NCBI GenBank assembly: GCA_030615855.1
Contig: JAUWYL010000006.1
Coordinates: 1-54,532 of the forward strand
Direction: 5' to 3'
DNA: 54,532 nucleotides
From: a bacterium
GTDB taxonomy: Bacteria; UBP18; UBA7526
Positions 1-54,532 of the stretch are shown here, piece after piece. The notes under the pieces were generated by a model. The model saw only the letters and a list, made by a program, of their open reading frames with translations, searched no databases and was not told the DNA's origin. Both the position numbers and the translations under genes were made by a program. Each line of letters opens with the position of its first letter. Position 1 is the first letter of the stretch.

Positions 1-188
1 GTTGTAGGGAATGCAAGAAGACCTTGGCCAACATCTTAATAGATGCCCTCTCTGACCTCCATAAGAAGAGGAAAGAACTTTTAGAAAACCCGGAAAGAAT
101 CGATAAGATTCTGGAAAAGGGAAGAAAAAAAGCAAGTAAAGTCGCCAAGCAAACCTTGGAAGAAGTAAAGAGGGTAATGGGTATCTAA
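1..188 (+). CDS. trpS: Tryptophanyl-tRNA synthetase, C-terminal fragment
   Basis: This is the last 61 codons of a gene that begins before the window. The frame reads through CKKTLANIL, a charged helix, ENPERIDKILEKGRKKASKVA and a terminal VKRVMGI. That is the C-terminal helical end of bacterial TrpS, where a Cys-Lys-containing helix is followed by a basic stretch and a hydrophobic tail ending in MG(L/I). TrpS charges tRNA-Trp in the cytoplasm. The catalytic KMSKS region lies outside the window. It is followed by about 115 bases of repeat before scpA, so co-transcription is possible but not shown. Confidence 0.8.
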   Translation, partial: CRECKKTLANILIDALSDLHKKRKELLENPERIDKILEKGRKKASKVAKQTLEEVKRVMGI

Positions 189-194
189 CAACTG

Positions 195-290
195 TTAGTA
201 GTCCAAGGTCCTAAGTCCTAGGTCCCAAGTTGTCAAATAATTGACCTTGGACGTTGGACATCGGACTTCGGACAATTCCAATCTACCTTT
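195..290. repeat. Degenerate heptamer-type intergenic repeat
   Basis: The gap between trpS and scpA consists of variants of a short unit related to CCTTGGACTTTGGAC: first in one orientation (CCAAGGTCCTAAGTCCTAGG), then in the other (ACCTTGGACGTTGGACATCG). Related units lie inside the ligase gene near 43.5 kb. The open frame upstream of the scpA start runs through it and should not be read as protein. Confidence 0.7.
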
Positions 291-303
291 AAGGAGTAAT
301 AAG

Positions 304-1005
304 TTGGCATATCATGTTAAGTTAGAGGCCTATGAAGGGCCCCTGGATTTACTCCTCTATCTGATTAAAAAGGAAGAGGTAGACATCTGGGATATACCTA
401 TCGCCCAGATTGCGGGAGAATATTTAGGATACATCAACATGATGAAGCTACTGGACTTAGATGTAATAGGTGAATTCTTGGTCATGGCCTCAACATTAAT
501 GAAGATAAAGTCGCGGATGCTCCTTCCCCAAGAAGAAGAGGCAATAGAGGAGGAGATTGAGGATCCTCGCTCAGAATTAATAGAGCAGCTCTTAGAATAT
601 GAGATGTATAAGGAAAGGGCAAAGACCTTGGCAGAAAAGGAAGAGGCACAATCCAAGCTCTTCGCCCGTCCGGAAGCTGAAATTCCTTCTTCTCAACCGA
701 CCTTCGAGGCCAGCCTCTTCGATCTTCTGACCGCCTTCCGCAATGTGTTAAAAGAGAAGGCTCCCGAGATCGTAAGAGAGATCGAGCCTTTTAAAATCAC
801 CTTAGAAGAAAAGGTGGAAGAGATTCTTAAAAGATTAGAGAGCAAAGAGAAGATTAGTTTCTCTTTACTCTTTAAAGAGTGTCTATCGAAGGGGGAGCTC
901 ATCGTTACCTTCTTAGCCCTCCTGGAACTCATAAAGCAAAAGAGGGTGAGGATTCGCCAACCAAAACTCTTCGGCGAAATTGCCGTATATCGTGCTCCGG
1001 CTTAG
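304..1005 (+). CDS. scpA: Segregation and condensation protein A
   Basis: ScpA is the kleisin subunit of the bacterial SMC-ScpAB condensin, bridging the SMC heads and binding ScpB. The protein opens with the family signature YEGPLDLLLYLIKKEEVDIWDIPIAQI and then continues with the helical N-terminal domain (M-A-STLMKIKSRMLLP), a charged linker near residues 80-100 and a C-terminal winged-helix region ending GEIAVYRAPA. At 233 aa it has normal family length. I chose the TTG at 304 because AAGGAG stands just before it; the open frame upstream to 241 is repeat sequence. It is followed at once by scpB. Confidence 0.93.
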   Translation: MAYHVKLEAYEGPLDLLLYLIKKEEVDIWDIPIAQIAGEYLGYINMMKLLDLDVIGEFLVMASTLMKIKSRMLLPQEEEAIEEEIEDPRSELIEQLLEYEMYKERAKTLAEKEEAQSKLFARPEAEIPSSQPTFEASLFDLLTAFRNVLKEKAPEIVREIEPFKITLEEKVEEILKRLESKEKISFSLLFKECLSKGELIVTFLALLELIKQKRVRIRQPKLFGEIAVYRAPA

Positions 1006-1009
1006 GAAT

Positions 1010-1582
1010 ATGGAGAGAGAGAAGATTAAATTAATCGTTGAAGCCCTGCTCTTTACCTCTCACGAGCCACTCAGCGAAAAGAGACTGGCCGAAGTTCTGG
1101 AGGGAATAGATAAAAAATCTTTGAGAAATACCTTAGAAGAACTGAGAAGGGAGTATCAAGAGAAGGAAAATTTAGAGATAAGAGAGGTAGCTGGAGGATA
1201 TCAGATCTTCACCCGTCAAGATTATGCTCCTTGGATAGAGAAATTACATAGGACGCGACCCACCAGGCTCTCCCGGGCAGCTTTAGAGACCTTGGCTATG
1301 GTGGCCTATAATCAGCCCGTCATTAGGGTAGAGATTGAGTCCGTTCGGGGAGTAGATACCAGCGGGGTGCTTCATACCCTACTCGAGAAGAACCTGATCA
1401 AGATACTAGGGAGAAAGAAGGTTATTGGCCGGCCGCTCTTATATGGCGTCACAGATGATTTCTTAAAGTACTTTGGTCTGAAAGATATTAATGAATTGCC
1501 CAGCCTCAAAGAAATAAGAGAATTAGTTCCGGAAAAGGAGGAGACTGATGAAGAAGTTAAAGAATCTGAGGAAGAGAATTGA
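1010..1582 (+). CDS. scpB: Segregation and condensation protein B
   Basis: ScpB is the winged-helix dimer that joins ScpA in the SMC condensin complex. Typical stretches are IVEALLFTSHEPLSEKRLAE at the N terminus, REVAGGYQIFTR near residue 65, LSRAALETLAMVAYNQPV near 90 and GRPLLYGVTDDFLKYFGL near 145. The C terminus is a short acidic tail. The ATG at 1010 lies four bases after the scpA stop; a TTG at 980 inside scpA is the alternative start. The end overlaps pheA by 35 bases, so translation of the two is probably coupled. Confidence 0.92.
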   Translation: MEREKIKLIVEALLFTSHEPLSEKRLAEVLEGIDKKSLRNTLEELRREYQEKENLEIREVAGGYQIFTRQDYAPWIEKLHRTRPTRLSRAALETLAMVAYNQPVIRVEIESVRGVDTSGVLHTLLEKNLIKILGRKKVIGRPLLYGVTDDFLKYFGLKDINELPSLKEIRELVPEKEETDEEVKESEEEN

Positions 1583-2612
1583 TGAAATCGATGGTCAGAT
1601 ATTAGAACTTCTCAATAAAAGGGCAAGAACCACCTTGGGGATTGCCAAGGTGAAGAAGGGGGAGGGAATGGAATACTATCTCCCCCATCGGGAAGAAGAA
1701 ATCTATAAGAGATTGAAGAAAAAAAATAAAGGGCCCTTTCCCAATAAGGCTCTGGGGGAAGTATATCGGGAGATTATATCAGGTAGCCTCTCTTTAGAGA
1801 AACCTTTGAGAATCGCCTATCTTGGACCGGAGGCCACCTTCACTCATTTAGCGAGTATGCAAAAGTTCGGTTCCTCTCCTACCTACCTTCCGGCAAAATC
1901 CATCGCAGATGTCTTCAGTGAGGTAGAAAGGGGAAGGGCGGACTACGGAGTGGTTCCCATTGAAAACTCAACAGAGGGGGTAATCAACTATACCCTGGAT
2001 ATGTTCATCGATTCTGACTTAAAGATCGTCTCTGAAATCCTCTTAGAGATTTCACATAACCTTCTTTCAAGAAGCAGGTTGAAAGATATCAAGAAGATCT
2101 ATTCTCATCCCCAAGCCATCGCCCAATCGAGGAACTGGGTGGAAAGCAACCTGCCCAATACCAAGATAATTGAGGTCTCCTCTACCGCCCGGGCGGCGGC
2201 TCGAGCGGCTAAGGAAAAAAATTCTGGTGCCATTGCTTCGGAGTTAGCGGCCAAACTATATAATCTAAAGATTGTCGCCTCCCGCATTGAGGATACTAAG
2301 GAGAATGTTACCCGCTTCTTAGTCATCGGCAAAACCATTAGCAGGAGAACGGGAAGGGATAAGACCTCAATCATGTTCTCCATTAAGGATAGGCCGGGAG
2401 CCTTACATGATATGCTTCGCCCCTTTGCCAAAGAGAAGATTAACTTAACCAAGATAGAATCCCGGCCCTCGAAGAAGAAGGCCTGGGACTATTATTTCTT
2501 TGTCGATTTCCAGGGACACGTTGGGGATAAGAAGGTGAAGAAGGCCTTGAAGGAATTGGAGAGGGGGTGTCTCTTCCTAAAGATTCTGGGCGCTTATCCC
2601 ATAGCCAGGTAA
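1548..2612 (+). CDS. pheA: Chorismate mutase / prephenate dehydratase (P-protein)
   Basis: This bifunctional enzyme converts chorismate to prephenate and then to phenylpyruvate. Residues 1-80 form an AroQ-type chorismate mutase (RKRIDEIDGQILELLNKRA). Residues about 85-260 form the prephenate dehydratase, with NSTEGVINYTLD near 138 and the catalytic TRF in ENVTRFLVIG near 254. Residues about 270-350 form an ACT domain with ESRP, the Phe-binding element of feedback-inhibited P-proteins, so allosteric control by phenylalanine is expected. An AAGGAGG precedes the ATG. The gene overlaps scpB and heads the left aromatic cluster. Confidence 0.95.
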   Translation: MKKLKNLRKRIDEIDGQILELLNKRARTTLGIAKVKKGEGMEYYLPHREEEIYKRLKKKNKGPFPNKALGEVYREIISGSLSLEKPLRIAYLGPEATFTHLASMQKFGSSPTYLPAKSIADVFSEVERGRADYGVVPIENSTEGVINYTLDMFIDSDLKIVSEILLEISHNLLSRSRLKDIKKIYSHPQAIAQSRNWVESNLPNTKIIEVSSTARAAARAAKEKNSGAIASELAAKLYNLKIVASRIEDTKENVTRFLVIGKTISRRTGRDKTSIMFSIKDRPGALHDMLRPFAKEKINLTKIESRPSKKKAWDYYFFVDFQGHVGDKKVKKALKELERGCLFLKILGAYPIAR

Positions 2613-2617
2613 AAGCA

Positions 2618-2700
2618 GAAGGGAATAAGTTAACAAGGGAACAAGTTAACAAGGAAACAAAAAACTTATCAACTTGTCAACTAGTCAACTTGTTAACTGA
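2618..2700. repeat. AAGTTAACAAGG / ACTTATCAACTTG repeat cluster
   Basis: The gap between pheA and hisC is filled by tandem degenerate units such as ATAAGTTAACAAGGGAACAA, followed by AACTTATCAACTTGTCAACT. The same family appears in reverse at 49046-49130, where it encodes the tail of AroE. Confidence 0.75.
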
Positions 2701-2726
2701 CTTCAAGTTTTAAGGAGTAAATTAGG

Positions 2727-3827
2727 ATGAAGAGATTGACACGTAAGTCTATCTTAAAGATAAGGATCTATAAGCCAGGGAAACCGATTGAAGAAGTGAA
2801 AAGAGAACTGGGCCTAAGGGAGATTATCAAACTGGCCTCAAATGAGAATACTCTGGGCCCCTCTTCCCGAACACTAAAGGCCTTAAGAGATTACTTGCCC
2901 AAGATATATCTCTATCCTGAAGACTCCTGTTTCTACCTGAAAAGAGAATTGGCCAAGAGATTGAAAGTAAGAATGGAGAATTTCATCATGGGCAATGGCT
3001 CGGACGAGATCATGGAACTAATTTCCAAGACCTTCTTAAACCCTGGGGAGGAGGTAATCTACGGTCACCCCTCCTTCCTAATCTATGAGATCGTAACCAG
3101 AATCATGGGTGGGAGGCCAGTTCCTGTTCCCCTTAAGGATTATGCCTATGATCTAAAGGGAATACTAAAGGCCATTACTAAAAAGACCAAGATAATCTTC
3201 ATCTGCAATCCAAACAATCCTACGGGAACCATGGTCGGCGAAAAAGAGCTTAAGGCATTCCTGAAGAGGGTGCCTGGGAGAATCATTGTGGTTCTCGATG
3301 AGGCCTACAAAGACTACGTAGAGAGGAGGGATTTTCCGGATGGCATTAGATTATTGAAGAAGAATAGAAATATTATTATCCTGCGCACCTTTGCTAAGAT
3401 CTATGGTCTGGCGGGCCTGAGGATTGGCTATGGCATTGCCCGAAAAGAGGTAATCGACCTCCTTTCTAAAGTACGCCTCCCCTTCAATGTCAATTCCCTT
3501 GCCCAGGCAGCTGCCTTAGCAAGTCTTAGGGATAAAGAACAGGTGAAAAGGACAAGGAGGATGAACGCCTTAGGAAAGAGGTTTCTCTATGCTGCTTTCC
3601 AGGATCTGGGTCTGGAGTACGTCCCTACTCAGGCCAACTTCATTCTCATAAATCTAAGAAGAAATGGTAAAAGAATCTGTCGGGCATTATTAAAGAAAGG
3701 GATTATTGTGCGGGAGATGAGTGCCTGGGGACTGAATAATTACATAAGGGTGACCATTGGAAGAGAAGAAGAGAATAAAAGATTTATTCAGATCTTAAAG
3801 AAAGCGTTAAAAGGAGGTAGGAAATGA
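2727..3827 (+). CDS. hisC: Histidinol-phosphate / aromatic aminotransferase
   Basis: This is a PLP-dependent class I/II aminotransferase of the HisC family, 366 aa, the usual length. Visible motifs are [11 protein letters not shown] near residue 37, [11 protein letters not shown] near 90, NPNNPTGT near 161, DEAYKDYV near 190 and the PLP-lysine region [17 protein letters not shown] near 223. No other his gene is present; it lies between pheA and DAHP synthase, so it may transaminate phenylpyruvate and hydroxyphenylpyruvate instead of, or as well as, imidazoleacetol phosphate. A TAAGGAG precedes the ATG. The end overlaps the next gene by 4 bases. Confidence 0.9.
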
Positions 3828-4840
3828 TTCTTACTCTTAAACCGGGAACAAAGAAGAAGGAGATAGATAAGGTAGTTTTCAAAATAAAGCAATCGGGATT
3901 CTCTGCTCATATTTCTAAGGGAAGGGAAAGAACAATCATCGGGGTTGTCGGTGCCAATGCTATCCGTGCCCGGGAGATATTTGAGGCCCTCCCTGCAGTG
4001 GAATTTATCACTCCCATCTCCAAGCCCTACAAGCTCGTCTCCCGAGAGTTTAAGAGGGAGAATACCATTATCCCCATAAAGGATGGGGTGAAGATCGGGG
4101 GAAAGAGAGTAGTAATTATGGCCGGACCCTGTGCTGTTGAGGAGAAGAAACTTTTAATCTCCATCGCCAAGAAAGTTAAGGAAGCGGGAGCAACAGTATT
4201 AAGAGGAGGGGCCTTTAAGCCCCGGACCTCTCCCTACTCCTTTCAAGGATTGGGGAAGAAAGGATTAGAATACTTGAAAGCGGCGAGAGAGGAGACGGGC
4301 CTGGCCATCCTCACTGAGGTCATGGATACCAAGGATGTAGAACTGGTAGCAAAATGTGCGGACATCATCCAGATCGGAGCGAGGAGTATGCAGAACTTCA
4401 ACCTCTTAAAGGAAGTGGGGAAGTGCCAGAAGCCCGTTCTCTTGAAGAGGGGAATGGCGGCCACTTTAACCGAGCTCTTCATGAGCGCCGAGTACATCCT
4501 ATCCAGTGGGAATAAGGAAGTAATTTTATGTGAGCGGGGAATAAGGACCTTCGAGGATGCTACTAGGTATACAGTAGATATTAGTGCCATTGGTTTAGTA
4601 AAGGAGCTAAGCCATTTGCCCATCATTGTTGATCCCAGTCATGCTACTGGAAAGAGGGAATTGATCGCTCCAGTTTCAAGGGCAGCAGTGGCGGCCGGGG
4701 CAGATGGCTTACTCATTGAGGTCCATACCCATCCCGAGGAGGCCCTCTCTGATGGTGCCCAGAGCCTATTGCCCAAGGACTTTAAAAGGCTAATGAAGGA
4801 ACTGGGAAGAATAGCAGAGGCCGTAGGAAGGAGCATCTGA
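3824..4840 (+). CDS. aroF: 3-deoxy-7-phosphoheptulonate (DAHP) synthase, type I-beta with N-terminal regulatory domain
   Basis: This enzyme condenses PEP and erythrose 4-phosphate, the first shikimate step. Residues 1-70 form the small ferredoxin-like/ACT-like domain found in Thermotoga-type enzymes, where it mediates Tyr/Phe inhibition. Residues about 90-335 are the barrel, with [44 protein letters not shown] and [11 protein letters not shown], the metal- and substrate-binding loops of the family. An AAGGAGG lies before the ATG, which overlaps the hisC stop. The family also contains KDO8P synthases, but the N-terminal domain and operon argue for DAHP synthase. Confidence 0.94.
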
Positions 4841-4868
4841 ATTAACTTGACCCTTACATCCTTAGTCC

Positions 4869-4987
4869 TTCGTTATACGTTAAAGGGTTGCGCCTCTCGT
4901 TTCGGTTGTTGTTGAACGTTGTTCTTAAAAAACACGCAACCGATGAACGTAAGACGATACGAGCTTCGTAACCGATAAACGATTGAC
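4869..4987. repeat. Conserved-end dispersed element, copy 1
   Basis: The left end TTCGTTATACGTTAAAGGGT and right end GCTTCGTAACCGATAAACGA recur at 31864-32025 with a different middle part. The outermost bases of the two ends are imperfect inverted repeats (TCGTTATACG against TCGTTTATCG), so this looks like a small non-coding, MITE-like element. It fills the gap before tyrA. Confidence 0.55.
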
Positions 4988-5006
4988 AAATTTCTGAGGA
5001 AAGAAT

Positions 5007-5849
5007 ATGAATAAGCTGAATAGAGTAACTATTATTGGGGTGGGTCTTATTGGTGGCTCTTTAGGGTTGGCACTCAAAGAGAAGAGAATTGCCAAGAGAA
5101 TAATTGGCGTGGGGAGGAGAGAGGAATCCTTAAAGATTGCCCTGGAGAGAGGAGAAGTAGATGAGACAACCACAGACCTCATATCTGGCGTGAAGGATGT
5201 TAACCTAGTGGTGATTGCCACTCCTCTTGAGCTTACCGTAGAAACCTTTGAGAAGATCATTCCCCATCTGAAAAAAGGGTGTGTGGTAACTGATGTGGGG
5301 AGTGTGAAAGGACCCATCCTTGAGAGAATAGATAACCCTCTCTTCATCGGTGGCCATCCCTTAGCAGGGAGTGAGAGGAGGGGACCCCAGGCAGCGAGAG
5401 TCGATCTCTTCAGGGAGGCTACGGTCGTCTTAACTCCAGTCGAGAAAACGGACGAGAAGGCGCTGGCCCTGGTGAAGGGTATGTGGCAGGACTTGGGCAC
5501 AAAGGTCTTATTTCTTTCACCTGAAGTACATGATGAACTGGTAGCCTTTACCAGCCACCTTCCCCATATCTTGGCCACCTCTCTTACCAACCTAATCCGG
5601 GAAATAGCAGAGAAGGAGGAGAGGATCCTCTCTTTAATGGGAGAGGGTTTCCGGGATACCACAAGAATCGCTGCCAGTCCCCCCAGTATGTGGAAGGAGA
5701 TCTGTCTCGCCAATAAAGAAAGGGTTCTCTCAGCGATCAAGAGATTTAAAGTGGTCCTCTCTGAGATGGAAGAGGCCCTCTCCAAGGGGGAGGGGGATGA
5801 GCTCTTGCACAGGTTTGAGAAGGCAAAAGAGACAAGGGATAAACTGTGA
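5007..5849 (+). CDS. tyrA: Prephenate dehydrogenase
   Basis: TyrA oxidises prephenate to 4-hydroxyphenylpyruvate on the route to tyrosine. The 280-aa protein starts with a Rossmann fold (VTIIGVGLIGGSLGLALKE) and carries VTDVGSVKGPI near residue 97, GGHPLAGSE near 113 and the TSHLPHILA helix near 180, which contains the catalytic-site histidine. No ACT domain follows, so regulation must lie elsewhere. AGGAAAG precedes the ATG. The stop codon overlaps the GTG start of aroA, so the two are translationally coupled. Confidence 0.93.
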   Translation: MNKLNRVTIIGVGLIGGSLGLALKEKRIAKRIIGVGRREESLKIALERGEVDETTTDLISGVKDVNLVVIATPLELTVETFEKIIPHLKKGCVVTDVGSVKGPILERIDNPLFIGGHPLAGSERRGPQAARVDLFREATVVLTPVEKTDEKALALVKGMWQDLGTKVLFLSPEVHDELVAFTSHLPHILATSLTNLIREIAEKEERILSLMGEGFRDTTRIAASPPSMWKEICLANKERVLSAIKRFKVVLSEMEEALSKGEGDELLHRFEKAKETRDKL

Positions 5850-7126
5850 GTGAGATCAGGGTCAAGCCGGTTAGATGTCTAAAGGGTGAGATCTCCCTTC
5901 CTGGCGATAAGTCTATCTCCCACCGGGCCATCATGCTCGCTTCCCTGGCAAGGGGGAAAACCTCAGTCTCCGGGATCTCAAAAGGAGAGGATATTCTAAA
6001 GACTGTTCATGCCTTTCAATCTATGGGGATTGAGATTCAAGGACTGGGAAGCGATTCTCTCACCATTCAGGGAAAGGGGTTAAGAGGGTTATCCCCACCA
6101 AGGGATATCATAGACTGCGGAAACTCGGGTACCACTATGCGCCTCCTCTCTGGCATCCTGGCTGCCCAAAATTTCTCTTCCACCATCACAGGAGATGAGT
6201 CTTTAAGAAAGAGGCCCATGGATCGGATAGTGGAGCCCTTAGAGAGAATGGGAGCCAGGATAGACGGAAAATTTGCTCCTCTTAAAATAGAAGGAAAAAG
6301 GTTAAAGGCCGTCTCCTATCGAATCCCTATCCCCAGTGCCCAGGTGAAGTCCTGTATCCTTTTGGCTGGTCTTTATGCTCAAGGGAAGACAGAGGTCATA
6401 GAGCCCGCAAGATCGAGGGATCATACAGAAAGGATACTCAAGTATCTGGAAGCAGATATAGAAGTCAGGGATTTGACAGTGAGTATAACTGGAGAAAAGG
6501 AATTAATTGCCAAACCGATTAATATTCCTGGCGATATTTCAAGCGCCTCCTTCTTTATAGTAGGCGCTATTTTTCTACCCGGTTCTCATATTAGGCTCTC
6601 TGGGGTAGGCTTCAATCCCACCCGCATGGGAATAATAGATATATTAAAGGAGATGGGAGCAGAGATAGAGATAGAGAATTTAAGGAAGGCGAATAATGAG
6701 CCCCGAGGAGACGTGGTAGCCCGGGGAAGTCGATTAAAGGGAATAACCATCGGTGGAGAGATGATCCCCAGGGTCATCGACGAGCTTCCCCTTCTGGCCC
6801 TTGCTGCTACAAAGGCAGAAGGAGAGACGATAATAAAGGATGCCCAGGAGTTGAGGGTAAAGGAGACGGACAGGATCCGGGCCTTAAGCATTAACCTTTC
6901 TAAGATGGGAGTGGAGGTAGAGGAGAGAAAAGATGGCCTCATCATTCAGGGATCTTGCCAGCTGAAGGGAGCAAAGGTAGATAGCTTCGGGGATCATCGG
7001 ATGGCCATGGCTTTGGTCATGGCTGGATTGATTGCTAAGGGAGAGACGATCATCTCTGACACAGAATGTATTAAGACCTCCTTTCCAGAGTTTGAGGCGA
7101 TCTTAGAAAGATTAAAAGTGGTATGA
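5846..7126 (+). CDS. aroA: 3-phosphoshikimate 1-carboxyvinyltransferase (EPSP synthase)
   Basis: AroA transfers the enolpyruvyl group of PEP to shikimate 3-phosphate. All family landmarks are present: LPGDKSISHRAIMLASLA near residue 18, DCGNSGTTMRLLSGILA near 92, RDHTERIL near 191, DELPLLALAAT near 312, and SFGDHRMAMALVMAGL near 388. At 426 aa it has normal length. The start is a GTG that shares bases with the tyrA TGA. The end overlaps the cmk start as ATGA. Confidence 0.96.
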   Translation: MSEIRVKPVRCLKGEISLPGDKSISHRAIMLASLARGKTSVSGISKGEDILKTVHAFQSMGIEIQGLGSDSLTIQGKGLRGLSPPRDIIDCGNSGTTMRLLSGILAAQNFSSTITGDESLRKRPMDRIVEPLERMGARIDGKFAPLKIEGKRLKAVSYRIPIPSAQVKSCILLAGLYAQGKTEVIEPARSRDHTERILKYLEADIEVRDLTVSITGEKELIAKPINIPGDISSASFFIVGAIFLPGSHIRLSGVGFNPTRMGIIDILKEMGAEIEIENLRKANNEPRGDVVARGSRLKGITIGGEMIPRVIDELPLLALAATKAEGETIIKDAQELRVKETDRIRALSINLSKMGVEVEERKDGLIIQGSCQLKGAKVDSFGDHRMAMALVMAGLIAKGETIISDTECIKTSFPEFEAILERLKVV

Positions 7127-8403
7127 GAAGATTAACCGTCACCATCGATGGTCCAGCAGGTGCCGGAAAGAGCACCTTAGCGAAATTGATAGCCAGGAGG
7201 CTGGGTTACTCCTATCTGGAGAGTGGCCTCCTTTATCGCGCCCTCACCTATGAGGCGCTAAAGAGAAAAATCGACCTTGAAGATGAGAAGACCTTGATAA
7301 GATTGGCCTCTGAGATAAAGATAGAGATTAAAGAAGTAGGGGGGAAATGGCGTATCTTTCTAAATGGTGACGATATCTCAGAGAAAATAAAGACTCCCGA
7401 GGTGGATGAGAAGGTGGCCAGAATAGGGAAAATAACGGGGGTGAGGAAGGAGTTTCTATTATTTCAGAGGAAGATGGCAAGAAGGGGAGGGATTGTTGTA
7501 GAGGGAAGGGATATCGGAACTGTGGTCCTTCCCCGAGCAGATAAGAAGTTCTACATAGATGCCTCCTTAGAAGAGCGGGCAAATAGGAAGTGCAAGGAAC
7601 TGAAAGAAAAGGGCTATGAGGTTCCCCTCTCTAAAGTCTTAAGAGAGACGAGAGAGAGGGACCTGGCGGATATGACAAGAAAGGCCGGCCCCTTGAAAAA
7701 GGCAGCCGATGCCATTAGGATCGATACCACAGATCTCACCGTTGAAGAAGAAGTAGCGGCGGTTTTAAGAGTAATAAGAAAGAGAAGGAAGAAGTGGATT
7801 CTCTATACCATTCTCCACTTCATAGGAAGGTTACTCTTCAAACTCCTCTTCAGAATAGAGGTCAGAGGAAGAGAGAATATACCAAGAAAGGGACCACTCA
7901 TTATCGCCTCCAATCACTTAAGCTTCTTAGATCCTCCACTGGTGGGCGTTTCCTCTCCCAGAAGGCTCCATTATATGGCGGTAGTAGAGACCTTCAAATT
8001 TTTCTTCATCGGTAATCTAACAAGAAGGCTGGGTGCCTTTCCGGTAAAGAGAAGGGGAGCGGACATAGAGGCCACAAAAAAGGCCCTAAGGATCTTAAGG
8101 AACAGAGAAGCCATGCTCATCTTCATTGAGGGGACGAGGAGTCCAAGCGGTGAATTGCTCGAACCAAAACCAGGGGCAGGAATGCTCGCCTATAGATCAG
8201 AAGCAACGATAATCCCCGCCCTCATCGTTGGTTCCCATCGCGCCCTTCCCTTCAAGGGCAGGTTCATTCGACCAAGGAAGATAAAGGTTTCTTTTGGCCG
8301 GCCTTTGACCATTGAGAGATTCTCTCACCTCAGGCCCAAGGAGGTCTATCGGGCAATAAGTAGTGAGATCATGAATAGAATAAGGGAAATGCAAAGGGAA
8401 TGA
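7123..8403 (+). CDS. cmk-plsC: Cytidylate kinase fused to 1-acylglycerol-3-phosphate acyltransferase
   Basis: One 426-aa reading frame holds two enzymes. Residues 1-220 are cytidylate kinase: P-loop GPAGAGKST near 10, YLESGLLYRALTYEA, VVEGRDIGTVVLPRA near 127, RERDLADMTRKAGPL near 180. Residues about 225-426 are a PlsC acyltransferase: a hydrophobic basic segment at 225-245, the NHLSFLD active-site box near 264 and the FIEGTRS glycerophosphate box near 333. Cmk phosphorylates CMP/dCMP; PlsC makes phosphatidic acid at the membrane. In many bacteria cmk and plsC are adjacent separate genes before ispH and rpsA; here no stop or start separates them. Starts and ends by 4-base overlaps. Confidence 0.92.
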   Translation: MRRLTVTIDGPAGAGKSTLAKLIARRLGYSYLESGLLYRALTYEALKRKIDLEDEKTLIRLASEIKIEIKEVGGKWRIFLNGDDISEKIKTPEVDEKVARIGKITGVRKEFLLFQRKMARRGGIVVEGRDIGTVVLPRADKKFYIDASLEERANRKCKELKEKGYEVPLSKVLRETRERDLADMTRKAGPLKKAADAIRIDTTDLTVEEEVAAVLRVIRKRRKKWILYTILHFIGRLLFKLLFRIEVRGRENIPRKGPLIIASNHLSFLDPPLVGVSSPRRLHYMAVVETFKFFFIGNLTRRLGAFPVKRRGADIEATKKALRILRNREAMLIFIEGTRSPSGELLEPKPGAGMLAYRSEATIIPALIVGSHRALPFKGRFIRPRKIKVSFGRPLTIERFSHLRPKEVYRAISSEIMNRIREMQRE

Positions 8404-9227
8404 GAGTGATCGTTGCCAGGGGATCAGGTTTCTGTTTTGGAGTGAAGAGAGCCCTGGAGATAGTAGAGAAGGCACTTGGGGAAGAGAAGGGCCCCTTCTA
8501 TACCCTGGGCCCTTTGATCCACAATCCCCAGGTAGTAGATAGACTATCCCGAAAGGGGCTTAAGGTAATAGATAATTTAAAGGGAATTAAAGAAGGAACT
8601 CTTATCATTCGTTCTCATGGGCTACCCACTGCCACTATTGAACTGGCTAAGAAGAAGGGATTGAAGATTATCGATACTACCTGCCCTTATGTAAAGCGTG
8701 CTCAGGAAAAGGCAAAGGAGTTAGAATCAAAGGGTTATCAACTAGTAATTGTAGGCGACAGGGGCCATCCAGAGGTAAAAAGCATGGCCTCGGAAAAGAG
8801 CATCGTTCTCCAGAGGCCTTTCCAGGTAGAGAAGATGGAGTCTTACTCCAGAATTGGGGTAGTAGCCCAGACCACCCAATCCTTGGAGAATTTCAAAGGG
8901 ATTGTCAAAAAATTGAGAAGTAGAACAAAGGAACTCAAGGGCTATGCCACCATCTGTAATGCAGTATCCAGACAACAGCGCTCCACCAGAAAGTTAGCCC
9001 GAGAGGCGGATCTTATGCTCGTTGTCGGGGGGAGGGATAGTGCTAATACCAAAAGACTCTTCCAAATCAGCGAAAGATTGACCAATGCCCATCATATCGA
9101 GAAAGCATCCGAAATAGATTTCAGATGGCTAGGAAATAAAAAAATAGTCGGGATTAGTGCTGGGGCCTCAACCCCAAAATGGCTAATAGATGAGGTGGCG
9201 AGAAAGGTCAAGGGTTATGGCAACTAA
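8400..9227 (+). CDS. ispH: 4-hydroxy-3-methylbut-2-enyl diphosphate reductase
   Basis: IspH (LytB) is the 4Fe-4S enzyme that completes the MEP isoprenoid pathway. The three cluster cysteines are visible: C12 in GFCFGVKRAL, one near 95 in TTCPYVKRAQ and one near 185 in ATICNAVSRQQRSTRKLA. Substrate-binding boxes SHGLP near 76, GHPEV near 122 and VAQTTQS near 157 are also present. At 275 aa it is a little short but complete. It overlaps cmk-plsC by 4 bases and the S1 gene by 11. Confidence 0.95.
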   Translation: MRVIVARGSGFCFGVKRALEIVEKALGEEKGPFYTLGPLIHNPQVVDRLSRKGLKVIDNLKGIKEGTLIIRSHGLPTATIELAKKKGLKIIDTTCPYVKRAQEKAKELESKGYQLVIVGDRGHPEVKSMASEKSIVLQRPFQVEKMESYSRIGVVAQTTQSLENFKGIVKKLRSRTKELKGYATICNAVSRQQRSTRKLAREADLMLVVGGRDSANTKRLFQISERLTNAHHIEKASEIDFRWLGNKKIVGISAGASTPKWLIDEVARKVKGYGN

Positions 9228-10848
9228 GAAAGAACTAAAGCAATTATACGAGGAATCCTTTGCCCGGGAATCTATTCGCCAGGATCAGATAGTGGAGGGC
9301 AGAGTCATTCAGATAATGGATGATGGAGTCTTAGTCGATATCGGGTATAAGGTGGAAGGGATCATCCCCAGAAGGGAATTTAAGGAACCGCCCAAGGTTG
9401 GCAAGAAGTTTTCGGTCTACGTTATGAGGAAAGAAGGAGAGGGAGGGCTTCTTCTCCTCTCTAAGAAGAGAGCAGAAGAGACCATTATCTGGGAGACTTT
9501 AAGTCAGTCTTTCGAGAAAAAGAAGAGACTGGAAGGAGTAGTGAGGTGCAGGATTAAGGGAGGACTCATGGTCGATGTTGGCTGGGAGGGCTTCCTTCCT
9601 GGTTCCCACCTGGATCTCTTTCCCAGGTATAATCTGGAAGAGTTTATTGGAAAGAAGATTAAGGTAAGGATTATTAAACTGGATAGGAAGAGAAAGAACT
9701 TGGTTCTCTCGCGTAGGGTGATCTTAGAAGAAGAGAAAGCGAAAGCAAAGGAGAGGATTTTTTCCCAGATCCAGGTAGGGGATATTTTGAAGGGAAGGAT
9801 AAAGAGCCTGACCAGCTTCGGAGCCTTCATTGATCTGGGAGGATTCGATGGCCTCATTCATATCAAAGACCTCTCCTATGCCCACCTGAGACATCCTTCA
9901 GAGCTCCTCTCCATCGGGGAAGAGGTGGAGGCCTTAGTCCTCTCTCTGGACAAAGAGAGAGATAAGATCTCTTTAGGGTTGAAGCAACTCAAGCCAGACC
10001 CCTGGGAAGAGGCAGAGAAAAAATATCCTCCGGGCTCTATAGTAGAGGGGAAGGTCACCACCTTAACAGACTATGGGGCCTTCGTAGAATTGGAAGAAGG
10101 CCTGGAGGGGCTTTTGCATGTTTCGCGTCTTTCATCCTCTAACTATTTGGAACATCCTTCCCAAGCCTTAAAGGTGGGAGAAAAGGTTGGGGTAAAGATC
10201 TTGAACGTCGATTCTCAAAACCAGCGGATGACCCTGGACCGCAAGAGCCTCTTATGGGAAGAGATGAAGAAGAAGTATCCCATAGGTTCCAGGGTAAAGG
10301 GGAGAATAACCGGAATTACCAGATTCGGAGCCTTCTTGAAATTGGAGGAAGGCCTGGAAGGCCTCATCCATATCTCTGATCTATCCTGGGAGGGAAGAAT
10401 CCCCCATCCTTCAAGAATAGTAAAGGAGGGAGAGGAACATGAAGTTGTAGTATTGGATGTCAACCCCGAGGAAGAGAAGATTTCACTCGGCTTGAAGCAG
10501 CTTACTCCGGACCCCTATGAGAAATTCAAAGAGGGGATGCACTTCAAGGTCAAGGTGATAAATATTGTCCCCTTCGGAGTCTTCGTGGAACTGGAGGAGG
10601 GAGTGGAAGGATTGATCCACATTTCCCAATTAGCAAAGAGGAGGGTGGAATCTTGTGAGGATGTCATCTCCCTGGGAGAAGAAGTGATGGCCAAAATAAT
10701 AAAGGTAGACAGAAAAAAGAGGAAGATCGCCCTGAGCATCAAGGAATATCTCCTAGATAAAGAGGCAAAAGAGATGAGAGAATATATGGGAAGCGAGAAG
10801 GAAGCAAAGACCAGTTTAAGAGATTTAATGAAGAAAGAAAGGAGGTAG
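9217..10848 (+). CDS. rpsA: Ribosomal protein S1-like protein with six S1 domains
   Basis: The 543-aa protein contains six consecutive OB-fold S1 repeats, beginning near residues 25, 100, 190, 275, 360 and 445. The last four share the strong RNA-binding pattern (TSFGAFIDLGGFDGLIHI, TDYGAFVELEEGLEGLLHV, TRFGAFLKLEEGLEGLIHI, VPFGVFVELEEGVEGLIHI). Six domains match the E. coli S1 layout, so it probably recruits mRNA to the 30S subunit. I prefer the ATG at 9217, near the ispH stop, over a longer frame from 9190. The position after ispH is typical. Confidence 0.93.
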   Translation: MATKKELKQLYEESFARESIRQDQIVEGRVIQIMDDGVLVDIGYKVEGIIPRREFKEPPKVGKKFSVYVMRKEGEGGLLLLSKKRAEETIIWETLSQSFEKKKRLEGVVRCRIKGGLMVDVGWEGFLPGSHLDLFPRYNLEEFIGKKIKVRIIKLDRKRKNLVLSRRVILEEEKAKAKERIFSQIQVGDILKGRIKSLTSFGAFIDLGGFDGLIHIKDLSYAHLRHPSELLSIGEEVEALVLSLDKERDKISLGLKQLKPDPWEEAEKKYPPGSIVEGKVTTLTDYGAFVELEEGLEGLLHVSRLSSSNYLEHPSQALKVGEKVGVKILNVDSQNQRMTLDRKSLLWEEMKKKYPIGSRVKGRITGITRFGAFLKLEEGLEGLIHISDLSWEGRIPHPSRIVKEGEEHEVVVLDVNPEEEKISLGLKQLTPDPYEKFKEGMHFKVKVINIVPFGVFVELEEGVEGLIHISQLAKRRVESCEDVISLGEEVMAKIIKVDRKKRKIALSIKEYLLDKEAKEMREYMGSEKEAKTSLRDLMKKERR

Positions 10849-10851
10849 AAA

Positions 10852-11493
10852 ATGCTTAGAAAAAGAAGGGAGGAGGAGGTCGTATCCTTGATGGACCAGC
10901 ATCTGGAGAAGGTGGGGGAGTGTCTGGAGAGTATGGAAAAGACTATTGAAGATTATCTGGGAGGGAATATCGATTCAGCCAAGGCAAATGCTTTAAAGAC
11001 CCATAACTTAGAGGGGGCGGCAGACGGCCTAAGGCGCAGGATAATAGCGGAATTCTATAAGGGCGCTTTCCTTCCCGCCCTGCGAGAAGGCCTGATTGAC
11101 CTGACCTTAGCCGTAGATGAAATCGCCGATCGGGCAGAATCGACTTGTGACTTTATTATGCTTACCCGACCAGAGATTCCAGAGGAGTTTAAAGAGGATT
11201 TTAGAAAGATTACTTTTGATTCCATGGCCGCCTTTCCCCCTTTGAGGGAGGGGAAGATGAATCTCTTCAAAGACTTTTCCCTTTCCCGAGAGAAGACCAT
11301 CGAGGTTCACGGGCTAGAAGGTAAGGTAGATGCTGAGGAATGGAAGATGAATCGCCGCGTATTCACCTCTGAGCTACTCCTATCTCAGAAAATGCTCTTG
11401 AGGGAAGTCATCTGGCACATAGCAAGCATCTCTGATGTGATAGAGGATGCTGCCGATGTCTTAGAGGTTCTAATCATCAAGAAACAGGTTTAA
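10852..11493 (+). CDS. DUF47/PhoU-like phosphate transport regulator
   Basis: This all-helical 213-aa protein belongs to the DUF47 (PhoU-related, TIGR00153) family. It starts with KRREEEVVSLMDQHLEKVGECLESM and carries the E-D-A/R patches typical of metal-binding PhoU-like helices (LTLAVDEIADRAESTCDF near 85; SDVIEDAADVLEVLI near the C terminus). Members are encoded beside PiT permeases, as here, and are thought to control them. An AAGGAGG precedes the ATG, four bases after the S1 stop, so it is in the same transcription unit. Confidence 0.88.
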   Translation: MLRKRREEEVVSLMDQHLEKVGECLESMEKTIEDYLGGNIDSAKANALKTHNLEGAADGLRRRIIAEFYKGAFLPALREGLIDLTLAVDEIADRAESTCDFIMLTRPEIPEEFKEDFRKITFDSMAAFPPLREGKMNLFKDFSLSREKTIEVHGLEGKVDAEEWKMNRRVFTSELLLSQKMLLREVIWHIASISDVIEDAADVLEVLIIKKQV

Positions 11494-11519
11494 AAATTTA
11501 GAAAAAAGGGACGGAACAA

Positions 11520-12476
11520 ATGTTTAAATTTCTTATTCCTCTTCCCGGCCTCTATATGGGCTGGGGCTTGGGCTCCAACGATGCTGCCAATGTCTTCGGC
11601 CCTCAGGTCAATTCCGAGATTATAAAATATCGCAGGGCAGTTATTCTAACTGCGATCTTCGTTATTATTGGTGCTCTCTTGGAGGGAAGGAAATGTTTTG
11701 AAACTGTAGGAGGAATTACTAACTTAGTCGTCTGGACCGCAGTAGTCTCTGCTCTGGCTGCGGCACTGACCGTAAACCTGATGAGTTACCTCAAGATTCC
11801 TGTTTCCACCTCACAAGCAATTGTCGGAGCCATTATCGGGGTAGGCTTGCTAAGACATACCAGGATAGAATATACCCTGTTAAGAAAGGTCTTCCTCTGC
11901 TGGATATTAACCCCTCTGGGAGCGGTAGTCATCGCTTATCTTCTCTATAAATTCTTAGCCTTCGCCTGGCAAAGGAGGGTTAAGAACTTAATAGTCTTCA
12001 ATAGAATAGTGGGAATCTCCTCCATTATCATCGGTTGCTATGCTGCCTATACTTTGGGAGCGAATAATGTTGCCAATACCACCGGAATCTTTGTAGGGGT
12101 AGTGCCCGGCTTCTCTCCTCTTATGGCTACTCTTTTAGGAGGAGGAAGCATCGCCCTGGGTGCTCTAACCTACTCCCGAAATGTAATGTATACTGTAGGG
12201 AAGAAGATAACCCCTCTGGATCCTTTCTCGGCTCTGATAGTGGTCTTAGCCCAGGCCGTTACCCTCCATATATATGCCCAGCTTCATGTTCCCGTTTCCA
12301 GTTCTCAGGCAGTGGTAGGTGCCGTAGTAGGCGTAGGATTGGTAAAGGGGATGAGGATGGTCAATAAAAAAACACTGGGCAATATCTTTACTGGCTGGAT
12401 TTTTACTCTTATCGGGTCCGGGGCAGTAGCCTATTCTTTGGGGTGGATAGTAAGACTCTTCATAATTCATGGTTAG
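11520..12476 (+). CDS. pit: PiT-family inorganic phosphate permease
   Basis: This 318-aa membrane protein of about ten helices has two inverted halves, each with the PiT signature: GLGSNDAANVFGPQV near residue 17 and TLGANNVANTTGIFVG near 178. The later parts of both halves carry VSTSQAIVGAIIGVGL and VSSSQAVVGAVVGVGL. It should import phosphate (or a metal-phosphate complex) with H+ or Na+. It lacks the long central loop of E. coli PitA and is therefore shorter. It pairs with the DUF47 gene upstream. Its last codons lie in the repeat at 12462-12500. Confidence 0.92.
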   Translation: MFKFLIPLPGLYMGWGLGSNDAANVFGPQVNSEIIKYRRAVILTAIFVIIGALLEGRKCFETVGGITNLVVWTAVVSALAAALTVNLMSYLKIPVSTSQAIVGAIIGVGLLRHTRIEYTLLRKVFLCWILTPLGAVVIAYLLYKFLAFAWQRRVKNLIVFNRIVGISSIIIGCYAAYTLGANNVANTTGIFVGVVPGFSPLMATLLGGGSIALGALTYSRNVMYTVGKKITPLDPFSALIVVLAQAVTLHIYAQLHVPVSSSQAVVGAVVGVGLVKGMRMVNKKTLGNIFTGWIFTLIGSGAVAYSLGWIVRLFIIHG

Positions 12477-12500
12477 ACGAGGTAAGCGGAGCGCGTCGTC
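12462..12500 (-). repeat. Short palindromic element, left inverted copy
   Basis: This stretch reads ATAATTCATGGTTAGACGAG on the plus strand, and on to 12500. It matches the reverse complement of 13007-13044 at most positions; the visible differences are five transitions and one short indel. It spans the stop codon of pit. Together with the right copies it brackets the NTPase gene. Confidence 0.75.
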
Positions 12501-12512
12501 CTAAAATAGAAG

Positions 12513-13046
12513 ATGAAGAATATTTTACTGACCGGTAGACCAGGGATAGGAAAGACATCCATCATTAAAGAGGTAATTGATATTTTAAAGATAAACGCTG
12601 GAGGATTTTATACCAGAGAGATCAGAGAGGAAGGAATAAGAAAAGGATTTGAAATCATTACCTTAAATGGGAAGAGAGGAATTTTGGCTCATGTAGATTG
12701 CAGAAGTCCTTACCGCGTGAGCAAATATGGAGTGAATATAAAAGACCTGGAAGAGGTTGCTGCCCCTGCTATAGAAGAGGCATTAAGAAATAAAGAATGT
12801 ATCATTATTGATGAGATAGGAAGGATGGAGCTCCATTCCCCGAAGTTCTGCTCCTTAGTAAAGAAGGCCTTGGATAGTGAAAAGAGAGTCCTGGGAACCA
12901 TACAGGCCAGGCATAACGAATTCTTGGACTCCATAAGAGAAAGAGAAGATACCAAGATAATGGAAGTAACTTTTGAAAACAGAAAAAAAATTATAAAAGA
13001 AATTGGCGATGCGCTAAAGCTTGCCTCGTCTAATCATAGATTATGA
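12513..13046 (+). CDS. THEP1-like nucleoside-triphosphatase
   Basis: The 177-aa protein belongs to the NTPase_1/THEP1 family of P-loop nucleoside triphosphatases known from Aquifex, Thermotoga and archaea. It has the Walker A GRPGIGKTSIIKEV near residue 8, GGFYTREIREEGIRKGFEII near 30 and the Walker B-like CIIIDEIGRMELHSPKF near 95. Family members hydrolyse NTPs in vitro; the cellular role is unclear. It is bracketed by inverted copies of one repeat, and its last 12 residues (DALKLASSNHRL) and stop codon are encoded by that repeat, so the native C terminus may have been replaced. Confidence 0.85.
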   Translation: MKNILLTGRPGIGKTSIIKEVIDILKINAGGFYTREIREEGIRKGFEIITLNGKRGILAHVDCRSPYRVSKYGVNIKDLEEVAAPAIEEALRNKECIIIDEIGRMELHSPKFCSLVKKALDSEKRVLGTIQARHNEFLDSIREREDTKIMEVTFENRKKIIKEIGDALKLASSNHRL

Positions 13047-13084
13047 CGATGCGCTAAAGCTTGCCTCGTCTAATCATAGATTAT
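13007..13084 (+). repeat. Tandem duplicate of short palindromic element
   Basis: The 38-base unit starting CGATGCGCTAAAGCTTGCCT occurs at 13007-13044 and again, identical, at 13047-13084, with two bases between. The unit can fold imperfectly (GACGATGC against GCCTCGTC). The first copy is inside the NTPase frame; the second reaches the ndk ribosome-binding site. Confidence 0.9.
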
Positions 13085-13098
13085 AAGGAGATTTTAAG

Positions 13099-13566
13099 AT
13101 GGAGAGAACCTTAGTCCTGATTAAGCCGGATGGGGTACAGAGGAAGTTGGTGGGAGAGATCATTAAGAAATTTGAGAATAAGGGCTTGAAGATTATTGGA
13201 TTAAAAATGATTAACATCTCAAGACCTTTAACCAAAAAACTCTACCAGATGCATAGAGATAAAGCATTCTTCAGATATCTCATTAAATTCACTACTGCTG
13301 GGCCGAATGTTGCTTTGGTCTTAGAAGGTGGGGAGGCGGTAAGTATGGTACGCAAGATAATCGGAGAAACCACTCCTGAAGAGTCAAGACCAGGAAGTAT
13401 TCGAGGGGACTATGCTATTCATGAGAGGTTCAATCTGGTCCACAGTGCGGACTCTAAAGAGAATGCAGAGAGGGAAATCCGTTTACTTTTCAAACCACAA
13501 GAACTCTGTAAATACTCCCAGATTCTTCATCCCTGGCTCTATGGAGGGAAGGGGATAGACAGGTAA
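13099..13566 (+). CDS. ndk: Nucleoside diphosphate kinase
   Basis: Ndk transfers the gamma phosphate between nucleoside triphosphates and diphosphates. The protein starts with ERTLVLIKPDGVQRKLVGEI and holds the GSIRGDYA box near residue 93 and the catalytic histidine in NLVHSADS near 115. The core is of normal length, and about 15 extra residues (HPWLYGGKGIDR) extend the C terminus, as in some deep-branching bacteria and archaea. A TAAGGAG precedes the ATG, just after the duplicated repeat. Confidence 0.95.
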   Translation: MERTLVLIKPDGVQRKLVGEIIKKFENKGLKIIGLKMINISRPLTKKLYQMHRDKAFFRYLIKFTTAGPNVALVLEGGEAVSMVRKIIGETTPEESRPGSIRGDYAIHERFNLVHSADSKENAEREIRLLFKPQELCKYSQILHPWLYGGKGIDR

Positions 13567-13660
13567 ATGAAACGGAGAAACGGGGAATCGGAGATAGTGG
13601 GAAAGTGAGAAAGTGAGAAAGTCAATAGTCATTGTTCAATGCTCAATGTTCAATATAAAA
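13567..13660. repeat. Mixed degenerate tandem repeats
   Basis: The gap after ndk strings together several short tandem units: ACGGAGAAACGGGG, then GGGAAAGTGAGAAAGTGAG, then CAATGCTCAATGTTCAAT. The GAAAGTG(A/G) unit is the same one that encodes the end of ThiD2 near 24.55 kb. Confidence 0.65.
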
Positions 13661-13678
13661 TGAAAGTAGAGGGATAAG

Positions 13679-14269
13679 TTGGGATTGGAAGAGGATTTTA
13701 TAAAGATTGGGAGAGAGCTCTTTATTCGGGGGCTCATCGCCTCTCACAGTGGGAACCTGAGCGTGAAGAGGGGAGATGAAATCCTCATTACTCGCCGGGG
13801 CTCCATGCTGGGAAATTTAACAAAAGAGGATATCGTCTCTGTCCCGCTAATCGCTGATAAGGTAGAAGCGGCCTCGCGAGAATTAGTAGTCCATCGAGCA
13901 ATCTATCAGTCAACCTCCGCCTTAGCCTGCGTCCATGCCCATCCTCCCTATGCTATTGCTTTATCTCTCATAGAGAATGAGATCATCCCTATTGATGAAG
14001 AAGGCGCCTTTTATCTGCCCCGAGTTCCCATCTTAGCCATTGAGGATACTATCGGTTCAGAGGTTGTTGCTTCTCAATTAGCAAAGCTTTTCAATGGAAA
14101 TAAGATCGCCATGATCAAAGGTCATGGAAGCTTTGCTATTGGAGAGACCTTAGAAGAAGCCTACCTCAAGACTTCCTCCTTGGAACATTCCTCTCAGATA
14201 ATCCACTTGGTGAAGACCATGAGCCCTAACCTCTATCACCAAAGAATCCTCAGGATGAAAAATAAATAG
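13679..14269 (+). CDS. Class II aldolase/adducin family protein
   Basis: This 196-aa protein is a class II (zinc) aldolase related to L-fuculose-phosphate aldolase and ribulose-phosphate epimerases. It has SHSGNLSVKRGDEILITRRG near residue 25, the zinc ligands in CVHAHPPYAIAL (about H86 and H88), an acidic pair IDEEGAF near 104 and the third histidine in IKGHGSFAIGETLEEAY near 149. It could cleave or epimerise a sugar phosphate; the neighbours do not tell which. The start is a TTG after AGAGGGA; the ATG at 13660 stops after five codons. The stop abuts the antiporter start. Confidence 0.82.
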   Translation: MGLEEDFIKIGRELFIRGLIASHSGNLSVKRGDEILITRRGSMLGNLTKEDIVSVPLIADKVEAASRELVVHRAIYQSTSALACVHAHPPYAIALSLIENEIIPIDEEGAFYLPRVPILAIEDTIGSEVVASQLAKLFNGNKIAMIKGHGSFAIGETLEEAYLKTSSLEHSSQIIHLVKTMSPNLYHQRILRMKNK

Positions 14270-15244
14270 ATGATTCTGCTCTGGCTTAAGTTTATTATTA
14301 CTGCTTTAATTATTATCTTCTCTGGGATAAGGCTCTGTCATTATGGAGACCAAATTGCCCAGAAGACAGGTTTGACCAGGGCCTGGATCGGGATAATATT
14401 AATCGCTGCTATAACCTCCCTTCCTGAAGTGGTAACCAGTATGGGCGCCGCTTTAATGGTAAAAGCTCCGGACCTTGCCCTAGGAGATCTTCTGGGAAGC
14501 AATGCCTTTAACCTTATGGCTCTGGGGTTATTACTTGTCATCTATCGTCAGAGACGTCCCACATCCAAAATAGTTGGTGGGGCAATATGCAGCCTCTTTG
14601 GTATTATCTTGGTTGGCATAGTGGGAGGAGGCATTCTGTCTCATTCTCCCTTTTCTTTAGGATGGTTTGGCCTGGATAGTCTTTTAATCCTTATCATCTA
14701 TCTTCTGGGTATGGGGTTTGTTTATAGATATGAACATAAGAATGAAGGGTCAAGGGTCAAGGGTCAAGGGTTAAGAGAAAAACTACCAATTACCAAATTC
14801 GTAGTGGCTGCTCTATTCATTGTGGGGGCGGGCATCTGGCTGGCTAATCTGGGAGAGGAAATCGCTATAAAGACTCACTGGGGAAGGACATTTGTGGGCA
14901 GCCTCTTCTTGGCAGTAACCACTTCTCTTCCTGAAGTAGTAGTGGCGGGAACGGCTCTCAAGATAGGTGCTTTAGATATGGCCGTTGGGGCTCTACTGGG
15001 GAGCAACATGTTTAACTTAGCCATCATCCCCTTAACCGATATTTTCTACCGCCCCGGACCGATACTGGGGCAGGTATCCTCTACTAATCTTCTCACTGCT
15101 GGAATAGTAATTATCCTAACTATTATTACTCTGGGAGGTCTCCTCTATCGTTCGAAAAAGAGGGTTCCCCGCTTCAGCCCCGATAGTCTATTCATCATCA
15201 CTGTCTACCTGATCGGGATGTATTATCTATTCAAAATGAGATAG
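14270..15244 (+). CDS. CaCA-family sodium/calcium antiporter
   Basis: This is a 324-aa membrane protein with two homologous halves, each with an alpha repeat: SLPEVVTSMGAALMVKAPDL with LGDLLGSNAFNL near residues 46-85, and SLPEVVVAGTALKIGALDMA with GALLGSNMFNLA near 215-250. The layout matches YrbG/CaCA exchangers, which move Ca2+ out against Na+ or H+. The cytoplasmic loop between the halves (residues about 158-170, SRVKGQGLRE) is encoded by tandem AGGGTCA heptamers like those seen between genes. The ATG follows the aldolase stop directly. Confidence 0.88.
   Translation: MILLWLKFIITALIIIFSGIRLCHYGDQIAQKTGLTRAWIGIILIAAITSLPEVVTSMGAALMVKAPDLALGDLLGSNAFNLMALGLLLVIYRQRRPTSKIVGGAICSLFGIILVGIVGGGILSHSPFSLGWFGLDSLLILIIYLLGMGFVYRYEHKNEGSRVKGQGLREKLPITKFVVAALFIVGAGIWLANLGEEIAIKTHWGRTFVGSLFLAVTTSLPEVVVAGTALKIGALDMAVGALLGSNMFNLAIIPLTDIFYRPGPILGQVSSTNLLTAGIVIILTIITLGGLLYRSKKRVPRFSPDSLFIITVYLIGMYYLFKMR
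14743..14774 (+). repeat. In-frame heptamer repeat inside the antiporter gene
   Basis: About four tandem copies of AGGGTCA (the last as AGGGTTA) lie in the loop-coding part of the antiporter gene. Because the unit has seven bases, the protein does not look repetitive. It lies between the two membrane halves, where an insertion would be tolerated. Confidence 0.8.
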
Positions 15245-15253
15245 GAGGAAAAC

Positions 15254-16126
15254 ATGAAGAAAGGAAAGAAAAAAAGGAAGGTAGCGCTCATCGTGGGAAT
15301 AGTTGCGGGAGGAATTATTCTTCTCATTCTGCTTGTGGAGATAGTCGTCCTCTCAGTATTCCTGGCACGGAGGGCAGAGCTTGGGGTAGGGAATGTAGCC
15401 ATCATTGATATCAAAGGGCCCATCTATACTTCAAGAGAGATCATTGAAAAGATTCATAAATATAAAAAGAATCGCATGGTCAAGGCTTTAGTCATCAGGC
15501 TCGAGACCCCGGGCGGGGGAGTGGCTGCCTGCCAAGAGATCTACGAAGAGTTGAACAAGGTCAGGGAGAAGAAGAAAGTAGTAGTGGCCTCAATGGGTGG
15601 GGTAGCGGCCTCTGGGGGATACTATATCGCCTGTGCCGCAGATAAGATCATTGCCAATCCAGGAACAGTAACTGGTTCCATCGGAGTGGCCATGCACATC
15701 TCAAATCTGGAGGAACTATTTAAGAAAGTGGGACTAAAGTTTGAGGTGATAAAGAGCGGTGCCCATAAGGACATTGGCTCTCCCTCTCGAGCCATGACCC
15801 CAACAGAGAGGGCCCTCCTTCAAAGGGTAATAAACGATGTCTATAATCAGTTCATCGAGGTCATTGTAAAGGAGAGGAATTTGGATAAACGAAAGGTGCG
15901 CTCCTTAGCAGATGGGAGGATATTCACGGGAAAGCAAGCCAAGAAATTGGGCCTGGTAGATGAGTTGGGGAACCTGGATGATGCTATAAAGATAGCCGGA
16001 GAACTGGCGAAGATAAAGGGTGAACCGAAGGTCATCCGGGAGAAGGAGAGAAGGAAATTCACCATCTTCGATCTCATCCGCCCCCGAGATAGGGGCAATT
16101 TCTCTTTGGAATACATCTTTGAATAA
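15254..16126 (+). CDS. sppA: Signal peptide peptidase SppA, short form
   Basis: This S49-family serine peptidase cleaves residual signal peptides in the membrane. A basic N terminus is followed by a membrane anchor at residues about 9-32. The catalytic domain has VKALVIRLETPGGGVAACQE near 74, the nucleophile serine in GGVAASGGYYIACAAD near 119 and the general-base lysine in VIKSGAHKDIGSP near 167. At 290 aa it is the single-domain form. AGGAGG lies before the ATG, nine bases after the antiporter stop. Confidence 0.92.
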   Translation: MKKGKKKRKVALIVGIVAGGIILLILLVEIVVLSVFLARRAELGVGNVAIIDIKGPIYTSREIIEKIHKYKKNRMVKALVIRLETPGGGVAACQEIYEELNKVREKKKVVVASMGGVAASGGYYIACAADKIIANPGTVTGSIGVAMHISNLEELFKKVGLKFEVIKSGAHKDIGSPSRAMTPTERALLQRVINDVYNQFIEVIVKERNLDKRKVRSLADGRIFTGKQAKKLGLVDELGNLDDAIKIAGELAKIKGEPKVIREKERRKFTIFDLIRPRDRGNFSLEYIFE

Positions 16127-16178
16127 GAGTATAAAAGTATAAGAGTAAGAAAGTAGGAGAGTAAGAGAGTAGGAAAGA
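16127..16178. repeat. GAGTAAGAAAGTA tandem repeat
   Basis: This short gap holds tandem variants of the unit AGAGTAAGAAAGTAGG. It ends in the AGGAAAG that serves as the ribosome-binding site of the nucleotidyltransferase. Confidence 0.65.
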
Positions 16179-16180
16179 AG

Positions 16181-16888
16181 ATGAAAGCCTTTATACTGGC
16201 CGCGGGACTGGGAACCAGACTGCGGCCTTTAACATTTAAGAAACCGAAACCATTAATTGAAATCGATGGCCGACCGATCATAGACTATGTCTTAGAATGG
16301 TTGGCTAATCAAGGAATAGAAGAGGTCATTATCAATCTTCATTATATGCCGAATATGATTAAGAGATATCTTAGTAGGAGAGGGGAGTCTGGTCTAAAGA
16401 TTACCTACTCCTATGAGAAGAATATTCTGGGCACCGCTGGGGCCTTAAAGAAGAAAGAGAAAGAATTAAAGGAAACCTTCTTAGTTGCTTGTTGTGATTC
16501 CTTAACCAATATAGATATTAAAAAAGCCCTTGCTTTCCATAAAAATAAGAAGGCCCTGGCTACCATGATCTTAAAGAAGATCAAAAGTCCCCAAAGATAT
16601 GGGGTCATTGGGTTAGATGACCAGGGAAGGGTCTGCCAATTTTTAAACAAATATAAAAGCGAAGAACCAGCGACTAAAGCGGCCCATACTGGGATCGTTA
16701 TTTTAAAGCCGGAGGTCTTGAAGTATATCCCGTCTAATAAATTCTACGGTCTGGAAAGGGTATACCTCCAGATGCTTGAGAAGGGAGATCCCCTCTTCGG
16801 ATACCTGGCAGGGGAGTTCTGGCAGGAGGTGGGAAGCCTGAAAAGCCTCGAAGAAGCCTCAAAAATCGCCTCCAAGGGCCTTTTTTAG
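16181..16888 (+). CDS. Sugar-1-phosphate nucleotidyltransferase
   Basis: The 235-aa protein has the nucleotidyltransferase fold of the GalU/RfbA/MurU group. It starts with the pyrophosphorylase signature ILAAGLGTRLRPLT, followed by KPKPLIEIDGRPIIDYVLEW, then LGTAGALK near residue 84 and VACCDSLTN near 103, where most members have a GD pair. It has no C-terminal left-handed helix, which points to a MurU-like or mannose-1-phosphate guanylyltransferase-like enzyme. It would supply a nucleotide sugar for envelope glycans; the sugar cannot be told from sequence. A strong terminator follows. Confidence 0.82.
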   Translation: MKAFILAAGLGTRLRPLTFKKPKPLIEIDGRPIIDYVLEWLANQGIEEVIINLHYMPNMIKRYLSRRGESGLKITYSYEKNILGTAGALKKKEKELKETFLVACCDSLTNIDIKKALAFHKNKKALATMILKKIKSPQRYGVIGLDDQGRVCQFLNKYKSEEPATKAAHTGIVILKPEVLKYIPSNKFYGLERVYLQMLEKGDPLFGYLAGEFWQEVGSLKSLEEASKIASKGLF

Positions 16889-16958
16889 GAGTAGTAATGG
16901 TTTGATATGGGCTAAATGGCTGTTTTAGCCTAGTTAATCACTAAATAAGCATTTTAAG

Positions 16959-16998
16959 ATGCCGAATATCTATATGAAAGGATAGGTCGGCATTTTTT
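16959..16998 (+). terminator. Rho-independent terminator after the nucleotidyltransferase
   Basis: The stem ATGCCGA (16959-16965) pairs with TCGGCAT (16987-16993), with a partly paired loop between, and is followed by TTTTTT. It ends the long plus-strand run of genes. Confidence 0.8.
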
Positions 16999-17660
16999 AT
17001 TGCCCTCAAAAATGATTTAAATAGCCCAATCGCTACCTTCTCTACGATATTTTGCTGTAAAAATGGGTATTACAACCGGGAAATGATAAAATTCTAAAAT
17101 GCGGAGAGATCAAGTAGTTATGTTATTTAACTTGAGAAATTACTTTAAGGAAAATGGCCTCAGAGAAAGGAAATCATAAACCCTTGTATTATGCTTATTT
17201 CTGCTCATTTTATGCTTATGGAGATACTATGAAGTTGACATAAGATATGTTATCGGACCTTAGATATTTCAGCCAAAATAGCCCCTTTTCGAGAATAATC
17301 CCCTATCGGTACTAAAGATCTTAAGGAATAAGAACCCGCTAACCCCTCACAATGATTGGGCTTAGTAGAAATGTAATCATTTATCTCGCACTCATAACTC
17401 ATAACCCGTCATTCGTAACCCACATCAAAGACTCCCCTATCAAAATCCAATTTTCTCTTACCGCCCCTGCTCGTTATCAAATACCCCTAAATGGGGGCCT
17501 AACTAAGGCATTAATGTCGTCGTAGAACGCACGAGAATCGCCTGTAAGAGCTTTTTCCCGATATGCCTATGGTTTGGTATAGCCAAATTTGGGGATTCTG
17601 GGCTTTCATAGATTAAAATTAGTAAAAAGTGGGGTTCTGGGGCCTGGCAATCCCCTTCCA
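16999..17660. other. Long stretch without a recognisable gene
   Basis: I see no reading frame with coding character and no RNA gene in these roughly 660 bases. The right part contains loose repeats (CTCATAACTCATAACCCGTC near 17391; GGGGATTCTGGG and GGGGTTCTGGGG near 17590-17642). It may be the decayed remains of a mobile element or of the region belonging to the helix-turn-helix gene, but nothing identifies one. Confidence 0.5.
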
Positions 17661-17663
17661 AAC

Positions 17664-17692
17664 AAAAAAGCAGGGTCTAAAACTCCCCTGCT
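17664..17692 (-). terminator. Rho-independent terminator of the helix-turn-helix gene
   Basis: On the minus strand GCAGGGG is followed by a nine-base loop, CCCTGC and TTTTTT. It lies about 30 bases after the stop of the helix-turn-helix frame at 17720, as expected for its own terminator. Confidence 0.8.
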
Positions 17693-17719
17693 TATTTATA
17701 ATCTATAAAGGACTATTGA

Positions 17720-17929
17720 TTAAGTAATTTTCTGTGCCGCCTTTTTCTCATCAAGATATTTTCTTATCTCTTTTAATTGTTCTTTACTTGGTTGAGCTTT
17801 ACCACTTAGCCAACGCTCAACCGTTTTGCGGCCTACATTCAATCGCTTTGCCAAATCGCTGATCTTGTAATCAACATATAAATAGATCTTATGAAGTTCC
17901 CTGAACTCCTCAATTTCCTTCCATAAATC
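17720..17929 (-). pseudogene. Small helix-turn-helix protein, frame without a usable start codon
   Basis: An open frame of 69 codons encodes a small XRE-like protein: EIEEFRELHKIYLYVD, then the helix-turn-helix YKISDLAKRLNVGRKTVERW, then LSGKAQPSKEQLKEIRKYLD and a basic end. There is no ATG, GTG or TTG before the DNA-binding part. A promoter, an AGGAAGG and an ATG (17924-17922) stand in the correct place, but that ATG is one base out of frame and meets TGA after four codons. So the gene is broken by a one-base deletion, uses an unusual start (an ATT is available) or frameshifts. An assembly error is also possible. Confidence 0.65.
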
Positions 17930-17946
17930 TTAACCTTCCTGATTAT

Positions 17947-17975
17947 ATTCTACCATATTTTTTCAATGAAGACAA
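17947..17975 (-). promoter_or_regulatory. Sigma-70-type promoter for the helix-turn-helix gene
   Basis: On the minus strand TTGTCT (-35, 17975-17970) and TAGAAT (-10, 17952-17947) are 17 bases apart. The predicted transcript would begin about 15 bases before AGGAAGG and the out-of-frame ATG. Confidence 0.55.
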
Positions 17976-18035
17976 ATCTCTCTTCCTTTTTTAATTCCAT
18001 TGGCGATTATGTCACTATCACTCAAATAATATTTG

Positions 18036-18053
18036 CATATTCGCGCGAATATG
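18036..18053. promoter_or_regulatory. Perfect 18-bp palindrome, candidate operator
   Basis: CATATTCGCGCGAATATG is identical to its reverse complement. It lies about 60 bases upstream of the -35 box of the helix-turn-helix gene and suits binding by a dimeric regulator. Confidence 0.5.
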
Positions 18054-18067
18054 TACAATACTCATTG

Positions 18068-18139
18068 TAGTCTTAATTTTAGTTGTTTCCAAATTCTTAA
18101 GAATTTAAAAATAAAGAAGAATAAGCAAAATTAAGACTA
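18068..18139. repeat. Nested palindrome: 13-bp inverted repeat around a 16-bp palindrome
   Basis: TAGTCTTAATTTT (18068-18080) is exactly inverted at 18127-18139, and the perfect palindrome AAATTCTTAAGAATTT (18091-18106) lies between. It is just downstream of the DUF2784 stop on the minus strand and may be a terminator or regulatory structure. Confidence 0.65.
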
Positions 18140-18152
18140 AACCTTCCTCCAT

Positions 18153-18665
18153 TTAAATATTCTTCTTATTTTGAACAAAGTGAAAAACAAGGTTTCTGAG
18201 CGAAGCGAAGGGCTTTCTTATTTTTGTTGGCGGTTTAATTATAAATACCACTAGGGTGAAGATAGCAATAAATATCGTGGGTATTAATATTACTAATAGA
18301 TTGACATCCAGATAGACTAACTTCTCGATATAATGAACTATGCACGAACCAGAATAGGTTAAGGTAGGATCATATTTTGCTCTTAAGGAATTTTCCCATA
18401 TGGTCAGCGGGCAGTACTTACCCATAATGGCTAAAAAGCTGACATAGACTATGCCAAAAAGATGAAGTGTCCTAAAGAGCCACTTATCAAAAAATCCCTT
18501 CCACCTGTCCGCCGAAGTCCGACCTGTCCGCTGAAGCTTCAGCGTAAGCGGGAGGACGTAGGTGGAAAAGAAACCGCATAAGGTAAGTATAAATCCCAGG
18601 AGCATAAACAATATCCAGATAAAATGCATAACTACAATTATATCGGCAAAGATTTTATATATCAT
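18153..18665 (-). CDS. DUF2784 membrane protein with an internal repeat
   Basis: This 170-aa membrane protein belongs to the DUF2784 family (function unknown). Family features are the N-terminal helix IIVVMHFIWILFMLLGFIL, the conserved MGKYCPLTIWENSLR near residue 85 and YSGSCIVHYIEKLVYLD near 108, followed by a last membrane helix. Residues about 34-55 (VLPLTLKLQRTGRTSADR) are encoded by a hairpin repeat and look like an insertion into the loop after the first helix. No clear ribosome-binding site is visible. The basic tail also overlaps a GAGCGAAGCGAAG-type repeat. Confidence 0.75.
   Translation of the reverse strand: MIYKIFADIIVVMHFIWILFMLLGFILTLCGFFSTYVLPLTLKLQRTGRTSADRWKGFFDKWLFRTLHLFGIVYVSFLAIMGKYCPLTIWENSLRAKYDPTLTYSGSCIVHYIEKLVYLDVNLLVILIPTIFIAIFTLVVFIIKPPTKIRKPFASLRNLVFHFVQNKKNI
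18501..18565 (-). repeat. Hairpin repeat inserted in the DUF2784 coding sequence
   Basis: The element begins CCACCTGTCC and ends AGGTGG, giving an outer inverted repeat, and contains the perfect 14-bp palindrome GCTGAAGCTTCAGC. The phrase ACCTGTCCGC also recurs inside it. Its length keeps the protein frame open. Confidence 0.8.
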
Positions 18666-18739
18666 AATTTAATAAAAAATCTATGTGCTCTACGCGACAT
18701 GTTTCTGCTGAATTTGGAAGTAAAAAAAGGGAGGAAAAA

Positions 18740-19138
18740 TTATTTGATTTCTCTATGGCAGAGGATTAAGGAAATAAACATAGCCAGGCCAAAGGGCAGG
18801 GTGTAGATAAAAGAGTGTATCCAGTCCTGAGGGGTGAAGATAGGAATTAAGATGGCCATGATTAACATATAGAAGGTGGGAATAAAGGCCAGTCCCCAGA
18901 CCCTCCCCTCTCCCCTCTTGAGTCCCTTAGAGATACATATTGCTAAGACACCATTTGCTCCAAAACCCAAGAGGAAGAGGTACTCTATCAAGAATATTCT
19001 ATTCCGCATGTAGGGCTCGATATTCTCTGTTACCTTGAGGAGTCTGGGGATGAAGTCCTGGATCTGTCCCGCTACTCCAATAAGCATCATTATTCCGCTA
19101 ACAAAGAAGATCCCGCCGGCTATTTTCTTTCTGTTCAT
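18740..19138 (-). CDS. Small four-helix membrane protein of unknown function
   Basis: I do not recognise a named family. The 132-aa protein has four likely membrane helices (GGIFFVSGIMMLIGVAG; FLIEYLFLLGFGANGVLAI; LAFIPTFYMLIMAILIPIF; FIYTLPFGLAMFISLILC) with short loops and a basic N terminus, so it is probably an inner-membrane protein with both ends in the cytoplasm. It lies between DUF2784 and the PHP gene on the same strand. Confidence 0.65.
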   Translation of the reverse strand: MNRKKIAGGIFFVSGIMMLIGVAGQIQDFIPRLLKVTENIEPYMRNRIFLIEYLFLLGFGANGVLAICISKGLKRGEGRVWGLAFIPTFYMLIMAILIPIFTPQDWIHSFIYTLPFGLAMFISLILCHREIK

Positions 19139-19174
19139 CTTACATTCTCTTCTTGCTTAAGCTTTGGTCATTTT

Positions 19175-19211
19175 TAAAAAAGAAAGCCGCTTCTAAATTT
19201 TTAGAAGCGGC
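19175..19211 (-). terminator. Rho-independent terminator after the PHP gene
   Basis: On the minus strand the stem GCCGCTTCTAA pairs exactly with TTAGAAGCGGC around a four-base loop and is followed by a T-rich run. It lies 13 bases after the PHP stop. Confidence 0.88.
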
Positions 19212-19223
19212 CAAAAATAGTTT

Positions 19224-19868
19224 TCAGCATCTGTCTGCTATCTCTTGGGCATTCTCAAAGAGGGTTTTTATCTCCTTTTCAGAGAGCCCGGCGACCCTGG
19301 CTACCTTTAGCGCCTCTTTCTTGGTTATTAGGTCAGTGTAATGATGGGCATCGGTACAGAGGACCAGTTTGGCTCCGGTCTCTCTGGCCATCTTCGCCAC
19401 GTGGCCATTGGCTAATGAATGACCCTTTCTCGTGGAGATCTCCAGGCATATCCCCTTCTTCGCTGCTAAGAGGGCATCCTCTTTTGTAATGTGGCCTGGA
19501 TGGGTGAGGATATCGATATCACTCTCCAAGGCAGTACGGTTCGTTCCCGGCTCCACAGGCTCAACAATGGTCTCTCCGTGAACCAGGACTAACTTCGCTC
19601 CCAATCTCCTGGCTTCTTTTACTAAAGAAGGAATGAGTTTTGGAGGAACATGGCTTATCTCAATTCCCGAAATGGCCTTTATCTTTTTCACTTTGTTGAG
19701 ATCGTTACAGACTTTTACCACCCGGGGAATGATGAAATCCATGTTGGATGAATCGGCATGATCTGTGATGGCGATGGCCTTATATCCCTTTATCTCTGCC
19801 CGATGGATGAGTTCTGAGGGAATTAATGCTCCATCACTAAATAGGGTGTGGGTATGAAGATCGATCAT
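19224..19868 (-). CDS. PHP-domain phosphoesterase
   Basis: The 214-aa protein belongs to the PHP superfamily (histidinol phosphatase/DNA polymerase-associated phosphoesterases). The N terminus MIDLHTHTLFSDGALIPSEL carries the first metal ligands. Others follow in AITDHADSS near residue 37, LVHGETI near 93, DILTHPGHIT near 120 and LCTDAHHYTD near 175. The substrate is unknown; a histidinol phosphatase role is possible, but it is not next to his genes. GAGGAG stands seven bases before the ATG and directly follows the CCA end of the split tRNA, so the two are almost contiguous. Confidence 0.8.
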   Translation of the reverse strand: MIDLHTHTLFSDGALIPSELIHRAEIKGYKAIAITDHADSSNMDFIIPRVVKVCNDLNKVKKIKAISGIEISHVPPKLIPSLVKEARRLGAKLVLVHGETIVEPVEPGTNRTALESDIDILTHPGHITKEDALLAAKKGICLEISTRKGHSLANGHVAKMARETGAKLVLCTDAHHYTDLITKKEALKVARVAGLSEKEIKTLFENAQEIADRC

Positions 19869-19922
19869 AACTCCTCATGGCGCCCCCGGCAGGATTTTCA
19901 CCCCGCACCATAACTCATTCCG

Positions 19923-19996
19923 CCTCCCCGGAGCGATTCGAACGCTCGACCTTCCCCTTAGGAGGGGGACGCTCTGTCCAGCTGAGCTACGGGGAG
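19923..19996 (-). tRNA. tRNA-Arg (anticodon CCT)
   Basis: All arms fold: acceptor CTCCCCG/CGGGGAG, D stem GCTC/GAGC, anticodon stem TCCCC/GGGGA around CTCCTAA, T stem GAGCG/CGCTC around TTCGAAT, discriminator G. No CCA is encoded. It lies inside the insert that splits another tRNA-Arg and is flanked by the inverted pair CCCCGCACCAT (19901-19911) and ATGGTGCGGGG (20006-20016). Confidence 0.93.
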
Positions 19997-20014
19997 ATAT
20001 TGATAATGGTGCGG

Positions 20015-20058
20015 GGCCTGCCCCATACCAATCCCTTTGGGATGTTACGGGGCAGGCC
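20015..20058. repeat. GGCCTGCCCC hairpin element
   Basis: GGCCTGCCCC (20015-20024) is exactly inverted at 20049-20058, with an inner ATCCC/GGGAT pair. It forms one end of the insert in the split tRNA. A related GCCTGCCCCGT...ACGGGG hairpin lies inside the ligase gene near 43.46 kb. Confidence 0.8.
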
Positions 20059-20186
20059 TGCGACTTAGGAGGATCCTGCTCTATCCAACTGAGCTACGGG
20101 GGCGTCGCTCACTTCCGTTCGCTCCTCAGTGGGAGAACTTAAGAAAGAGATACGAATAAGAAAAAATTAATATGAGGATTTGCCCA

Positions 20187-20702
20187 CTAATATTGAATTA
20201 AGGAGAAAATTTTATAGGGTTTCAGTTTCTCTCGACCTTTTAGGAAGGTGAGTTCGATTAAGAAGGTGGCCTCTACAATCTCCCCTTTCAATTTCTTGAC
20301 AAGATCAATGGCTGCTTTGACCGTTCCTCCAGTGGCTAAGAGGTCATCGGCAATGAGCACCTGATCCCCAGGTTTTATAGCATCAATGTGGATCTCTAAG
20401 GCATCCTTTCCGTATTCTAATTCATACTCTGTCCGGTGTGTCTTATAAGGGAGCTTTCCTGCCTTTCTAATGGGAATAACCCCTGCTTTTAGTTTGTAGG
20501 CCAGGGCAGCGCCCATAATGAATCCTCTGGCCTCTACCCCCACAACGACATCTATCTTCTTGTTCTTGTAGCGGGCAGCCATTAAGTCAATGACCCTTCT
20601 AAAGGACGGCCCGTCCTTTAGTAAAGTAGTGATATCCTTAAAGACCACTCCCTTCTTGGGAAAGTCTTTAATATCTCTTATCAATCTCTTTGCTATCTTC
20701 AT
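20187..20702 (-). CDS. apt: Adenine phosphoribosyltransferase
   Basis: Apt salvages adenine to AMP using PRPP. The 171-aa protein starts [20 protein letters not shown], the family opening, and carries [19 protein letters not shown] near residue 55, the flexible-loop region with [15 protein letters not shown] near 75 and the PRPP motif [18 protein letters not shown] near 115. GGAGGA lies before the ATG. Upstream lies a long inverted repeat, and it stands alone between two tRNA genes. Confidence 0.95.
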
Positions 20703-20731
20703 CTATTCCTCCCAGGCGCAGATTTTAGTTA

Positions 20732-20786
20732 CGAAGGGTTAAGGAGGGTAAGGGGGTAAACCCTCTTTACCCTTTCAACCCTCTTC
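20732..20786. repeat. Imperfect 55-base inverted repeat upstream of apt
   Basis: CGAAGGGTTAAGGAGGGTAA at the left is inverted, with small differences, at the right (…TTTCAACCCTCTTCG). The transcript could form a long hairpin in the apt leader; it may be another mobile repeat. Confidence 0.6.
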
Positions 20787-20797
20787 GCCCCTTTACT

Positions 20798-20842
20798 ATA
20801 AATCAGTGTTCATCCGTGTTGTTATCCGTGTCTATCCGTGTT
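20798..20842. repeat. ATCCGTGT tandem repeat
   Basis: Variants of CATCCGTGTTGTTATCCGTG and TCTATCCGTGTTC occur in tandem next to the tRNA-Gly gene. The same ATCCGTG unit fills the gap at 26549-26630 and encodes the tail of the MFS transporter. Confidence 0.65.
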
Positions 20843-20843
20843 C

Positions 20844-20917
20844 TGGAGCGGGTGAAGGGAATCGAACCCTCGTATTCAGCTTGGGAAGCTGATATTCTAC
20901 CATTGAATCACACCCGC
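20844..20917 (-). tRNA. tRNA-Gly (anticodon CCC) with encoded CCA
   Basis: Acceptor GCGGGTG pairs with CACCCGC, the anticodon stem TCAGC pairs with GCTGA around TTCCCAA, and the T stem GAGGG pairs with CCCTT around TTCGATT. The discriminator is T and CCA is encoded at 20846-20844. Confidence 0.92.
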
Positions 20918-20941
20918 ATTACAAAGGTGCGGGGTGCCATT

Positions 20942-20961
20942 CCTGCCTGTCGACAGGCAGG
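20942..20961. repeat. Perfect 20-bp palindrome
   Basis: CCTGCCTGTCGACAGGCAGG equals its reverse complement and is embedded in a GGTGCGGGGTGCC repeat context after the tRNA-Gly gene. Similar palindromes are known to me as dispersed repeats of uncultured-bacterial genomes. Confidence 0.75.
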
Positions 20962-21064
20962 GAATCACGTCCGCCCAATAAAATATTATACTTCAATAGG
21001 CAAAAAAAGTCAACCCCGCTCCTTTTATTTTTAAAGCATCACTTTGTAGTAGAAAGGTGCGGGG

Positions 21065-22471
21065 TCAATTAGTTAATAACTCCTGAACGAATTTAAAGGC
21101 CTCTTTTTTCGTCTTAATTTTTTCCTCGGCCTGGACCTCGCTGAGTGCTTCCAGGATCTTTCCTATCTTCGGTCCCGGCGAGAGTTTAAACCTTTTCATA
21201 ATCTCATTCCCATTGACTAACCTCTTAGGCTTGACAATGAACTTTTTCTCATAGTAATCCCCGAGCATCTCTTCTACTACTTCCCTATGTCTCTTAATCA
21301 TCCGAGGAGTAGCCAGAGGGCCACAAGCAGCCAATCTATCCCCATAGGATAGGATCAGGGTCTCAATCCCCTCTTCCTTACAGTCCCGGAAGAATCTGAA
21401 GATGGCCCGATTGGTCACCTTGGGAACTTCGCTCAAATTGCCTGGTCGCATATGATGAAGGATCTCTCTCTTTACAGTTTTAATCGCTTTCCGGGAGAGC
21501 CTCAGCCTTTTCCCAATCTCCTCTGCCATCTCCACTCCCTTCTCTTCATGGCCGATGAACCTCATTCTTCCTTCCGGAGTAATGCTCTGTGTCTGGGGTT
21601 TTCCTAAATCGTGAAGAAGAGTAGCTAACTTCAAAAGGGTAATCCTGGGTTGCTTATCCGCCACCTCCTCTCTCAAGTGCTTCCCGATCTTCTTATAAAA
21701 TTTTGGAAAGAGTCTTTTTAAACCCTCCAGTATCTTTTCAGTGTGCTCTAAGGTCTCGAGGGAATGTTTCCAGACATCGAGATGATGGAAGCCCTCCTGG
21801 TCTGTTTTTCTTAATGCTTCTATCTCTGGAATGATCTGGGTAAGGAGCTTTAATTCATCCAATTCTCTTATGAACCTGTGGCTTTCCTTCAGGGCCAAGA
21901 TCCCGAAGAGCTCTTCTTTTATTCTCTCCCCTGAGACCTTCTTAAGTAGCGCGGCTTTCTGTAAGATCAATTTTCTTGTTTTTCTCTCGATCTTAAAATT
22001 CAAGAGGGCTCGGAAGCGAATGCTGCGCAGAAGACGCAAAGGGTCATCAGCAAATGCTTCTTCGCTGACCATTCTAATTGTTCTCTTTCGAATGTCCTCT
22101 CTTCCTTTACAGGGATCAATGACCTTTGAGAGAATGGGTTCTCCGAGGTCTAAGGCTAGGGCATTGATGGTAAAGTCTCTTTTCTTTAGATCCTCCCCTA
22201 TTGATCTACCACGCATTCTGGTAAAGTCGTAGGTCAGACCATTCTTCTTGTCAATGACCCTGTTCGTCTGGTATCTATCGTTTAAGAGAAAGAAGGCGCC
22301 CTTTATCTTCTCAGCAAATTCCTTTACAAAATCTGTAAGTCTGCCAGCAAGGACGAAGTCTAGATCCTTATTCTCCCTTTTTAAGATTAAATCTCTTAAG
22401 TATCCACCGACGAGATAGATCTTTTCTTTTCTCTTCTTAGCTAAAGAATTTAGTAATTTAAAGGTCTTCAT
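21065..22471 (-). CDS. cca: CCA tRNA nucleotidyltransferase / poly(A) polymerase family with HD domain
   Basis: This enzyme adds or repairs the CCA end of tRNAs. Residues 1-130 form the class II nucleotidyltransferase domain with VGGYLRDLILKRENKDLDFV (the GG and DxD motifs) and KRDFTINALALDL. A neck domain follows (DPLRLLRSIRFRALLNF near 145), then an HD phosphohydrolase domain with ATLLHDLGKPQT near 287 and FIGHEEKG near 310, and a C-terminal helical part. One tRNA in this window encodes CCA and another does not, consistent with a need for the enzyme. It overlaps thiC by 4 bases. Confidence 0.92.
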   Translation of the reverse strand: MKTFKLLNSLAKKRKEKIYLVGGYLRDLILKRENKDLDFVLAGRLTDFVKEFAEKIKGAFFLLNDRYQTNRVIDKKNGLTYDFTRMRGRSIGEDLKKRDFTINALALDLGEPILSKVIDPCKGREDIRKRTIRMVSEEAFADDPLRLLRSIRFRALLNFKIERKTRKLILQKAALLKKVSGERIKEELFGILALKESHRFIRELDELKLLTQIIPEIEALRKTDQEGFHHLDVWKHSLETLEHTEKILEGLKRLFPKFYKKIGKHLREEVADKQPRITLLKLATLLHDLGKPQTQSITPEGRMRFIGHEEKGVEMAEEIGKRLRLSRKAIKTVKREILHHMRPGNLSEVPKVTNRAIFRFFRDCKEEGIETLILSYGDRLAACGPLATPRMIKRHREVVEEMLGDYYEKKFIVKPKRLVNGNEIMKRFKLSPGPKIGKILEALSEVQAEEKIKTKKEAFKFVQELLTN

Positions 22472-23739
22472 CTAAAGTATTCCTTCACCTTCTTTATAGC
22501 GCAGTATTTACCACACATGGTGCAGGTTTCTTCCTTTAGCGAAGGATGATATCTCTTAGATTTTTTGGTATCCAGGGCAAGATTGATCATCTTCTTCCAC
22601 TTTAGGTCTCCCCTTGCTCTTGATAGCTCATCATCCCAACCCCTTGCTCCCTTTATTCCCTTAGCGATATCTGCGCTGTGGGCAGCGATCTTGGTAACAA
22701 TTACCCCCTCCCAGACGTCTCGGACAGTGGGTAGTCTCAGATGCTCGGCAGGAGTAACATAGCATAGGAAGTCCGCTCCTCTCCAGGCAGCTAGGGCTCC
22801 ACCAATAGCCCCTGAGATATGATCATAGCCACTGGCAACATCCGTGGTCAGAGGACCTAAAACATAGTAAGGAGCTCCATGACAGAGTCTCTTTTCTAAG
22901 TCGACATTGGCCTCTATCTGATCTAAGGGCATATGGCCTGGTCCCTCAATCATGACCTGCACCCCGACTTTCCTCGCCCTCTCTGCCAACTTCCCTAAAG
23001 TTGCCAGTTCCTCTATCTGGGCTTCATCAGAGGCATCGGCCAGGGAGCCGGGTCGCAGGCCATCGCCCAGACTCAAGGTGATATCACACTTTTTAGCAAT
23101 CTTGAGGACTTCATCATACTCCTCATAGAGAGGATTCTCTCTTTCATTAAAGATTATCCATTCTGCTAAGAAGGCCCCTCCCCTACTGACGATGCCCGTC
23201 ATCCTCTTCTTCTTTCTTAGAATCTCTAAAGTCTTCTGGGTTACTCCGGCGTGAAGGGTCATGAAGTCCACACCATCTTTAGCCTGTTCTTCGATCACCT
23301 CCAAGATATCCTCCTTCGTCATCTGGCCAATGAACCTCTTTCTCTTCACGCTATCAATAGCTGCTTGATAGATGGGCACGGTGCCCAAGGGTAGATCGGT
23401 GGCACTCAGTATCCTTCTCCTTATTTTTCTCAGATCTCCTCCAATGCTTAAGTCCATGACAGTATCTGCGCCGGCCTCCTGAGCAGCTTTAAGTTTGGAC
23501 AATTCATCTCTAATATTCACTACTTGAGGAGAGGTTCCGATATTGGCGTTTACCTTCGTTCTCAATCCCTTGCCGATCCCACACCATTTAATCTTTTTTC
23601 GTCCGATATTTGCCGGGATGACTATCTCTCCCTTTGCTATTCCCTTCCTTACCGCCTCTGGTTTCAGGCCCTCTTGTTTGGCAACATAGCGTATCTCTTT
23701 CGTTATTCTGCCTTTCCTGGCTTTGGTCAATTGAGTCAT
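22468..23739 (-). CDS. thiC: Phosphomethylpyrimidine synthase
   Basis: ThiC is the radical-SAM enzyme that turns AIR into HMP-phosphate for thiamine. The 423-aa protein is the short form lacking the N-terminal extension of E. coli ThiC. It shows ADTVMDLSIGGDLRKIRR near residue 95, FMTLHAGVT near 156, SRGGAFLAEW near 187, SLGDGLRPGS near 224, EGPGHMPLDQIEANV near 265 and the unusual C-terminal cluster motif CTMCGKYC near 410. GGAGGAG precedes the ATG. I found no THI-box riboswitch upstream. It follows thiD2 and thiE on the same strand. Confidence 0.96.
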   Translation of the reverse strand: MTQLTKARKGRITKEIRYVAKQEGLKPEAVRKGIAKGEIVIPANIGRKKIKWCGIGKGLRTKVNANIGTSPQVVNIRDELSKLKAAQEAGADTVMDLSIGGDLRKIRRRILSATDLPLGTVPIYQAAIDSVKRKRFIGQMTKEDILEVIEEQAKDGVDFMTLHAGVTQKTLEILRKKKRMTGIVSRGGAFLAEWIIFNERENPLYEEYDEVLKIAKKCDITLSLGDGLRPGSLADASDEAQIEELATLGKLAERARKVGVQVMIEGPGHMPLDQIEANVDLEKRLCHGAPYYVLGPLTTDVASGYDHISGAIGGALAAWRGADFLCYVTPAEHLRLPTVRDVWEGVIVTKIAAHSADIAKGIKGARGWDDELSRARGDLKWKKMINLALDTKKSKRYHPSLKEETCTMCGKYCAIKKVKEYFR

Positions 23740-23744
23740 TTTCT

Positions 23745-23890
23745 CCTCCGAAACGCTGATTTCCGCTGATATAGTGCGCAGATTACCGCTGATTCAAACG
23801 CTGATTTCTTTATTCTGCTTACTGTGTGGGTATATTTGACGCAGATTACCGCAGATACTTGATAGCTCGATAGCTTGATAGCTTGGTTGC
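23745..23890. repeat. CGCTGATT / CGCAGATT repeat region
   Basis: The gap between thiE and thiC is made of units such as ACGCTGATTTCCGCTGATA and GCAGATTACCGC, then GATAGCTCGATAGCTTGATA. The stretch 23798-23847 recurs at 30406-30454 with mostly transition differences. Confidence 0.75.
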
Positions 23891-23891
23891 G

Positions 23892-24524
23892 TTACAACTC
23901 TTGCTTTGCCTTTCTGATTTTCCTCAATAATTCTTGGGTGGCTTTTCGAACATTCCTTGCTTCCCCTATTGCCGAGACAACTGCTGCCCCATCTGCCTCG
24001 GCCCTTATTACACTGGCTACATTATTCCTATTTATTCCCCCGATAGCGATCAAGGGAGTTCTAATCTTCTTCTTAATCCGGGTAATCGCTTTTAAGCCCC
24101 GTGGCGGAGGTAGGTCTTTCTTCGTTTTAGTGGGAAAGATGGGTCCTAGACTGAGATAGTCTGCTCCTTCCCTTTGGGCCTTTAACGCTTGGGAGAGGTT
24201 GCGGACCGTGGCCCCGATAATCTTATTTCCTCCCAATAGCTTCCGTGCTATCTTTACAGGGAGATCCTCACTTCCTAAATGTACTCCATCAGCATCTACG
24301 GCTAAAGCGATGTCTACCCGATCGTCAACCAAAAATAATACTCTCCTCTTCTTGGCTACTTTTTTGATTGAAGAAGCAAGATTACATAAATCCCTGCTCT
24401 CCATATCCTTCTCCCTCAATTGGATAGCGGTTGCTCCGCCCTCGATTGCCTTCCGTGCTACCCAAATAGGTGAGCTACCCTTCATCATCCTCCTATCGAT
24501 AATAACATAAAGGCTTAAATCCAT
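23892..24524 (-). CDS. thiE: Thiamine-phosphate synthase
   Basis: ThiE couples HMP-PP with thiazole phosphate to form thiamine monophosphate. The 210-aa barrel shows AIEGGATAIQLREKDMESRD near residue 26, LVDDRVDIALAVDADGVHLG near 66, IIGATVRNLSQALKAQREGA near 100, YLSLGPIFPTKTKKD near 121 and IAIGGINRNNVASVI near 160. I chose the ATG at 24524 (MDLSLYVIIDRR) because the open frame further upstream is GAAAGTG repeat. It lies just after thiD2. Confidence 0.93.
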   Translation of the reverse strand: MDLSLYVIIDRRMMKGSSPIWVARKAIEGGATAIQLREKDMESRDLCNLASSIKKVAKKRRVLFLVDDRVDIALAVDADGVHLGSEDLPVKIARKLLGGNKIIGATVRNLSQALKAQREGADYLSLGPIFPTKTKKDLPPPRGLKAITRIKKKIRTPLIAIGGINRNNVASVIRAEADGAAVVSAIGEARNVRKATQELLRKIRKAKQEL

Positions 24525-24580
24525 ACTGCTCACTTTCTCACTTTCCCACTTTCTCACCTGCTCACTTTCCCACTTTCCAG
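24525..24580 (-). repeat. GAAAGTG tandem repeat over the thiD2 stop
   Basis: On the minus strand, variants of GGAAAGTGGGAAAGTGAGC are repeated, interrupted by AGGTG. The first part encodes ESGKVSR, the last residues of ThiD2; the rest is the leader of thiE. The same unit is at 13593-13620. Confidence 0.8.
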
Positions 24581-24988
24581 TTTTTCCAACAATTCCCTTT
24601 CCAGATCGTAGGTCTGGAAACGCAATCTTTTAAACTTTGCCCCTGTGGAAGGATTGATCTTTTTAGTAAACTCCTCCAAGACCCTAAAGGATTCCTCTGT
24701 CCGCTTCATGTTAGAAGTAACGATGTCCTGATAGCTTTTTCTTCTTCCTTCACTCCTGGGATAGGTTCTGGCACCCACGTCCTTTCTGACATCACGAATG
24801 GCAAATAATTTCTTAGTGTCGATCTTGAGGCTTTGGATAATCTTTGTTACCTGGTGGCGAACGCCTTTGAGTTTCTTAGTCAGTTTCTCATCACAGAGGA
24901 TGAACCGAGCCACTTCCTCACAGACCCTCAATCCCTCCCTTGCCCGATTGATATTGGCATCGAATATCCTATAAATCTCCTCTTTCAT
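24554..24988 (-). CDS. thiD2: ThiD2-like HMP-phosphate kinase
   Basis: The 144-aa protein matches the small domain that is often fused in front of ThiE (ThiD2 family) and that has been reported as an HMP-phosphate kinase unrelated to ThiD. It has the family opening YRIFDANINRAREGLRVCEE, then VARFILCDEKLTKKLKGVRH, DVGARTYPRSEGRR near residue 72 and NMKRTEESFRVLEEF near 92. Here it stands alone before thiE and thiC, so the three would carry the pyrimidine branch and coupling. Its last seven residues come from a GAAAGTG repeat. AGAGGAG precedes the ATG. Confidence 0.8.
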   Translation of the reverse strand: MKEEIYRIFDANINRAREGLRVCEEVARFILCDEKLTKKLKGVRHQVTKIIQSLKIDTKKLFAIRDVRKDVGARTYPRSEGRRKSYQDIVTSNMKRTEESFRVLEEFTKKINPSTGAKFKRLRFQTYDLERELLEKLESGKVSR

Positions 24989-25013
24989 TTTCTCCTCTTT
25001 TAAACGCTAAGTT

Positions 25014-25100
25014 ATTATGACAGTGCGTTTCACTTGCCCTGTTTAATCAAGTCGCACTGGCATAACAAAGTTCTCTGCGAAGCAGAGGCGTCTTTATCAT
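25014..25100. repeat. Hairpin repeats between divergent thiD2 and MFS genes
   Basis: GTTATTATGACAGTGCG near 25018 is inverted, with a small gap, as CGCACTGGCATAAC near 25069. A second small hairpin, CTCTG-CGAAG-CAGAG, follows. Both resemble the GCGAAGC-type repeats elsewhere in the window. Confidence 0.6.
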
Positions 25101-25141
25101 ACCATAATAGAGCATTTCGTTCAAACTTTTGTTTTTAGATT

Positions 25142-25181
25142 TTGCTACACTTTGTGTCCGATCGGACAACGTTTGTAGCAA
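25142..25181. promoter_or_regulatory. 40-bp near-palindrome in a divergent intergenic region
   Basis: The perfect core TGTCCGATCGGACA (25155-25168) is flanked symmetrically by TTGCTACA and TGTAGCAA. It lies between the divergent thiD2 and MFS genes, about 95 bases before the MFS start. It may be an operator or a terminator-like repeat. Confidence 0.5.
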
Positions 25182-25277
25182 TTATTATTCTTATAGATAA
25201 CGGTGCGCTTCACTCCCCGCCGTTTTTGCTTGCCAAATGAAAGGAAAAGGGTTAGAATAGACAAGGGGGCAGATAGT

Positions 25278-26567
25278 ATGAACGATAAACTAAAGGAATG
25301 GAAGAAGGAAATCACCAAGAATCATAGGTGGAATACCGTAGTTACCATTCTGGATGGGGCATTCTTCTTCTTCGGTTTGGGGTTTGTCTTTGAGATTACC
25401 ATCCTTCCCTTATTCATCAGCAAATTAACCCCCTATAAGTCTGTGGTGGGCCTGGCTTCTGCCTTATGGATGCTGGGCTTCTTTGGTCCCCAGATCATCT
25501 CTGCTCGCCTGGTAGAACCCCTGGCGCGCAAGAAGAGGCTGGTCTTTCTGGTGGGGATGGGGCAGCGCCTCCCCTGGTTATTCTTAGCCCTGGCTACCTA
25601 TTTTTTCATAAGGGAAGGTTCTCTGGCAGGTCTCCTTCTCTTCTTCGTTCTCTATGGATGCTATGCCCTTGCGGGAGGATTTAACTTCGTCCCCTGGCTC
25701 GATCTAATCGGGAAGATTCTTCTGCCCAAAAAGAGAGGCCGGGTTCTGGGATTCAATCGCTTTGCGGGAGGTATCCTGGGGATAGTGGGGGCCTTGATAG
25801 CAGGTCGTATCTTGAGCCATTTCCCATTCCCCAATAACTTCTCCTTCTGTTTCCTCTTGGCCTTCTTGATGACCTCAATCTCCCTGACCGCCTTCTCTTT
25901 CTATAAAGAACCTGCTTATCCGGTAGTCAAAAAGAGAATAGCCTGGAAAGTTTATTTCAAAGGGCTAGGAAGGATTTTAAGAGAGAATAAGAATTACTCC
26001 TACTGCCTCCTGGCCAATATCATCCTCTGCTTTGTGGCCATGGCTACCCCCTTCTATGCCCTCTACGGAATTGAGAAACTAAAGGCCCCGGAAGGATGGA
26101 TAGGGATATTTACTGCCTTAGTCTTGGGGGCGCAGACGATAACTTACGTTCTCTGGGGATATTTAGGGGACAGGCGGGGGTATAAAGGAGTGATGGTCTT
26201 GTCTGCTTTATTTGCGGGTGGGGCCGCGGTCCTGGCCCTTCTTGCGGGAAGTATTGGGCTCTATTTGCTTGTCTTCATTCTCTTGGGTTTCTATATGAGT
26301 GCCGTCATGCTGGGATATATGAATATCGTCTTAGAGTTTTCCCCACCCGAAGAGCGCCCCACCTACATCGGATTGGGCCACACCATACTCGCCCTTCCCT
26401 TAACCGTTGCCCCCCTCCTGGGTGGCCTTTTGATAGATAGGATAGGCTATCGCTTCGTCTTTGGTCTAACCGCTCTTGTGGCCTTTGTAAGCCTATCCAT
26501 CCTAGTCCTAATGGTGAAGGAGCCCCGCCGCCACTACTCCTTCTGGAGCACGGATGGGCACGGATAA
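25278..26567 (+). CDS. Major facilitator superfamily transporter
   Basis: This 429-aa protein has about twelve membrane helices in two halves, with a long loop near residue 215 (KKRIAWKVYFKGLGRILREN). The loop after helix 2 has EPLARKKRLVFLVGMGQRLPW, and the sixth loop has GYLGDRRGYKGVMVLSALFA, the G-x-L-x-D-R-x-G-x-(K/R) signature of MFS. The substrate is unknown. The ATG at 25278 follows AAGGGGGC; the longer frame from 25203 runs through repeat. The last residues, STDGHG, are encoded by a CACGGATGGG repeat. Confidence 0.85.
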   Translation: MNDKLKEWKKEITKNHRWNTVVTILDGAFFFFGLGFVFEITILPLFISKLTPYKSVVGLASALWMLGFFGPQIISARLVEPLARKKRLVFLVGMGQRLPWLFLALATYFFIREGSLAGLLLFFVLYGCYALAGGFNFVPWLDLIGKILLPKKRGRVLGFNRFAGGILGIVGALIAGRILSHFPFPNNFSFCFLLAFLMTSISLTAFSFYKEPAYPVVKKRIAWKVYFKGLGRILRENKNYSYCLLANIILCFVAMATPFYALYGIEKLKAPEGWIGIFTALVLGAQTITYVLWGYLGDRRGYKGVMVLSALFAGGAAVLALLAGSIGLYLLVFILLGFYMSAVMLGYMNIVLEFSPPEERPTYIGLGHTILALPLTVAPLLGGLLIDRIGYRFVFGLTALVAFVSLSILVLMVKEPRRHYSFWSTDGHG

Positions 26568-26630
26568 CATACGGATGGGCACGGATTTATCCGTGATAAT
26601 CCGTCTTTTCAATCCGTGATAATCCGTGTA
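26549..26630. repeat. CACGGATGGG / ATCCGTGATA repeat between convergent genes
   Basis: Units of CACGGATGGGCACGGATAA point right and ATCCGTGATAATCCGTC point left, meeting at the perfect hairpin ACGGAT-TT-ATCCGT (26581-26594). It overlaps the end of the MFS gene and stops at the efp stop codon, and could end transcription from both sides. Confidence 0.75.
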
Positions 26631-27188
26631 TTAGGCCCTTTCTAAATATTCTCCAGTCCTGGTGTCTACCTTAACCACATCCCCAGTGTTTACAAATAGC
26701 GGAACCTGAATTATAGCACCGGTCTTCAGGGTGGCCGGTTTTGTGCCCGAGGTTGCTCGATCTCCCCTTAACCCTGGTTCGGTATGGATAACCTTCAAAG
26801 AGACAGTAATGGGCAGTTCCATCCCCAGGATTTTTCCTTTATAAGTTAAAAGCTCAACTTTAGTGTTCTCTTTTAAGAAGCGAATCCCCTCCCCTATCTG
26901 GGAGGTACCCAGGGTCACTTGTTCGTATGTCTCATCATCCATGAAGACCAGGCTCCCACCTTCTCTATAGAGATACTCCATCTTCTTCTTTATTAGATGT
27001 GCCTCTTCAAACTTGGTACCCGCTCTAAAGGTTCGATCTATAATGCTTCCCGTGGTGAGGTTCTTGAGTTTGGTGCGCATTACTGCTCCACCCTTGCCCG
27101 GCTTGTGATGCTGGAACCAGAGGATGAGATGAATCTGGCCATCCACAATGATGGCCATTCCATTTCTAAAATCCTTTGTGGAGATCAT
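26631..27188 (-). CDS. efp: Elongation factor P
   Basis: EF-P relieves ribosome stalling at proline stretches. The 185-aa protein has the three-domain length of bacterial EF-P. The tip loop KPGKGGA near residues 29-35 contains the lysine that is modified in many species. Downstream are VMRTKLKNLTTGSIIDRTFR, VELLTYKGKILGMELPITV near 123 and the C-terminal OB domain with TEPGLRGDRATSGTKPATLKTGA and VDTRTGEYLERA. The modifying enzymes are not in the window. A GGGGGGTAGG lies before the ATG, ten bases after the M24 peptidase stop. Confidence 0.96.
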   Translation of the reverse strand: MISTKDFRNGMAIIVDGQIHLILWFQHHKPGKGGAVMRTKLKNLTTGSIIDRTFRAGTKFEEAHLIKKKMEYLYREGGSLVFMDDETYEQVTLGTSQIGEGIRFLKENTKVELLTYKGKILGMELPITVSLKVIHTEPGLRGDRATSGTKPATLKTGAIIQVPLFVNTGDVVKVDTRTGEYLERA

Positions 27189-27198
27189 CCTACCCCCC

Positions 27199-28266
27199 TT
27201 ACAATTCGGGAAGTTCTTCTGGAGCTCTCTTGCTCAATACCTGGCATCCTTTCTCAGTAACCAGAACCATATCCTCAATTCTCATACCACCCCATCCTGG
27301 GATATAGATCCCAGGCTCCACAGTTAGAACCATCCCTGGTTCAAGGGGGGTATGATCCTCTACTTTCAGATAGGGTCCCTCATGCACTTCCCTTCCTACC
27401 CCATGGCCGAGTCCATGGCCAAAAAACTTTCCATAGCCTTCCTTAGCAATTATGTTTCGAGCGATTCTATCTATCCAGGAACATTCTATTCCTGGTCTAA
27501 TCTTCTCTATGGCCTCACTCTGGGCATGATAAAGAAAGGAATAGATCCTTCTCTGTCTTTTAGTCGCTCCCCCTAAGACAAAGGTACGTGTGAGATCAGA
27601 GGAATACCCCCGATAAATTGCTCCACAGTCTATCTTGATCAGATCTCCCTTTCTTAATTTTGTTATGGAAGGTTTACTGTGGGGATAAGAAGTCCTCTTG
27701 CCAAAGGCGACTATGGGAGGAAAAGCGCTTCCCTCAGCTTCTCTCTTTTTTATCTCATATTCCAGGAGGGTAGATAGTTCCTTTTCTGGTATATGAATCC
27801 TTATTTTCCTTAGCGTATTAGCTAAAGCATTTTCGGTAATTCTAATTGCTTTCTTGATCGATTTAATCTCTCCTTGATCTTTAATACGACGAAGATTTTC
27901 TACCAATCCCTTGGTGGAAATTAATCTAAGCCCCTTTAGATTTTTAGAAAAAAGACGATAGCGAGAATAGGATAAATGTTCCGCCTCAAATCCTAATTTC
28001 TTAATCTTTAGCTTATTTAGGACCGGGGCTAAGGCCTTGAGGAGTGGGCCTTTTCTCTTTTTTATCTGGAACTTAATTACCTTTCTCCTTGCCTCTTCCA
28101 GATAGCGAAAGTCAGTGAAAAGTATCGCTTTCTTCAGAGTGATTAAAGCGGCATCTTCAGAACCAGCGAAGCCGCTTAGATAACCGATGTTTATGGGATT
28201 GGTTAATAGGAGAACGGGGATCTTCTTTTCGACCATCCTCTCTCTCAATCTTTTTAATCTTTGCAT
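27199..28266 (-). CDS. M24-family aminopeptidase (Xaa-Pro type)
   Basis: This 355-aa protein has a creatinase-like N-terminal domain (residues 1-125) and a pita-bread catalytic domain. The five metal ligands are visible in IDCGAIYRGYSSDLTRTFVL (two Asp, near 213 and 224), GHGLGHGVGREVHEGP (His, near 285), LTVEPGIYIP (Glu, near 318) and MRIEDMVLV (Glu, near 332). It is probably a prolidase or Xaa-Pro aminopeptidase, commonly encoded just before efp as here. Its start overlaps the end of the glycosyltransferase gene by 13 bases. Confidence 0.9.
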   Translation of the reverse strand: MQRLKRLRERMVEKKIPVLLLTNPINIGYLSGFAGSEDAALITLKKAILFTDFRYLEEARRKVIKFQIKKRKGPLLKALAPVLNKLKIKKLGFEAEHLSYSRYRLFSKNLKGLRLISTKGLVENLRRIKDQGEIKSIKKAIRITENALANTLRKIRIHIPEKELSTLLEYEIKKREAEGSAFPPIVAFGKRTSYPHSKPSITKLRKGDLIKIDCGAIYRGYSSDLTRTFVLGGATKRQRRIYSFLYHAQSEAIEKIRPGIECSWIDRIARNIIAKEGYGKFFGHGLGHGVGREVHEGPYLKVEDHTPLEPGMVLTVEPGIYIPGWGGMRIEDMVLVTEKGCQVLSKRAPEELPEL

Positions 28267-29423
28267 CTAAGTCCTTTACTCCTTATTAGTCCCTGATAGA
28301 GGTTATCGATCTTCTCGACCATCAAATCGATATCGAATTCAGGGAAGACTCTCTCCCTCCCCTTCTTTCCCATCTCCTTTGCCATTTCGGGATTATCCAA
28401 TAGAGTGATTATCTTCTCTGTCATGCCCCTGATGTCACCTACCGAGACTAAGAATCCATTCACTCCTTCTTCTATGGCCTCCGGGGCGCCATCCACTTTA
28501 GTAGCAACAATGGGCAATTCACTTGCCATGGCTTCGGGAAAGACCCGGGGAAGACCCTCCCAACGAGAGGTTAAAACTAAAATATTCATAACTTTTAGAA
28601 TCTGGGAGATATCTCTTCGCCAGCCAGTGAGGATTACTTTCTTCTCTAAATTGAGGGCCTTTATTAACCTCTCAATCTCTGATCTTAACTCCCCATCCCC
28701 AATTAGAAGGAATTGAGTTTCGGGTCTCTTCTCTATTACCTGGTTGGCCACTTTAACAAAGTCCAGAGGGGCCTTCTGGGGCTTGAAGGGGGCGATCATG
28801 GCCACTACTTTAGTATCCGGATCAAGGCTCAATTCCTTCCTCTTTTCCGCAATATTCACTTCCACATTCTGGAACCGGGAGGGTTTTATTCCACTTCGGA
28901 TAAGAGTATACTTCTCTTTCCTTCCAATTCTATCCTGTATACCCGTCTTTATATTTGCTTGGGAGACGGCGATTAATCTATCTGTAATTTTACTTGTCAT
29001 CTTCTCTAAGAAAATGAAGGGCCTTCTCTTTAAGAAGTTCTGTTTGGGATAGAATCCCCAGCCATGGATGGTATGAATAATGATGGGCACCTTAGCCAAT
29101 CTGGCTGCCGACCTCCCCAGGATCCCGGCCTTTGAGGAATGGGTATGGATGATATCAATCTTTTCTCTTTTACAAAAGTGAAATAGTTTAATCAAAGCAA
29201 TTAAATCCTTCAAGGGATTGATGGGACGTATGAGTTCTGGAATAAAGAATGCTTTTGCATCCTTTAATTCTCTCGCCCTCTCTATTAGTATTCCCTCATC
29301 ATTGGCGGCTAAGAAAAGGTTATATCTCTCCCGATCAAGGTTTCTTAAAGTGTAGAGAGTATTCTCCTGTGCCCCACCCAGTTCCAACTTAGTAATGGCA
29401 TGCAGAACGTTCAACCTTCTCAT
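28254..29423 (-). CDS. Glycosyltransferase family 4 (polysaccharide locus, GT 1)
   Basis: The 389-aa protein is a GT-B fold retaining glycosyltransferase of family GT4. The N-terminal domain has ITKLELGGAQENTLYTLRNL and IDIIHTHSSKAGILGRSAAR with HTIHGWGF. The C-terminal domain has VAMIAPFKPQKAPLDF, ILTGWRRDISQILKVMNI and the EX7E-type donor site in SRWEGLPRVFPEAMASELP near residue 295. It would transfer a sugar from a nucleotide donor during surface-glycan assembly. I prefer the ATG at 29423; the earlier frame overlaps the epimerase gene and repeat. Confidence 0.85.
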   Translation of the reverse strand: MRRLNVLHAITKLELGGAQENTLYTLRNLDRERYNLFLAANDEGILIERARELKDAKAFFIPELIRPINPLKDLIALIKLFHFCKREKIDIIHTHSSKAGILGRSAARLAKVPIIIHTIHGWGFYPKQNFLKRRPFIFLEKMTSKITDRLIAVSQANIKTGIQDRIGRKEKYTLIRSGIKPSRFQNVEVNIAEKRKELSLDPDTKVVAMIAPFKPQKAPLDFVKVANQVIEKRPETQFLLIGDGELRSEIERLIKALNLEKKVILTGWRRDISQILKVMNILVLTSRWEGLPRVFPEAMASELPIVATKVDGAPEAIEEGVNGFLVSVGDIRGMTEKIITLLDNPEMAKEMGKKGRERVFPEFDIDLMVEKIDNLYQGLIRSKGLRCKD

Positions 29424-29445
29424 GGTATTCTCTGCGTTTTTACTT

Positions 29446-30390
29446 TTATTTTTGCGCTTTTGCGGTTGCAAGCCACGCTACCTCTTTCTCCAGACCTTCT
29501 CTTAACTTCACCTTGGGTTGATAATTTAACAGTTTCTTCGCCTTAGAAATATTGGCGGAGGTATGAAGAACATCCCCTTTTTGTTTTTCAATATATCTTA
29601 TCTTTATTTTCTTATTAGTAATTTCTTCTAATATCTTCAAGGTTTCATTTACTGTAACCTGTGCTCCTCCGCCGATATTTATTATCTCCCCAGTCACTTC
29701 ACTCCAGGCTGCTTTTATGGTTGCTTCTACAGCATCAGAGATATAGGTAAAGTCCCGGGTCTGATTCCCATCTCCGTAGATTGTGATTTCTTTATCGTTC
29801 AACAAAGCCTTGATGAATCTGTGGAAGGCCATGTCAGGCCTCTGCCTCGGGCCATATACTGTGAAGTAGCGCAAAGTAATCACCGGCATTTTATAGGCCT
29901 TATAGTAAAGATAACCAAGACCTTCAGAGGCTAATTTAGTAATCCCGTAAGGGGATATGGGTCTTAAGACATTATCCTCCCTCATAGGCAGGGGGCTCTC
30001 TCCATAAACGGAGGAAGAGGAGGCTAAGATGAACTTCTTCAGGGGAAATTCCTTTACTTCTTCCAATAGTCTTTGAGTTACGGCAATATTATCTCTAATG
30101 TAGATTCCGAAATTCTTTCCCCAGCTTTTCCTCACTCCGGGCTGGGCCGCTAGATGGAAGAGGTAATCGATCCCTTCCAAAGTTTTTTTCAGGTCTAACT
30201 CTAAAAGATTTCCTTCCTGGAAGGAAAAGTTCTTATTCTCTTTAAGGTTTTTTAGATTATTCTCTTTAATCTTGCGGGAATAATAATCAGTAAAGGAATC
30301 GATGGCCCTCACTTCCCATCCCAATTTTAACAATCCTTCTGCTAAATGGGAACCGATGAATCCTGCCACTCCAGTAACTAAGGCTCTCAT
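29446..30390 (-). CDS. NAD-dependent nucleotide-sugar epimerase
   Basis: The 314-aa protein is an extended short-chain dehydrogenase of the UDP-glucose 4-epimerase/UDP-glucuronate 4-epimerase group. It has the Rossmann motif VTGVAGFIGSHLAEGLL, LFHLAAQPGVRKSW near residue 80, SSSSVYGESP near 123, the catalytic YGITK near 148 and RYFTVYGPRQRPDMAFHRF near 172. The RQRPDMA segment favours a UDP-glucuronate epimerase-like enzyme, but the substrate is not certain. Its last residues (ATAKAQK) come from a TTGCAACCGCAAAAGCGCAA repeat that recurs near 42.66 kb. Confidence 0.85.
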   Translation of the reverse strand: MRALVTGVAGFIGSHLAEGLLKLGWEVRAIDSFTDYYSRKIKENNLKNLKENKNFSFQEGNLLELDLKKTLEGIDYLFHLAAQPGVRKSWGKNFGIYIRDNIAVTQRLLEEVKEFPLKKFILASSSSVYGESPLPMREDNVLRPISPYGITKLASEGLGYLYYKAYKMPVITLRYFTVYGPRQRPDMAFHRFIKALLNDKEITIYGDGNQTRDFTYISDAVEATIKAAWSEVTGEIINIGGGAQVTVNETLKILEEITNKKIKIRYIEKQKGDVLHTSANISKAKKLLNYQPKVKLREGLEKEVAWLATAKAQK

Positions 30391-30399
30391 AGTTTAACC

Positions 30400-30545
30400 T
30401 CCCAGACGCTGATTTCTTTTTACTGCCTACTGCGTGGGTGTATTTAACGCAGATACTCAACGCACTTTGTTTGCCTCGAGATGTTAGCCGCAGATTATAA
30501 ATGTTTGATATCAGATTTTACTGACCACTGATTACCGATCACTGA
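30400..30545. repeat. Dispersed repeat region between epimerase and flavoprotein genes
   Basis: The block 30406-30454 is a second copy of 23798-23847 (ACGCTGATTTC start; TTAACGCAGAT end). It is followed by units of ACTGATTACCGATCACTGAT that run into the flavoprotein gene and encode its last residues. Confidence 0.75.
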
Positions 30546-31853
30546 TTACTGACCATTGAGCTGTTGGGCTATTTCCCTCCCCTGATTGATGACGTCCTCC
30601 ATGGAGAGGTACTCCCAGGAACCGAACCTCCCTGTAGAATAGATATTATTCTTTCTTAAAAATCTTTGGCTGGTGGCTACGCTTTCTTTATAATTATGGT
30701 CGTAGAGAGGATAGGCATATCTGATGTCTAAGACAAGTTTTGCCAGAATCTTATCTCGGGAAGTGATAATGCCTGCTTTTATTAAATCCTTTACTATTTT
30801 CTTTGTTATTCTTTTTTTATCAAGTGGTCTATCTTTAGAATAGGAGACCTCAGTATAGATAGAACTCGTCCCTCTGGGGGCAAGATAAGAAGAAAAGTTG
30901 GAGGTAAAGCCCGCTCGATAGAAAGAAAACTCTTTTTCTGGAAAGTAAACCCAGTGCTTATCTGATATATTCTCCCGTTTAATTCCTAAGTTTAGATTGA
31001 AGACTGAAACGTATCTTAGGCGCTTAGAGGCCTTGCTAACTTTCTCTGGAATTCGCTCGATAATCTTTATTAATTTTGGTAGAGGTATAGTAGATACCAA
31101 TCTCTGATATCTTATCTCTCTGCCGTTGCTAAATTTAATCTTTTTATCTTTAAGCGAGATTTTAGTTGCCTTCAAATTTAGATTTATTCTCTTAACAGCG
31201 GAGAGAAAGGATTGGGGTAGTTCCTCTATTCCCCCCTTTAAAGGATAATAGAATCGGATATTATAACCGAAGTCCTTTTCCTGTCTTCCCCTTGCTCCAG
31301 CTAGTACCTCTTTTAAGGTAGGGATGGGAATGAACCCCCTGGTCCATTCTGTGGACATCTCCTCTAAGGGAACAGTCCATAATTTCTCGTTGTAGGGAAT
31401 CATAAAGTGCTTGGCATATCCCTTTCCAAAGTTTCTATAAATCCACTCTTTGAAGTCAACTGGTTTACGGTGTACGGCATACCGTTTACGGTTAGTTCTA
31501 ATCTCCCTGAGACCATCGATGCATTCCTTTACAACTTTAGAGGGCAATCCATAAATATTGGCCTGAAAGGGATACTTGGTATAGATTCCTTTAGAATAGA
31601 TCCAGGCTTTTCGCTTCTGAAGAAAGAGATTCTTTTCTAAAAGTTCTCTAATTAATTTTTTGTTCTTGTCTCTTTTGATGTGAAGCAGATGTCCAGTATG
31701 ATCAAAAGTAAAGCCATTTACCTTCTCGCTTCTGCATAAGCCCCCTACCCGAGACCCCTTCTCAAAGATAGAATAGTCTTTCTTCAAATAATAGGCGCAG
31801 GTTAAACCTGAAAGCCCGGCACCTAAGATAATTATTTTGCTGGATTTTTGCAT
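30546..31853 (-). CDS. UDP-galactopyranose mutase-like / amine-oxidase-like flavoprotein
   Basis: The 435-aa protein has a dinucleotide-binding N terminus (IIILGAGLSGLTCAYYL) followed by VGGLCRSEKVNGFTFDHTGH, typical of the NAD(P)/FAD amine oxidase and UDP-galactopyranose mutase superfamily. FKEWIYRNFGKGYAKHFMIP and YNEKLWTVPLEEMS near residue 150 are shared with GLF-related proteins in polysaccharide loci. The C terminus has YSTGRFGSWEYLSMEDVINQG, an FAD-binding ending. It may interconvert or oxidise a nucleotide sugar. Residues about 118-131 (NRKRYAVHRKPVD) are encoded by a repeat, and the tail LNGQ by another. Confidence 0.78.
   Translation of the reverse strand: MQKSSKIIILGAGLSGLTCAYYLKKDYSIFEKGSRVGGLCRSEKVNGFTFDHTGHLLHIKRDKNKKLIRELLEKNLFLQKRKAWIYSKGIYTKYPFQANIYGLPSKVVKECIDGLREIRTNRKRYAVHRKPVDFKEWIYRNFGKGYAKHFMIPYNEKLWTVPLEEMSTEWTRGFIPIPTLKEVLAGARGRQEKDFGYNIRFYYPLKGGIEELPQSFLSAVKRINLNLKATKISLKDKKIKFSNGREIRYQRLVSTIPLPKLIKIIERIPEKVSKASKRLRYVSVFNLNLGIKRENISDKHWVYFPEKEFSFYRAGFTSNFSSYLAPRGTSSIYTEVSYSKDRPLDKKRITKKIVKDLIKAGIITSRDKILAKLVLDIRYAYPLYDHNYKESVATSQRFLRKNNIYSTGRFGSWEYLSMEDVINQGREIAQQLNGQ
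31462..31494 (-). repeat. In-frame repeat inside the flavoprotein gene
   Basis: Overlapping units of GTTTACGG/GTGTACGG with the inverted pair ACGGT/ACCGT lie in the coding sequence. Repeats of this kind are typical of non-coding gaps in the window. Confidence 0.65.
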
Positions 31854-31863
31854 TTTTAGTTTC

Positions 31864-32025
31864 TCGTTATACGTTGAAGGGTTACGTTGAAAATTTAAAT
31901 ATTAAAAATTAAATATTAAAATTCAAAATTTTACATTTTGCATTGTCATTTTAATTTTTACATTTTGATTTTTGATATTATGCTATATCATTTGATGCGG
32001 GCTTCGTAACCGCAACCGTTTGACG
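31864..32025. repeat. Conserved-end dispersed element, copy 2
   Basis: The left end TCGTTATACGTTGAAGGGTT and right end GCTTCGTAACCGCAACCGTT correspond to the element at 4869-4987. The core here is AT-rich, with tandem AAATATTAAAAATTAAATAT units and TTTTACATTTTG. The two ends are partly inverted to each other. Confidence 0.6.
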
Positions 32026-32050
32026 ATAGCCATCAAGTTTACAGAAGAGA

Positions 32051-33076
32051 TTAGCCATGAATTTCCTCGCGCATTTCAATCTGGGCCAATCTGTGGCCGA
32101 CTAAAAAAGAAACTAAAATGACTAAGCAATAGATAAAAATAGCCCATTTAATTTTTACCAGTGTAACGACTACTCCGACAATGGCCAATAGAATACTAAT
32201 AAGGTAGACAATTAAGACTGTCTTTTTTCTGCTCAGGCCAAGGGCCACCAAGCGGAGAGCGAAGTGGTCATTGCTTGCCCGCAGGATAGAGCGCCCCTTC
32301 TTTGTTCGTAAGGCAGTGACCAGGAAGGTATCGTAGATGGGAATCCCTAAGATAAGGATAGGAGCAAAGAGAGCGATTCTATTTACTGCGGTATAGCTGG
32401 TTCCGATGGCCAGGGCAGCCATGGTAAAGCCCAAGAAGAGGCTTCCCGCATCCCCCATATAGATCTTTGCCGGAAAGAAGTTATATCTCAAGAATCCCAA
32501 GCAGGCACCGGCTAAGGCAGCACAGGCTAAGATAACAAAGGCCTGATTACCAGGTAGAGCAATGGCAACCAATGCTAAAGAGGCGATAAAGACCACTCCG
32601 CTCGATAGACCATCCATAATATCGATGATGTTAAAGGCATTGATGATCCCCACTACCCACAAAATAGTCAAAGGAATACTGGGCCAAAAAGGTAGAAATT
32701 TTAATCTCACGCCAAAGATAATTAGAATAATAGCAGCAATTGTTTCTACAAAGAGTTTCGTCTTTGCGGATAGGCCTTGCAGATCATCGGCTAAGCCCAA
32801 GGCAACAATTAGTATGCTGCCCAGGAGGATGCCCGTTAACCCCTTTTTCCCCTCCTCAGGGATGTTGAGAAGAAAGAATCCGACTATTACTGGGATTAAA
32901 AAGGCAAGGAAAATGGCTACTCCTCCCAGATAGGGAACCGGCTCCTTATGAACCTTTACCGGTGCTCGAGGATGGTCCAGAATATCAAACCTAAAGGCCA
33001 TTCTCCTTGCCAGAGGAGTTAATAAAAAAACCAGAATTAGAGAGGAAAAAAAGGCGATAAAATAATACTGCCACAT
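32051..33076 (-). CDS. Polyprenyl-phosphate GlcNAc-1-phosphate transferase (WecA/TagO family)
   Basis: This 341-aa protein of about ten membrane helices transfers a sugar-1-phosphate to undecaprenyl phosphate, the first step of lipid-linked surface polysaccharides. Motifs are LDHPRAPVKVHKEPVPYLGG near residue 35, LGLADDLQGLSAKTKL near 93 (the DD pair), NAFNIIDIMDGLSSG near 146 and MGDAGSLFLGF near 206. It is the natural initiating enzyme of the locus. AGGTAG precedes the ATG, which nearly abuts the preceding glycosyltransferase stop. Confidence 0.92.
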   Translation of the reverse strand: MWQYYFIAFFSSLILVFLLTPLARRMAFRFDILDHPRAPVKVHKEPVPYLGGVAIFLAFLIPVIVGFFLLNIPEEGKKGLTGILLGSILIVALGLADDLQGLSAKTKLFVETIAAIILIIFGVRLKFLPFWPSIPLTILWVVGIINAFNIIDIMDGLSSGVVFIASLALVAIALPGNQAFVILACAALAGACLGFLRYNFFPAKIYMGDAGSLFLGFTMAALAIGTSYTAVNRIALFAPILILGIPIYDTFLVTALRTKKGRSILRASNDHFALRLVALGLSRKKTVLIVYLISILLAIVGVVVTLVKIKWAIFIYCLVILVSFLVGHRLAQIEMREEIHG

Positions 33077-33078
33077 AA

Positions 33079-34179
33079 CTAACTACCTATCTTTTCTTGA
33101 ATAAGTTCATCATAGAGTTTCTCTGTTTCTTCTATCATTCTATCTACAGTAAAATATTTTTCTACCCTCTCTTTACCCCTTTTAGCCATCTCCTGGGCTT
33201 CTTTCTTATTCTTTAGCATCCAGAGAATGGCTTGGGCTAAGGCCCCAGGATCTCTGGGGGGGACTAAAAGTCCATGAACTCTATCCTGAATAATCTCTCT
33301 TACCCCACCCACATCAGTAGCTACCACTGGCTTACCCATAGCCAGAGCCTCAAGGAGGGAACTGGGAAGCCCTTCCCATAATGAAGGAAGAACGAATACA
33401 TCCAGCAAGGATAATAACTGGGGAATATCTTGACGAAAGCCGGTGAAGATTACCCTTTCCTTCAGTCCCAAAGAAACCGTTTCTTCTTCTAATTTCTTTT
33501 TTATTGGACCATCACCCATAATAAGAAGCGTTGCTTCTGGAATAGTATCCTTCACTTGCTTAAGCGTCTTCAGAAGGTAGGTCAATCCCTTTGCCGGATG
33601 AAGGCGGGCAATAGTCCCTATGACCATGCTTTGAGGCTTAATGCCCAAGGCCTCTTTTTTTACTTTGATATTTACTCTAAATTTATTCAGGTCAATCCCG
33701 CTATAGATGACCGTTATTTTCTCTTCAGAAATTCCCTCCCGATGGATAAGCCTCTTTCTAACTACTTCTGAATTGGCGATAATCTTATTAGCAAACCTCG
33801 CTGTCCAGCGATCGGCTACTGAATGGTGCCATCTTCTCCAATCGTCCGTGCTGCGCTGGCTGGAGATGATGACCGGCACCCCGGCTATATGTCCTATTAT
33901 TCTCCCCATTATATTAGCACGATAGAGGTAGGTATGCAATAACTGAATCTTCTCCTTCCTCAAAAAAAGAAATAATTTCCGAGGACAAGAGAGATGATAT
34001 AGGGAAATACCTTCCTTCTCTATTGCCTCAGCCAAAGGCCCTCTTTCTTTCAAATAGCCTACCTGGATTTCATACTTTCTCTTGTTCAGTCTTTGGACTA
34101 AAGATAAAAGATAATGCTCTGTCCCCCCGATGTTAAGACTGGTGATTAACTGTAAAATTTTAACTTTGTCTTGTAGCAT
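33079..34179 (-). CDS. Glycosyltransferase family 4 (GT 2)
   Basis: The 366-aa GT-B protein has LQLITSLNIGGTEHYLLSLV, IQLLHTYLYRANIMGRI and VPVIISSQRSTDDWRRWHH in the acceptor domain, then VIGTIARLHPAKGLTYLL, VIFTGFRQDIPQLLSLLDV and SLWEGLPSSLLEALAMGKPV with the EX7E donor site. It resembles the glycosyltransferase at 35.7-36.8 kb, suggesting an old duplication within the locus. Its 5' end overlaps the methyltransferase gene by 20 bases. Confidence 0.88.
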   Translation of the reverse strand: MLQDKVKILQLITSLNIGGTEHYLLSLVQRLNKRKYEIQVGYLKERGPLAEAIEKEGISLYHLSCPRKLFLFLRKEKIQLLHTYLYRANIMGRIIGHIAGVPVIISSQRSTDDWRRWHHSVADRWTARFANKIIANSEVVRKRLIHREGISEEKITVIYSGIDLNKFRVNIKVKKEALGIKPQSMVIGTIARLHPAKGLTYLLKTLKQVKDTIPEATLLIMGDGPIKKKLEEETVSLGLKERVIFTGFRQDIPQLLSLLDVFVLPSLWEGLPSSLLEALAMGKPVVATDVGGVREIIQDRVHGLLVPPRDPGALAQAILWMLKNKKEAQEMAKRGKERVEKYFTVDRMIEETEKLYDELIQEKIGS

Positions 34180-34990
34180 AGAGAATAAAACTTTCCTTCT
34201 TTCCCAATAACTTAAATAATTTGAGGAAAGAAACCATAGCTAAATTCTTCAAAAATCCCTTTGCATAGCGAGAAGTTATTACTTCGTCTGCACCTTTAAT
34301 CTTTAAAACTCGAAAACCTGCCTTTTCTACCATTTTGGTTAATATCCGAGGAGTAAAATAGTAAATTTGAGCAGGAAGATGCAGAATGCCCCTGGCCATG
34401 GTAAAATGTGAAACAAACCTTGCCAAAAGGAAGACGGCCCAATAGCGATGGGGCACTTTTAAAACAACTATACCTTTCTTTTTTAAGATACGGAAGGTTT
34501 CTTCTAGATATCCCATAGGATCAGGCAGGCTGCAAAGAATATCCCACATCGTCACTAAATCAAAATGGGCGGGGGGGAGGTGAGCCTCTTTCAAACCTCC
34601 CTGAAAGACCTTCAATCTATATTCATTCTGAGCAAACTGGACAGCAAAAGGAGAAGGTTCCACCCCTTCTGACTGCCAACCAAATTCTTGGGCTACCTTC
34701 AAGAAGAAGCCTACTCCACAGCCGATGTCGAGTAAACTCTCGCCCTTCTTAAATTCTTCTATCTCCTCTAACCTTCTTTGGAAATAAACTATTCTTTCTT
34801 CTCTATTTTTAAGGTAATAATTGGTGAAATATTCCCTTGAATAAAGCTGGACTAACTCCTTTGCTTCTGGACGAGGATTGAGATAGATAAGACCACAGTT
34901 CTGACAGCGCACTATCCTATAAGGTGGCTCCTGCCAGATCACCTTTGTTCTATCTTGATTGCAGAGATTGCATCCTATGTATTCTAACAT
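34160..34990 (-). CDS. SAM-dependent methyltransferase with N-terminal zinc ribbon
   Basis: The 276-aa protein starts with a four-cysteine ribbon (C-x2-C near residue 7 and C-x2-C near 29, in RCQNCGLIYLNPRP), followed by a class I methyltransferase fold: LLDIGCGVGFFLKVAQEFGW near 83, FDLVTMWDILCSLPDPMGYL near 140 and ILKKKGIVVLKVP near 168. Such proteins sit in O-antigen loci and may methylate a sugar or cap a growing chain. It overlaps both neighbours, so it belongs to one transcript. Confidence 0.85.
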   Translation of the reverse strand: MLEYIGCNLCNQDRTKVIWQEPPYRIVRCQNCGLIYLNPRPEAKELVQLYSREYFTNYYLKNREERIVYFQRRLEEIEEFKKGESLLDIGCGVGFFLKVAQEFGWQSEGVEPSPFAVQFAQNEYRLKVFQGGLKEAHLPPAHFDLVTMWDILCSLPDPMGYLEETFRILKKKGIVVLKVPHRYWAVFLLARFVSHFTMARGILHLPAQIYYFTPRILTKMVEKAGFRVLKIKGADEVITSRYAKGFLKNLAMVSFLKLFKLLGKKESFILYATRQS

Positions 34991-35702
34991 TTCTCATTCT
35001 CCTTAAACCATCAAACCAAGGAGAGACTTTAAACTTAAAGCGAAGCATATTATCCTTGCGATAGATACCCACCCTTTTCAAAGAGAACTTTCCCTCCTTC
35101 AACCTTCCATAAGGAGTAACTACTGCTCCTTCATAACCGCATTCTTTGAGTATCTTCTGAATCCGGCCATTGAAGTCCCCATAGGGATAGCAGAAAAAAA
35201 TAATCTTCGTCCCTATTTCTTCTTCGATCTGTTTCTTCGATCCCTGGATTTCTTTTCTCGCTTCTTGGTAGGAAAGCCTGGTCAAATGAGGATGGCTGAT
35301 AGTATGGGACCCGAACTCTATCCCATTATTGCTCATCTCTCTTATTGCTCGCCAGCTTAGAAAATAGTAATCCTCTTCCCTTCCTCCATATCTCTCAATA
35401 TACCTCTCTGGTTTGAAAAGCCTATCAGTGCCGATATAGCCGGTGATTAAAAAGATGGTTGCCGAGAAGCCATAGCGCTTCAGGATGAAATAAGCATTGG
35501 TGTAGTTATCCTGATAGCCATCATCAAAGGTAATGACAAAGGACTTTGAAGATAAATCCTTCTTTTCAATTGCCTGAGCCAAAGAGATAGTCCGATACCC
35601 CTTTTTATAAAAGTATTTCATCTGTCTGTCGAAATTTTCTACACTTACTGCCAGCCCACCCTGCCTTCTATTACTTACACTATGATAAGTAAGGATTAAC
35701 AT
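34950..35702 (-). CDS. Polysaccharide deacetylase (NodB homology)
   Basis: The 250-aa protein is a carbohydrate esterase family 4 enzyme. It has LTYHSVSNRR at the N terminus, FVITFDDGYQDNYTNAYFIL near residue 53 (the catalytic and metal Asp pair), GSHTISHPHLTRLSYQEARK near 130 (metal histidines) and FFCYPYGDFNGRIQ near 165. No signal peptide is evident. It probably removes N-acetyl groups from a surface glycan. It starts just before the stop of the upstream glycosyltransferase. Confidence 0.88.
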   Translation of the reverse strand: MLILTYHSVSNRRQGGLAVSVENFDRQMKYFYKKGYRTISLAQAIEKKDLSSKSFVITFDDGYQDNYTNAYFILKRYGFSATIFLITGYIGTDRLFKPERYIERYGGREEDYYFLSWRAIREMSNNGIEFGSHTISHPHLTRLSYQEARKEIQGSKKQIEEEIGTKIIFFCYPYGDFNGRIQKILKECGYEGAVVTPYGRLKEGKFSLKRVGIYRKDNMLRFKFKVSPWFDGLRRMRNVRIHRMQSLQSR

Positions 35703-36841
35703 GGTCTAAACTTCTTTTCTATCAGGTGGTCGTATATCTTTTCTGTCTCTTGAACCATCCTCTCCCGGCCAAAGTTCTCTTTCACCCGCCTCCTCCCTTT
35801 CTTTCCCATTTCAATAGCCCGACTTCTATCTTTGAGTAAACTTATGATGGCTTCTGATAGAGCAATAGGATCTTTGGGGGGAATTAAAATCCCAGTTTGG
35901 CCATCTGTTATTGTCTCTGGATTTCCGCCCACATTGGTAGCCACCACTGGTTTACCCATAGCCATGGCCTCCAAGAGAACATTGGAAAAGCCTTCGCGTA
36001 GCGAAGGAAGGGCGAAGAGATCAAAAGTGGCCATTACTCGAGGTATATCCCTGCGGAAGCCAGTGAAGATAACACTTGAAGAAACGCCCAGGCCTGAAAT
36101 TAATCTTTTTAATTTTCTTTTATAGATACGCTCTGGTTTAAGATTAGCATTCCCCACAATAAGGAACTTTACTTGTGGAAAAACATCCAGAATTTGAGGA
36201 ATAGACCGTATTAAAAAATGAAGTCCTTTGTAATGGCAGATGCGGGCCACCGTACCTACTACAGAAACTTGGGAATCAAGGCCTAGATTCCTTCGCTCTT
36301 GTAAAACATTAATTTTTTGGTGAAATCTATCTAAATCCAGTCCATTGTAAATGACAGCTATCTTATAAGATTTTATCCCTGCCATTTGTATTAAGAAATC
36401 CTTGACCGCGAAAGAGTTGACTAACATTTTATCAGTAAATCGCATAAGGACTTTGTCTACATACAGCCGAAATTTCCCTTTCCAATCTTCTATATTGCGC
36501 TCTGAGGAGATAATGATAGGAACCCGGGCAAGAATAGCAGCTAAACGTCCAAAAGTATTACTGGTAAACATATAAGTATGAATAAGATCTATTTTCTCTC
36601 GTTTGATAACTCTGATTAGCTTAGGAATAACGGAAAGATCATGTCTAAACTTTTTTCCTAAAATAACTACCTTGATACCCAGCCTCTGCGCTTCAGCCAA
36701 TAAGGGTCCCCCTTTTGTAAGGCAGCAGAGAGTAAGATTATATTTTGTCTTATCAAGGTACCGCGCCAATAGAAGTAACTGCCTCGGGGTGCCGCCAATA
36801 GCCAAAGTAGCTATAACTTCCAATACATTAATTTTCTTCAT
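35696..36841 (-). CDS. Glycosyltransferase family 4 (GT 3)
   Basis: The 381-aa protein has NVLEVIATLAIGGTPRQLLL, IDLIHTYMFTSNTFGRLAAI and VPIIISSERNIEDWKGKFRL, then VVGTVARICHYKGLHFLI, VIFTGFRRDIPRVMATFDLF and SLREGFSNVLLEAMAMGKPV. These are the marks of a GT4 enzyme and resemble GT 2. I chose the ATG at 36841, which overlaps the flippase end by 14 bases; an earlier in-frame ATG at 36895 lies deep inside the flippase gene. Confidence 0.87.
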   Translation of the reverse strand: MKKINVLEVIATLAIGGTPRQLLLLARYLDKTKYNLTLCCLTKGGPLLAEAQRLGIKVVILGKKFRHDLSVIPKLIRVIKREKIDLIHTYMFTSNTFGRLAAILARVPIIISSERNIEDWKGKFRLYVDKVLMRFTDKMLVNSFAVKDFLIQMAGIKSYKIAVIYNGLDLDRFHQKINVLQERRNLGLDSQVSVVGTVARICHYKGLHFLIRSIPQILDVFPQVKFLIVGNANLKPERIYKRKLKRLISGLGVSSSVIFTGFRRDIPRVMATFDLFALPSLREGFSNVLLEAMAMGKPVVATNVGGNPETITDGQTGILIPPKDPIALSEAIISLLKDRSRAIEMGKKGRRRVKENFGRERMVQETEKIYDHLIEKKFRPC

Positions 36842-38138
36842 CTTCTTTACTAACTTGTAATATTTTAGCTTTAGGAAGGAGAAAGGAGACTGCAATTAGA
36901 TAAGAAAAAATTGTGGCCAATATCGCTCCGGTAATGCCTATTAAAGGAATTAGTGCTCTATTCATAATAATATTAAAGGAGGCGGCAATAACGAGTGCCA
37001 TCATACCGATTTTTGCTCCGGTTTTCCCTGCCGAAACTATTAACCAAGCATAAACACCATATAAAGAAACGGTTATGGCCCCCAGGCCAAACAAAATTAG
37101 CAAGGCTAGATTAATGGGGTAGTTTTTTCCATATAATTTTAATGCTATAAACTCACCACCCACTAAGATGGGTAATCCAAAAATGACCAAATAGGGAATA
37201 AATCTATTGATTCTTTTAAAGATATTCCATTTTGCCTTAGACTTTGAAGCAGTAGGAAAGAAAACTGTGGTAAACATAACCATAAAGGATGAAACAATTC
37301 CCAGAGATGAAGCATGATAGGCGCGATAAATCCCTAAATCTCCGGTTGCCAGGTATTTATTGATCATTACCTTATCTACATTAGTCAAAAAAATAAAAGA
37401 GACCGCAGCCAACAGAGAATAAAATCCATACCGGATTAATTTCCCTGCCCAGTATCTACTAAACTGAAAGGAAAAGTATTTATAAATACTGGCCATCCCT
37501 ATTATTATTACCAAAACATAGGCGATACAGATCGCGAAAACTGCCGCAATAAAAGTCCGGGAATCTTTCATAAAAATAAAAAGGGTAAAAACTCCTAATA
37601 ATCCTACCCCGAATATAATCTCCAGCATGCTTCTCTTTTTCATTTCATGAAGACCCTGAAGAGTACGAGTTATTATACTACTGAGGGCATAAATTATAGT
37701 AAAAAGTAAAATCAGGTAAAAAATACTATCGGAGATAGAAAAAAGTCTTAAGAGTCGAGGTTTGAAAATAAGGTAGAAGAAAATGGAAACCAGTGAAAAT
37801 AAGAAGACCATCAAATAAGCAGTAGATATAATGGCGGAGCGCCTTTTAAAATCCTCTCCTTCTGCATTATATTTTACCATGGCTGTAGATATTCCCATAA
37901 ACATAGGAATCGTTAAAAATGAGGCTACAGAAATAACAAGAGTAAACTTACCATATTCCTCCGGGCCTAGAACGCGGCCCGCCAGAATATTGAAAATTAC
38001 AGTCAGAACTTTGGCAATACCAAACCCCAAAGCAACATATCCCAGATTCTTAAAAAATATCTCAATATTCGCAGTCATTTCTTCAGCAAATATCTTTTTA
38101 TACACCAAGTTAAAGAAATTTAGAAATAGTTTCTTCAT
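36828..38138 (-). CDS. Wzx-like polysaccharide flippase (MVF/MATE superfamily)
   Basis: The 436-aa protein has about twelve to fourteen membrane helices and the N-terminal pattern LGYVALGFGIAKVLTVIFNILAGRVLGPEEYGKF, of which the GRVLGPEEYGKF loop is characteristic of the polysaccharide transporter family. LTNVDKVMINKYLATGDLGIY near residue 250 repeats the signature in the second half. It would move lipid-linked repeat units across the inner membrane. It overlaps the methyltransferase gene as ATGA. Base use here looks more AT-rich than in the aro genes. Confidence 0.87.
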   Translation of the reverse strand: MKKLFLNFFNLVYKKIFAEEMTANIEIFFKNLGYVALGFGIAKVLTVIFNILAGRVLGPEEYGKFTLVISVASFLTIPMFMGISTAMVKYNAEGEDFKRRSAIISTAYLMVFLFSLVSIFFYLIFKPRLLRLFSISDSIFYLILLFTIIYALSSIITRTLQGLHEMKKRSMLEIIFGVGLLGVFTLFIFMKDSRTFIAAVFAICIAYVLVIIIGMASIYKYFSFQFSRYWAGKLIRYGFYSLLAAVSFIFLTNVDKVMINKYLATGDLGIYRAYHASSLGIVSSFMVMFTTVFFPTASKSKAKWNIFKRINRFIPYLVIFGLPILVGGEFIALKLYGKNYPINLALLILFGLGAITVSLYGVYAWLIVSAGKTGAKIGMMALVIAASFNIIMNRALIPLIGITGAILATIFSYLIAVSFLLPKAKILQVSKEDEEN

Positions 38139-39037
38139 TCAATTACGCTCTCTTTGACTGCTTCAGGCTCAAGGGATTTTATCGGTTGTTTTAGGATAAT
38201 CAATTCTATCTCTTTTCTCAAGATTTCAAAAGAGAAATACTTTATGATAAATTCTAAGAATTTCCTCAAGACTAAAGTTCGACATAGATTTACGACTAAT
38301 CTCTTGGTACGATTTTTAATTCTATCGGGATCCTCTAATTTCCGGTACCTTTCTAATTTTCTATAATCAATTATAGTTACCTTATTCTTCTTTAAACTTT
38401 CAACCACAGTTTTGCGAGTAATATAATTTAAGGTATCTAGAAAAACTATGTTTTTCCCAAGAATACGAAGATAGAACTTTGCTATCCTCTTAGGAAATCT
38501 TGGTAGCCAGGGTAACATATAGTGCCCCTCATAAAAGGAATTATAATCAGGGGCAGCCAAGAAAAAAATTCCTCCCGGCTTTAAAACTCTAATACACTCC
38601 CTTAATGCTAAATCTAAATCCTGGACGTGTTCCATTGTTTGATTAGATATTACACCGTCAAAGTAATTTGATGGAAAAGGTAGTTTTTCGGAGGGGCTGG
38701 TATAAAATTTGTCCTTAAGGTTTAAAAGTCTGGCCATCCTTCGCGCAATCTCGATCAGCTTTCTGTTAATATCTACACCATAACAATCCAATCCTTGTCG
38801 TTGACATAAGAGAGTCAACCCCCCAGAGCCACAGGCAATATCCAGTATTTTAGTATTTCTATTGATTTTAATGAAGTATCCAAAAATTGATTTTAATTTA
38901 AGGTAGGTTTCAGAATATAGGTTGATATCTGTTTTATCTTTGATGAATTTTTTTAGTCTTCTTTCAGGAATTACCCCACTATATATTTGAGTGTAGCATT
39001 CTTCTATCAGCCGGGCAAGTTTATCTTTGTTCTCCAT
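38135..39037 (-). CDS. SAM-dependent methyltransferase
   Basis: The 300-aa protein is a class I methyltransferase: ILDIACGSGGLTLLCQRQGL near residue 73, CYGVDINRKLIEIARRM near 93, NYFDGVISNQTMEHVQDLDL near 127 and CIRVLKPGGIFFLAAPDYN near 147. It belongs to the type-11-like group frequent in polysaccharide loci; the substrate is unknown. It overlaps the upstream glycosyltransferase by 17 bases and the flippase by 4. Confidence 0.86.
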   Translation of the reverse strand: MENKDKLARLIEECYTQIYSGVIPERRLKKFIKDKTDINLYSETYLKLKSIFGYFIKINRNTKILDIACGSGGLTLLCQRQGLDCYGVDINRKLIEIARRMARLLNLKDKFYTSPSEKLPFPSNYFDGVISNQTMEHVQDLDLALRECIRVLKPGGIFFLAAPDYNSFYEGHYMLPWLPRFPKRIAKFYLRILGKNIVFLDTLNYITRKTVVESLKKNKVTIIDYRKLERYRKLEDPDRIKNRTKRLVVNLCRTLVLRKFLEFIIKYFSFEILRKEIELIILKQPIKSLEPEAVKESVIE

Positions 39038-40220
39038 CCATTAACCCTTTAAGAAATTTTACCTGTTGGTCCCCAATGTTTTTGAAGGAAAATTGATTCA
39101 TGTTCTTCATACAATTTTTTGAAAGTCTTTCCCTAAAATCATCATCACTTGCCATCTTCAGAATAGCCCGGAAAATGTCTTCAATATTCAGAGGATTAAC
39201 CAAAAGCCCCTTAACTCCATTAGGAACCAGCTCGGGCACTGGTCCATAGTTGGAGCCAATAACCGGCAAACCAGCGGATAAAGCCTCGATAACTACTCTT
39301 CCCTGACCTTCATAAAGTGTGGGAAAGAGAAAGAAATCGCTGGAATGATAAGCACAGCGGAGATCTTCTAAATAAAGTCTGCCTAAAAATCTCACTTTTT
39401 TTGATATCCTTAGTTCTTGCGCCAGTCTTAAGAGTTCTTTTTTCTGAGGCCCAGCACCAGCAATCAAAAGAAATATTTGCGAATAGTCTTTTAGAGCCTT
39501 AGCAAAAGCACGTAACACACGTTCTAAATTCTTCTGTTTTCTCAGTCTTCCAGCAAAGAGAATTATTTTATTCTCTTTTATAATTTGGGATAAAGTGTAT
39601 TTAAACTGAAACTTGGCTATTTTCTCTTTACTAATCGATATAAAACTTTCGATATTAACTTTGTTGGAAATATAGACAATTTTTTTCGGATTAACTCCAT
39701 GAGCCATAGTGTAATTTACCAAAAATTTACTTACACAACGAATTTCAGTAGCTTTCTTCAAAACAAACCGTTCTACTATTTCATTGAGGCAAGGGATACG
39801 TAAATAGAAGGGGGTAATTCTAAAGCACTGATGGTAATCATTGTTAAGAGTGATAAAAGACGGAATCCCTGCCTTTCTTGCTGCCAGAACTATGGGAAGG
39901 CCTTCATTAAGAGGGTCACCGTGAAAATAACCTATTAACGAAAGGTTATATTTCTTAATATTACGTGTTAAAAAATTAGCCACCAGATGACTATAATATA
40001 AGGGAGTGAAGAGATAGCGATAAATTCGCGGTATTGGCCGGAGGGAAGATATCACCAATGTCCTGGTAGGAATATTAGAGTAATCATAGGTATCGTTAAT
40101 ACTCATTACATAAACTTTTTCGAATTTCAGATTAGGATTTAACATCTCTTCTACTATCTTCCAACCTCGATGGGGGACATACTCATGGAGCCTGGTAATA
40201 AGTAAACCATATCTGTGCAT
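39021..40220 (-). CDS. Glycosyltransferase family 4 (GT 4)
   Basis: The 399-aa protein has a less typical N-terminal domain (GLLITRLHEYVPHRGWKIVE) and a standard GT4 donor domain: IILFAGRLRKQKNLERVLRA, RFLGRLYLEDLRCAYHSSDF and PTLYEGQGRVVIEALSAGLP with SNYGPVPELVPNGVKG. I chose the ATG at 40220, three bases after the upstream stop; the open frame from 40280 lies inside that gene. AT-rich. Confidence 0.84.
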   Translation of the reverse strand: MHRYGLLITRLHEYVPHRGWKIVEEMLNPNLKFEKVYVMSINDTYDYSNIPTRTLVISSLRPIPRIYRYLFTPLYYSHLVANFLTRNIKKYNLSLIGYFHGDPLNEGLPIVLAARKAGIPSFITLNNDYHQCFRITPFYLRIPCLNEIVERFVLKKATEIRCVSKFLVNYTMAHGVNPKKIVYISNKVNIESFISISKEKIAKFQFKYTLSQIIKENKIILFAGRLRKQKNLERVLRAFAKALKDYSQIFLLIAGAGPQKKELLRLAQELRISKKVRFLGRLYLEDLRCAYHSSDFFLFPTLYEGQGRVVIEALSAGLPVIGSNYGPVPELVPNGVKGLLVNPLNIEDIFRAILKMASDDDFRERLSKNCMKNMNQFSFKNIGDQQVKFLKGLMDGEQR

Positions 40221-40222
40221 TA

Positions 40223-41338
40223 TTAGCCTTTTAGTAAGAGACTGTAGATTTTTTTTAACCTTTGTGCGCTTTCTATCCAACTATATCTTTCTTTCACTAT
40301 TTCTCTGTTCCTCCTTCCCATTTCTTGAGCTAACTTATCATTATTGATTAATTTTAGTATTGCCGTTTTAAGCTCATCTATATTATTACTCTCTATTAAA
40401 AGACCGTTCTTCCCTTCCTGAATCTGTTGAGGAATTCCCCCAACTCTGGTAGCGACAATTGGCAATTTACAGGCCATGGCCTCTAAGACGGCGTTGGGAA
40501 AATTATCATAGGAAGAAGGTATAACAAAGATATCTGCTGCGGAATAGTATTTAGGTAACGCGTCATTAGGAATTTTACCAGTGAAGATAATATATTTCTC
40601 CAATTCGTATTTTTTAACTATTCCCTTTATTGTGTTTTTTAGAGGACCTTCCCCTACCAGCATTAGTCTAATATCTTTTCTTTCTTTTATTACTTCCCGA
40701 AAGGTAGCAACCATAAAAGATAAATTTTTCAGGGGTACAAAACGTCCTACAAATAATAATAGTTTATTGTTACCTATGGAAAATTTATCTCTGATATTGC
40801 TTAAGGTGGGTTTAAAGAAATTAAAATCCACACCAGGCGGGATATCGACTACATCTTTCCGAAAATGTTCTCGAATATATCTGACCGCATCTCCACTTGC
40901 TATGAGAGCATCTGCTTGAGATAATAAGTTTTTGGAACGTTTGCCGGGTGGGCCAGGAAATCTGATTACTACCGGTATTTTCTTTTTTACTCTTTTTAAT
41001 TTTACTAACAGCACTCGGCCGCAAACCTGCAGAATATCATAGTTGTCCTCTTTTCCCAGTATGCGCAGACAATTCCGAGCAAAGAGCCAATGATCAAGAT
41101 ATCTCAGATATTTACCACCCCAGGGAATCCTCTGGGAAAAATCGCGCAAAAAGGGTGAAGCAACATAAGTAGTTTTAAACTGGGTGAGAGGATGTTTTGC
41201 CCGTCGAAAAAGAGGTTTTCCAATGAGGAAGCTTATCTCTACTCCCAATTTTTCCAAATTCTGGGCCATATTGAGGTCGAATATCTCTCCCCCTCCCCGA
41301 TACATCCCCATTCCCCGGTTAACGAATTTTACTCTCAT
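40223..41338 (-). CDS. Glycosyltransferase family 4 (GT 5)
   Basis: The 371-aa protein starts MRVKFVNRGMGMYRGGGEIF, the GGGE/GGAE loop of GT4 enzymes, and has VVIRFPGPPG near residue 123, LLFVGRFVPLKNLSFMVATF near 194, IIFTGKIPNDALPKYYSAAD near 250 and SSYDNFPNAVLEAMACKLPI near 277. It would add one sugar in the surface-glycan pathway. It overlaps the DUF2334 gene by 4 bases. AT-rich like its neighbours. Confidence 0.87.
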   Translation of the reverse strand: MRVKFVNRGMGMYRGGGEIFDLNMAQNLEKLGVEISFLIGKPLFRRAKHPLTQFKTTYVASPFLRDFSQRIPWGGKYLRYLDHWLFARNCLRILGKEDNYDILQVCGRVLLVKLKRVKKKIPVVIRFPGPPGKRSKNLLSQADALIASGDAVRYIREHFRKDVVDIPPGVDFNFFKPTLSNIRDKFSIGNNKLLLFVGRFVPLKNLSFMVATFREVIKERKDIRLMLVGEGPLKNTIKGIVKKYELEKYIIFTGKIPNDALPKYYSAADIFVIPSSYDNFPNAVLEAMACKLPIVATRVGGIPQQIQEGKNGLLIESNNIDELKTAILKLINNDKLAQEMGRRNREIVKERYSWIESAQRLKKIYSLLLKG

Positions 41339-42132
41339 GCCGTATCTTCAAATATTTTATTTATCTTTGTATATTCAATATTTGGGAAACGATTAATGTG
41401 TTTCCAGAATTTAGAGAACATCTTCTCCATTTCGGAATGAGAAAATTCCCAGTAATGGGTGACCAAACAAAAGATGCCTCGATAGCGGTAAATAAGATTA
41501 AAAGCAGTAATCAATTTTTTTAGATCTGTTCTGGAAGTTAAGGTATAATGAATCATTTCTAAATGATCCGAAAATTTCAAAATATAGGGATAGGGTGCTC
41601 TCCTTCTTGTTTTGAGTTGATATATCTTGCGCTTTATTAAAGCGGATGAAATAGGGTCTTTATAAACCCAGAAGGGAAAGGAACCGATAAGGTTTAATCC
41701 ATTATCTATTACTGCTTCCATTCCTTTTCGTGAAAGAGCGTTATGTGGGGGAACAAAGGTTTTAATCTCAGTTTCGAATAATTCTTTCAAATATCTTTTG
41801 CCTTCCTTAACTTTTTGAAATAAGTTAGCACCGGCTACAAATTCATAACTTCCCTTGTAATTCTTATGACTATAGCCATGGAGCATGATAGAGACCTTCC
41901 CCTCCTTTATTTTCTTTCTTAAAAATTCTACTAATTCCTTATTTTTATCTATGGGAAATGTTCTGTCACCTTGCCAATATTCTTCAGGAAGCGCCCCACT
42001 CTTAGTACAGGCTTGAAAAGGAACCACAGAGAGGGAGATGGGTATTTTATCCCAAATTTTACTATAGATTTTCTCTAATTGTTGCGGTTTAGTAAAATAA
42101 CATATATCATCATCGCGAATAGCAAACTTCAT
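41335..42132 (-). CDS. DUF2334/polysaccharide deacetylase-like protein
   Basis: The 265-aa protein starts MKFAIRDDDICYFTKPQQLE, the opening of DUF2334 and related deacetylase-fold proteins, in which the DDD region binds metal. It continues with IPISLSVVPFQAC near residue 31, IMLHGYSHKNYKG near 82 (histidines of the metal site), TFVPPHNALSRKGMEAV near 128 and LVTHYWEFSH near 228. A deacetylase or another metal-dependent hydrolase acting on the glycan is likely. Its ATG overlaps the regulator stop. Confidence 0.78.
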   Translation of the reverse strand: MKFAIRDDDICYFTKPQQLEKIYSKIWDKIPISLSVVPFQACTKSGALPEEYWQGDRTFPIDKNKELVEFLRKKIKEGKVSIMLHGYSHKNYKGSYEFVAGANLFQKVKEGKRYLKELFETEIKTFVPPHNALSRKGMEAVIDNGLNLIGSFPFWVYKDPISSALIKRKIYQLKTRRRAPYPYILKFSDHLEMIHYTLTSRTDLKKLITAFNLIYRYRGIFCLVTHYWEFSHSEMEKMFSKFWKHINRFPNIEYTKINKIFEDTA

Positions 42133-42644
42133 TAGTACCCTGTCATTTTGGTGAAGAGGAGGAATTTTCCTAAGAGGTTGTTGGCGCGCTTATAAAGTTT
42201 CTTCATCTCTTTCAGCCTCTGGTTGTAGAATTTGATCTTTCTTTTTTCTTCACTGTTATTTGAATTTCCTTTAGCATGCTGGATTAGTTCCTCACTCTTC
42301 TGGATTATATCTCTTATCTCGTCCATTCTCCATCTTGCAGAAAGAGTAATTCTATTTCTTACTATCTTTGTCAGATTGGATTCTGCCTCATAGAAGTTCC
42401 TTCGCGACCCTTTCATCCAGACCCTTTTCACCGCTCCCTTCTCCTCTAATTCCCGGATGTTAATGCTGGCACTTCCCTTACTGATGACCAACCTTTTGAC
42501 CATATCATCAAGCGAAAGTGGTTTTTCAGAAAGGTAAAGTAAAGCGTATAATTGTCCCATTACCTTGCTGAACCCTAAGGTAGAACTTAGATGACCTATT
42601 CCCTCAATAAAGTTATGGTATGCTTTATCAAGATTCTTATTCAT
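42132..42644 (-). CDS. GbsR/MarR-family transcriptional regulator
   Basis: The 170-aa protein has a winged helix-turn-helix of the GbsR type: GFSKVMGQLYALLYLSEKPL near residue 22, LSLDDMVKRLVISKGSASIN (recognition helix) near 42 and LEEKGAVKRVWMKGSRRNFY (wing) near 62, followed by a long helical tail for dimerisation. It is the first gene of the run that includes the deacetylase-like and glycosyltransferase genes, so it probably controls the locus. The ATG at 42644 follows AAGGAGGG; the earlier frame comes from a repeat. A dyad operator candidate lies upstream. Confidence 0.85.
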   Translation of the reverse strand: MNKNLDKAYHNFIEGIGHLSSTLGFSKVMGQLYALLYLSEKPLSLDDMVKRLVISKGSASINIRELEEKGAVKRVWMKGSRRNFYEAESNLTKIVRNRITLSARWRMDEIRDIIQKSEELIQHAKGNSNNSEEKRKIKFYNQRLKEMKKLYKRANNLLGKFLLFTKMTGY

Positions 42645-42724
42645 CCCGCCCCTCCTTGCAACCGCAAAAACACAAAATTTAACTGAAAAACACAAAAAAG
42701 ATATTGCAACTACAAAAATCAGAA

Positions 42725-42749
42725 TTTAGTATATTTAGAATATTGTAAA
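42725..42749. promoter_or_regulatory. 25-bp imperfect dyad upstream of the GbsR-like gene
   Basis: TTTA..ATATT...AATAT..TAAA is symmetric about 42737, with 18 of 25 positions agreeing with the reverse complement. It lies about 80 bases upstream of the regulator ATG and could be its operator. Confidence 0.4.
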
Positions 42750-42776
42750 CACTCTGAATAAAATAATATCACCTTT

Positions 42777-44708
42777 TTATTTATTTGTCAAGTTTTTTCT
42801 TGGCGGGGCGATCAATCGATTTTCGTACTTGGTGCGCGTTAATTTAGTCAGGCCTTTTTTTCTTGCATCTTCTGCCTTTTTATACTCTTCTTCTGCTATC
42901 TCAGTTCTGCCTAAGTCTTCATAGATACGACCCAGACTATAATGAGTCTGGGCATAGTTTGGTTCTAATTCTATGGCCTTTTTATAGTTCTCAATCGCTT
43001 CCTCATACCTTCCCTCATTGGCATAGATGGAGCCCAATTCATAATAGTAAAAACAGTGATCAGGATTCAGTTCTAAAGCTCTTTCCATCTCTCGAATAGC
43101 GAAGTCTAACCTCGATCTCCCAGTGAAGTTCTGATGATAGAATTTTGCCAAACGTCTATGATAATATCCGTTTCTTGGTTCAAGTCTCATTGCCCTCTTG
43201 AATCTTTCATAGGCATCGATGCGATAATAAGAATCCCCTGTTTCCCTGTATCGCTTTACATAGAGGTTGGCCAGTTCGAAATGATACTCTCCACATAGGG
43301 GGTCTTGGGCGATGGCTTTCCTATATTCTCCCCTCTCAGCATAGATGTCCGCCAAATAGGGGGCAATGATGGCATATTCCAGAATTAAAATAATTAAGAC
43401 TAAATAAAGATAATACCTCTTACTCTGTAAAAATACAATTTTGGACTTTGGACTTTGCCTGCCCCGTGGGAGCATAGCGACTTTACGGGGGGCTTTTGAC
43501 TTTGGACTTTTGACCTTGGACTCTGGACTACCTAAGCCCATCACTATGCCAGCATTTATAGCAAGAAAAATGGTAACCGCTGGGGCGTGGAGAGGAAAGT
43601 CTACCAGGCTATGGTTCAAGACCCCCACTATTCCTACTACCAGACCGATAATTAAGCCGTACTCTTCTTTACCCTGAAGGCTCTTTAATAGTTCTTTTGC
43701 TTTTCTGAAGAAAGTGAATAGGAGCCAGATGAATATCCCCAGAGCGAATATTCCCATTTCAGAGGCGATCTGTAAGTATTCATTGTGGGCGAAGGAGGCC
43801 TTCTTCCCGAAGCGGGCAAAGACTCCTTTTACTGGAAAGCTATATCCTGGAAAGGCATCGGAAAAGGTCCCCAAGCCAGTGCCCAGGAAGGGATGATCCT
43901 TAATTATAGAAAGTGCGCTCTTCCAGATGGAGATCCTGGTGTAGGCATAAGGGTCCTTTCCTCCTACAGTTATTAGACGCATCAATGGTGAGTTAACTGG
44001 AGTGGGGAAAAGGCTAAAGAGGAGAATAACTAAGGCTAAAGTTATCAGGGCATAACGTTTGCTTTTTAAGTATCCCAAGAATGTGACAATTAGGGCTAAA
44101 CTTAAGAATGCCCCTCGGGACCTGGTAGTGATGATGGCTAAGAGAAAGAGGATGATCGCTATGCCAAGAAATATTCTCTTAGTCTTTTTTCTTTCTCTGT
44201 TGAACAGTAGCATTCCTAAAACCAATGAGAAAGGAATGAGCAAAAAGCTGGCAAAAATGTTTAGATTGGGAAAAGTGGAGAAGGGTGGGCCGAAGTTGTG
44301 GGTAAAGAATTCTACAAGACCATAGAGGGTGACGAAGACGCTTACTCCCAAGATGCTCTGGATCAATTTTTTAATTTCTACTTCACTTTTAATGTTATTG
44401 ACCACCAGAAAGTATATCAGGGAATAGGAGATGAGGCGATAGAGAGCGCTTATACTGTGATGAATATTGATCGATCTTATTAGGGAGAGAGAGGCGAAGA
44501 GAATAAAAAAAAGGATGGGGAGATCCAGTGGGGTTTTGGTAAAACTGAATTCCCTATCCTCTTTTATCCTGATCAGCCAGATGGCTAAAGTAATTAAGAG
44601 TATTAAGTAAACGGAAGTTATAGCCCAGATGGGGAGGGCGGCTCTGAAGAGGGGGCTGAAGAGAATAATGGCCACCAAGCCCAAAGTAATGAGCCGCTCA
44701 AAAATCAT
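42777..44708 (-). CDS. O-antigen ligase/polymerase (Wzy_C) with C-terminal TPR repeats
   Basis: The 643-aa protein begins with about ten to twelve membrane helices. The large loop with [20 protein letters not shown] and [20 protein letters not shown] near residue 265 and [19 protein letters not shown] near 305 is the Wzy_C signature of WaaL ligases and Wzy polymerases. After one more helix, residues about 470-625 carry tetratricopeptide repeats ([40 protein letters not shown]). Residues about 393-422 are encoded by repeat. It overlaps aroQ as ATGA, yet probably belongs to the polysaccharide locus. Confidence 0.88.
43441..43530 (-). repeat. Composite repeat inside the ligase/TPR gene
   Basis: Units of TTTGGACTTTGGAC flank a hairpin element GCCTGCCCCGT…ACGGGGGGC, all in frame. 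The encoded segment is the basic, Ser/Lys/Pro-rich [20 protein letters not shown]. It lies between two membrane segments, in a loop. Confidence 0.85.
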
Positions 44709-45136
44709 TTCTTCTTAAGGTAAGAAATTGCTGCCTTTAATCCTAAGAGATAGCTATCCACTCCGAAGCCAGAGATCTGACCTACTGCTACAGGAGCAAT
44801 CAGAGATTTATGGCGGAACTCTTCCCGGGCGTAGATATTGGAGAGGTGAACCTCTACCGTCGGTATCTTTCTAGCGACAATGGCATCTCTTATGGCCACA
44901 CTGGTATGGGTATAGGCAGCAGGATTGATGACTAAGACATCTTCTCTGGAATTACTTATCTCCTCCACAATCTCTCCCTCATGGTTGGATTGAATGGTCC
45001 TGACCTCTACCCCTTTCTCTTTTGTCAAGTTTTGAATCCTTTTATCGATCTCAGCCAAGGTAGTCTTACCGTAGACCTCCGGCTCCCTGGTGCCCAAGAG
45101 GTCCAGGTTTGGCCCATGAATTACTAATATCTTCAT
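44705..45136 (-). CDS. aroQ: 3-dehydroquinate dehydratase, type II
   Basis: AroQ dehydrates 3-dehydroquinate to 3-dehydroshikimate. The 143-aa protein has the family opening [20 protein letters not shown], with the catalytic Tyr near residue 22, then [12 protein letters not shown] near 49, [17 protein letters not shown] near 71 and [18 protein letters not shown] near 97, whose His is the general acid. It is of normal length and forms dodecamers in known members. It follows aroB after a repeat-filled gap and overlaps the ligase gene. Confidence 0.96.
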
Positions 45137-45154
45137 CTTCTACCCCCACGGATT

Positions 45155-45230
45155 TAAGACAGGTAATCGGTGATCAGTGATCGGTGATCGGTGATCGGTA
45201 ACTGTTCACGGTTCACCGTTCACTGTTCTA
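45155..45230. repeat. GATCGGTGATCGGTG tandem repeat
   Basis: Tandem copies of ATCGGTGATC(G/A)GTG are followed by CTGTTCACGGTTCACCGTTC, filling the gap between aroB and aroQ. There are no spacers, so it is not a CRISPR array. Confidence 0.75.
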
Positions 45231-46313
45231 AGTTATTTCTTTTAAGACTTCTTTTATTGCTTCTGGCGGAACATCATCCCTTATCTCTACTTTGCCTATC
45301 TCGGTCGCTAAGATAAACCTTATCCTCCCCTCTTTTACCTTCTTATCTCTACTTAAAGCCTTTATAATCTTTAGGGGATCAACATCCTTTACTTTCGTGG
45401 GAAGCCCTGCTCTTTCCAAGAGTTCTATCTGGCGCCTTTCCCCTTCTTTATTCAGAATTCCCATCCGATGGGCAATCTTGGCTGCGGCCACCATCCCAAT
45501 AGAGACCGCCTCCCCATGGCGATAGATTTTATATTTTGTTAATACCTCTAAGGCATGACCAATGGTATGGCCATAATTTATCATAGACCTTATCCCCTTC
45601 TCCTCCCTCTCGTCAAGGGAGACTAACTCCGCCTTAATCCTAGAGCAGGTGGTAACTACTCTCGTCAAGACATTCAGATCGAATGCCTTTATTCTATCTA
45701 TCTTCTCTTCCAGATAACCAAAGAATTCCCTATCCTTAATTATCCCATACTTAATGACCTCTGCTAAAGCAGCGATAAGTTCTCTATGGGCCAAGGTCTT
45801 TAATACCGCAAGATCGGTATAGACCAGTTTCGGCTGATAGAAGGAGCCGATGAGGTTCTTCCCCAGAGGATGATTCACTGCCACCTTCCCTCCGATAGAG
45901 GCGTCCACTTGGGCAAGTAGGGAGGTGGGAACCTGGATGAAGGGGATCCCTCTCATATAGGTAGAGGCAACGAAGCCTGCTAAGTCTCCGATTACTCCTC
46001 CCCCTAAGGCGAGGATGAAGGAATACCTATCCCTCTTATGCTCTAAGAGTTCATCGTATAATTTAGAGGCCCATTCTAAAGACTTATACTCCTCACCATC
46101 AGGAACCCGAGCAATGGCCACTTCGAAGCCTTCCTTCGCTAAACTATCTTTTACCGTATCCTGATAGAGATCTCCCACAAGAGGATTGGTAATGATAGTT
46201 GCCTTCTTTCCCATGTCATATTTTGATAAGATTTTTCCAATGTCCTTCAGATTCCTGCTATCAACCAAGATCTTATAACTTCTCTCACCAAGATCTACTC
46301 TTATCTCCTCCAT
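45228..46313 (-). CDS. aroB: 3-dehydroquinate synthase
   Basis: AroB cyclises DAHP to 3-dehydroquinate with NAD+ and a divalent metal. The 361-aa protein shows VPDGEEYKSLEWASKLYDEL near residue 72, LALGGGVIGDLAGFVASTYM near 100, RGIPFIQVPTSLLAQVDASI near 120, GKVAVNHPLGKNLIGSFYQP near 140, the metal ligand region YGHTIGHALE near 240 and YRHGEAVSIGM near 257. I chose the ATG at 46313 behind GAGGAG; a GTG at 46337 is an alternative giving eight more residues. Confidence 0.95.
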   Translation of the reverse strand: MEEIRVDLGERSYKILVDSRNLKDIGKILSKYDMGKKATIITNPLVGDLYQDTVKDSLAKEGFEVAIARVPDGEEYKSLEWASKLYDELLEHKRDRYSFILALGGGVIGDLAGFVASTYMRGIPFIQVPTSLLAQVDASIGGKVAVNHPLGKNLIGSFYQPKLVYTDLAVLKTLAHRELIAALAEVIKYGIIKDREFFGYLEEKIDRIKAFDLNVLTRVVTTCSRIKAELVSLDEREEKGIRSMINYGHTIGHALEVLTKYKIYRHGEAVSIGMVAAAKIAHRMGILNKEGERRQIELLERAGLPTKVKDVDPLKIIKALSRDKKVKEGRIRFILATEIGKVEIRDDVPPEAIKEVLKEIT

Positions 46314-46339
46314 TTTCTCCTCACTCTGTTTGGACACAG

Positions 46340-46510
46340 ATTATCATGTTTCAGTTAATAACAGTTAATAGCGGTTAATATTAGTTAATATCAGTTGCAG
46401 TTTTTCATGCAACCGATTTTAACCGCCCCTCGTTTTCACTCGGGACTAGGCGATCCTGAATGAAATGAAGGACCGTTGATAACAGTTGTTAACCGATATT
46501 AACCTCTTTC
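46340..46510. repeat. TTAATA tandem repeat with an embedded dispersed hairpin element
   Basis: Units of CAGTTAATAACAGTTAATAG, then a small hairpin (GTTGCA/TGCAAC, 46394-46413). The 53-base element 46423-46475 (CCGCCCCTCGTTTTCACTCG start) recurs at 50117-50168. More AACAGTT units end the gap between aroK and aroB. Confidence 0.8.
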
Positions 46511-46514
46511 TGCA

Positions 46515-47048
46515 TTATCTGTTTACATCTGCTATAATCTGTCTGAGTCTTAGGTACTTTAAGATTTTTTCTACCACTTCCTTCACAGTTAAATGTGAAG
46601 TATCGATGATATAGTCGGCACTCTTCTCATAGAATGGTTTTCTATAATCTAATAGTTTTTTGATTCTCTTTTCTCTATTTACATTCTCTAAGAGAGGACG
46701 ATAGGTTTCCTTCTCTGTCCTTTCCCTGATTACCTCTGGAGAAGCCCAGAGGCAGATAATGACTCCATTTCTTTTTAAATTAGAAATATTTTCTCGATCC
46801 AGGACTACTCCCCCACCTGTGGAGATGACCTGATCCTTCCCCTGGGCAACCTTCTTTACCACCTCTTTCTCAAGTTTCCTAAAATACTTCTCTCCGAACT
46901 TCTTGAAGATCTGGGTAATGGTAATTCCTTCTTCCTTCTCGATAATATCATCAGTATTTGCAAACTCAAGATTTAGTTCTTGAGCCAGCCTTTTCCCAAT
47001 AGCGTTCTTTCCTGCTCCCATAAAACCAGTCAGAACAACATTCTTCAT
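46515..47048 (-). CDS. aroK: Shikimate kinase
   Basis: AroK phosphorylates shikimate at O3. The 177-aa protein has the P-loop [15 protein letters not shown] near residue 8, the shikimate-binding Asp in [16 protein letters not shown] near 33, FRKLEKEVV near 56, [12 protein letters not shown] near 76 and the lid arginine in EKETYRPLL near 117. The P-loop has Asn where kinases nearly always have Ser or Thr after the lysine; this residue normally helps hold Mg2+. The rest of the site is intact, so I still expect activity. It overlaps aroC by 4 bases. Confidence 0.92.
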
Positions 47049-48199
47049 CTTTGTTTAAGGTACTTTAGGTAACCTGCGTAGTTTCTTTTCATCTCAGAAA
47101 GGCTATCTCCCCCAAACTTCTCCAGCATGGTATTAGCTAACTCAAAAGATGCCACTGACTCTCCAATAACTGCTGCTGCTGGAACTACACAGACATCCGA
47201 TCTTTCAACAGTTGCCTTAACTTTTCTCTTGGTAATTAGATCTACTGAGGAGAGAGGTTTCTGGAGGGTGGAGAGGGGCTTCATGGCTACTTTTATTCTT
47301 AAGGGTTCTCCATTGGTCACCCCTCCTTCTAATCCTCCAGCATTATTCGTCCTGCGATAGAAGCCTTTTCTCTTCTCATAGAATATCTCATCCTGGACCT
47401 CTGAGCCGAGAAGTTCACTCGCCCTAAATCCTAGTCCGATCTCGACTCCTTTAGCTGCCGGGATACTCATTAAGGCCTGAGCCAATCTACCATCCAACCT
47501 CCGATCAGGATGGACATAACTTCCCAAGCCTATAGGCAGACCAGTGGCAATGATTTCAAAGACCCCTCCTAAGGTATCCCCCTTTCTCCTTGCTCTATCG
47601 ATCTCTTCTGCCATGAGTCTATCTGCTTCTCTATCTGGGCAAGAGACTTTAGAATCATCTGCCTTTCTTTTAATCTCGCCAATCTTTAGACCTTCCACTT
47701 TCGCCTTTACGCGACCGATCTGGATAACCTGACTAATGATTGAGATTCCAAATTCAGAGAGAAGGATCTTGGTTATAGCACCTATCGCTACCCTATCTGC
47801 TGTCTCCCGGGCAGAAGCCCTCTCCAGAACATTCCTTATATCATACTGATCATACTTCAGGACTCCTACCAGGTCTGCATGGCCCGGTCGTGGCCTGGTC
47901 ACCTTTCCTTCTTTGCTTGGTCTGACGGGATCCATAACCGATTCCCAGTTTTTCCAGTCTCGATTAGGGATGGAAAGAGCAATGGGGCTTCCCAGGGTTT
48001 CTCCTCCCCTCATTCCGGATAGTATTTGAACCCTATCCTTTTCGATCTCCATCCTCTTCCCTCTTCCATAGCCTGCCTGTCTTCTCTTAAGTTCTTTATC
48101 GATTTTAGTTGGATTTACTCTTAAGCCAGAAAGCATACCTTCTAGAATAGCAACTAAAGTCTTCCCATGCGATTCACCAGCGGTCAAATATCTCAGCAT
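47045..48199 (-). CDS. aroC: Chorismate synthase
   Basis: AroC converts EPSP to chorismate using reduced FMN. The 384-aa protein starts [20 protein letters not shown] and shows [17 protein letters not shown] near residue 40, [13 protein letters not shown] near 130, the [16 protein letters not shown] region near 290 and [20 protein letters not shown] near 335, all family signatures. The neighbour after it, aroK, starts inside its stop. Upstream is the prepilin peptidase with a 13-base gap. Confidence 0.97.
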
Positions 48200-48212
48200 C
48201 TCTTTCCTCCTA

Positions 48213-49031
48213 TTAGAATACTTTCAGGTACCAATCCAGTATTATTCGCCCCTTAAGAATGGTCACCAGGGTAGCCAGGGCGAGATAGGGCCCAAAGGGA
48301 ATGAATTCCTTCCTCTTCTTCCAGGCGGCCTTGAAGCTCTTAGTGGTAAATAATTTCAAAAGCATGAGAATAATGCCTACCACAGCGCCCACAAAGAAGG
48401 CCAACAATAGTGTCAACAAGGTAGGTTGCCAGCCCAAGAAGGCACCAATCATGGCCCCCAACTTTATATCTCCTCCTCCCATCCCTCCTTTGCTCAAGAT
48501 AGCGATGGCCCACAGGATTCCCCCTCCTGCCAATATTCCTAAGAGAGCGTCGATAAGGGAATTAAGTTTCGGGATATGAGAGAAGAGCAAAGGAGCCTGG
48601 TGCTGGACTATGAGGCTTGCTAAGAGGCCAACTACTATGCCGGGATAGGTGATCCTGTCCGGGATTAACTTATGCTCAAAGTCTATGAAAGTAATGGCAA
48701 CCAATGCCGAAGCCAAGAGGAGATAGATGAATAAATTTCCTGGATGAGAATAATAGTTGAAGTAGAAAAGGGCGAAGATAGCCCCGGTTAAAAGTTCAAC
48801 TATGAAGTAGCGTGGCGATATCCTTTTCCCGCAGTCTCTGCATCTTCCTTTGAGGAGAAGATAACTTGTCAGGGGGATATTGTCATATCCCCTAATAGGG
48901 GCCTGGCAGTGAGGGCAAAAGGAGCGAGGGATGACGATCGATTTATTCCGAGGAAGGCGCCAGATGCAGACGTTCAAGAAGCTCCCCACACAACTGCCAA
49001 AGATAAAGGCGACAATTGTTCTGACTATCAA
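48213..49031 (-). CDS. pilD: Type IV prepilin leader peptidase / N-methyltransferase
   Basis: PilD cleaves and methylates prepilin-like proteins at the inner membrane. The 272-aa protein has the N-terminal domain [20 protein letters not shown], the cytoplasmic zinc site CPHCQAP and CRDCGKR near residues 40-67, and the two aspartates of the aspartic protease in [15 protein letters not shown] near 125 and [18 protein letters not shown] near 190. No pilus genes are in the window; it is set between aroE and aroC, an arrangement seen in several bacterial groups. Confidence 0.94.
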
Positions 49032-49045
49032 TTATGCCTCCTCGC

Positions 49046-49130
49046 TTAAGCTGATAAGTTGATTAGTTGATTAGTTGACAAGTTAGTAAGTTGATAAGTT
49101 TCTTGTTAACTTGTGTTCTTGTTAGTTTTG
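49046..49130 (-). repeat. GTTGATTAGTTGAT repeat over the aroE stop
   Basis: Units such as AAGTTGATTAGTTGATTAGT and ACAAGTTAGTAAGTTGATAA fill the gap, and the end GTTAACTTGTGTTCTTGTTA lies in the aroE frame. It is the reverse orientation of the family at 2618-2700. Confidence 0.75.
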
Positions 49131-49975
49131 AGTTCTTCCTCTAAGGCCCTTGCCATGACTTCAATCGGCGCTTCCCTGCTCGTCCAGATGGTGAAGGCCA
49201 GAGCCCCCTGATAGAGAAGCATCCCCATCCCGTTTAAGGTCTTTGCCCCTATCTCCTCTGCCTCGCTTAAGAGTCTGGTCTTTGGGGGATTATAGATTAG
49301 ATCATAAACCAAAAGATTTGGATGGAGAAGTTTGGGATCGATGGGTGGGGGATCATCTGGCTTTATTCCAACTGGAGTGGCATTGATCAGGATATCTGCC
49401 TCTCTAATCTCTTTTTCCAGCCCCTCTTCCCTGAGCGCTGTAACCTCCACATTAGAGATATTCTCTTCGATGTGAGAGGCGAGATCCTGAGCCTTATCAA
49501 AGACGATATCGGAAAGAGCGATCTTCTTCACTCCTTCCTTGGCAAGCTGGATGCTCACCGCTCGACCAGCACCTCCAGCACCGATGATCACTACCCTCTT
49601 GCCTTTGGGATCGGTCCCTGTCCCCTTTTTCAAGGAAATAACGAATCCCTCCCCATCTGTATTATATCCTATTAGTCTATTATCTCTAACCAAGATGGTG
49701 TTTACCGCCCCGGTGAGTTCCGCCTCCTCAGTTACCTCATCCAGATATTCGAGAACCTTCTCCTTGTAAGGCAGGGTGACATTCACCCCCACTATGCCGA
49801 GGGCGGGTAGAGCCTTCAGGGCCCCTTTTAGATTATTCTCTTCAACAGGGAAGGGAAGATAGATATAATTAAAATCCAGGTATTCGAAAGCCTTATTATG
49901 CATTGCGGGAGAAAGGGTATGTCCTATGGGATAACCAATGAGGCCCACTATCTTTGTCTCTCCATCGATCTTCAC
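49106..49975 (-). CDS. aroE: Shikimate dehydrogenase (NADP+)
   Basis: AroE reduces 3-dehydroshikimate to shikimate. The 289-aa protein shows VGLIGYPIGHTLSPAMHNKA near residue 8 (substrate loop), VNVTLPYKEKVLEYLDEV near 62 with the catalytic lysine, GAVNTILVRDNRLIGYNTDG near 86, the nucleotide motif VVIIGAGGAGRAVSIQLAKE near 124 and NATPVGIKPDD near 197. I chose the GTG at 49975 because AGGAGGT stands five bases before it; an ATG at 50002 would add nine residues. The last residues (LKTNKNTS) come from a repeat. Confidence 0.94.
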   Translation of the reverse strand: MKIDGETKIVGLIGYPIGHTLSPAMHNKAFEYLDFNYIYLPFPVEENNLKGALKALPALGIVGVNVTLPYKEKVLEYLDEVTEEAELTGAVNTILVRDNRLIGYNTDGEGFVISLKKGTGTDPKGKRVVIIGAGGAGRAVSIQLAKEGVKKIALSDIVFDKAQDLASHIEENISNVEVTALREEGLEKEIREADILINATPVGIKPDDPPPIDPKLLHPNLLVYDLIYNPPKTRLLSEAEEIGAKTLNGMGMLLYQGALAFTIWTSREAPIEVMARALEEELKTNKNTS

Positions 49976-50116
49976 CCCGCACCTCCTATCATATTTTATC
50001 ACACTTATTTTTTGAAAATTTAAAAACAGAAGAAGTAAGAGCTAAATTGGTTTTACTAGGTGTAACACAGTATCTTATTGAATCATAAGGGAGGTGTGGG
50101 GTTCATTCTCTACCTC

Positions 50117-50168
50117 CCGCCCCTCTTTTCACTCGGGACTGGGCGATCCTGAATGAAATGAAGGGCCG
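50117..50168 (-). repeat. Dispersed element over the PmbA stop
   Basis: This 52-base block differs from 46423-46475 by two transitions and one indel. It covers the last dozen codons and the stop of the PmbA gene (ISGPSFHSGSPSPE). Confidence 0.88.
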
Positions 50169-51466
50169 CTGATCATCATCCCAGAGATATAGATGGAGGG
50201 TGAACCAATATTGCCCACGAAGCGCAGGTCACTGCCCACCTCTTCTATTGATTTTAGAAGTTCCATAAGGTTGCCGCTCATGGTCACCCCGCAGACAGGG
50301 TAAGAAACCTTTCCTTTTTCAATCCACTGGCCATTTACTCCAATGGAGAAGTCACCAGAGATGGGATCTGCGGTATGCATCCCCAAGGTCTCAGTAACAT
50401 AGAGGCCTCTCCCCATCCCTTTGATTAACTCTTCTTTAGACCTCCTGCCAGCTGAGATGAATAGGTTAGTAGCTCCAATCCCGGGCAAGGACTTGAAGGA
50501 GCCCCTCATCCCGTTTCCCGTAGAACTCTTTTTCTCCTTTGCTGCGGTATAGGTATTATAGAGATAGTCTCTTAATATTCCCTTCTCAATGAGGGTCTTC
50601 CTTGATGTTGGCACCCCCTCATCGTCACAGGGAGCGCTTCCCAAGCCTTCTTTGAAGATGCCGTCATCGATGATATTCAATTCCCGTGTGCCTACTCTCT
50701 TATCCAATTTAGCTCTGAATAGGGATCTCTTTCTCTGGATCGCCTCGGCGCTTAAGGCGTTAGCGATTAATCCTACAAAACTACTTCCCACTAAAGGATC
50801 TAGAAATATCGGTATCTTCTGAGTCTTTATCTTCTTAGCCCCAAGAAGGGAGAGGGCCTTCTGAGCCGCTCTCCTTCCTATCTCCTCTACCTTTAACTTT
50901 TGATAGAATCTCTGGATATCGAACTCAGACCCGCTCTGGGATTCTCTCTTCTCTTGAGCAATGGCCATAAGTGATATGGAGCAAGAGGTTCCAGAATAAG
51001 AGACCTCAAGCCCTTCAGAGTTGAGGATGCTTATCCTATAGGTAGCATCATGATAGGCGGTCTTATAGACCTTTCTAATCCTTCTGTCATATTCTAAGGC
51101 AGCCCGGGAAGCCCTCTTTATCCTCTCAATCTTCTCCTTTAAAGATACTCTGTTTAAGTCCTCATCATAGATATTGACCTTGGGATAGGAGGAAGCTCTC
51201 TGGGGTAAAAGATTATATCTATCTCTGGTGGCATATCTTGCGTTCAGAGAGGCCTCTTCGATTACTCTATCTATTAGTCCAAGATCTGTGGTATAGCTAA
51301 AGCCCAGACCTCCTCTATCTATGACACGCAGACCGAGACCCTCTGTAGAAGCCTGCTCTATACTCTCTATTTTTTCATCACTCAATTCAACAGTAAGGGA
51401 GTGGGCCTGGATTAGATATATCTCTGCTGGCTTAGTAATCTTTTTTACTATCTTATAAATATTCAT
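50129..51466 (-). CDS. pmbA: PmbA/TldE-family protein
   Basis: The 445-aa protein belongs to the TldD/PmbA family. It has LTVELSDEKIESIEQASTEG and GLGLRVIDRGGLGFSYTTDL in the N-terminal half and IFLDPLVGSSFVGLIANALS, RELNIIDDGIFKEGLGSAPC, DDEGVPTSRKTLIEKGILRD, SGDFSIGVNGQWIEKG and VCGVTMSGNLMELLKSIEEV in the C-terminal half. It lacks the HExxxH zinc site of TldD, so it is the PmbA/TldE partner, which forms a protease with TldD. No tldD is in the window. The C terminus is provided by a dispersed repeat. Confidence 0.88.
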   Translation of the reverse strand: MNIYKIVKKITKPAEIYLIQAHSLTVELSDEKIESIEQASTEGLGLRVIDRGGLGFSYTTDLGLIDRVIEEASLNARYATRDRYNLLPQRASSYPKVNIYDEDLNRVSLKEKIERIKRASRAALEYDRRIRKVYKTAYHDATYRISILNSEGLEVSYSGTSCSISLMAIAQEKRESQSGSEFDIQRFYQKLKVEEIGRRAAQKALSLLGAKKIKTQKIPIFLDPLVGSSFVGLIANALSAEAIQRKRSLFRAKLDKRVGTRELNIIDDGIFKEGLGSAPCDDEGVPTSRKTLIEKGILRDYLYNTYTAAKEKKSSTGNGMRGSFKSLPGIGATNLFISAGRRSKEELIKGMGRGLYVTETLGMHTADPISGDFSIGVNGQWIEKGKVSYPVCGVTMSGNLMELLKSIEEVGSDLRFVGNIGSPSIYISGMMISGPSFHSGSPSPE

Positions 51467-51472
51467 CTTATT

Positions 51473-51534
51473 TTATGAGTGAAACGAGTAAAAGAGACAA
51501 CTTGCTTGGCTCATTTTATGAGCGAAGCGAATAA
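51473..51534. repeat. Direct repeat TTTTATGAG(T/C)GAA(A/G)CGA
   Basis: TTTTATGAGTGAAACGAGTA (51473 on) recurs as TTTTATGAGCGAAGCGAATA (51514 on); the three differences are all transitions. It lies directly upstream of the PmbA gene. Confidence 0.7.
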
Positions 51535-51636
51535 AACAAGGTTCTACGAAGTAGGTTCTTATAAAGAAAGGCTTTGGGGAGGTAAAAAGTCAAAAATAGA
51601 CCTCTTCCTCTTAAAAGAATAAAGGTTTGGCTTTTG

Positions 51637-51861
51637 TTATCTCGGACCCCTTGTGGCCCACCAGGCCCAGAGGAGGACGATAGCCCCAATGAGAAAGAAG
51701 CTTCCTGCTGCTAAACGATGGGTAAATGTCCACTGATCCTCAAATAAAACTCTCTTCATAGCATTGTTGATCTTGACCACTACGTCTGGAACAGTAAAGT
51801 AGAGAAGAGCCAGAATTAAGGTGAGGATCCCTACGATTAAGAAAAATATCATTCTCTTCAC
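51637..51861 (-). CDS. Small membrane protein of unknown function
   Basis: I do not recognise a family. The 74-aa protein has two likely membrane helices (MIFFLIVGILTLILALLYF near residues 3-22 and LAAGSFFLIGAIVLLWAWWA near 50-70) joined by a 25-residue loop (VVVKINNAMKRVLFEDQW). GGAGGT precedes the ATG, which supports translation. It may be linked to the acetyltransferase gene 36 bases upstream. Confidence 0.6.
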   Translation of the reverse strand: MKRMIFFLIVGILTLILALLYFTVPDVVVKINNAMKRVLFEDQWTFTHRLAAGSFFLIGAIVLLWAWWATRGPR

Positions 51862-51897
51862 CTCCTTTAACTCTGTTCATAGTAGCATAAACAGGAT

Positions 51898-52353
51898 TTA
51901 ATTGTCAATGAGAAAGATCATGGCCACTTCATCACAATCGGGAAACTTTGGGCATCTAATGCATTCTCCCCATATCTTGTGGGGCAATTTTTCTTTCTTG
52001 ATTTTTTTAAAACCATTCCTCTTGAAGAATTTTTCTCGATTGGTGAGGGCGAAAACCCTCTTTATCCCCAAATCCTTTGCCTCTGAAAGAGCGCTTTGAA
52101 GGAGCCTGCTTCCTATCCCCCTCTTCCTTACTTTCCTATCGACTGCCAGGGATTTTATCTCTGCCAGATTCTCCCAGCTAATATGGAGGGCACAGCATCC
52201 CAAGAGCTTCCCCTTCTCCTTCCAGACGAAGAAATCCCTCATATTTTCATATAATTCGTTCAGGGAGCGGGGAAGGAGGGCACCTTCTCGAGCATAGTGA
52301 TTGATGAGCCTCTGTATCCCTTCAATGTCAGAAAACCTTGTTTTCCTAATCAT
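51898..52353 (-). CDS. GNAT acetyltransferase, short N-acetylglutamate synthase type
   Basis: The 151-aa protein is a GNAT enzyme of the short ArgA-like group. It has LPRSLNELYENMRDFFVW near residue 27, GCCALHISWENLAEIKSLAV near 52, the acetyl-CoA loop VRKRGIGSRLL near 79, VFALTNREKFFKRNGFKKI near 100 and the C-terminal HKIWGECIRCPKFPDCDEVA with three cysteines. Family members acetylate glutamate for arginine synthesis. No other arg gene is present. It overlaps the oxidoreductase gamma gene by 4 bases, so it is co-translated with a 2-oxoacid enzyme. Confidence 0.83.
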   Translation of the reverse strand: MIRKTRFSDIEGIQRLINHYAREGALLPRSLNELYENMRDFFVWKEKGKLLGCCALHISWENLAEIKSLAVDRKVRKRGIGSRLLQSALSEAKDLGIKRVFALTNREKFFKRNGFKKIKKEKLPHKIWGECIRCPKFPDCDEVAMIFLIDN

Positions 52354-52886
52354 TTAACGAGCTCGCTTCCTTTCTCAAGGGCCTTTTCATTTATCTCTAA
52401 TAGGTTTTTCTTCTTCTCCCCTAAAATTTTGGGAAGAGATTTTATTATACTCTTCAGGGGGATTATTTTGCTCTTCTTTAAGTAAGCACCGAGGGCAATC
52501 ATATTGGCTACTTTGACGTTCCCTAATTTTATAGCCATCTCTGTAGCCGGGACCTCGGCTATCTCCAGATCCTTTCTCTCCACCCCCTTATCAACCAAGG
52601 AGGAATTGAGAATCAAGAGGCCTTTCTCCCTCATCCTTTCCTCAAACTTATCAAGAGAGGGTTGGTTGAGGACGAGGCAGGAGGAAGGATGGGCCACCAC
52701 TGGTGAGCCGATCTCCTCATCTGAGATAATCAGGCTACAGTTCGCCGTACCTCCCCTCATCTCTGCTCCATAGGAGGGGAAGAAAGTGACCTGGAGACCC
52801 TCTAACATGGCCCCCTGGGCAAGCAGGCTTCCAGTAAACATGATCCCCTGGCCTCCAAAGCCAGCGATGACTATCTCCTCTCTCAT
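52350..52886 (-). CDS. vorC: 2-oxoacid:ferredoxin oxidoreductase, gamma subunit
   Basis: This 178-aa protein is the gamma domain of the ferredoxin-dependent 2-oxoacid oxidoreductases. It shows IAGFGGQGIMFTGSLLAQGA at the N terminus, FFPSYGAEMRGGTANCSLII near residue 36 and SPVVAHPSSCLVLNQPSLDK near 62, family signatures. It works with the alpha and beta subunits encoded just upstream to decarboxylate a 2-oxoacid to an acyl-CoA and reduce ferredoxin in the cytoplasm. Confidence 0.9.
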   Translation of the reverse strand: MREEIVIAGFGGQGIMFTGSLLAQGAMLEGLQVTFFPSYGAEMRGGTANCSLIISDEEIGSPVVAHPSSCLVLNQPSLDKFEERMREKGLLILNSSLVDKGVERKDLEIAEVPATEMAIKLGNVKVANMIALGAYLKKSKIIPLKSIIKSLPKILGEKKKNLLEINEKALEKGSELVK

Positions 52887-52973
52887 ATTATCTCCTATAA
52901 GGCGATATGAAGTAAAAAGTTAGAAATAAAAAGTAAAGGTGCTTTTCTTTCGTGAATTTTAATCTTGCATTTT

Positions 52974-53723
52974 TCATTTTACATTTTTACTTGTATCTTT
53001 GATGACCCCCAAGGGGAATTCAGGGAGCATCTTCTCCTCCACCCACCTGAGGGCCTCTTGGGAAGTTACTCCCCAGCCAGTAGGGCACATGGATAGTACC
53101 TCCACTAAAGAGAACCCCCTATTCTCGAGTTGAACCTGGAATGCTTTCTTGATGGCTTTCTTTGCCTTTAATATATTCTTTGGACCGTTGACCGCTACTC
53201 GCTCAACGTAGGCTGTTCCATCAAGCTGGGCCAGGGCCTCGGATATCTTTATGGGATAGCCAGCCGTTTTTGGCTCCCGACCAGAAGGGGTAGTTAAGGT
53301 CTTCTGGCCAGTCAATGTGGTAGGAGCCATCTGCCCTCCCGTCATGCCATAGACGGCATTATTGACAAAGATCACGGTTATATTCTCTCCCCGATTGGCA
53401 GCGTGAACCGTCTCTGCTGTTCCGATGGCTGCTAAGTCCCCATCTCCCTGATAGGTAAAGACTATCCTATCCGGTAGGACTCTCTTTATTCCCGTAGCTA
53501 CTGCCGGAGGTCGGCCATGGGCGGCCTCAGTGGTATCGAATTTCCAGTACTGGTAAGCCAAAACAGCACAGCCTACCGGTGCCACAGCAATTGTTTTCTC
53601 TCTTACCTCCAACTCATCGATTACCTCATAGATTAACCTATGAACGATGCCATGGCCACACCCTGGGCAGTAGATAGTCGGTACATCCTGCATGCTCTCT
53701 GGCCGACCAAATATTCGTTTCAC
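52974..53723 (-). CDS. vorA: 2-oxoacid:ferredoxin oxidoreductase, beta subunit (ThDP-binding)
   Basis: The 249-aa protein carries the thiamine diphosphate site of the complex: YCPGCGHGIVHRLIYEVIDE near residue 18, APVGCAVLAYQYWKFD near 46, FTYQGDGDLAAIGTAETVHA near 90 and IFVNNAVYGMTGGQMAPTTL near 119 (GDG…NN motif). The sequence resembles 2-oxoisovalerate (Vor) more than pyruvate enzymes. The start is a GTG behind AAAGGAGG. The tail (TSKNVK) runs into a TTTTACATTTTTAC repeat. Thiamine genes elsewhere in the window would supply its cofactor. Confidence 0.9.
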   Translation of the reverse strand: MKRIFGRPESMQDVPTIYCPGCGHGIVHRLIYEVIDELEVREKTIAVAPVGCAVLAYQYWKFDTTEAAHGRPPAVATGIKRVLPDRIVFTYQGDGDLAAIGTAETVHAANRGENITVIFVNNAVYGMTGGQMAPTTLTGQKTLTTPSGREPKTAGYPIKISEALAQLDGTAYVERVAVNGPKNILKAKKAIKKAFQVQLENRGFSLVEVLSMCPTGWGVTSQEALRWVEEKMLPEFPLGVIKDTSKNVK

Positions 53724-53829
53724 CCCGCCCCTCCTTTAGTAGCCAAGCAAATGATGTCTATAAAGAAAAAAGAACTCATCATTTCAAGCCTTTCAATCCC
53801 AAGGTCATTAATTCCATGAGGGGCGGGGT

Positions 53830-54532
53830 TCATCTTAAGACTTTCTTTATCCTTTCGATAATTGCCTTCACTTCTGGCAGGCTACCTGCTGGCCGACCAT
53901 AGAAATGGACCGGACATCTTCCATTCACTGCCAATCTCACATCCTCTACCATCTGTCCCAGATTCATCTCCACAGTAAGATATCCTTTTATCCTCGAGGC
54001 ATTCTTTAAAATGATCTCTTTGGGGAAAGGAAAGAGAGTGATGGGTCTTATGAGCCCCACTTTTAATCCCTCTTTCCTTGCCCGATGCATGGCCTCCTTG
54101 CATATTCTGGCTGGCGTCCCGAAGGCCACCAGGATCACTTGAGCATCTTCTATTCCTATAGCCTCATATCTTATCTCTTTCTCCATCTCTTGATACTTCT
54201 TAAATAGTTTCTCATTATGCTTCTCTAGTACCCCTTCTCCTAAGCGAAGGGACTTTATACTCCTCGGCTCTCTTCCCTGGCATCCATCCAATATCCAATC
54301 TTTCTTTACTGGATCCTGGATCTTAGATCCTAGATCCTGGATTTCCATGGGTTCCATCATCTGGCCCAGAACGCCATCTCCTAAGATAATGACCGGGTTT
54401 CTATACCTATCCGCTAAATCAAAGGCCTCTTTCGCTAGATGAAACATCTCCTGAACAGAATGGGGAGCCAAAACAAGGGTGCGATAGTCCCCATGCCCTC
54501 CCCCTCTTGTTGCCTGGAAGTAGTCTCCCTGG
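53830..54532 (-). CDS. vorB: 2-oxoacid:ferredoxin oxidoreductase, alpha subunit (partial)
   Basis: The gene runs off the right edge, so the N-terminal part is missing. The visible part begins GDYFQATRGGGHGDYRTLVL, then APHSVQEMFHLAKEAFDLAD, RNPVIILGDGVLGQMMEPME and the C-terminal domain (VILVAFGTPARICKEAMHRA; GLIRPITLFPFPKEIILKNA; LTVEMNLGQMVEDVRLAV), typical of VorB-type alpha subunits. The segment after MMEPME (IQDLGSKIQDP) is encoded by a GGATCCTGGATC repeat and looks inserted. A short gap of about 106 bases precedes the beta gene. Confidence 0.9.
   Translation of the reverse strand, partial: QGDYFQATRGGGHGDYRTLVLAPHSVQEMFHLAKEAFDLADRYRNPVIILGDGVLGQMMEPMEIQDLGSKIQDPVKKDWILDGCQGREPRSIKSLRLGEGVLEKHNEKLFKKYQEMEKEIRYEAIGIEDAQVILVAFGTPARICKEAMHRARKEGLKVGLIRPITLFPFPKEIILKNASRIKGYLTVEMNLGQMVEDVRLAVNGRCPVHFYGRPAGSLPEVKAIIERIKKVLR
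54308..54345 (-). repeat. In-frame GGATCTAAGATCC repeat inside the alpha-subunit gene
   Basis: Overlapping copies of ATCCAGGATCTAGGATCTAA occur in the coding strand, with inverted pairs such as GGATCC and AGATCC. It encodes IQDLGSKIQDP in a surface linker before the C-terminal domain. Confidence 0.75.

Follow-up and report, generated by a model that had tools for sequence, protein, structure and literature searches.

A Broken tRNA-Arg(CCT) Gene Interrupted by a Repeat-Bounded Unit with Its Own Intact tRNA-Arg(CCT), and a Possible Link to GIY-YIG Nucleases

Organization of the tRNA-Arg(CCT) Locus

The stretch of DNA analyzed here, referred to as the window, comprises 54,532 nucleotides (contig JAUWYL010000006.1) from a bacterium of the UBP18 lineage and contains a broken tRNA-Arg(CCT) gene in which an intact tRNA-Arg(CCT) gene is nested. 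All of the features described in this section lie on the minus strand. The locus is flanked by two syntenic markers, which we take to be an adenine phosphoribosyltransferase (apt)-like gene upstream (20187..20702) and a PHP-type hydrolase gene downstream (19224..19868; 92% identical in CSMAG_2758), the names being assigned from sequence. Comparisons were made among the genome of the window (G000), two genomes of the same genus (G001 and G002) and one of the same family (G003), all of which are incomplete metagenome assemblies.

The 5′ part of the outer gene (20057..20103) extends over 47 nt, from the GCCCCCG acceptor strand to the GCAGG T-stem strand, and matches the intact syntenic tRNA-Arg(CCT) of G003 (L012) at 89%. 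The 3′ part (19878..19900) holds a T-loop remnant, the CCTGC T-stem strand, the CGGGGGC acceptor strand and an encoded CCA, and the two halves pair through a 7-bp acceptor stem (GCCCCCG/CGGGGGC) and a T stem (GCAGG/CCTGC). Between them lies the tRNA-bearing unit (19901-20016), 116 nt in length and bounded by the inverted repeats CCCCGCACCAT on the left (20006..20016) and ATGGTGCGGGG on the right (19901..19911). The unit boundaries are identical in G001 and G002, being common to the three genomes, and the repeats fulfill what is expected of MITE-type termini. Within the unit, the inner tRNA-Arg(CCT) (19922..19996) is intact, as called by ARAGORN and supported by Rfam RF00005 with 63.6 bits. A GC-rich hairpin, GGCCTGCCCC...GGGGCAGGCC (20015..20058), separates the outer 5′ part from the unit as a secondary insert; a similar hairpin occurs on contig C27 of the same genome (89% over 36 nt), and the element is not present at the Arg-CCT locus of G001 or G002.

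The first-pass annotation had described the outer halves, their acceptor and T stems, the CCA, the hairpin, the inverted pair and an inner tRNA-Arg with the same anticodon, and all of these held. Its claim that the 3′ strand of the anticodon stem had been lost held as well, as a pairwise alignment against the intact syntenic gene of G003 revealed the absence of 7 nt at this strand; compared with the same gene, the T loop of the outer gene is also broken.

A second case is located nearby. A tRNA-Gly 5′ fragment (20918..20974), consisting of GCGGACGTGATTC...AATGG, split by a small CCTGCCTGTCGACAGGCAGG hairpin and continued by CACCCCGCACCTTTGTAAT, is followed directly downstream by an intact tRNA-Gly(CCC) called by ARAGORN (20844..20917). 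This fragment is common to G000, G001 and G002, and is missing from G003, which has a plain tRNA-Gly at this place.

Filled and Empty Sites in Related Genomes

In G003, an uninterrupted outer-type tRNA-Arg(CCT), GCCCCCGTAGCTCAGCTGGATAGAGCAGGGTCCTCCTAAGG...GGGGGCGCCA, lies between the apt and PHP hydrolase genes. At the matching locus, G001 and G002 carry a unit with identical ends and 97-98% identity to that of the window; they have kept the outer 3′ half and lost the outer 5′ half, with extra hairpins nested at the junction. An intact syntenic outer gene in one relative, together with the unit beside the outer 3′ half in two others, therefore indicates a real insertion rather than chance or misassembly. 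The T loop of an ancestral tRNA-Arg(CCT) received a 116-nt unit, bounded by inverted repeats, that carries a divergent, intact tRNA-Arg(CCT), and the outer gene decayed afterwards through a 7-nt deletion and the insertion of the second hairpin. Since the unit is found in G000-G002 and the site is empty in G003, the insertion dates between the split of G003 and that of the genus. The first-pass annotation had suggested searching relatives for an uninterrupted outer gene, and had accepted refutation if no genome possessed one; the gene of G003 means that this refutation did not occur.

According to the whole-genome tRNA list, the inner gene is the sole tRNA-Arg(CCT) found in G000, and it is 76.6% identical to the outer-type gene of G003. 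It is the replacement for the broken outer gene. In searches for its origin, no exact 25-nt match was found in viral contigs, and blastn against phage and plasmid sequences returned merely general tRNA-Arg similarity (about 76-87% among the rows listed).

One alternative is that the outer halves remain functional, either as a tRNA that splices or folds in trans across a very large intron or as a processing scaffold for the inner tRNA. In its favor, the predicted fold of the 226-nt strand closes the outer acceptor and T stems and arranges the insert as two stems, one of them a stalk topped by the inner tRNA (z = -5.2); additionally, a real group I intron exists in a tRNA-Asn of G000. Against it, breaks affect both the anticodon stem and the T loop of the outer gene, the relatives have lost the outer 5′ half and kept the inner gene, and other outer copies are devoid of whole arms. 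When the outer halves were joined, ARAGORN under default settings called no tRNA, although it called both the inner gene and that of G003. The group I intron family RF00028 gave no match in 19500-20500, even at E<=1, and no other intron family matched there. With no RF00028 match, no tRNA from the joined halves and a damaged outer gene, the expectations for a group I intron or for a split or archaeal-type intron are not met at this locus. A spliced outer gene was rejected on account of the missing arms. A split or spliced tRNA, already regarded as less likely in the first-pass annotation, is now very unlikely given the broken anticodon arm and T loop, and the same holds for functional outer halves in general.

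Recurrence in Other tRNA Genes of the Family

Sequences around the tRNA genes listed by a tRNA search in G000-G003 were surveyed for tRNA pieces after masking intact tRNAs, leaving tmRNA 3′ ends and one group I intron out of the fragment count. An intact tRNA of the same isotype and on the same strand was found at most 300 nt away from 26 of the 28 fragments, the two exceptions lying at contig ends, and the isotype match between fragment and nearest tRNA was reached in none of 10,000 permutations. At control tRNA loci of other bacteria, a single fragment was found near 25 intact tRNAs, and its isotype did not match.

Inspection of the loci by eye revealed 12 isoacceptors for which, across the four genomes, a broken tRNA encloses an intact one of its own kind: Arg-CCT, Arg-TCG, Leu-TAG, His and Pro-TGG in G000; Gly-TCC, Thr-CGT and Asn in G002; Cys and Glu-TTC in G001; and Val-TAC and Arg-CCG in G003. 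At Thr-CGT of G002 the nesting reaches three levels, with a Thr gene within a Thr gene that is itself within the remains of a third. For Gly-CCC, Leu-CAG (two consecutive), Thr-TGT and Ser-GGA, 5′ fragments alone were observed. In several cases, relatives preserve the outer type. For instance, His and Leu-TAG are filled in G000, with an intact outer-type gene at the matching place in G001/G002, and intact outer-type genes were also identified for Cys (G001 vs. G002), Val-TAC and Arg-CCG (G003 vs. G000/G002), Gly-TCC (G000/G002 vs. G003), Glu-TTC and Thr-CGT. The uninvaded alleles expected of a homing element are present for Arg-CCT, His, Leu-TAG, Cys, Val, Arg-CCG and Gly-TCC.

The position of the break varies among these genes. 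The split falls between anticodon positions 35 and 36 in Cys, Gly-TCC, Thr-CGT and Glu-TTC, in the T loop in Arg-CCT and in the D loop in Leu-TAG, and an entire arm is replaced in His (T arm) and Val (anticodon arm). The inner tRNAs are merely 73-85% identical to the outer types, and are therefore foreign or old rather than fresh copies.

Two candidates were discarded during this survey. The split tRNA-Asn of G000 is not a nested case, as it corresponds to a group I intron, and the Ala-like 3′ fragments of three genomes represent the 3′ ends of tmRNA rather than tRNA relics (checked in G000 and inferred for the two others). The intron itself occupies the anticodon loop of tRNA-Asn(GTT) in G000 (RF00028, 81.9 bits; L257 340-577, G000:C44, minus strand), and no second tRNA-Asn was found in that genome.

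An assembly artefact or chance nesting could be invoked, as every genome is a metagenome assembly. Against this, the junctions are identical in independent assemblies, isotype-matched cases are many, the insert of the window has a predicted two-stem fold topped by the inner tRNA (z = -5.2) and the control loci display no isotype match, which all but excludes both possibilities. The first-pass annotation had proposed a repeat-bounded mobile unit that brought its own replacement tRNA, with a chance nested arrangement as the alternative: the former is supported by the filled and empty sites and by the recurrence in the family, and the latter failed, being excluded by recurrence and same-isotype matching.

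Another explanation dispenses with a tRNA-carrying mobile unit, and supposes that tRNA genes were successively replaced by horizontal transfer and allele recombination, with hairpins later entering the dead copies. Recombinant states do exist, including the Glu-TTC swap in G002 and the inner Pro of G000, which equals the clean Pro of G001/G002. Nevertheless, crossovers yield hybrid or tandem genes, not an intact gene in the loop of another between complementary arms, and His and Leu-TAG come close to filled/empty pairs that differ only by the unit. This explanation is considered unlikely.

With respect to tRNA-Glu(TTC), the inner and outer types are swapped between genomes (L259 in G002, L286 in G001), and G000 (L242) possesses a clean inner-type gene. 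This suggests that recombination between nested copies may tidy a locus.

Unit Ends and Dispersed Repeats

Every tRNA unit opens with (C/T)CCCG, or a sequence near to it, and finishes with the complementary sequence, following the scheme (Y)CCCG...CGGG(R). The inner repeat parts differ between units yet pair within each, with a mean score of 9.9 for a unit's own arms versus 5.5 for swapped ones (0/20000 permutations); the unit boundaries and arms used for this test were chosen by eye.

Relatives without a tRNA, recognized by CCCCGCACCTTT ends, are dispersed in the genus, with 42 ends in G000, 35 in G001 and 63 in G002, most of them paired. The 42 CCCCGCACCWT ends of G000 compare with 0 for a reversed-pattern control. 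An exact 4-nt target duplication accompanies 27 of the 42 paired intergenic units, against a cross-pair expectation of 7, and the duplicated sequences are nearly all TGAA, TTCA, TTGA or TCAA. At the tRNA insertions inspected, no target duplication was found, the left flank in the window being disrupted by the second hairpin. The tRNA units may therefore have entered by a different route than their dispersed relatives.

Many CCCCGCACC elements lie exactly at ATGAA start codons, duplicating TGAA, and the element end provides a new GTG start (L205, L207-L211, L213 and similar loci), an arrangement that is strikingly frequent. A lone CCCCGCACC repeat end, preceded by TTCA and without a partner, is located at position 49975 of the window.

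These repeats give rise to the main rival explanation, a MITE-like transposition that remains possible. Under this scenario, any DNA lying between CCCCG...CGGGG repeats can be mobilized by a transposase yet to be identified, a foreign tRNA became flanked by accident, the resulting composite entered tRNA genes, and only those cells survived in which the passenger matched the victim; a GIY-YIG nuclease gene would be one more passenger. The dispersed, mostly paired CCCCGCACCWT ends and the 4-nt duplications speak for it. Conversely, it predicts many tRNA-bearing units outside tRNA genes, of which none appeared among the tRNA loci inspected in the genus, and target duplications are missing at the tRNA units.

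GIY-YIG Nuclease Genes within the Genus

The proteins found in repeat-bounded units of the genus are GIY-YIG nucleases, transposase families not having been searched systematically. The unit of the window contains no nuclease gene, and neither do most nested units. Most informative is G002, in which the broken tRNA-Asn encloses, in order, a hairpin, an intact GIY-YIG gene, an intact divergent tRNA-Asn and a hairpin, after which comes the outer 3′ half; at tRNA-Ser(GGA) of the same genome the order is 5′ half, GIY-YIG gene, intact tRNA-Ser. The encoded proteins match PF01541 with up to 63.8 bits and share 11 invariant positions among five divergent members, including motif residues; their profile matches UPF0213 proteins, I-TevI and SLX1 among solved structures. 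A tblastn search of the phage collection with the GIY-YIG protein of the Asn unit returned no match.

GIY-YIG genes also occur in repeat-bounded units away from tRNAs, which favors the MITE-like alternative. One such unit in G000, of 374 nt, consists of a GIY-YIG gene between inverted repeats with no tRNA near (G000:C35:39164-39537; L193 1165-1538). A second kind, present in G000 and G002 (L308, L310), has CCCCCGCCCCCATTT ends and a TCAA duplication, the latter in L308. As a side observation, the GIY-YIG-only units resemble nuclease-bearing versions of the dispersed repeat.

Linkage of GIY-YIG Genes and tRNAs in Other Bacteria

The nuclease of the G002 tRNA-Asn unit was employed as a query against 386 varied genomes and gave hits in 116. 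An intact tRNA was located within 400 nt of 25 of the 29 best distinct GIY-YIG loci, compared with 3.1% of control windows (n = 1988; binomial 5e-34), and 21 of these 25 linked loci lie outside the family of the window. Among 40 lower-ranked loci, hand-picked down the ranking, 14 fulfilled the same condition (binomial 9e-12). The query was itself tRNA-linked, which biases the search toward linked relatives, and the control windows were unmatched for gene type.

Partial tRNAs lie near the intact tRNA at 23 loci, and 31 of 38 pieces have the same isotype as the nearest intact tRNA; most of the remaining pieces match the isotype of the intact tRNA across the nuclease gene. Typically, the GIY-YIG gene lies between a partial tRNA and an intact one sharing its isotype. 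Among the cleaner cases, L324 presents an intact Leu, the nuclease and a 3′ part at 98%, and L321 (Pro) and L339 (Gln) present a 5′ part to about position 55, the nuclease and the intact tRNA. Other loci accumulate several pieces, including L325 (two 5′ parts, an intact Ala, the nuclease and a 3′ part), L328 (four tandem tRNA-Asn 5′ parts at 1104-1331, an intact Asn, the nuclease and a 3′ end) and L327 (1915-2616, minus strand), in which tRNA-Ser 5′ parts, about seven in tandem and repeating at intervals near 112 nt, precede an intact tRNA-Ser and a GIY-YIG gene. Positions being approximate, the partial copies upstream mostly stop close to the T loop, and those downstream begin in the D arm or beyond. 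In these unrelated bacteria, a short GC-rich hairpin, such as TCCCGCCAGTGGCGGGA or TCCCGCC..GGCGGGA, is often present in the anticodon arm of the partial copies or in place of that arm (L321, L326, L328, L335, L340, L342, L366). Separately, at L355 (G178:C153), about 240 nt separate a GIY-YIG gene from a tRNA-Asn that harbors a group I intron (RF00028, 83.8 bits), a possible link between intron and element.

The link to GIY-YIG nucleases and its spread over many bacterial families go beyond the first-pass annotation. The MITE-like alternative leaves unexplained both the isotype matching and the presence of GIY-YIG genes beside split tRNAs in unrelated bacteria.

Comparison with Known Systems

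Homing nucleases of the free-standing type, elements that target tRNA genes and rescue drives all represent known kinds. One of the closest systems is SegB of phages T4/T6 (PMC13096335; Brok-Volchanskaya et al. 2008, cited there; PMC2988022), a GIY-YIG homing endonuclease that is free-standing and encoded in the phage tRNA region. Its gene likewise adjoins tRNA genes, and the enzyme cuts within such genes and favors the inheritance or amplification of the tRNA region. Unlike the present units, it sits between phage tRNA genes and not inside a broken host tRNA, has no nested same-isotype replacement, and belongs to phages rather than to a bacterial chromosome.

Integrative elements and prophages use tRNA genes as attachment sites. 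They resemble the units in targeting a tRNA gene and leaving one intact copy plus a displaced fragment, but they rely on an integrase and usually on a short identical 3′ piece that restores the gene, whereas the unit of the window has inverted repeats and a complete divergent tRNA. At 116 nt it is too small for an integrase gene, and its inner tRNA is a whole divergent gene, so the expectations for an integrase-type element are not met. Group I introns with homing endonucleases in tRNA anticodon loops (PMC3984707) are also mobile, endonuclease-driven insertions in tRNA genes, of which G000 has one in its tRNA-Asn; however, they splice out and the outer tRNA keeps working, whereas in the window the outer tRNA is dead and replaced.

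MITEs and REP-like palindromic elements are, like the units, short, dispersed and non-coding with inverted-repeat ends, and the relatives outside tRNA genes show a 4-nt duplication. The tRNA units differ from them in their tRNA cargo, their same-isotype tRNA target, the absence of target duplication and repeats that vary yet remain self-complementary. Engineered cleave-and-rescue and home-and-rescue gene drives, built with Cas9 in insects (PMC7968924), share the logic of destroying an essential gene and supplying a recoded copy; the arrangement in the window is instead natural and bacterial, and cutting is undemonstrated. Finally, homing-endonuclease insertions in fungal mitochondria bring a duplicate gene end. 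They too supply coding sequence in place of the portion of the target that was displaced, but they concern protein genes and mitochondria, and the replacement is partial.

The literature searched, which excluded preprints and most subscription journals, contained no report of a tRNA nested in a same-isotype tRNA, nor of bacterial GIY-YIG genes with partial tRNAs on their flanks.

A Proposed Home-and-Rescue Mechanism

Insertion, replacement, recurrence, isotype matching and linkage to nuclease genes are shown. Beyond them, we lean, with moderate confidence, toward the reading that the unit of the window is a nuclease-less derivative of a tRNA-invading GIY-YIG element equipped with its own replacement tRNA, in which cutting and homing are inferred without cleavage data. 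According to this proposal, the GIY-YIG nuclease would cut an uninvaded tRNA gene, in the T loop in the case of Arg-CCT, and repair of the break, by a route that is itself inferred, would install the unit. The recoded tRNA of the unit would escape the nuclease, an immunity that is also inferred, keep the cell alive and become essential (‘home and rescue’). In the window, the nuclease may have been lost or may be supplied in trans, descent from nuclease-bearing units being again an inference.

Phage SegB offers a precedent, as this GIY-YIG enzyme cuts inside tRNA genes with the preferred motif RAWTSGAAC (PMC13096335). By our own reading, this motif corresponds, in reverse complement, to GTTYGAATC, a sequence of the T loop, which is also the loop that received the insertion in the window.

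Certain observations restrain the GIY-YIG element reading, beginning with the absence of a nuclease gene from the unit of the window and from most nested units. A single enzyme specificity cannot explain all cases because the split points differ (T loop, D loop, anticodon between 35 and 36, replaced anticodon arm). The nuclease could be cargo of another mover, as GIY-YIG genes also reside in non-tRNA elements of the genome. Moreover, simple homing does not predict the 4-nt target duplications of the intergenic repeat relatives, which counts against this reading.

Implications

A bolder interpretation, which could prove right or wrong with comparable ease, is that these loci represent a widespread bacterial class of selfish elements, in which a GIY-YIG nuclease would cut single-copy tRNA genes and a recoded tRNA would be inserted. 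Such a class, whose cutting step is inferred, would constitute a natural home-and-rescue drive that repeatedly overwrites host tRNA genes and leaves nested fossils behind.

If this is true, it would explain the partial and tandem tRNA copies found in genome annotations and give a role to the little-studied small GIY-YIG (UPF0213-like) genes. It would also provide a natural counterpart to engineered rescue drives and a source of horizontally acquired tRNA genes. In addition, tRNA genes, usually considered stable core genes, would be overwritten by selfish elements in many uncultured bacteria.
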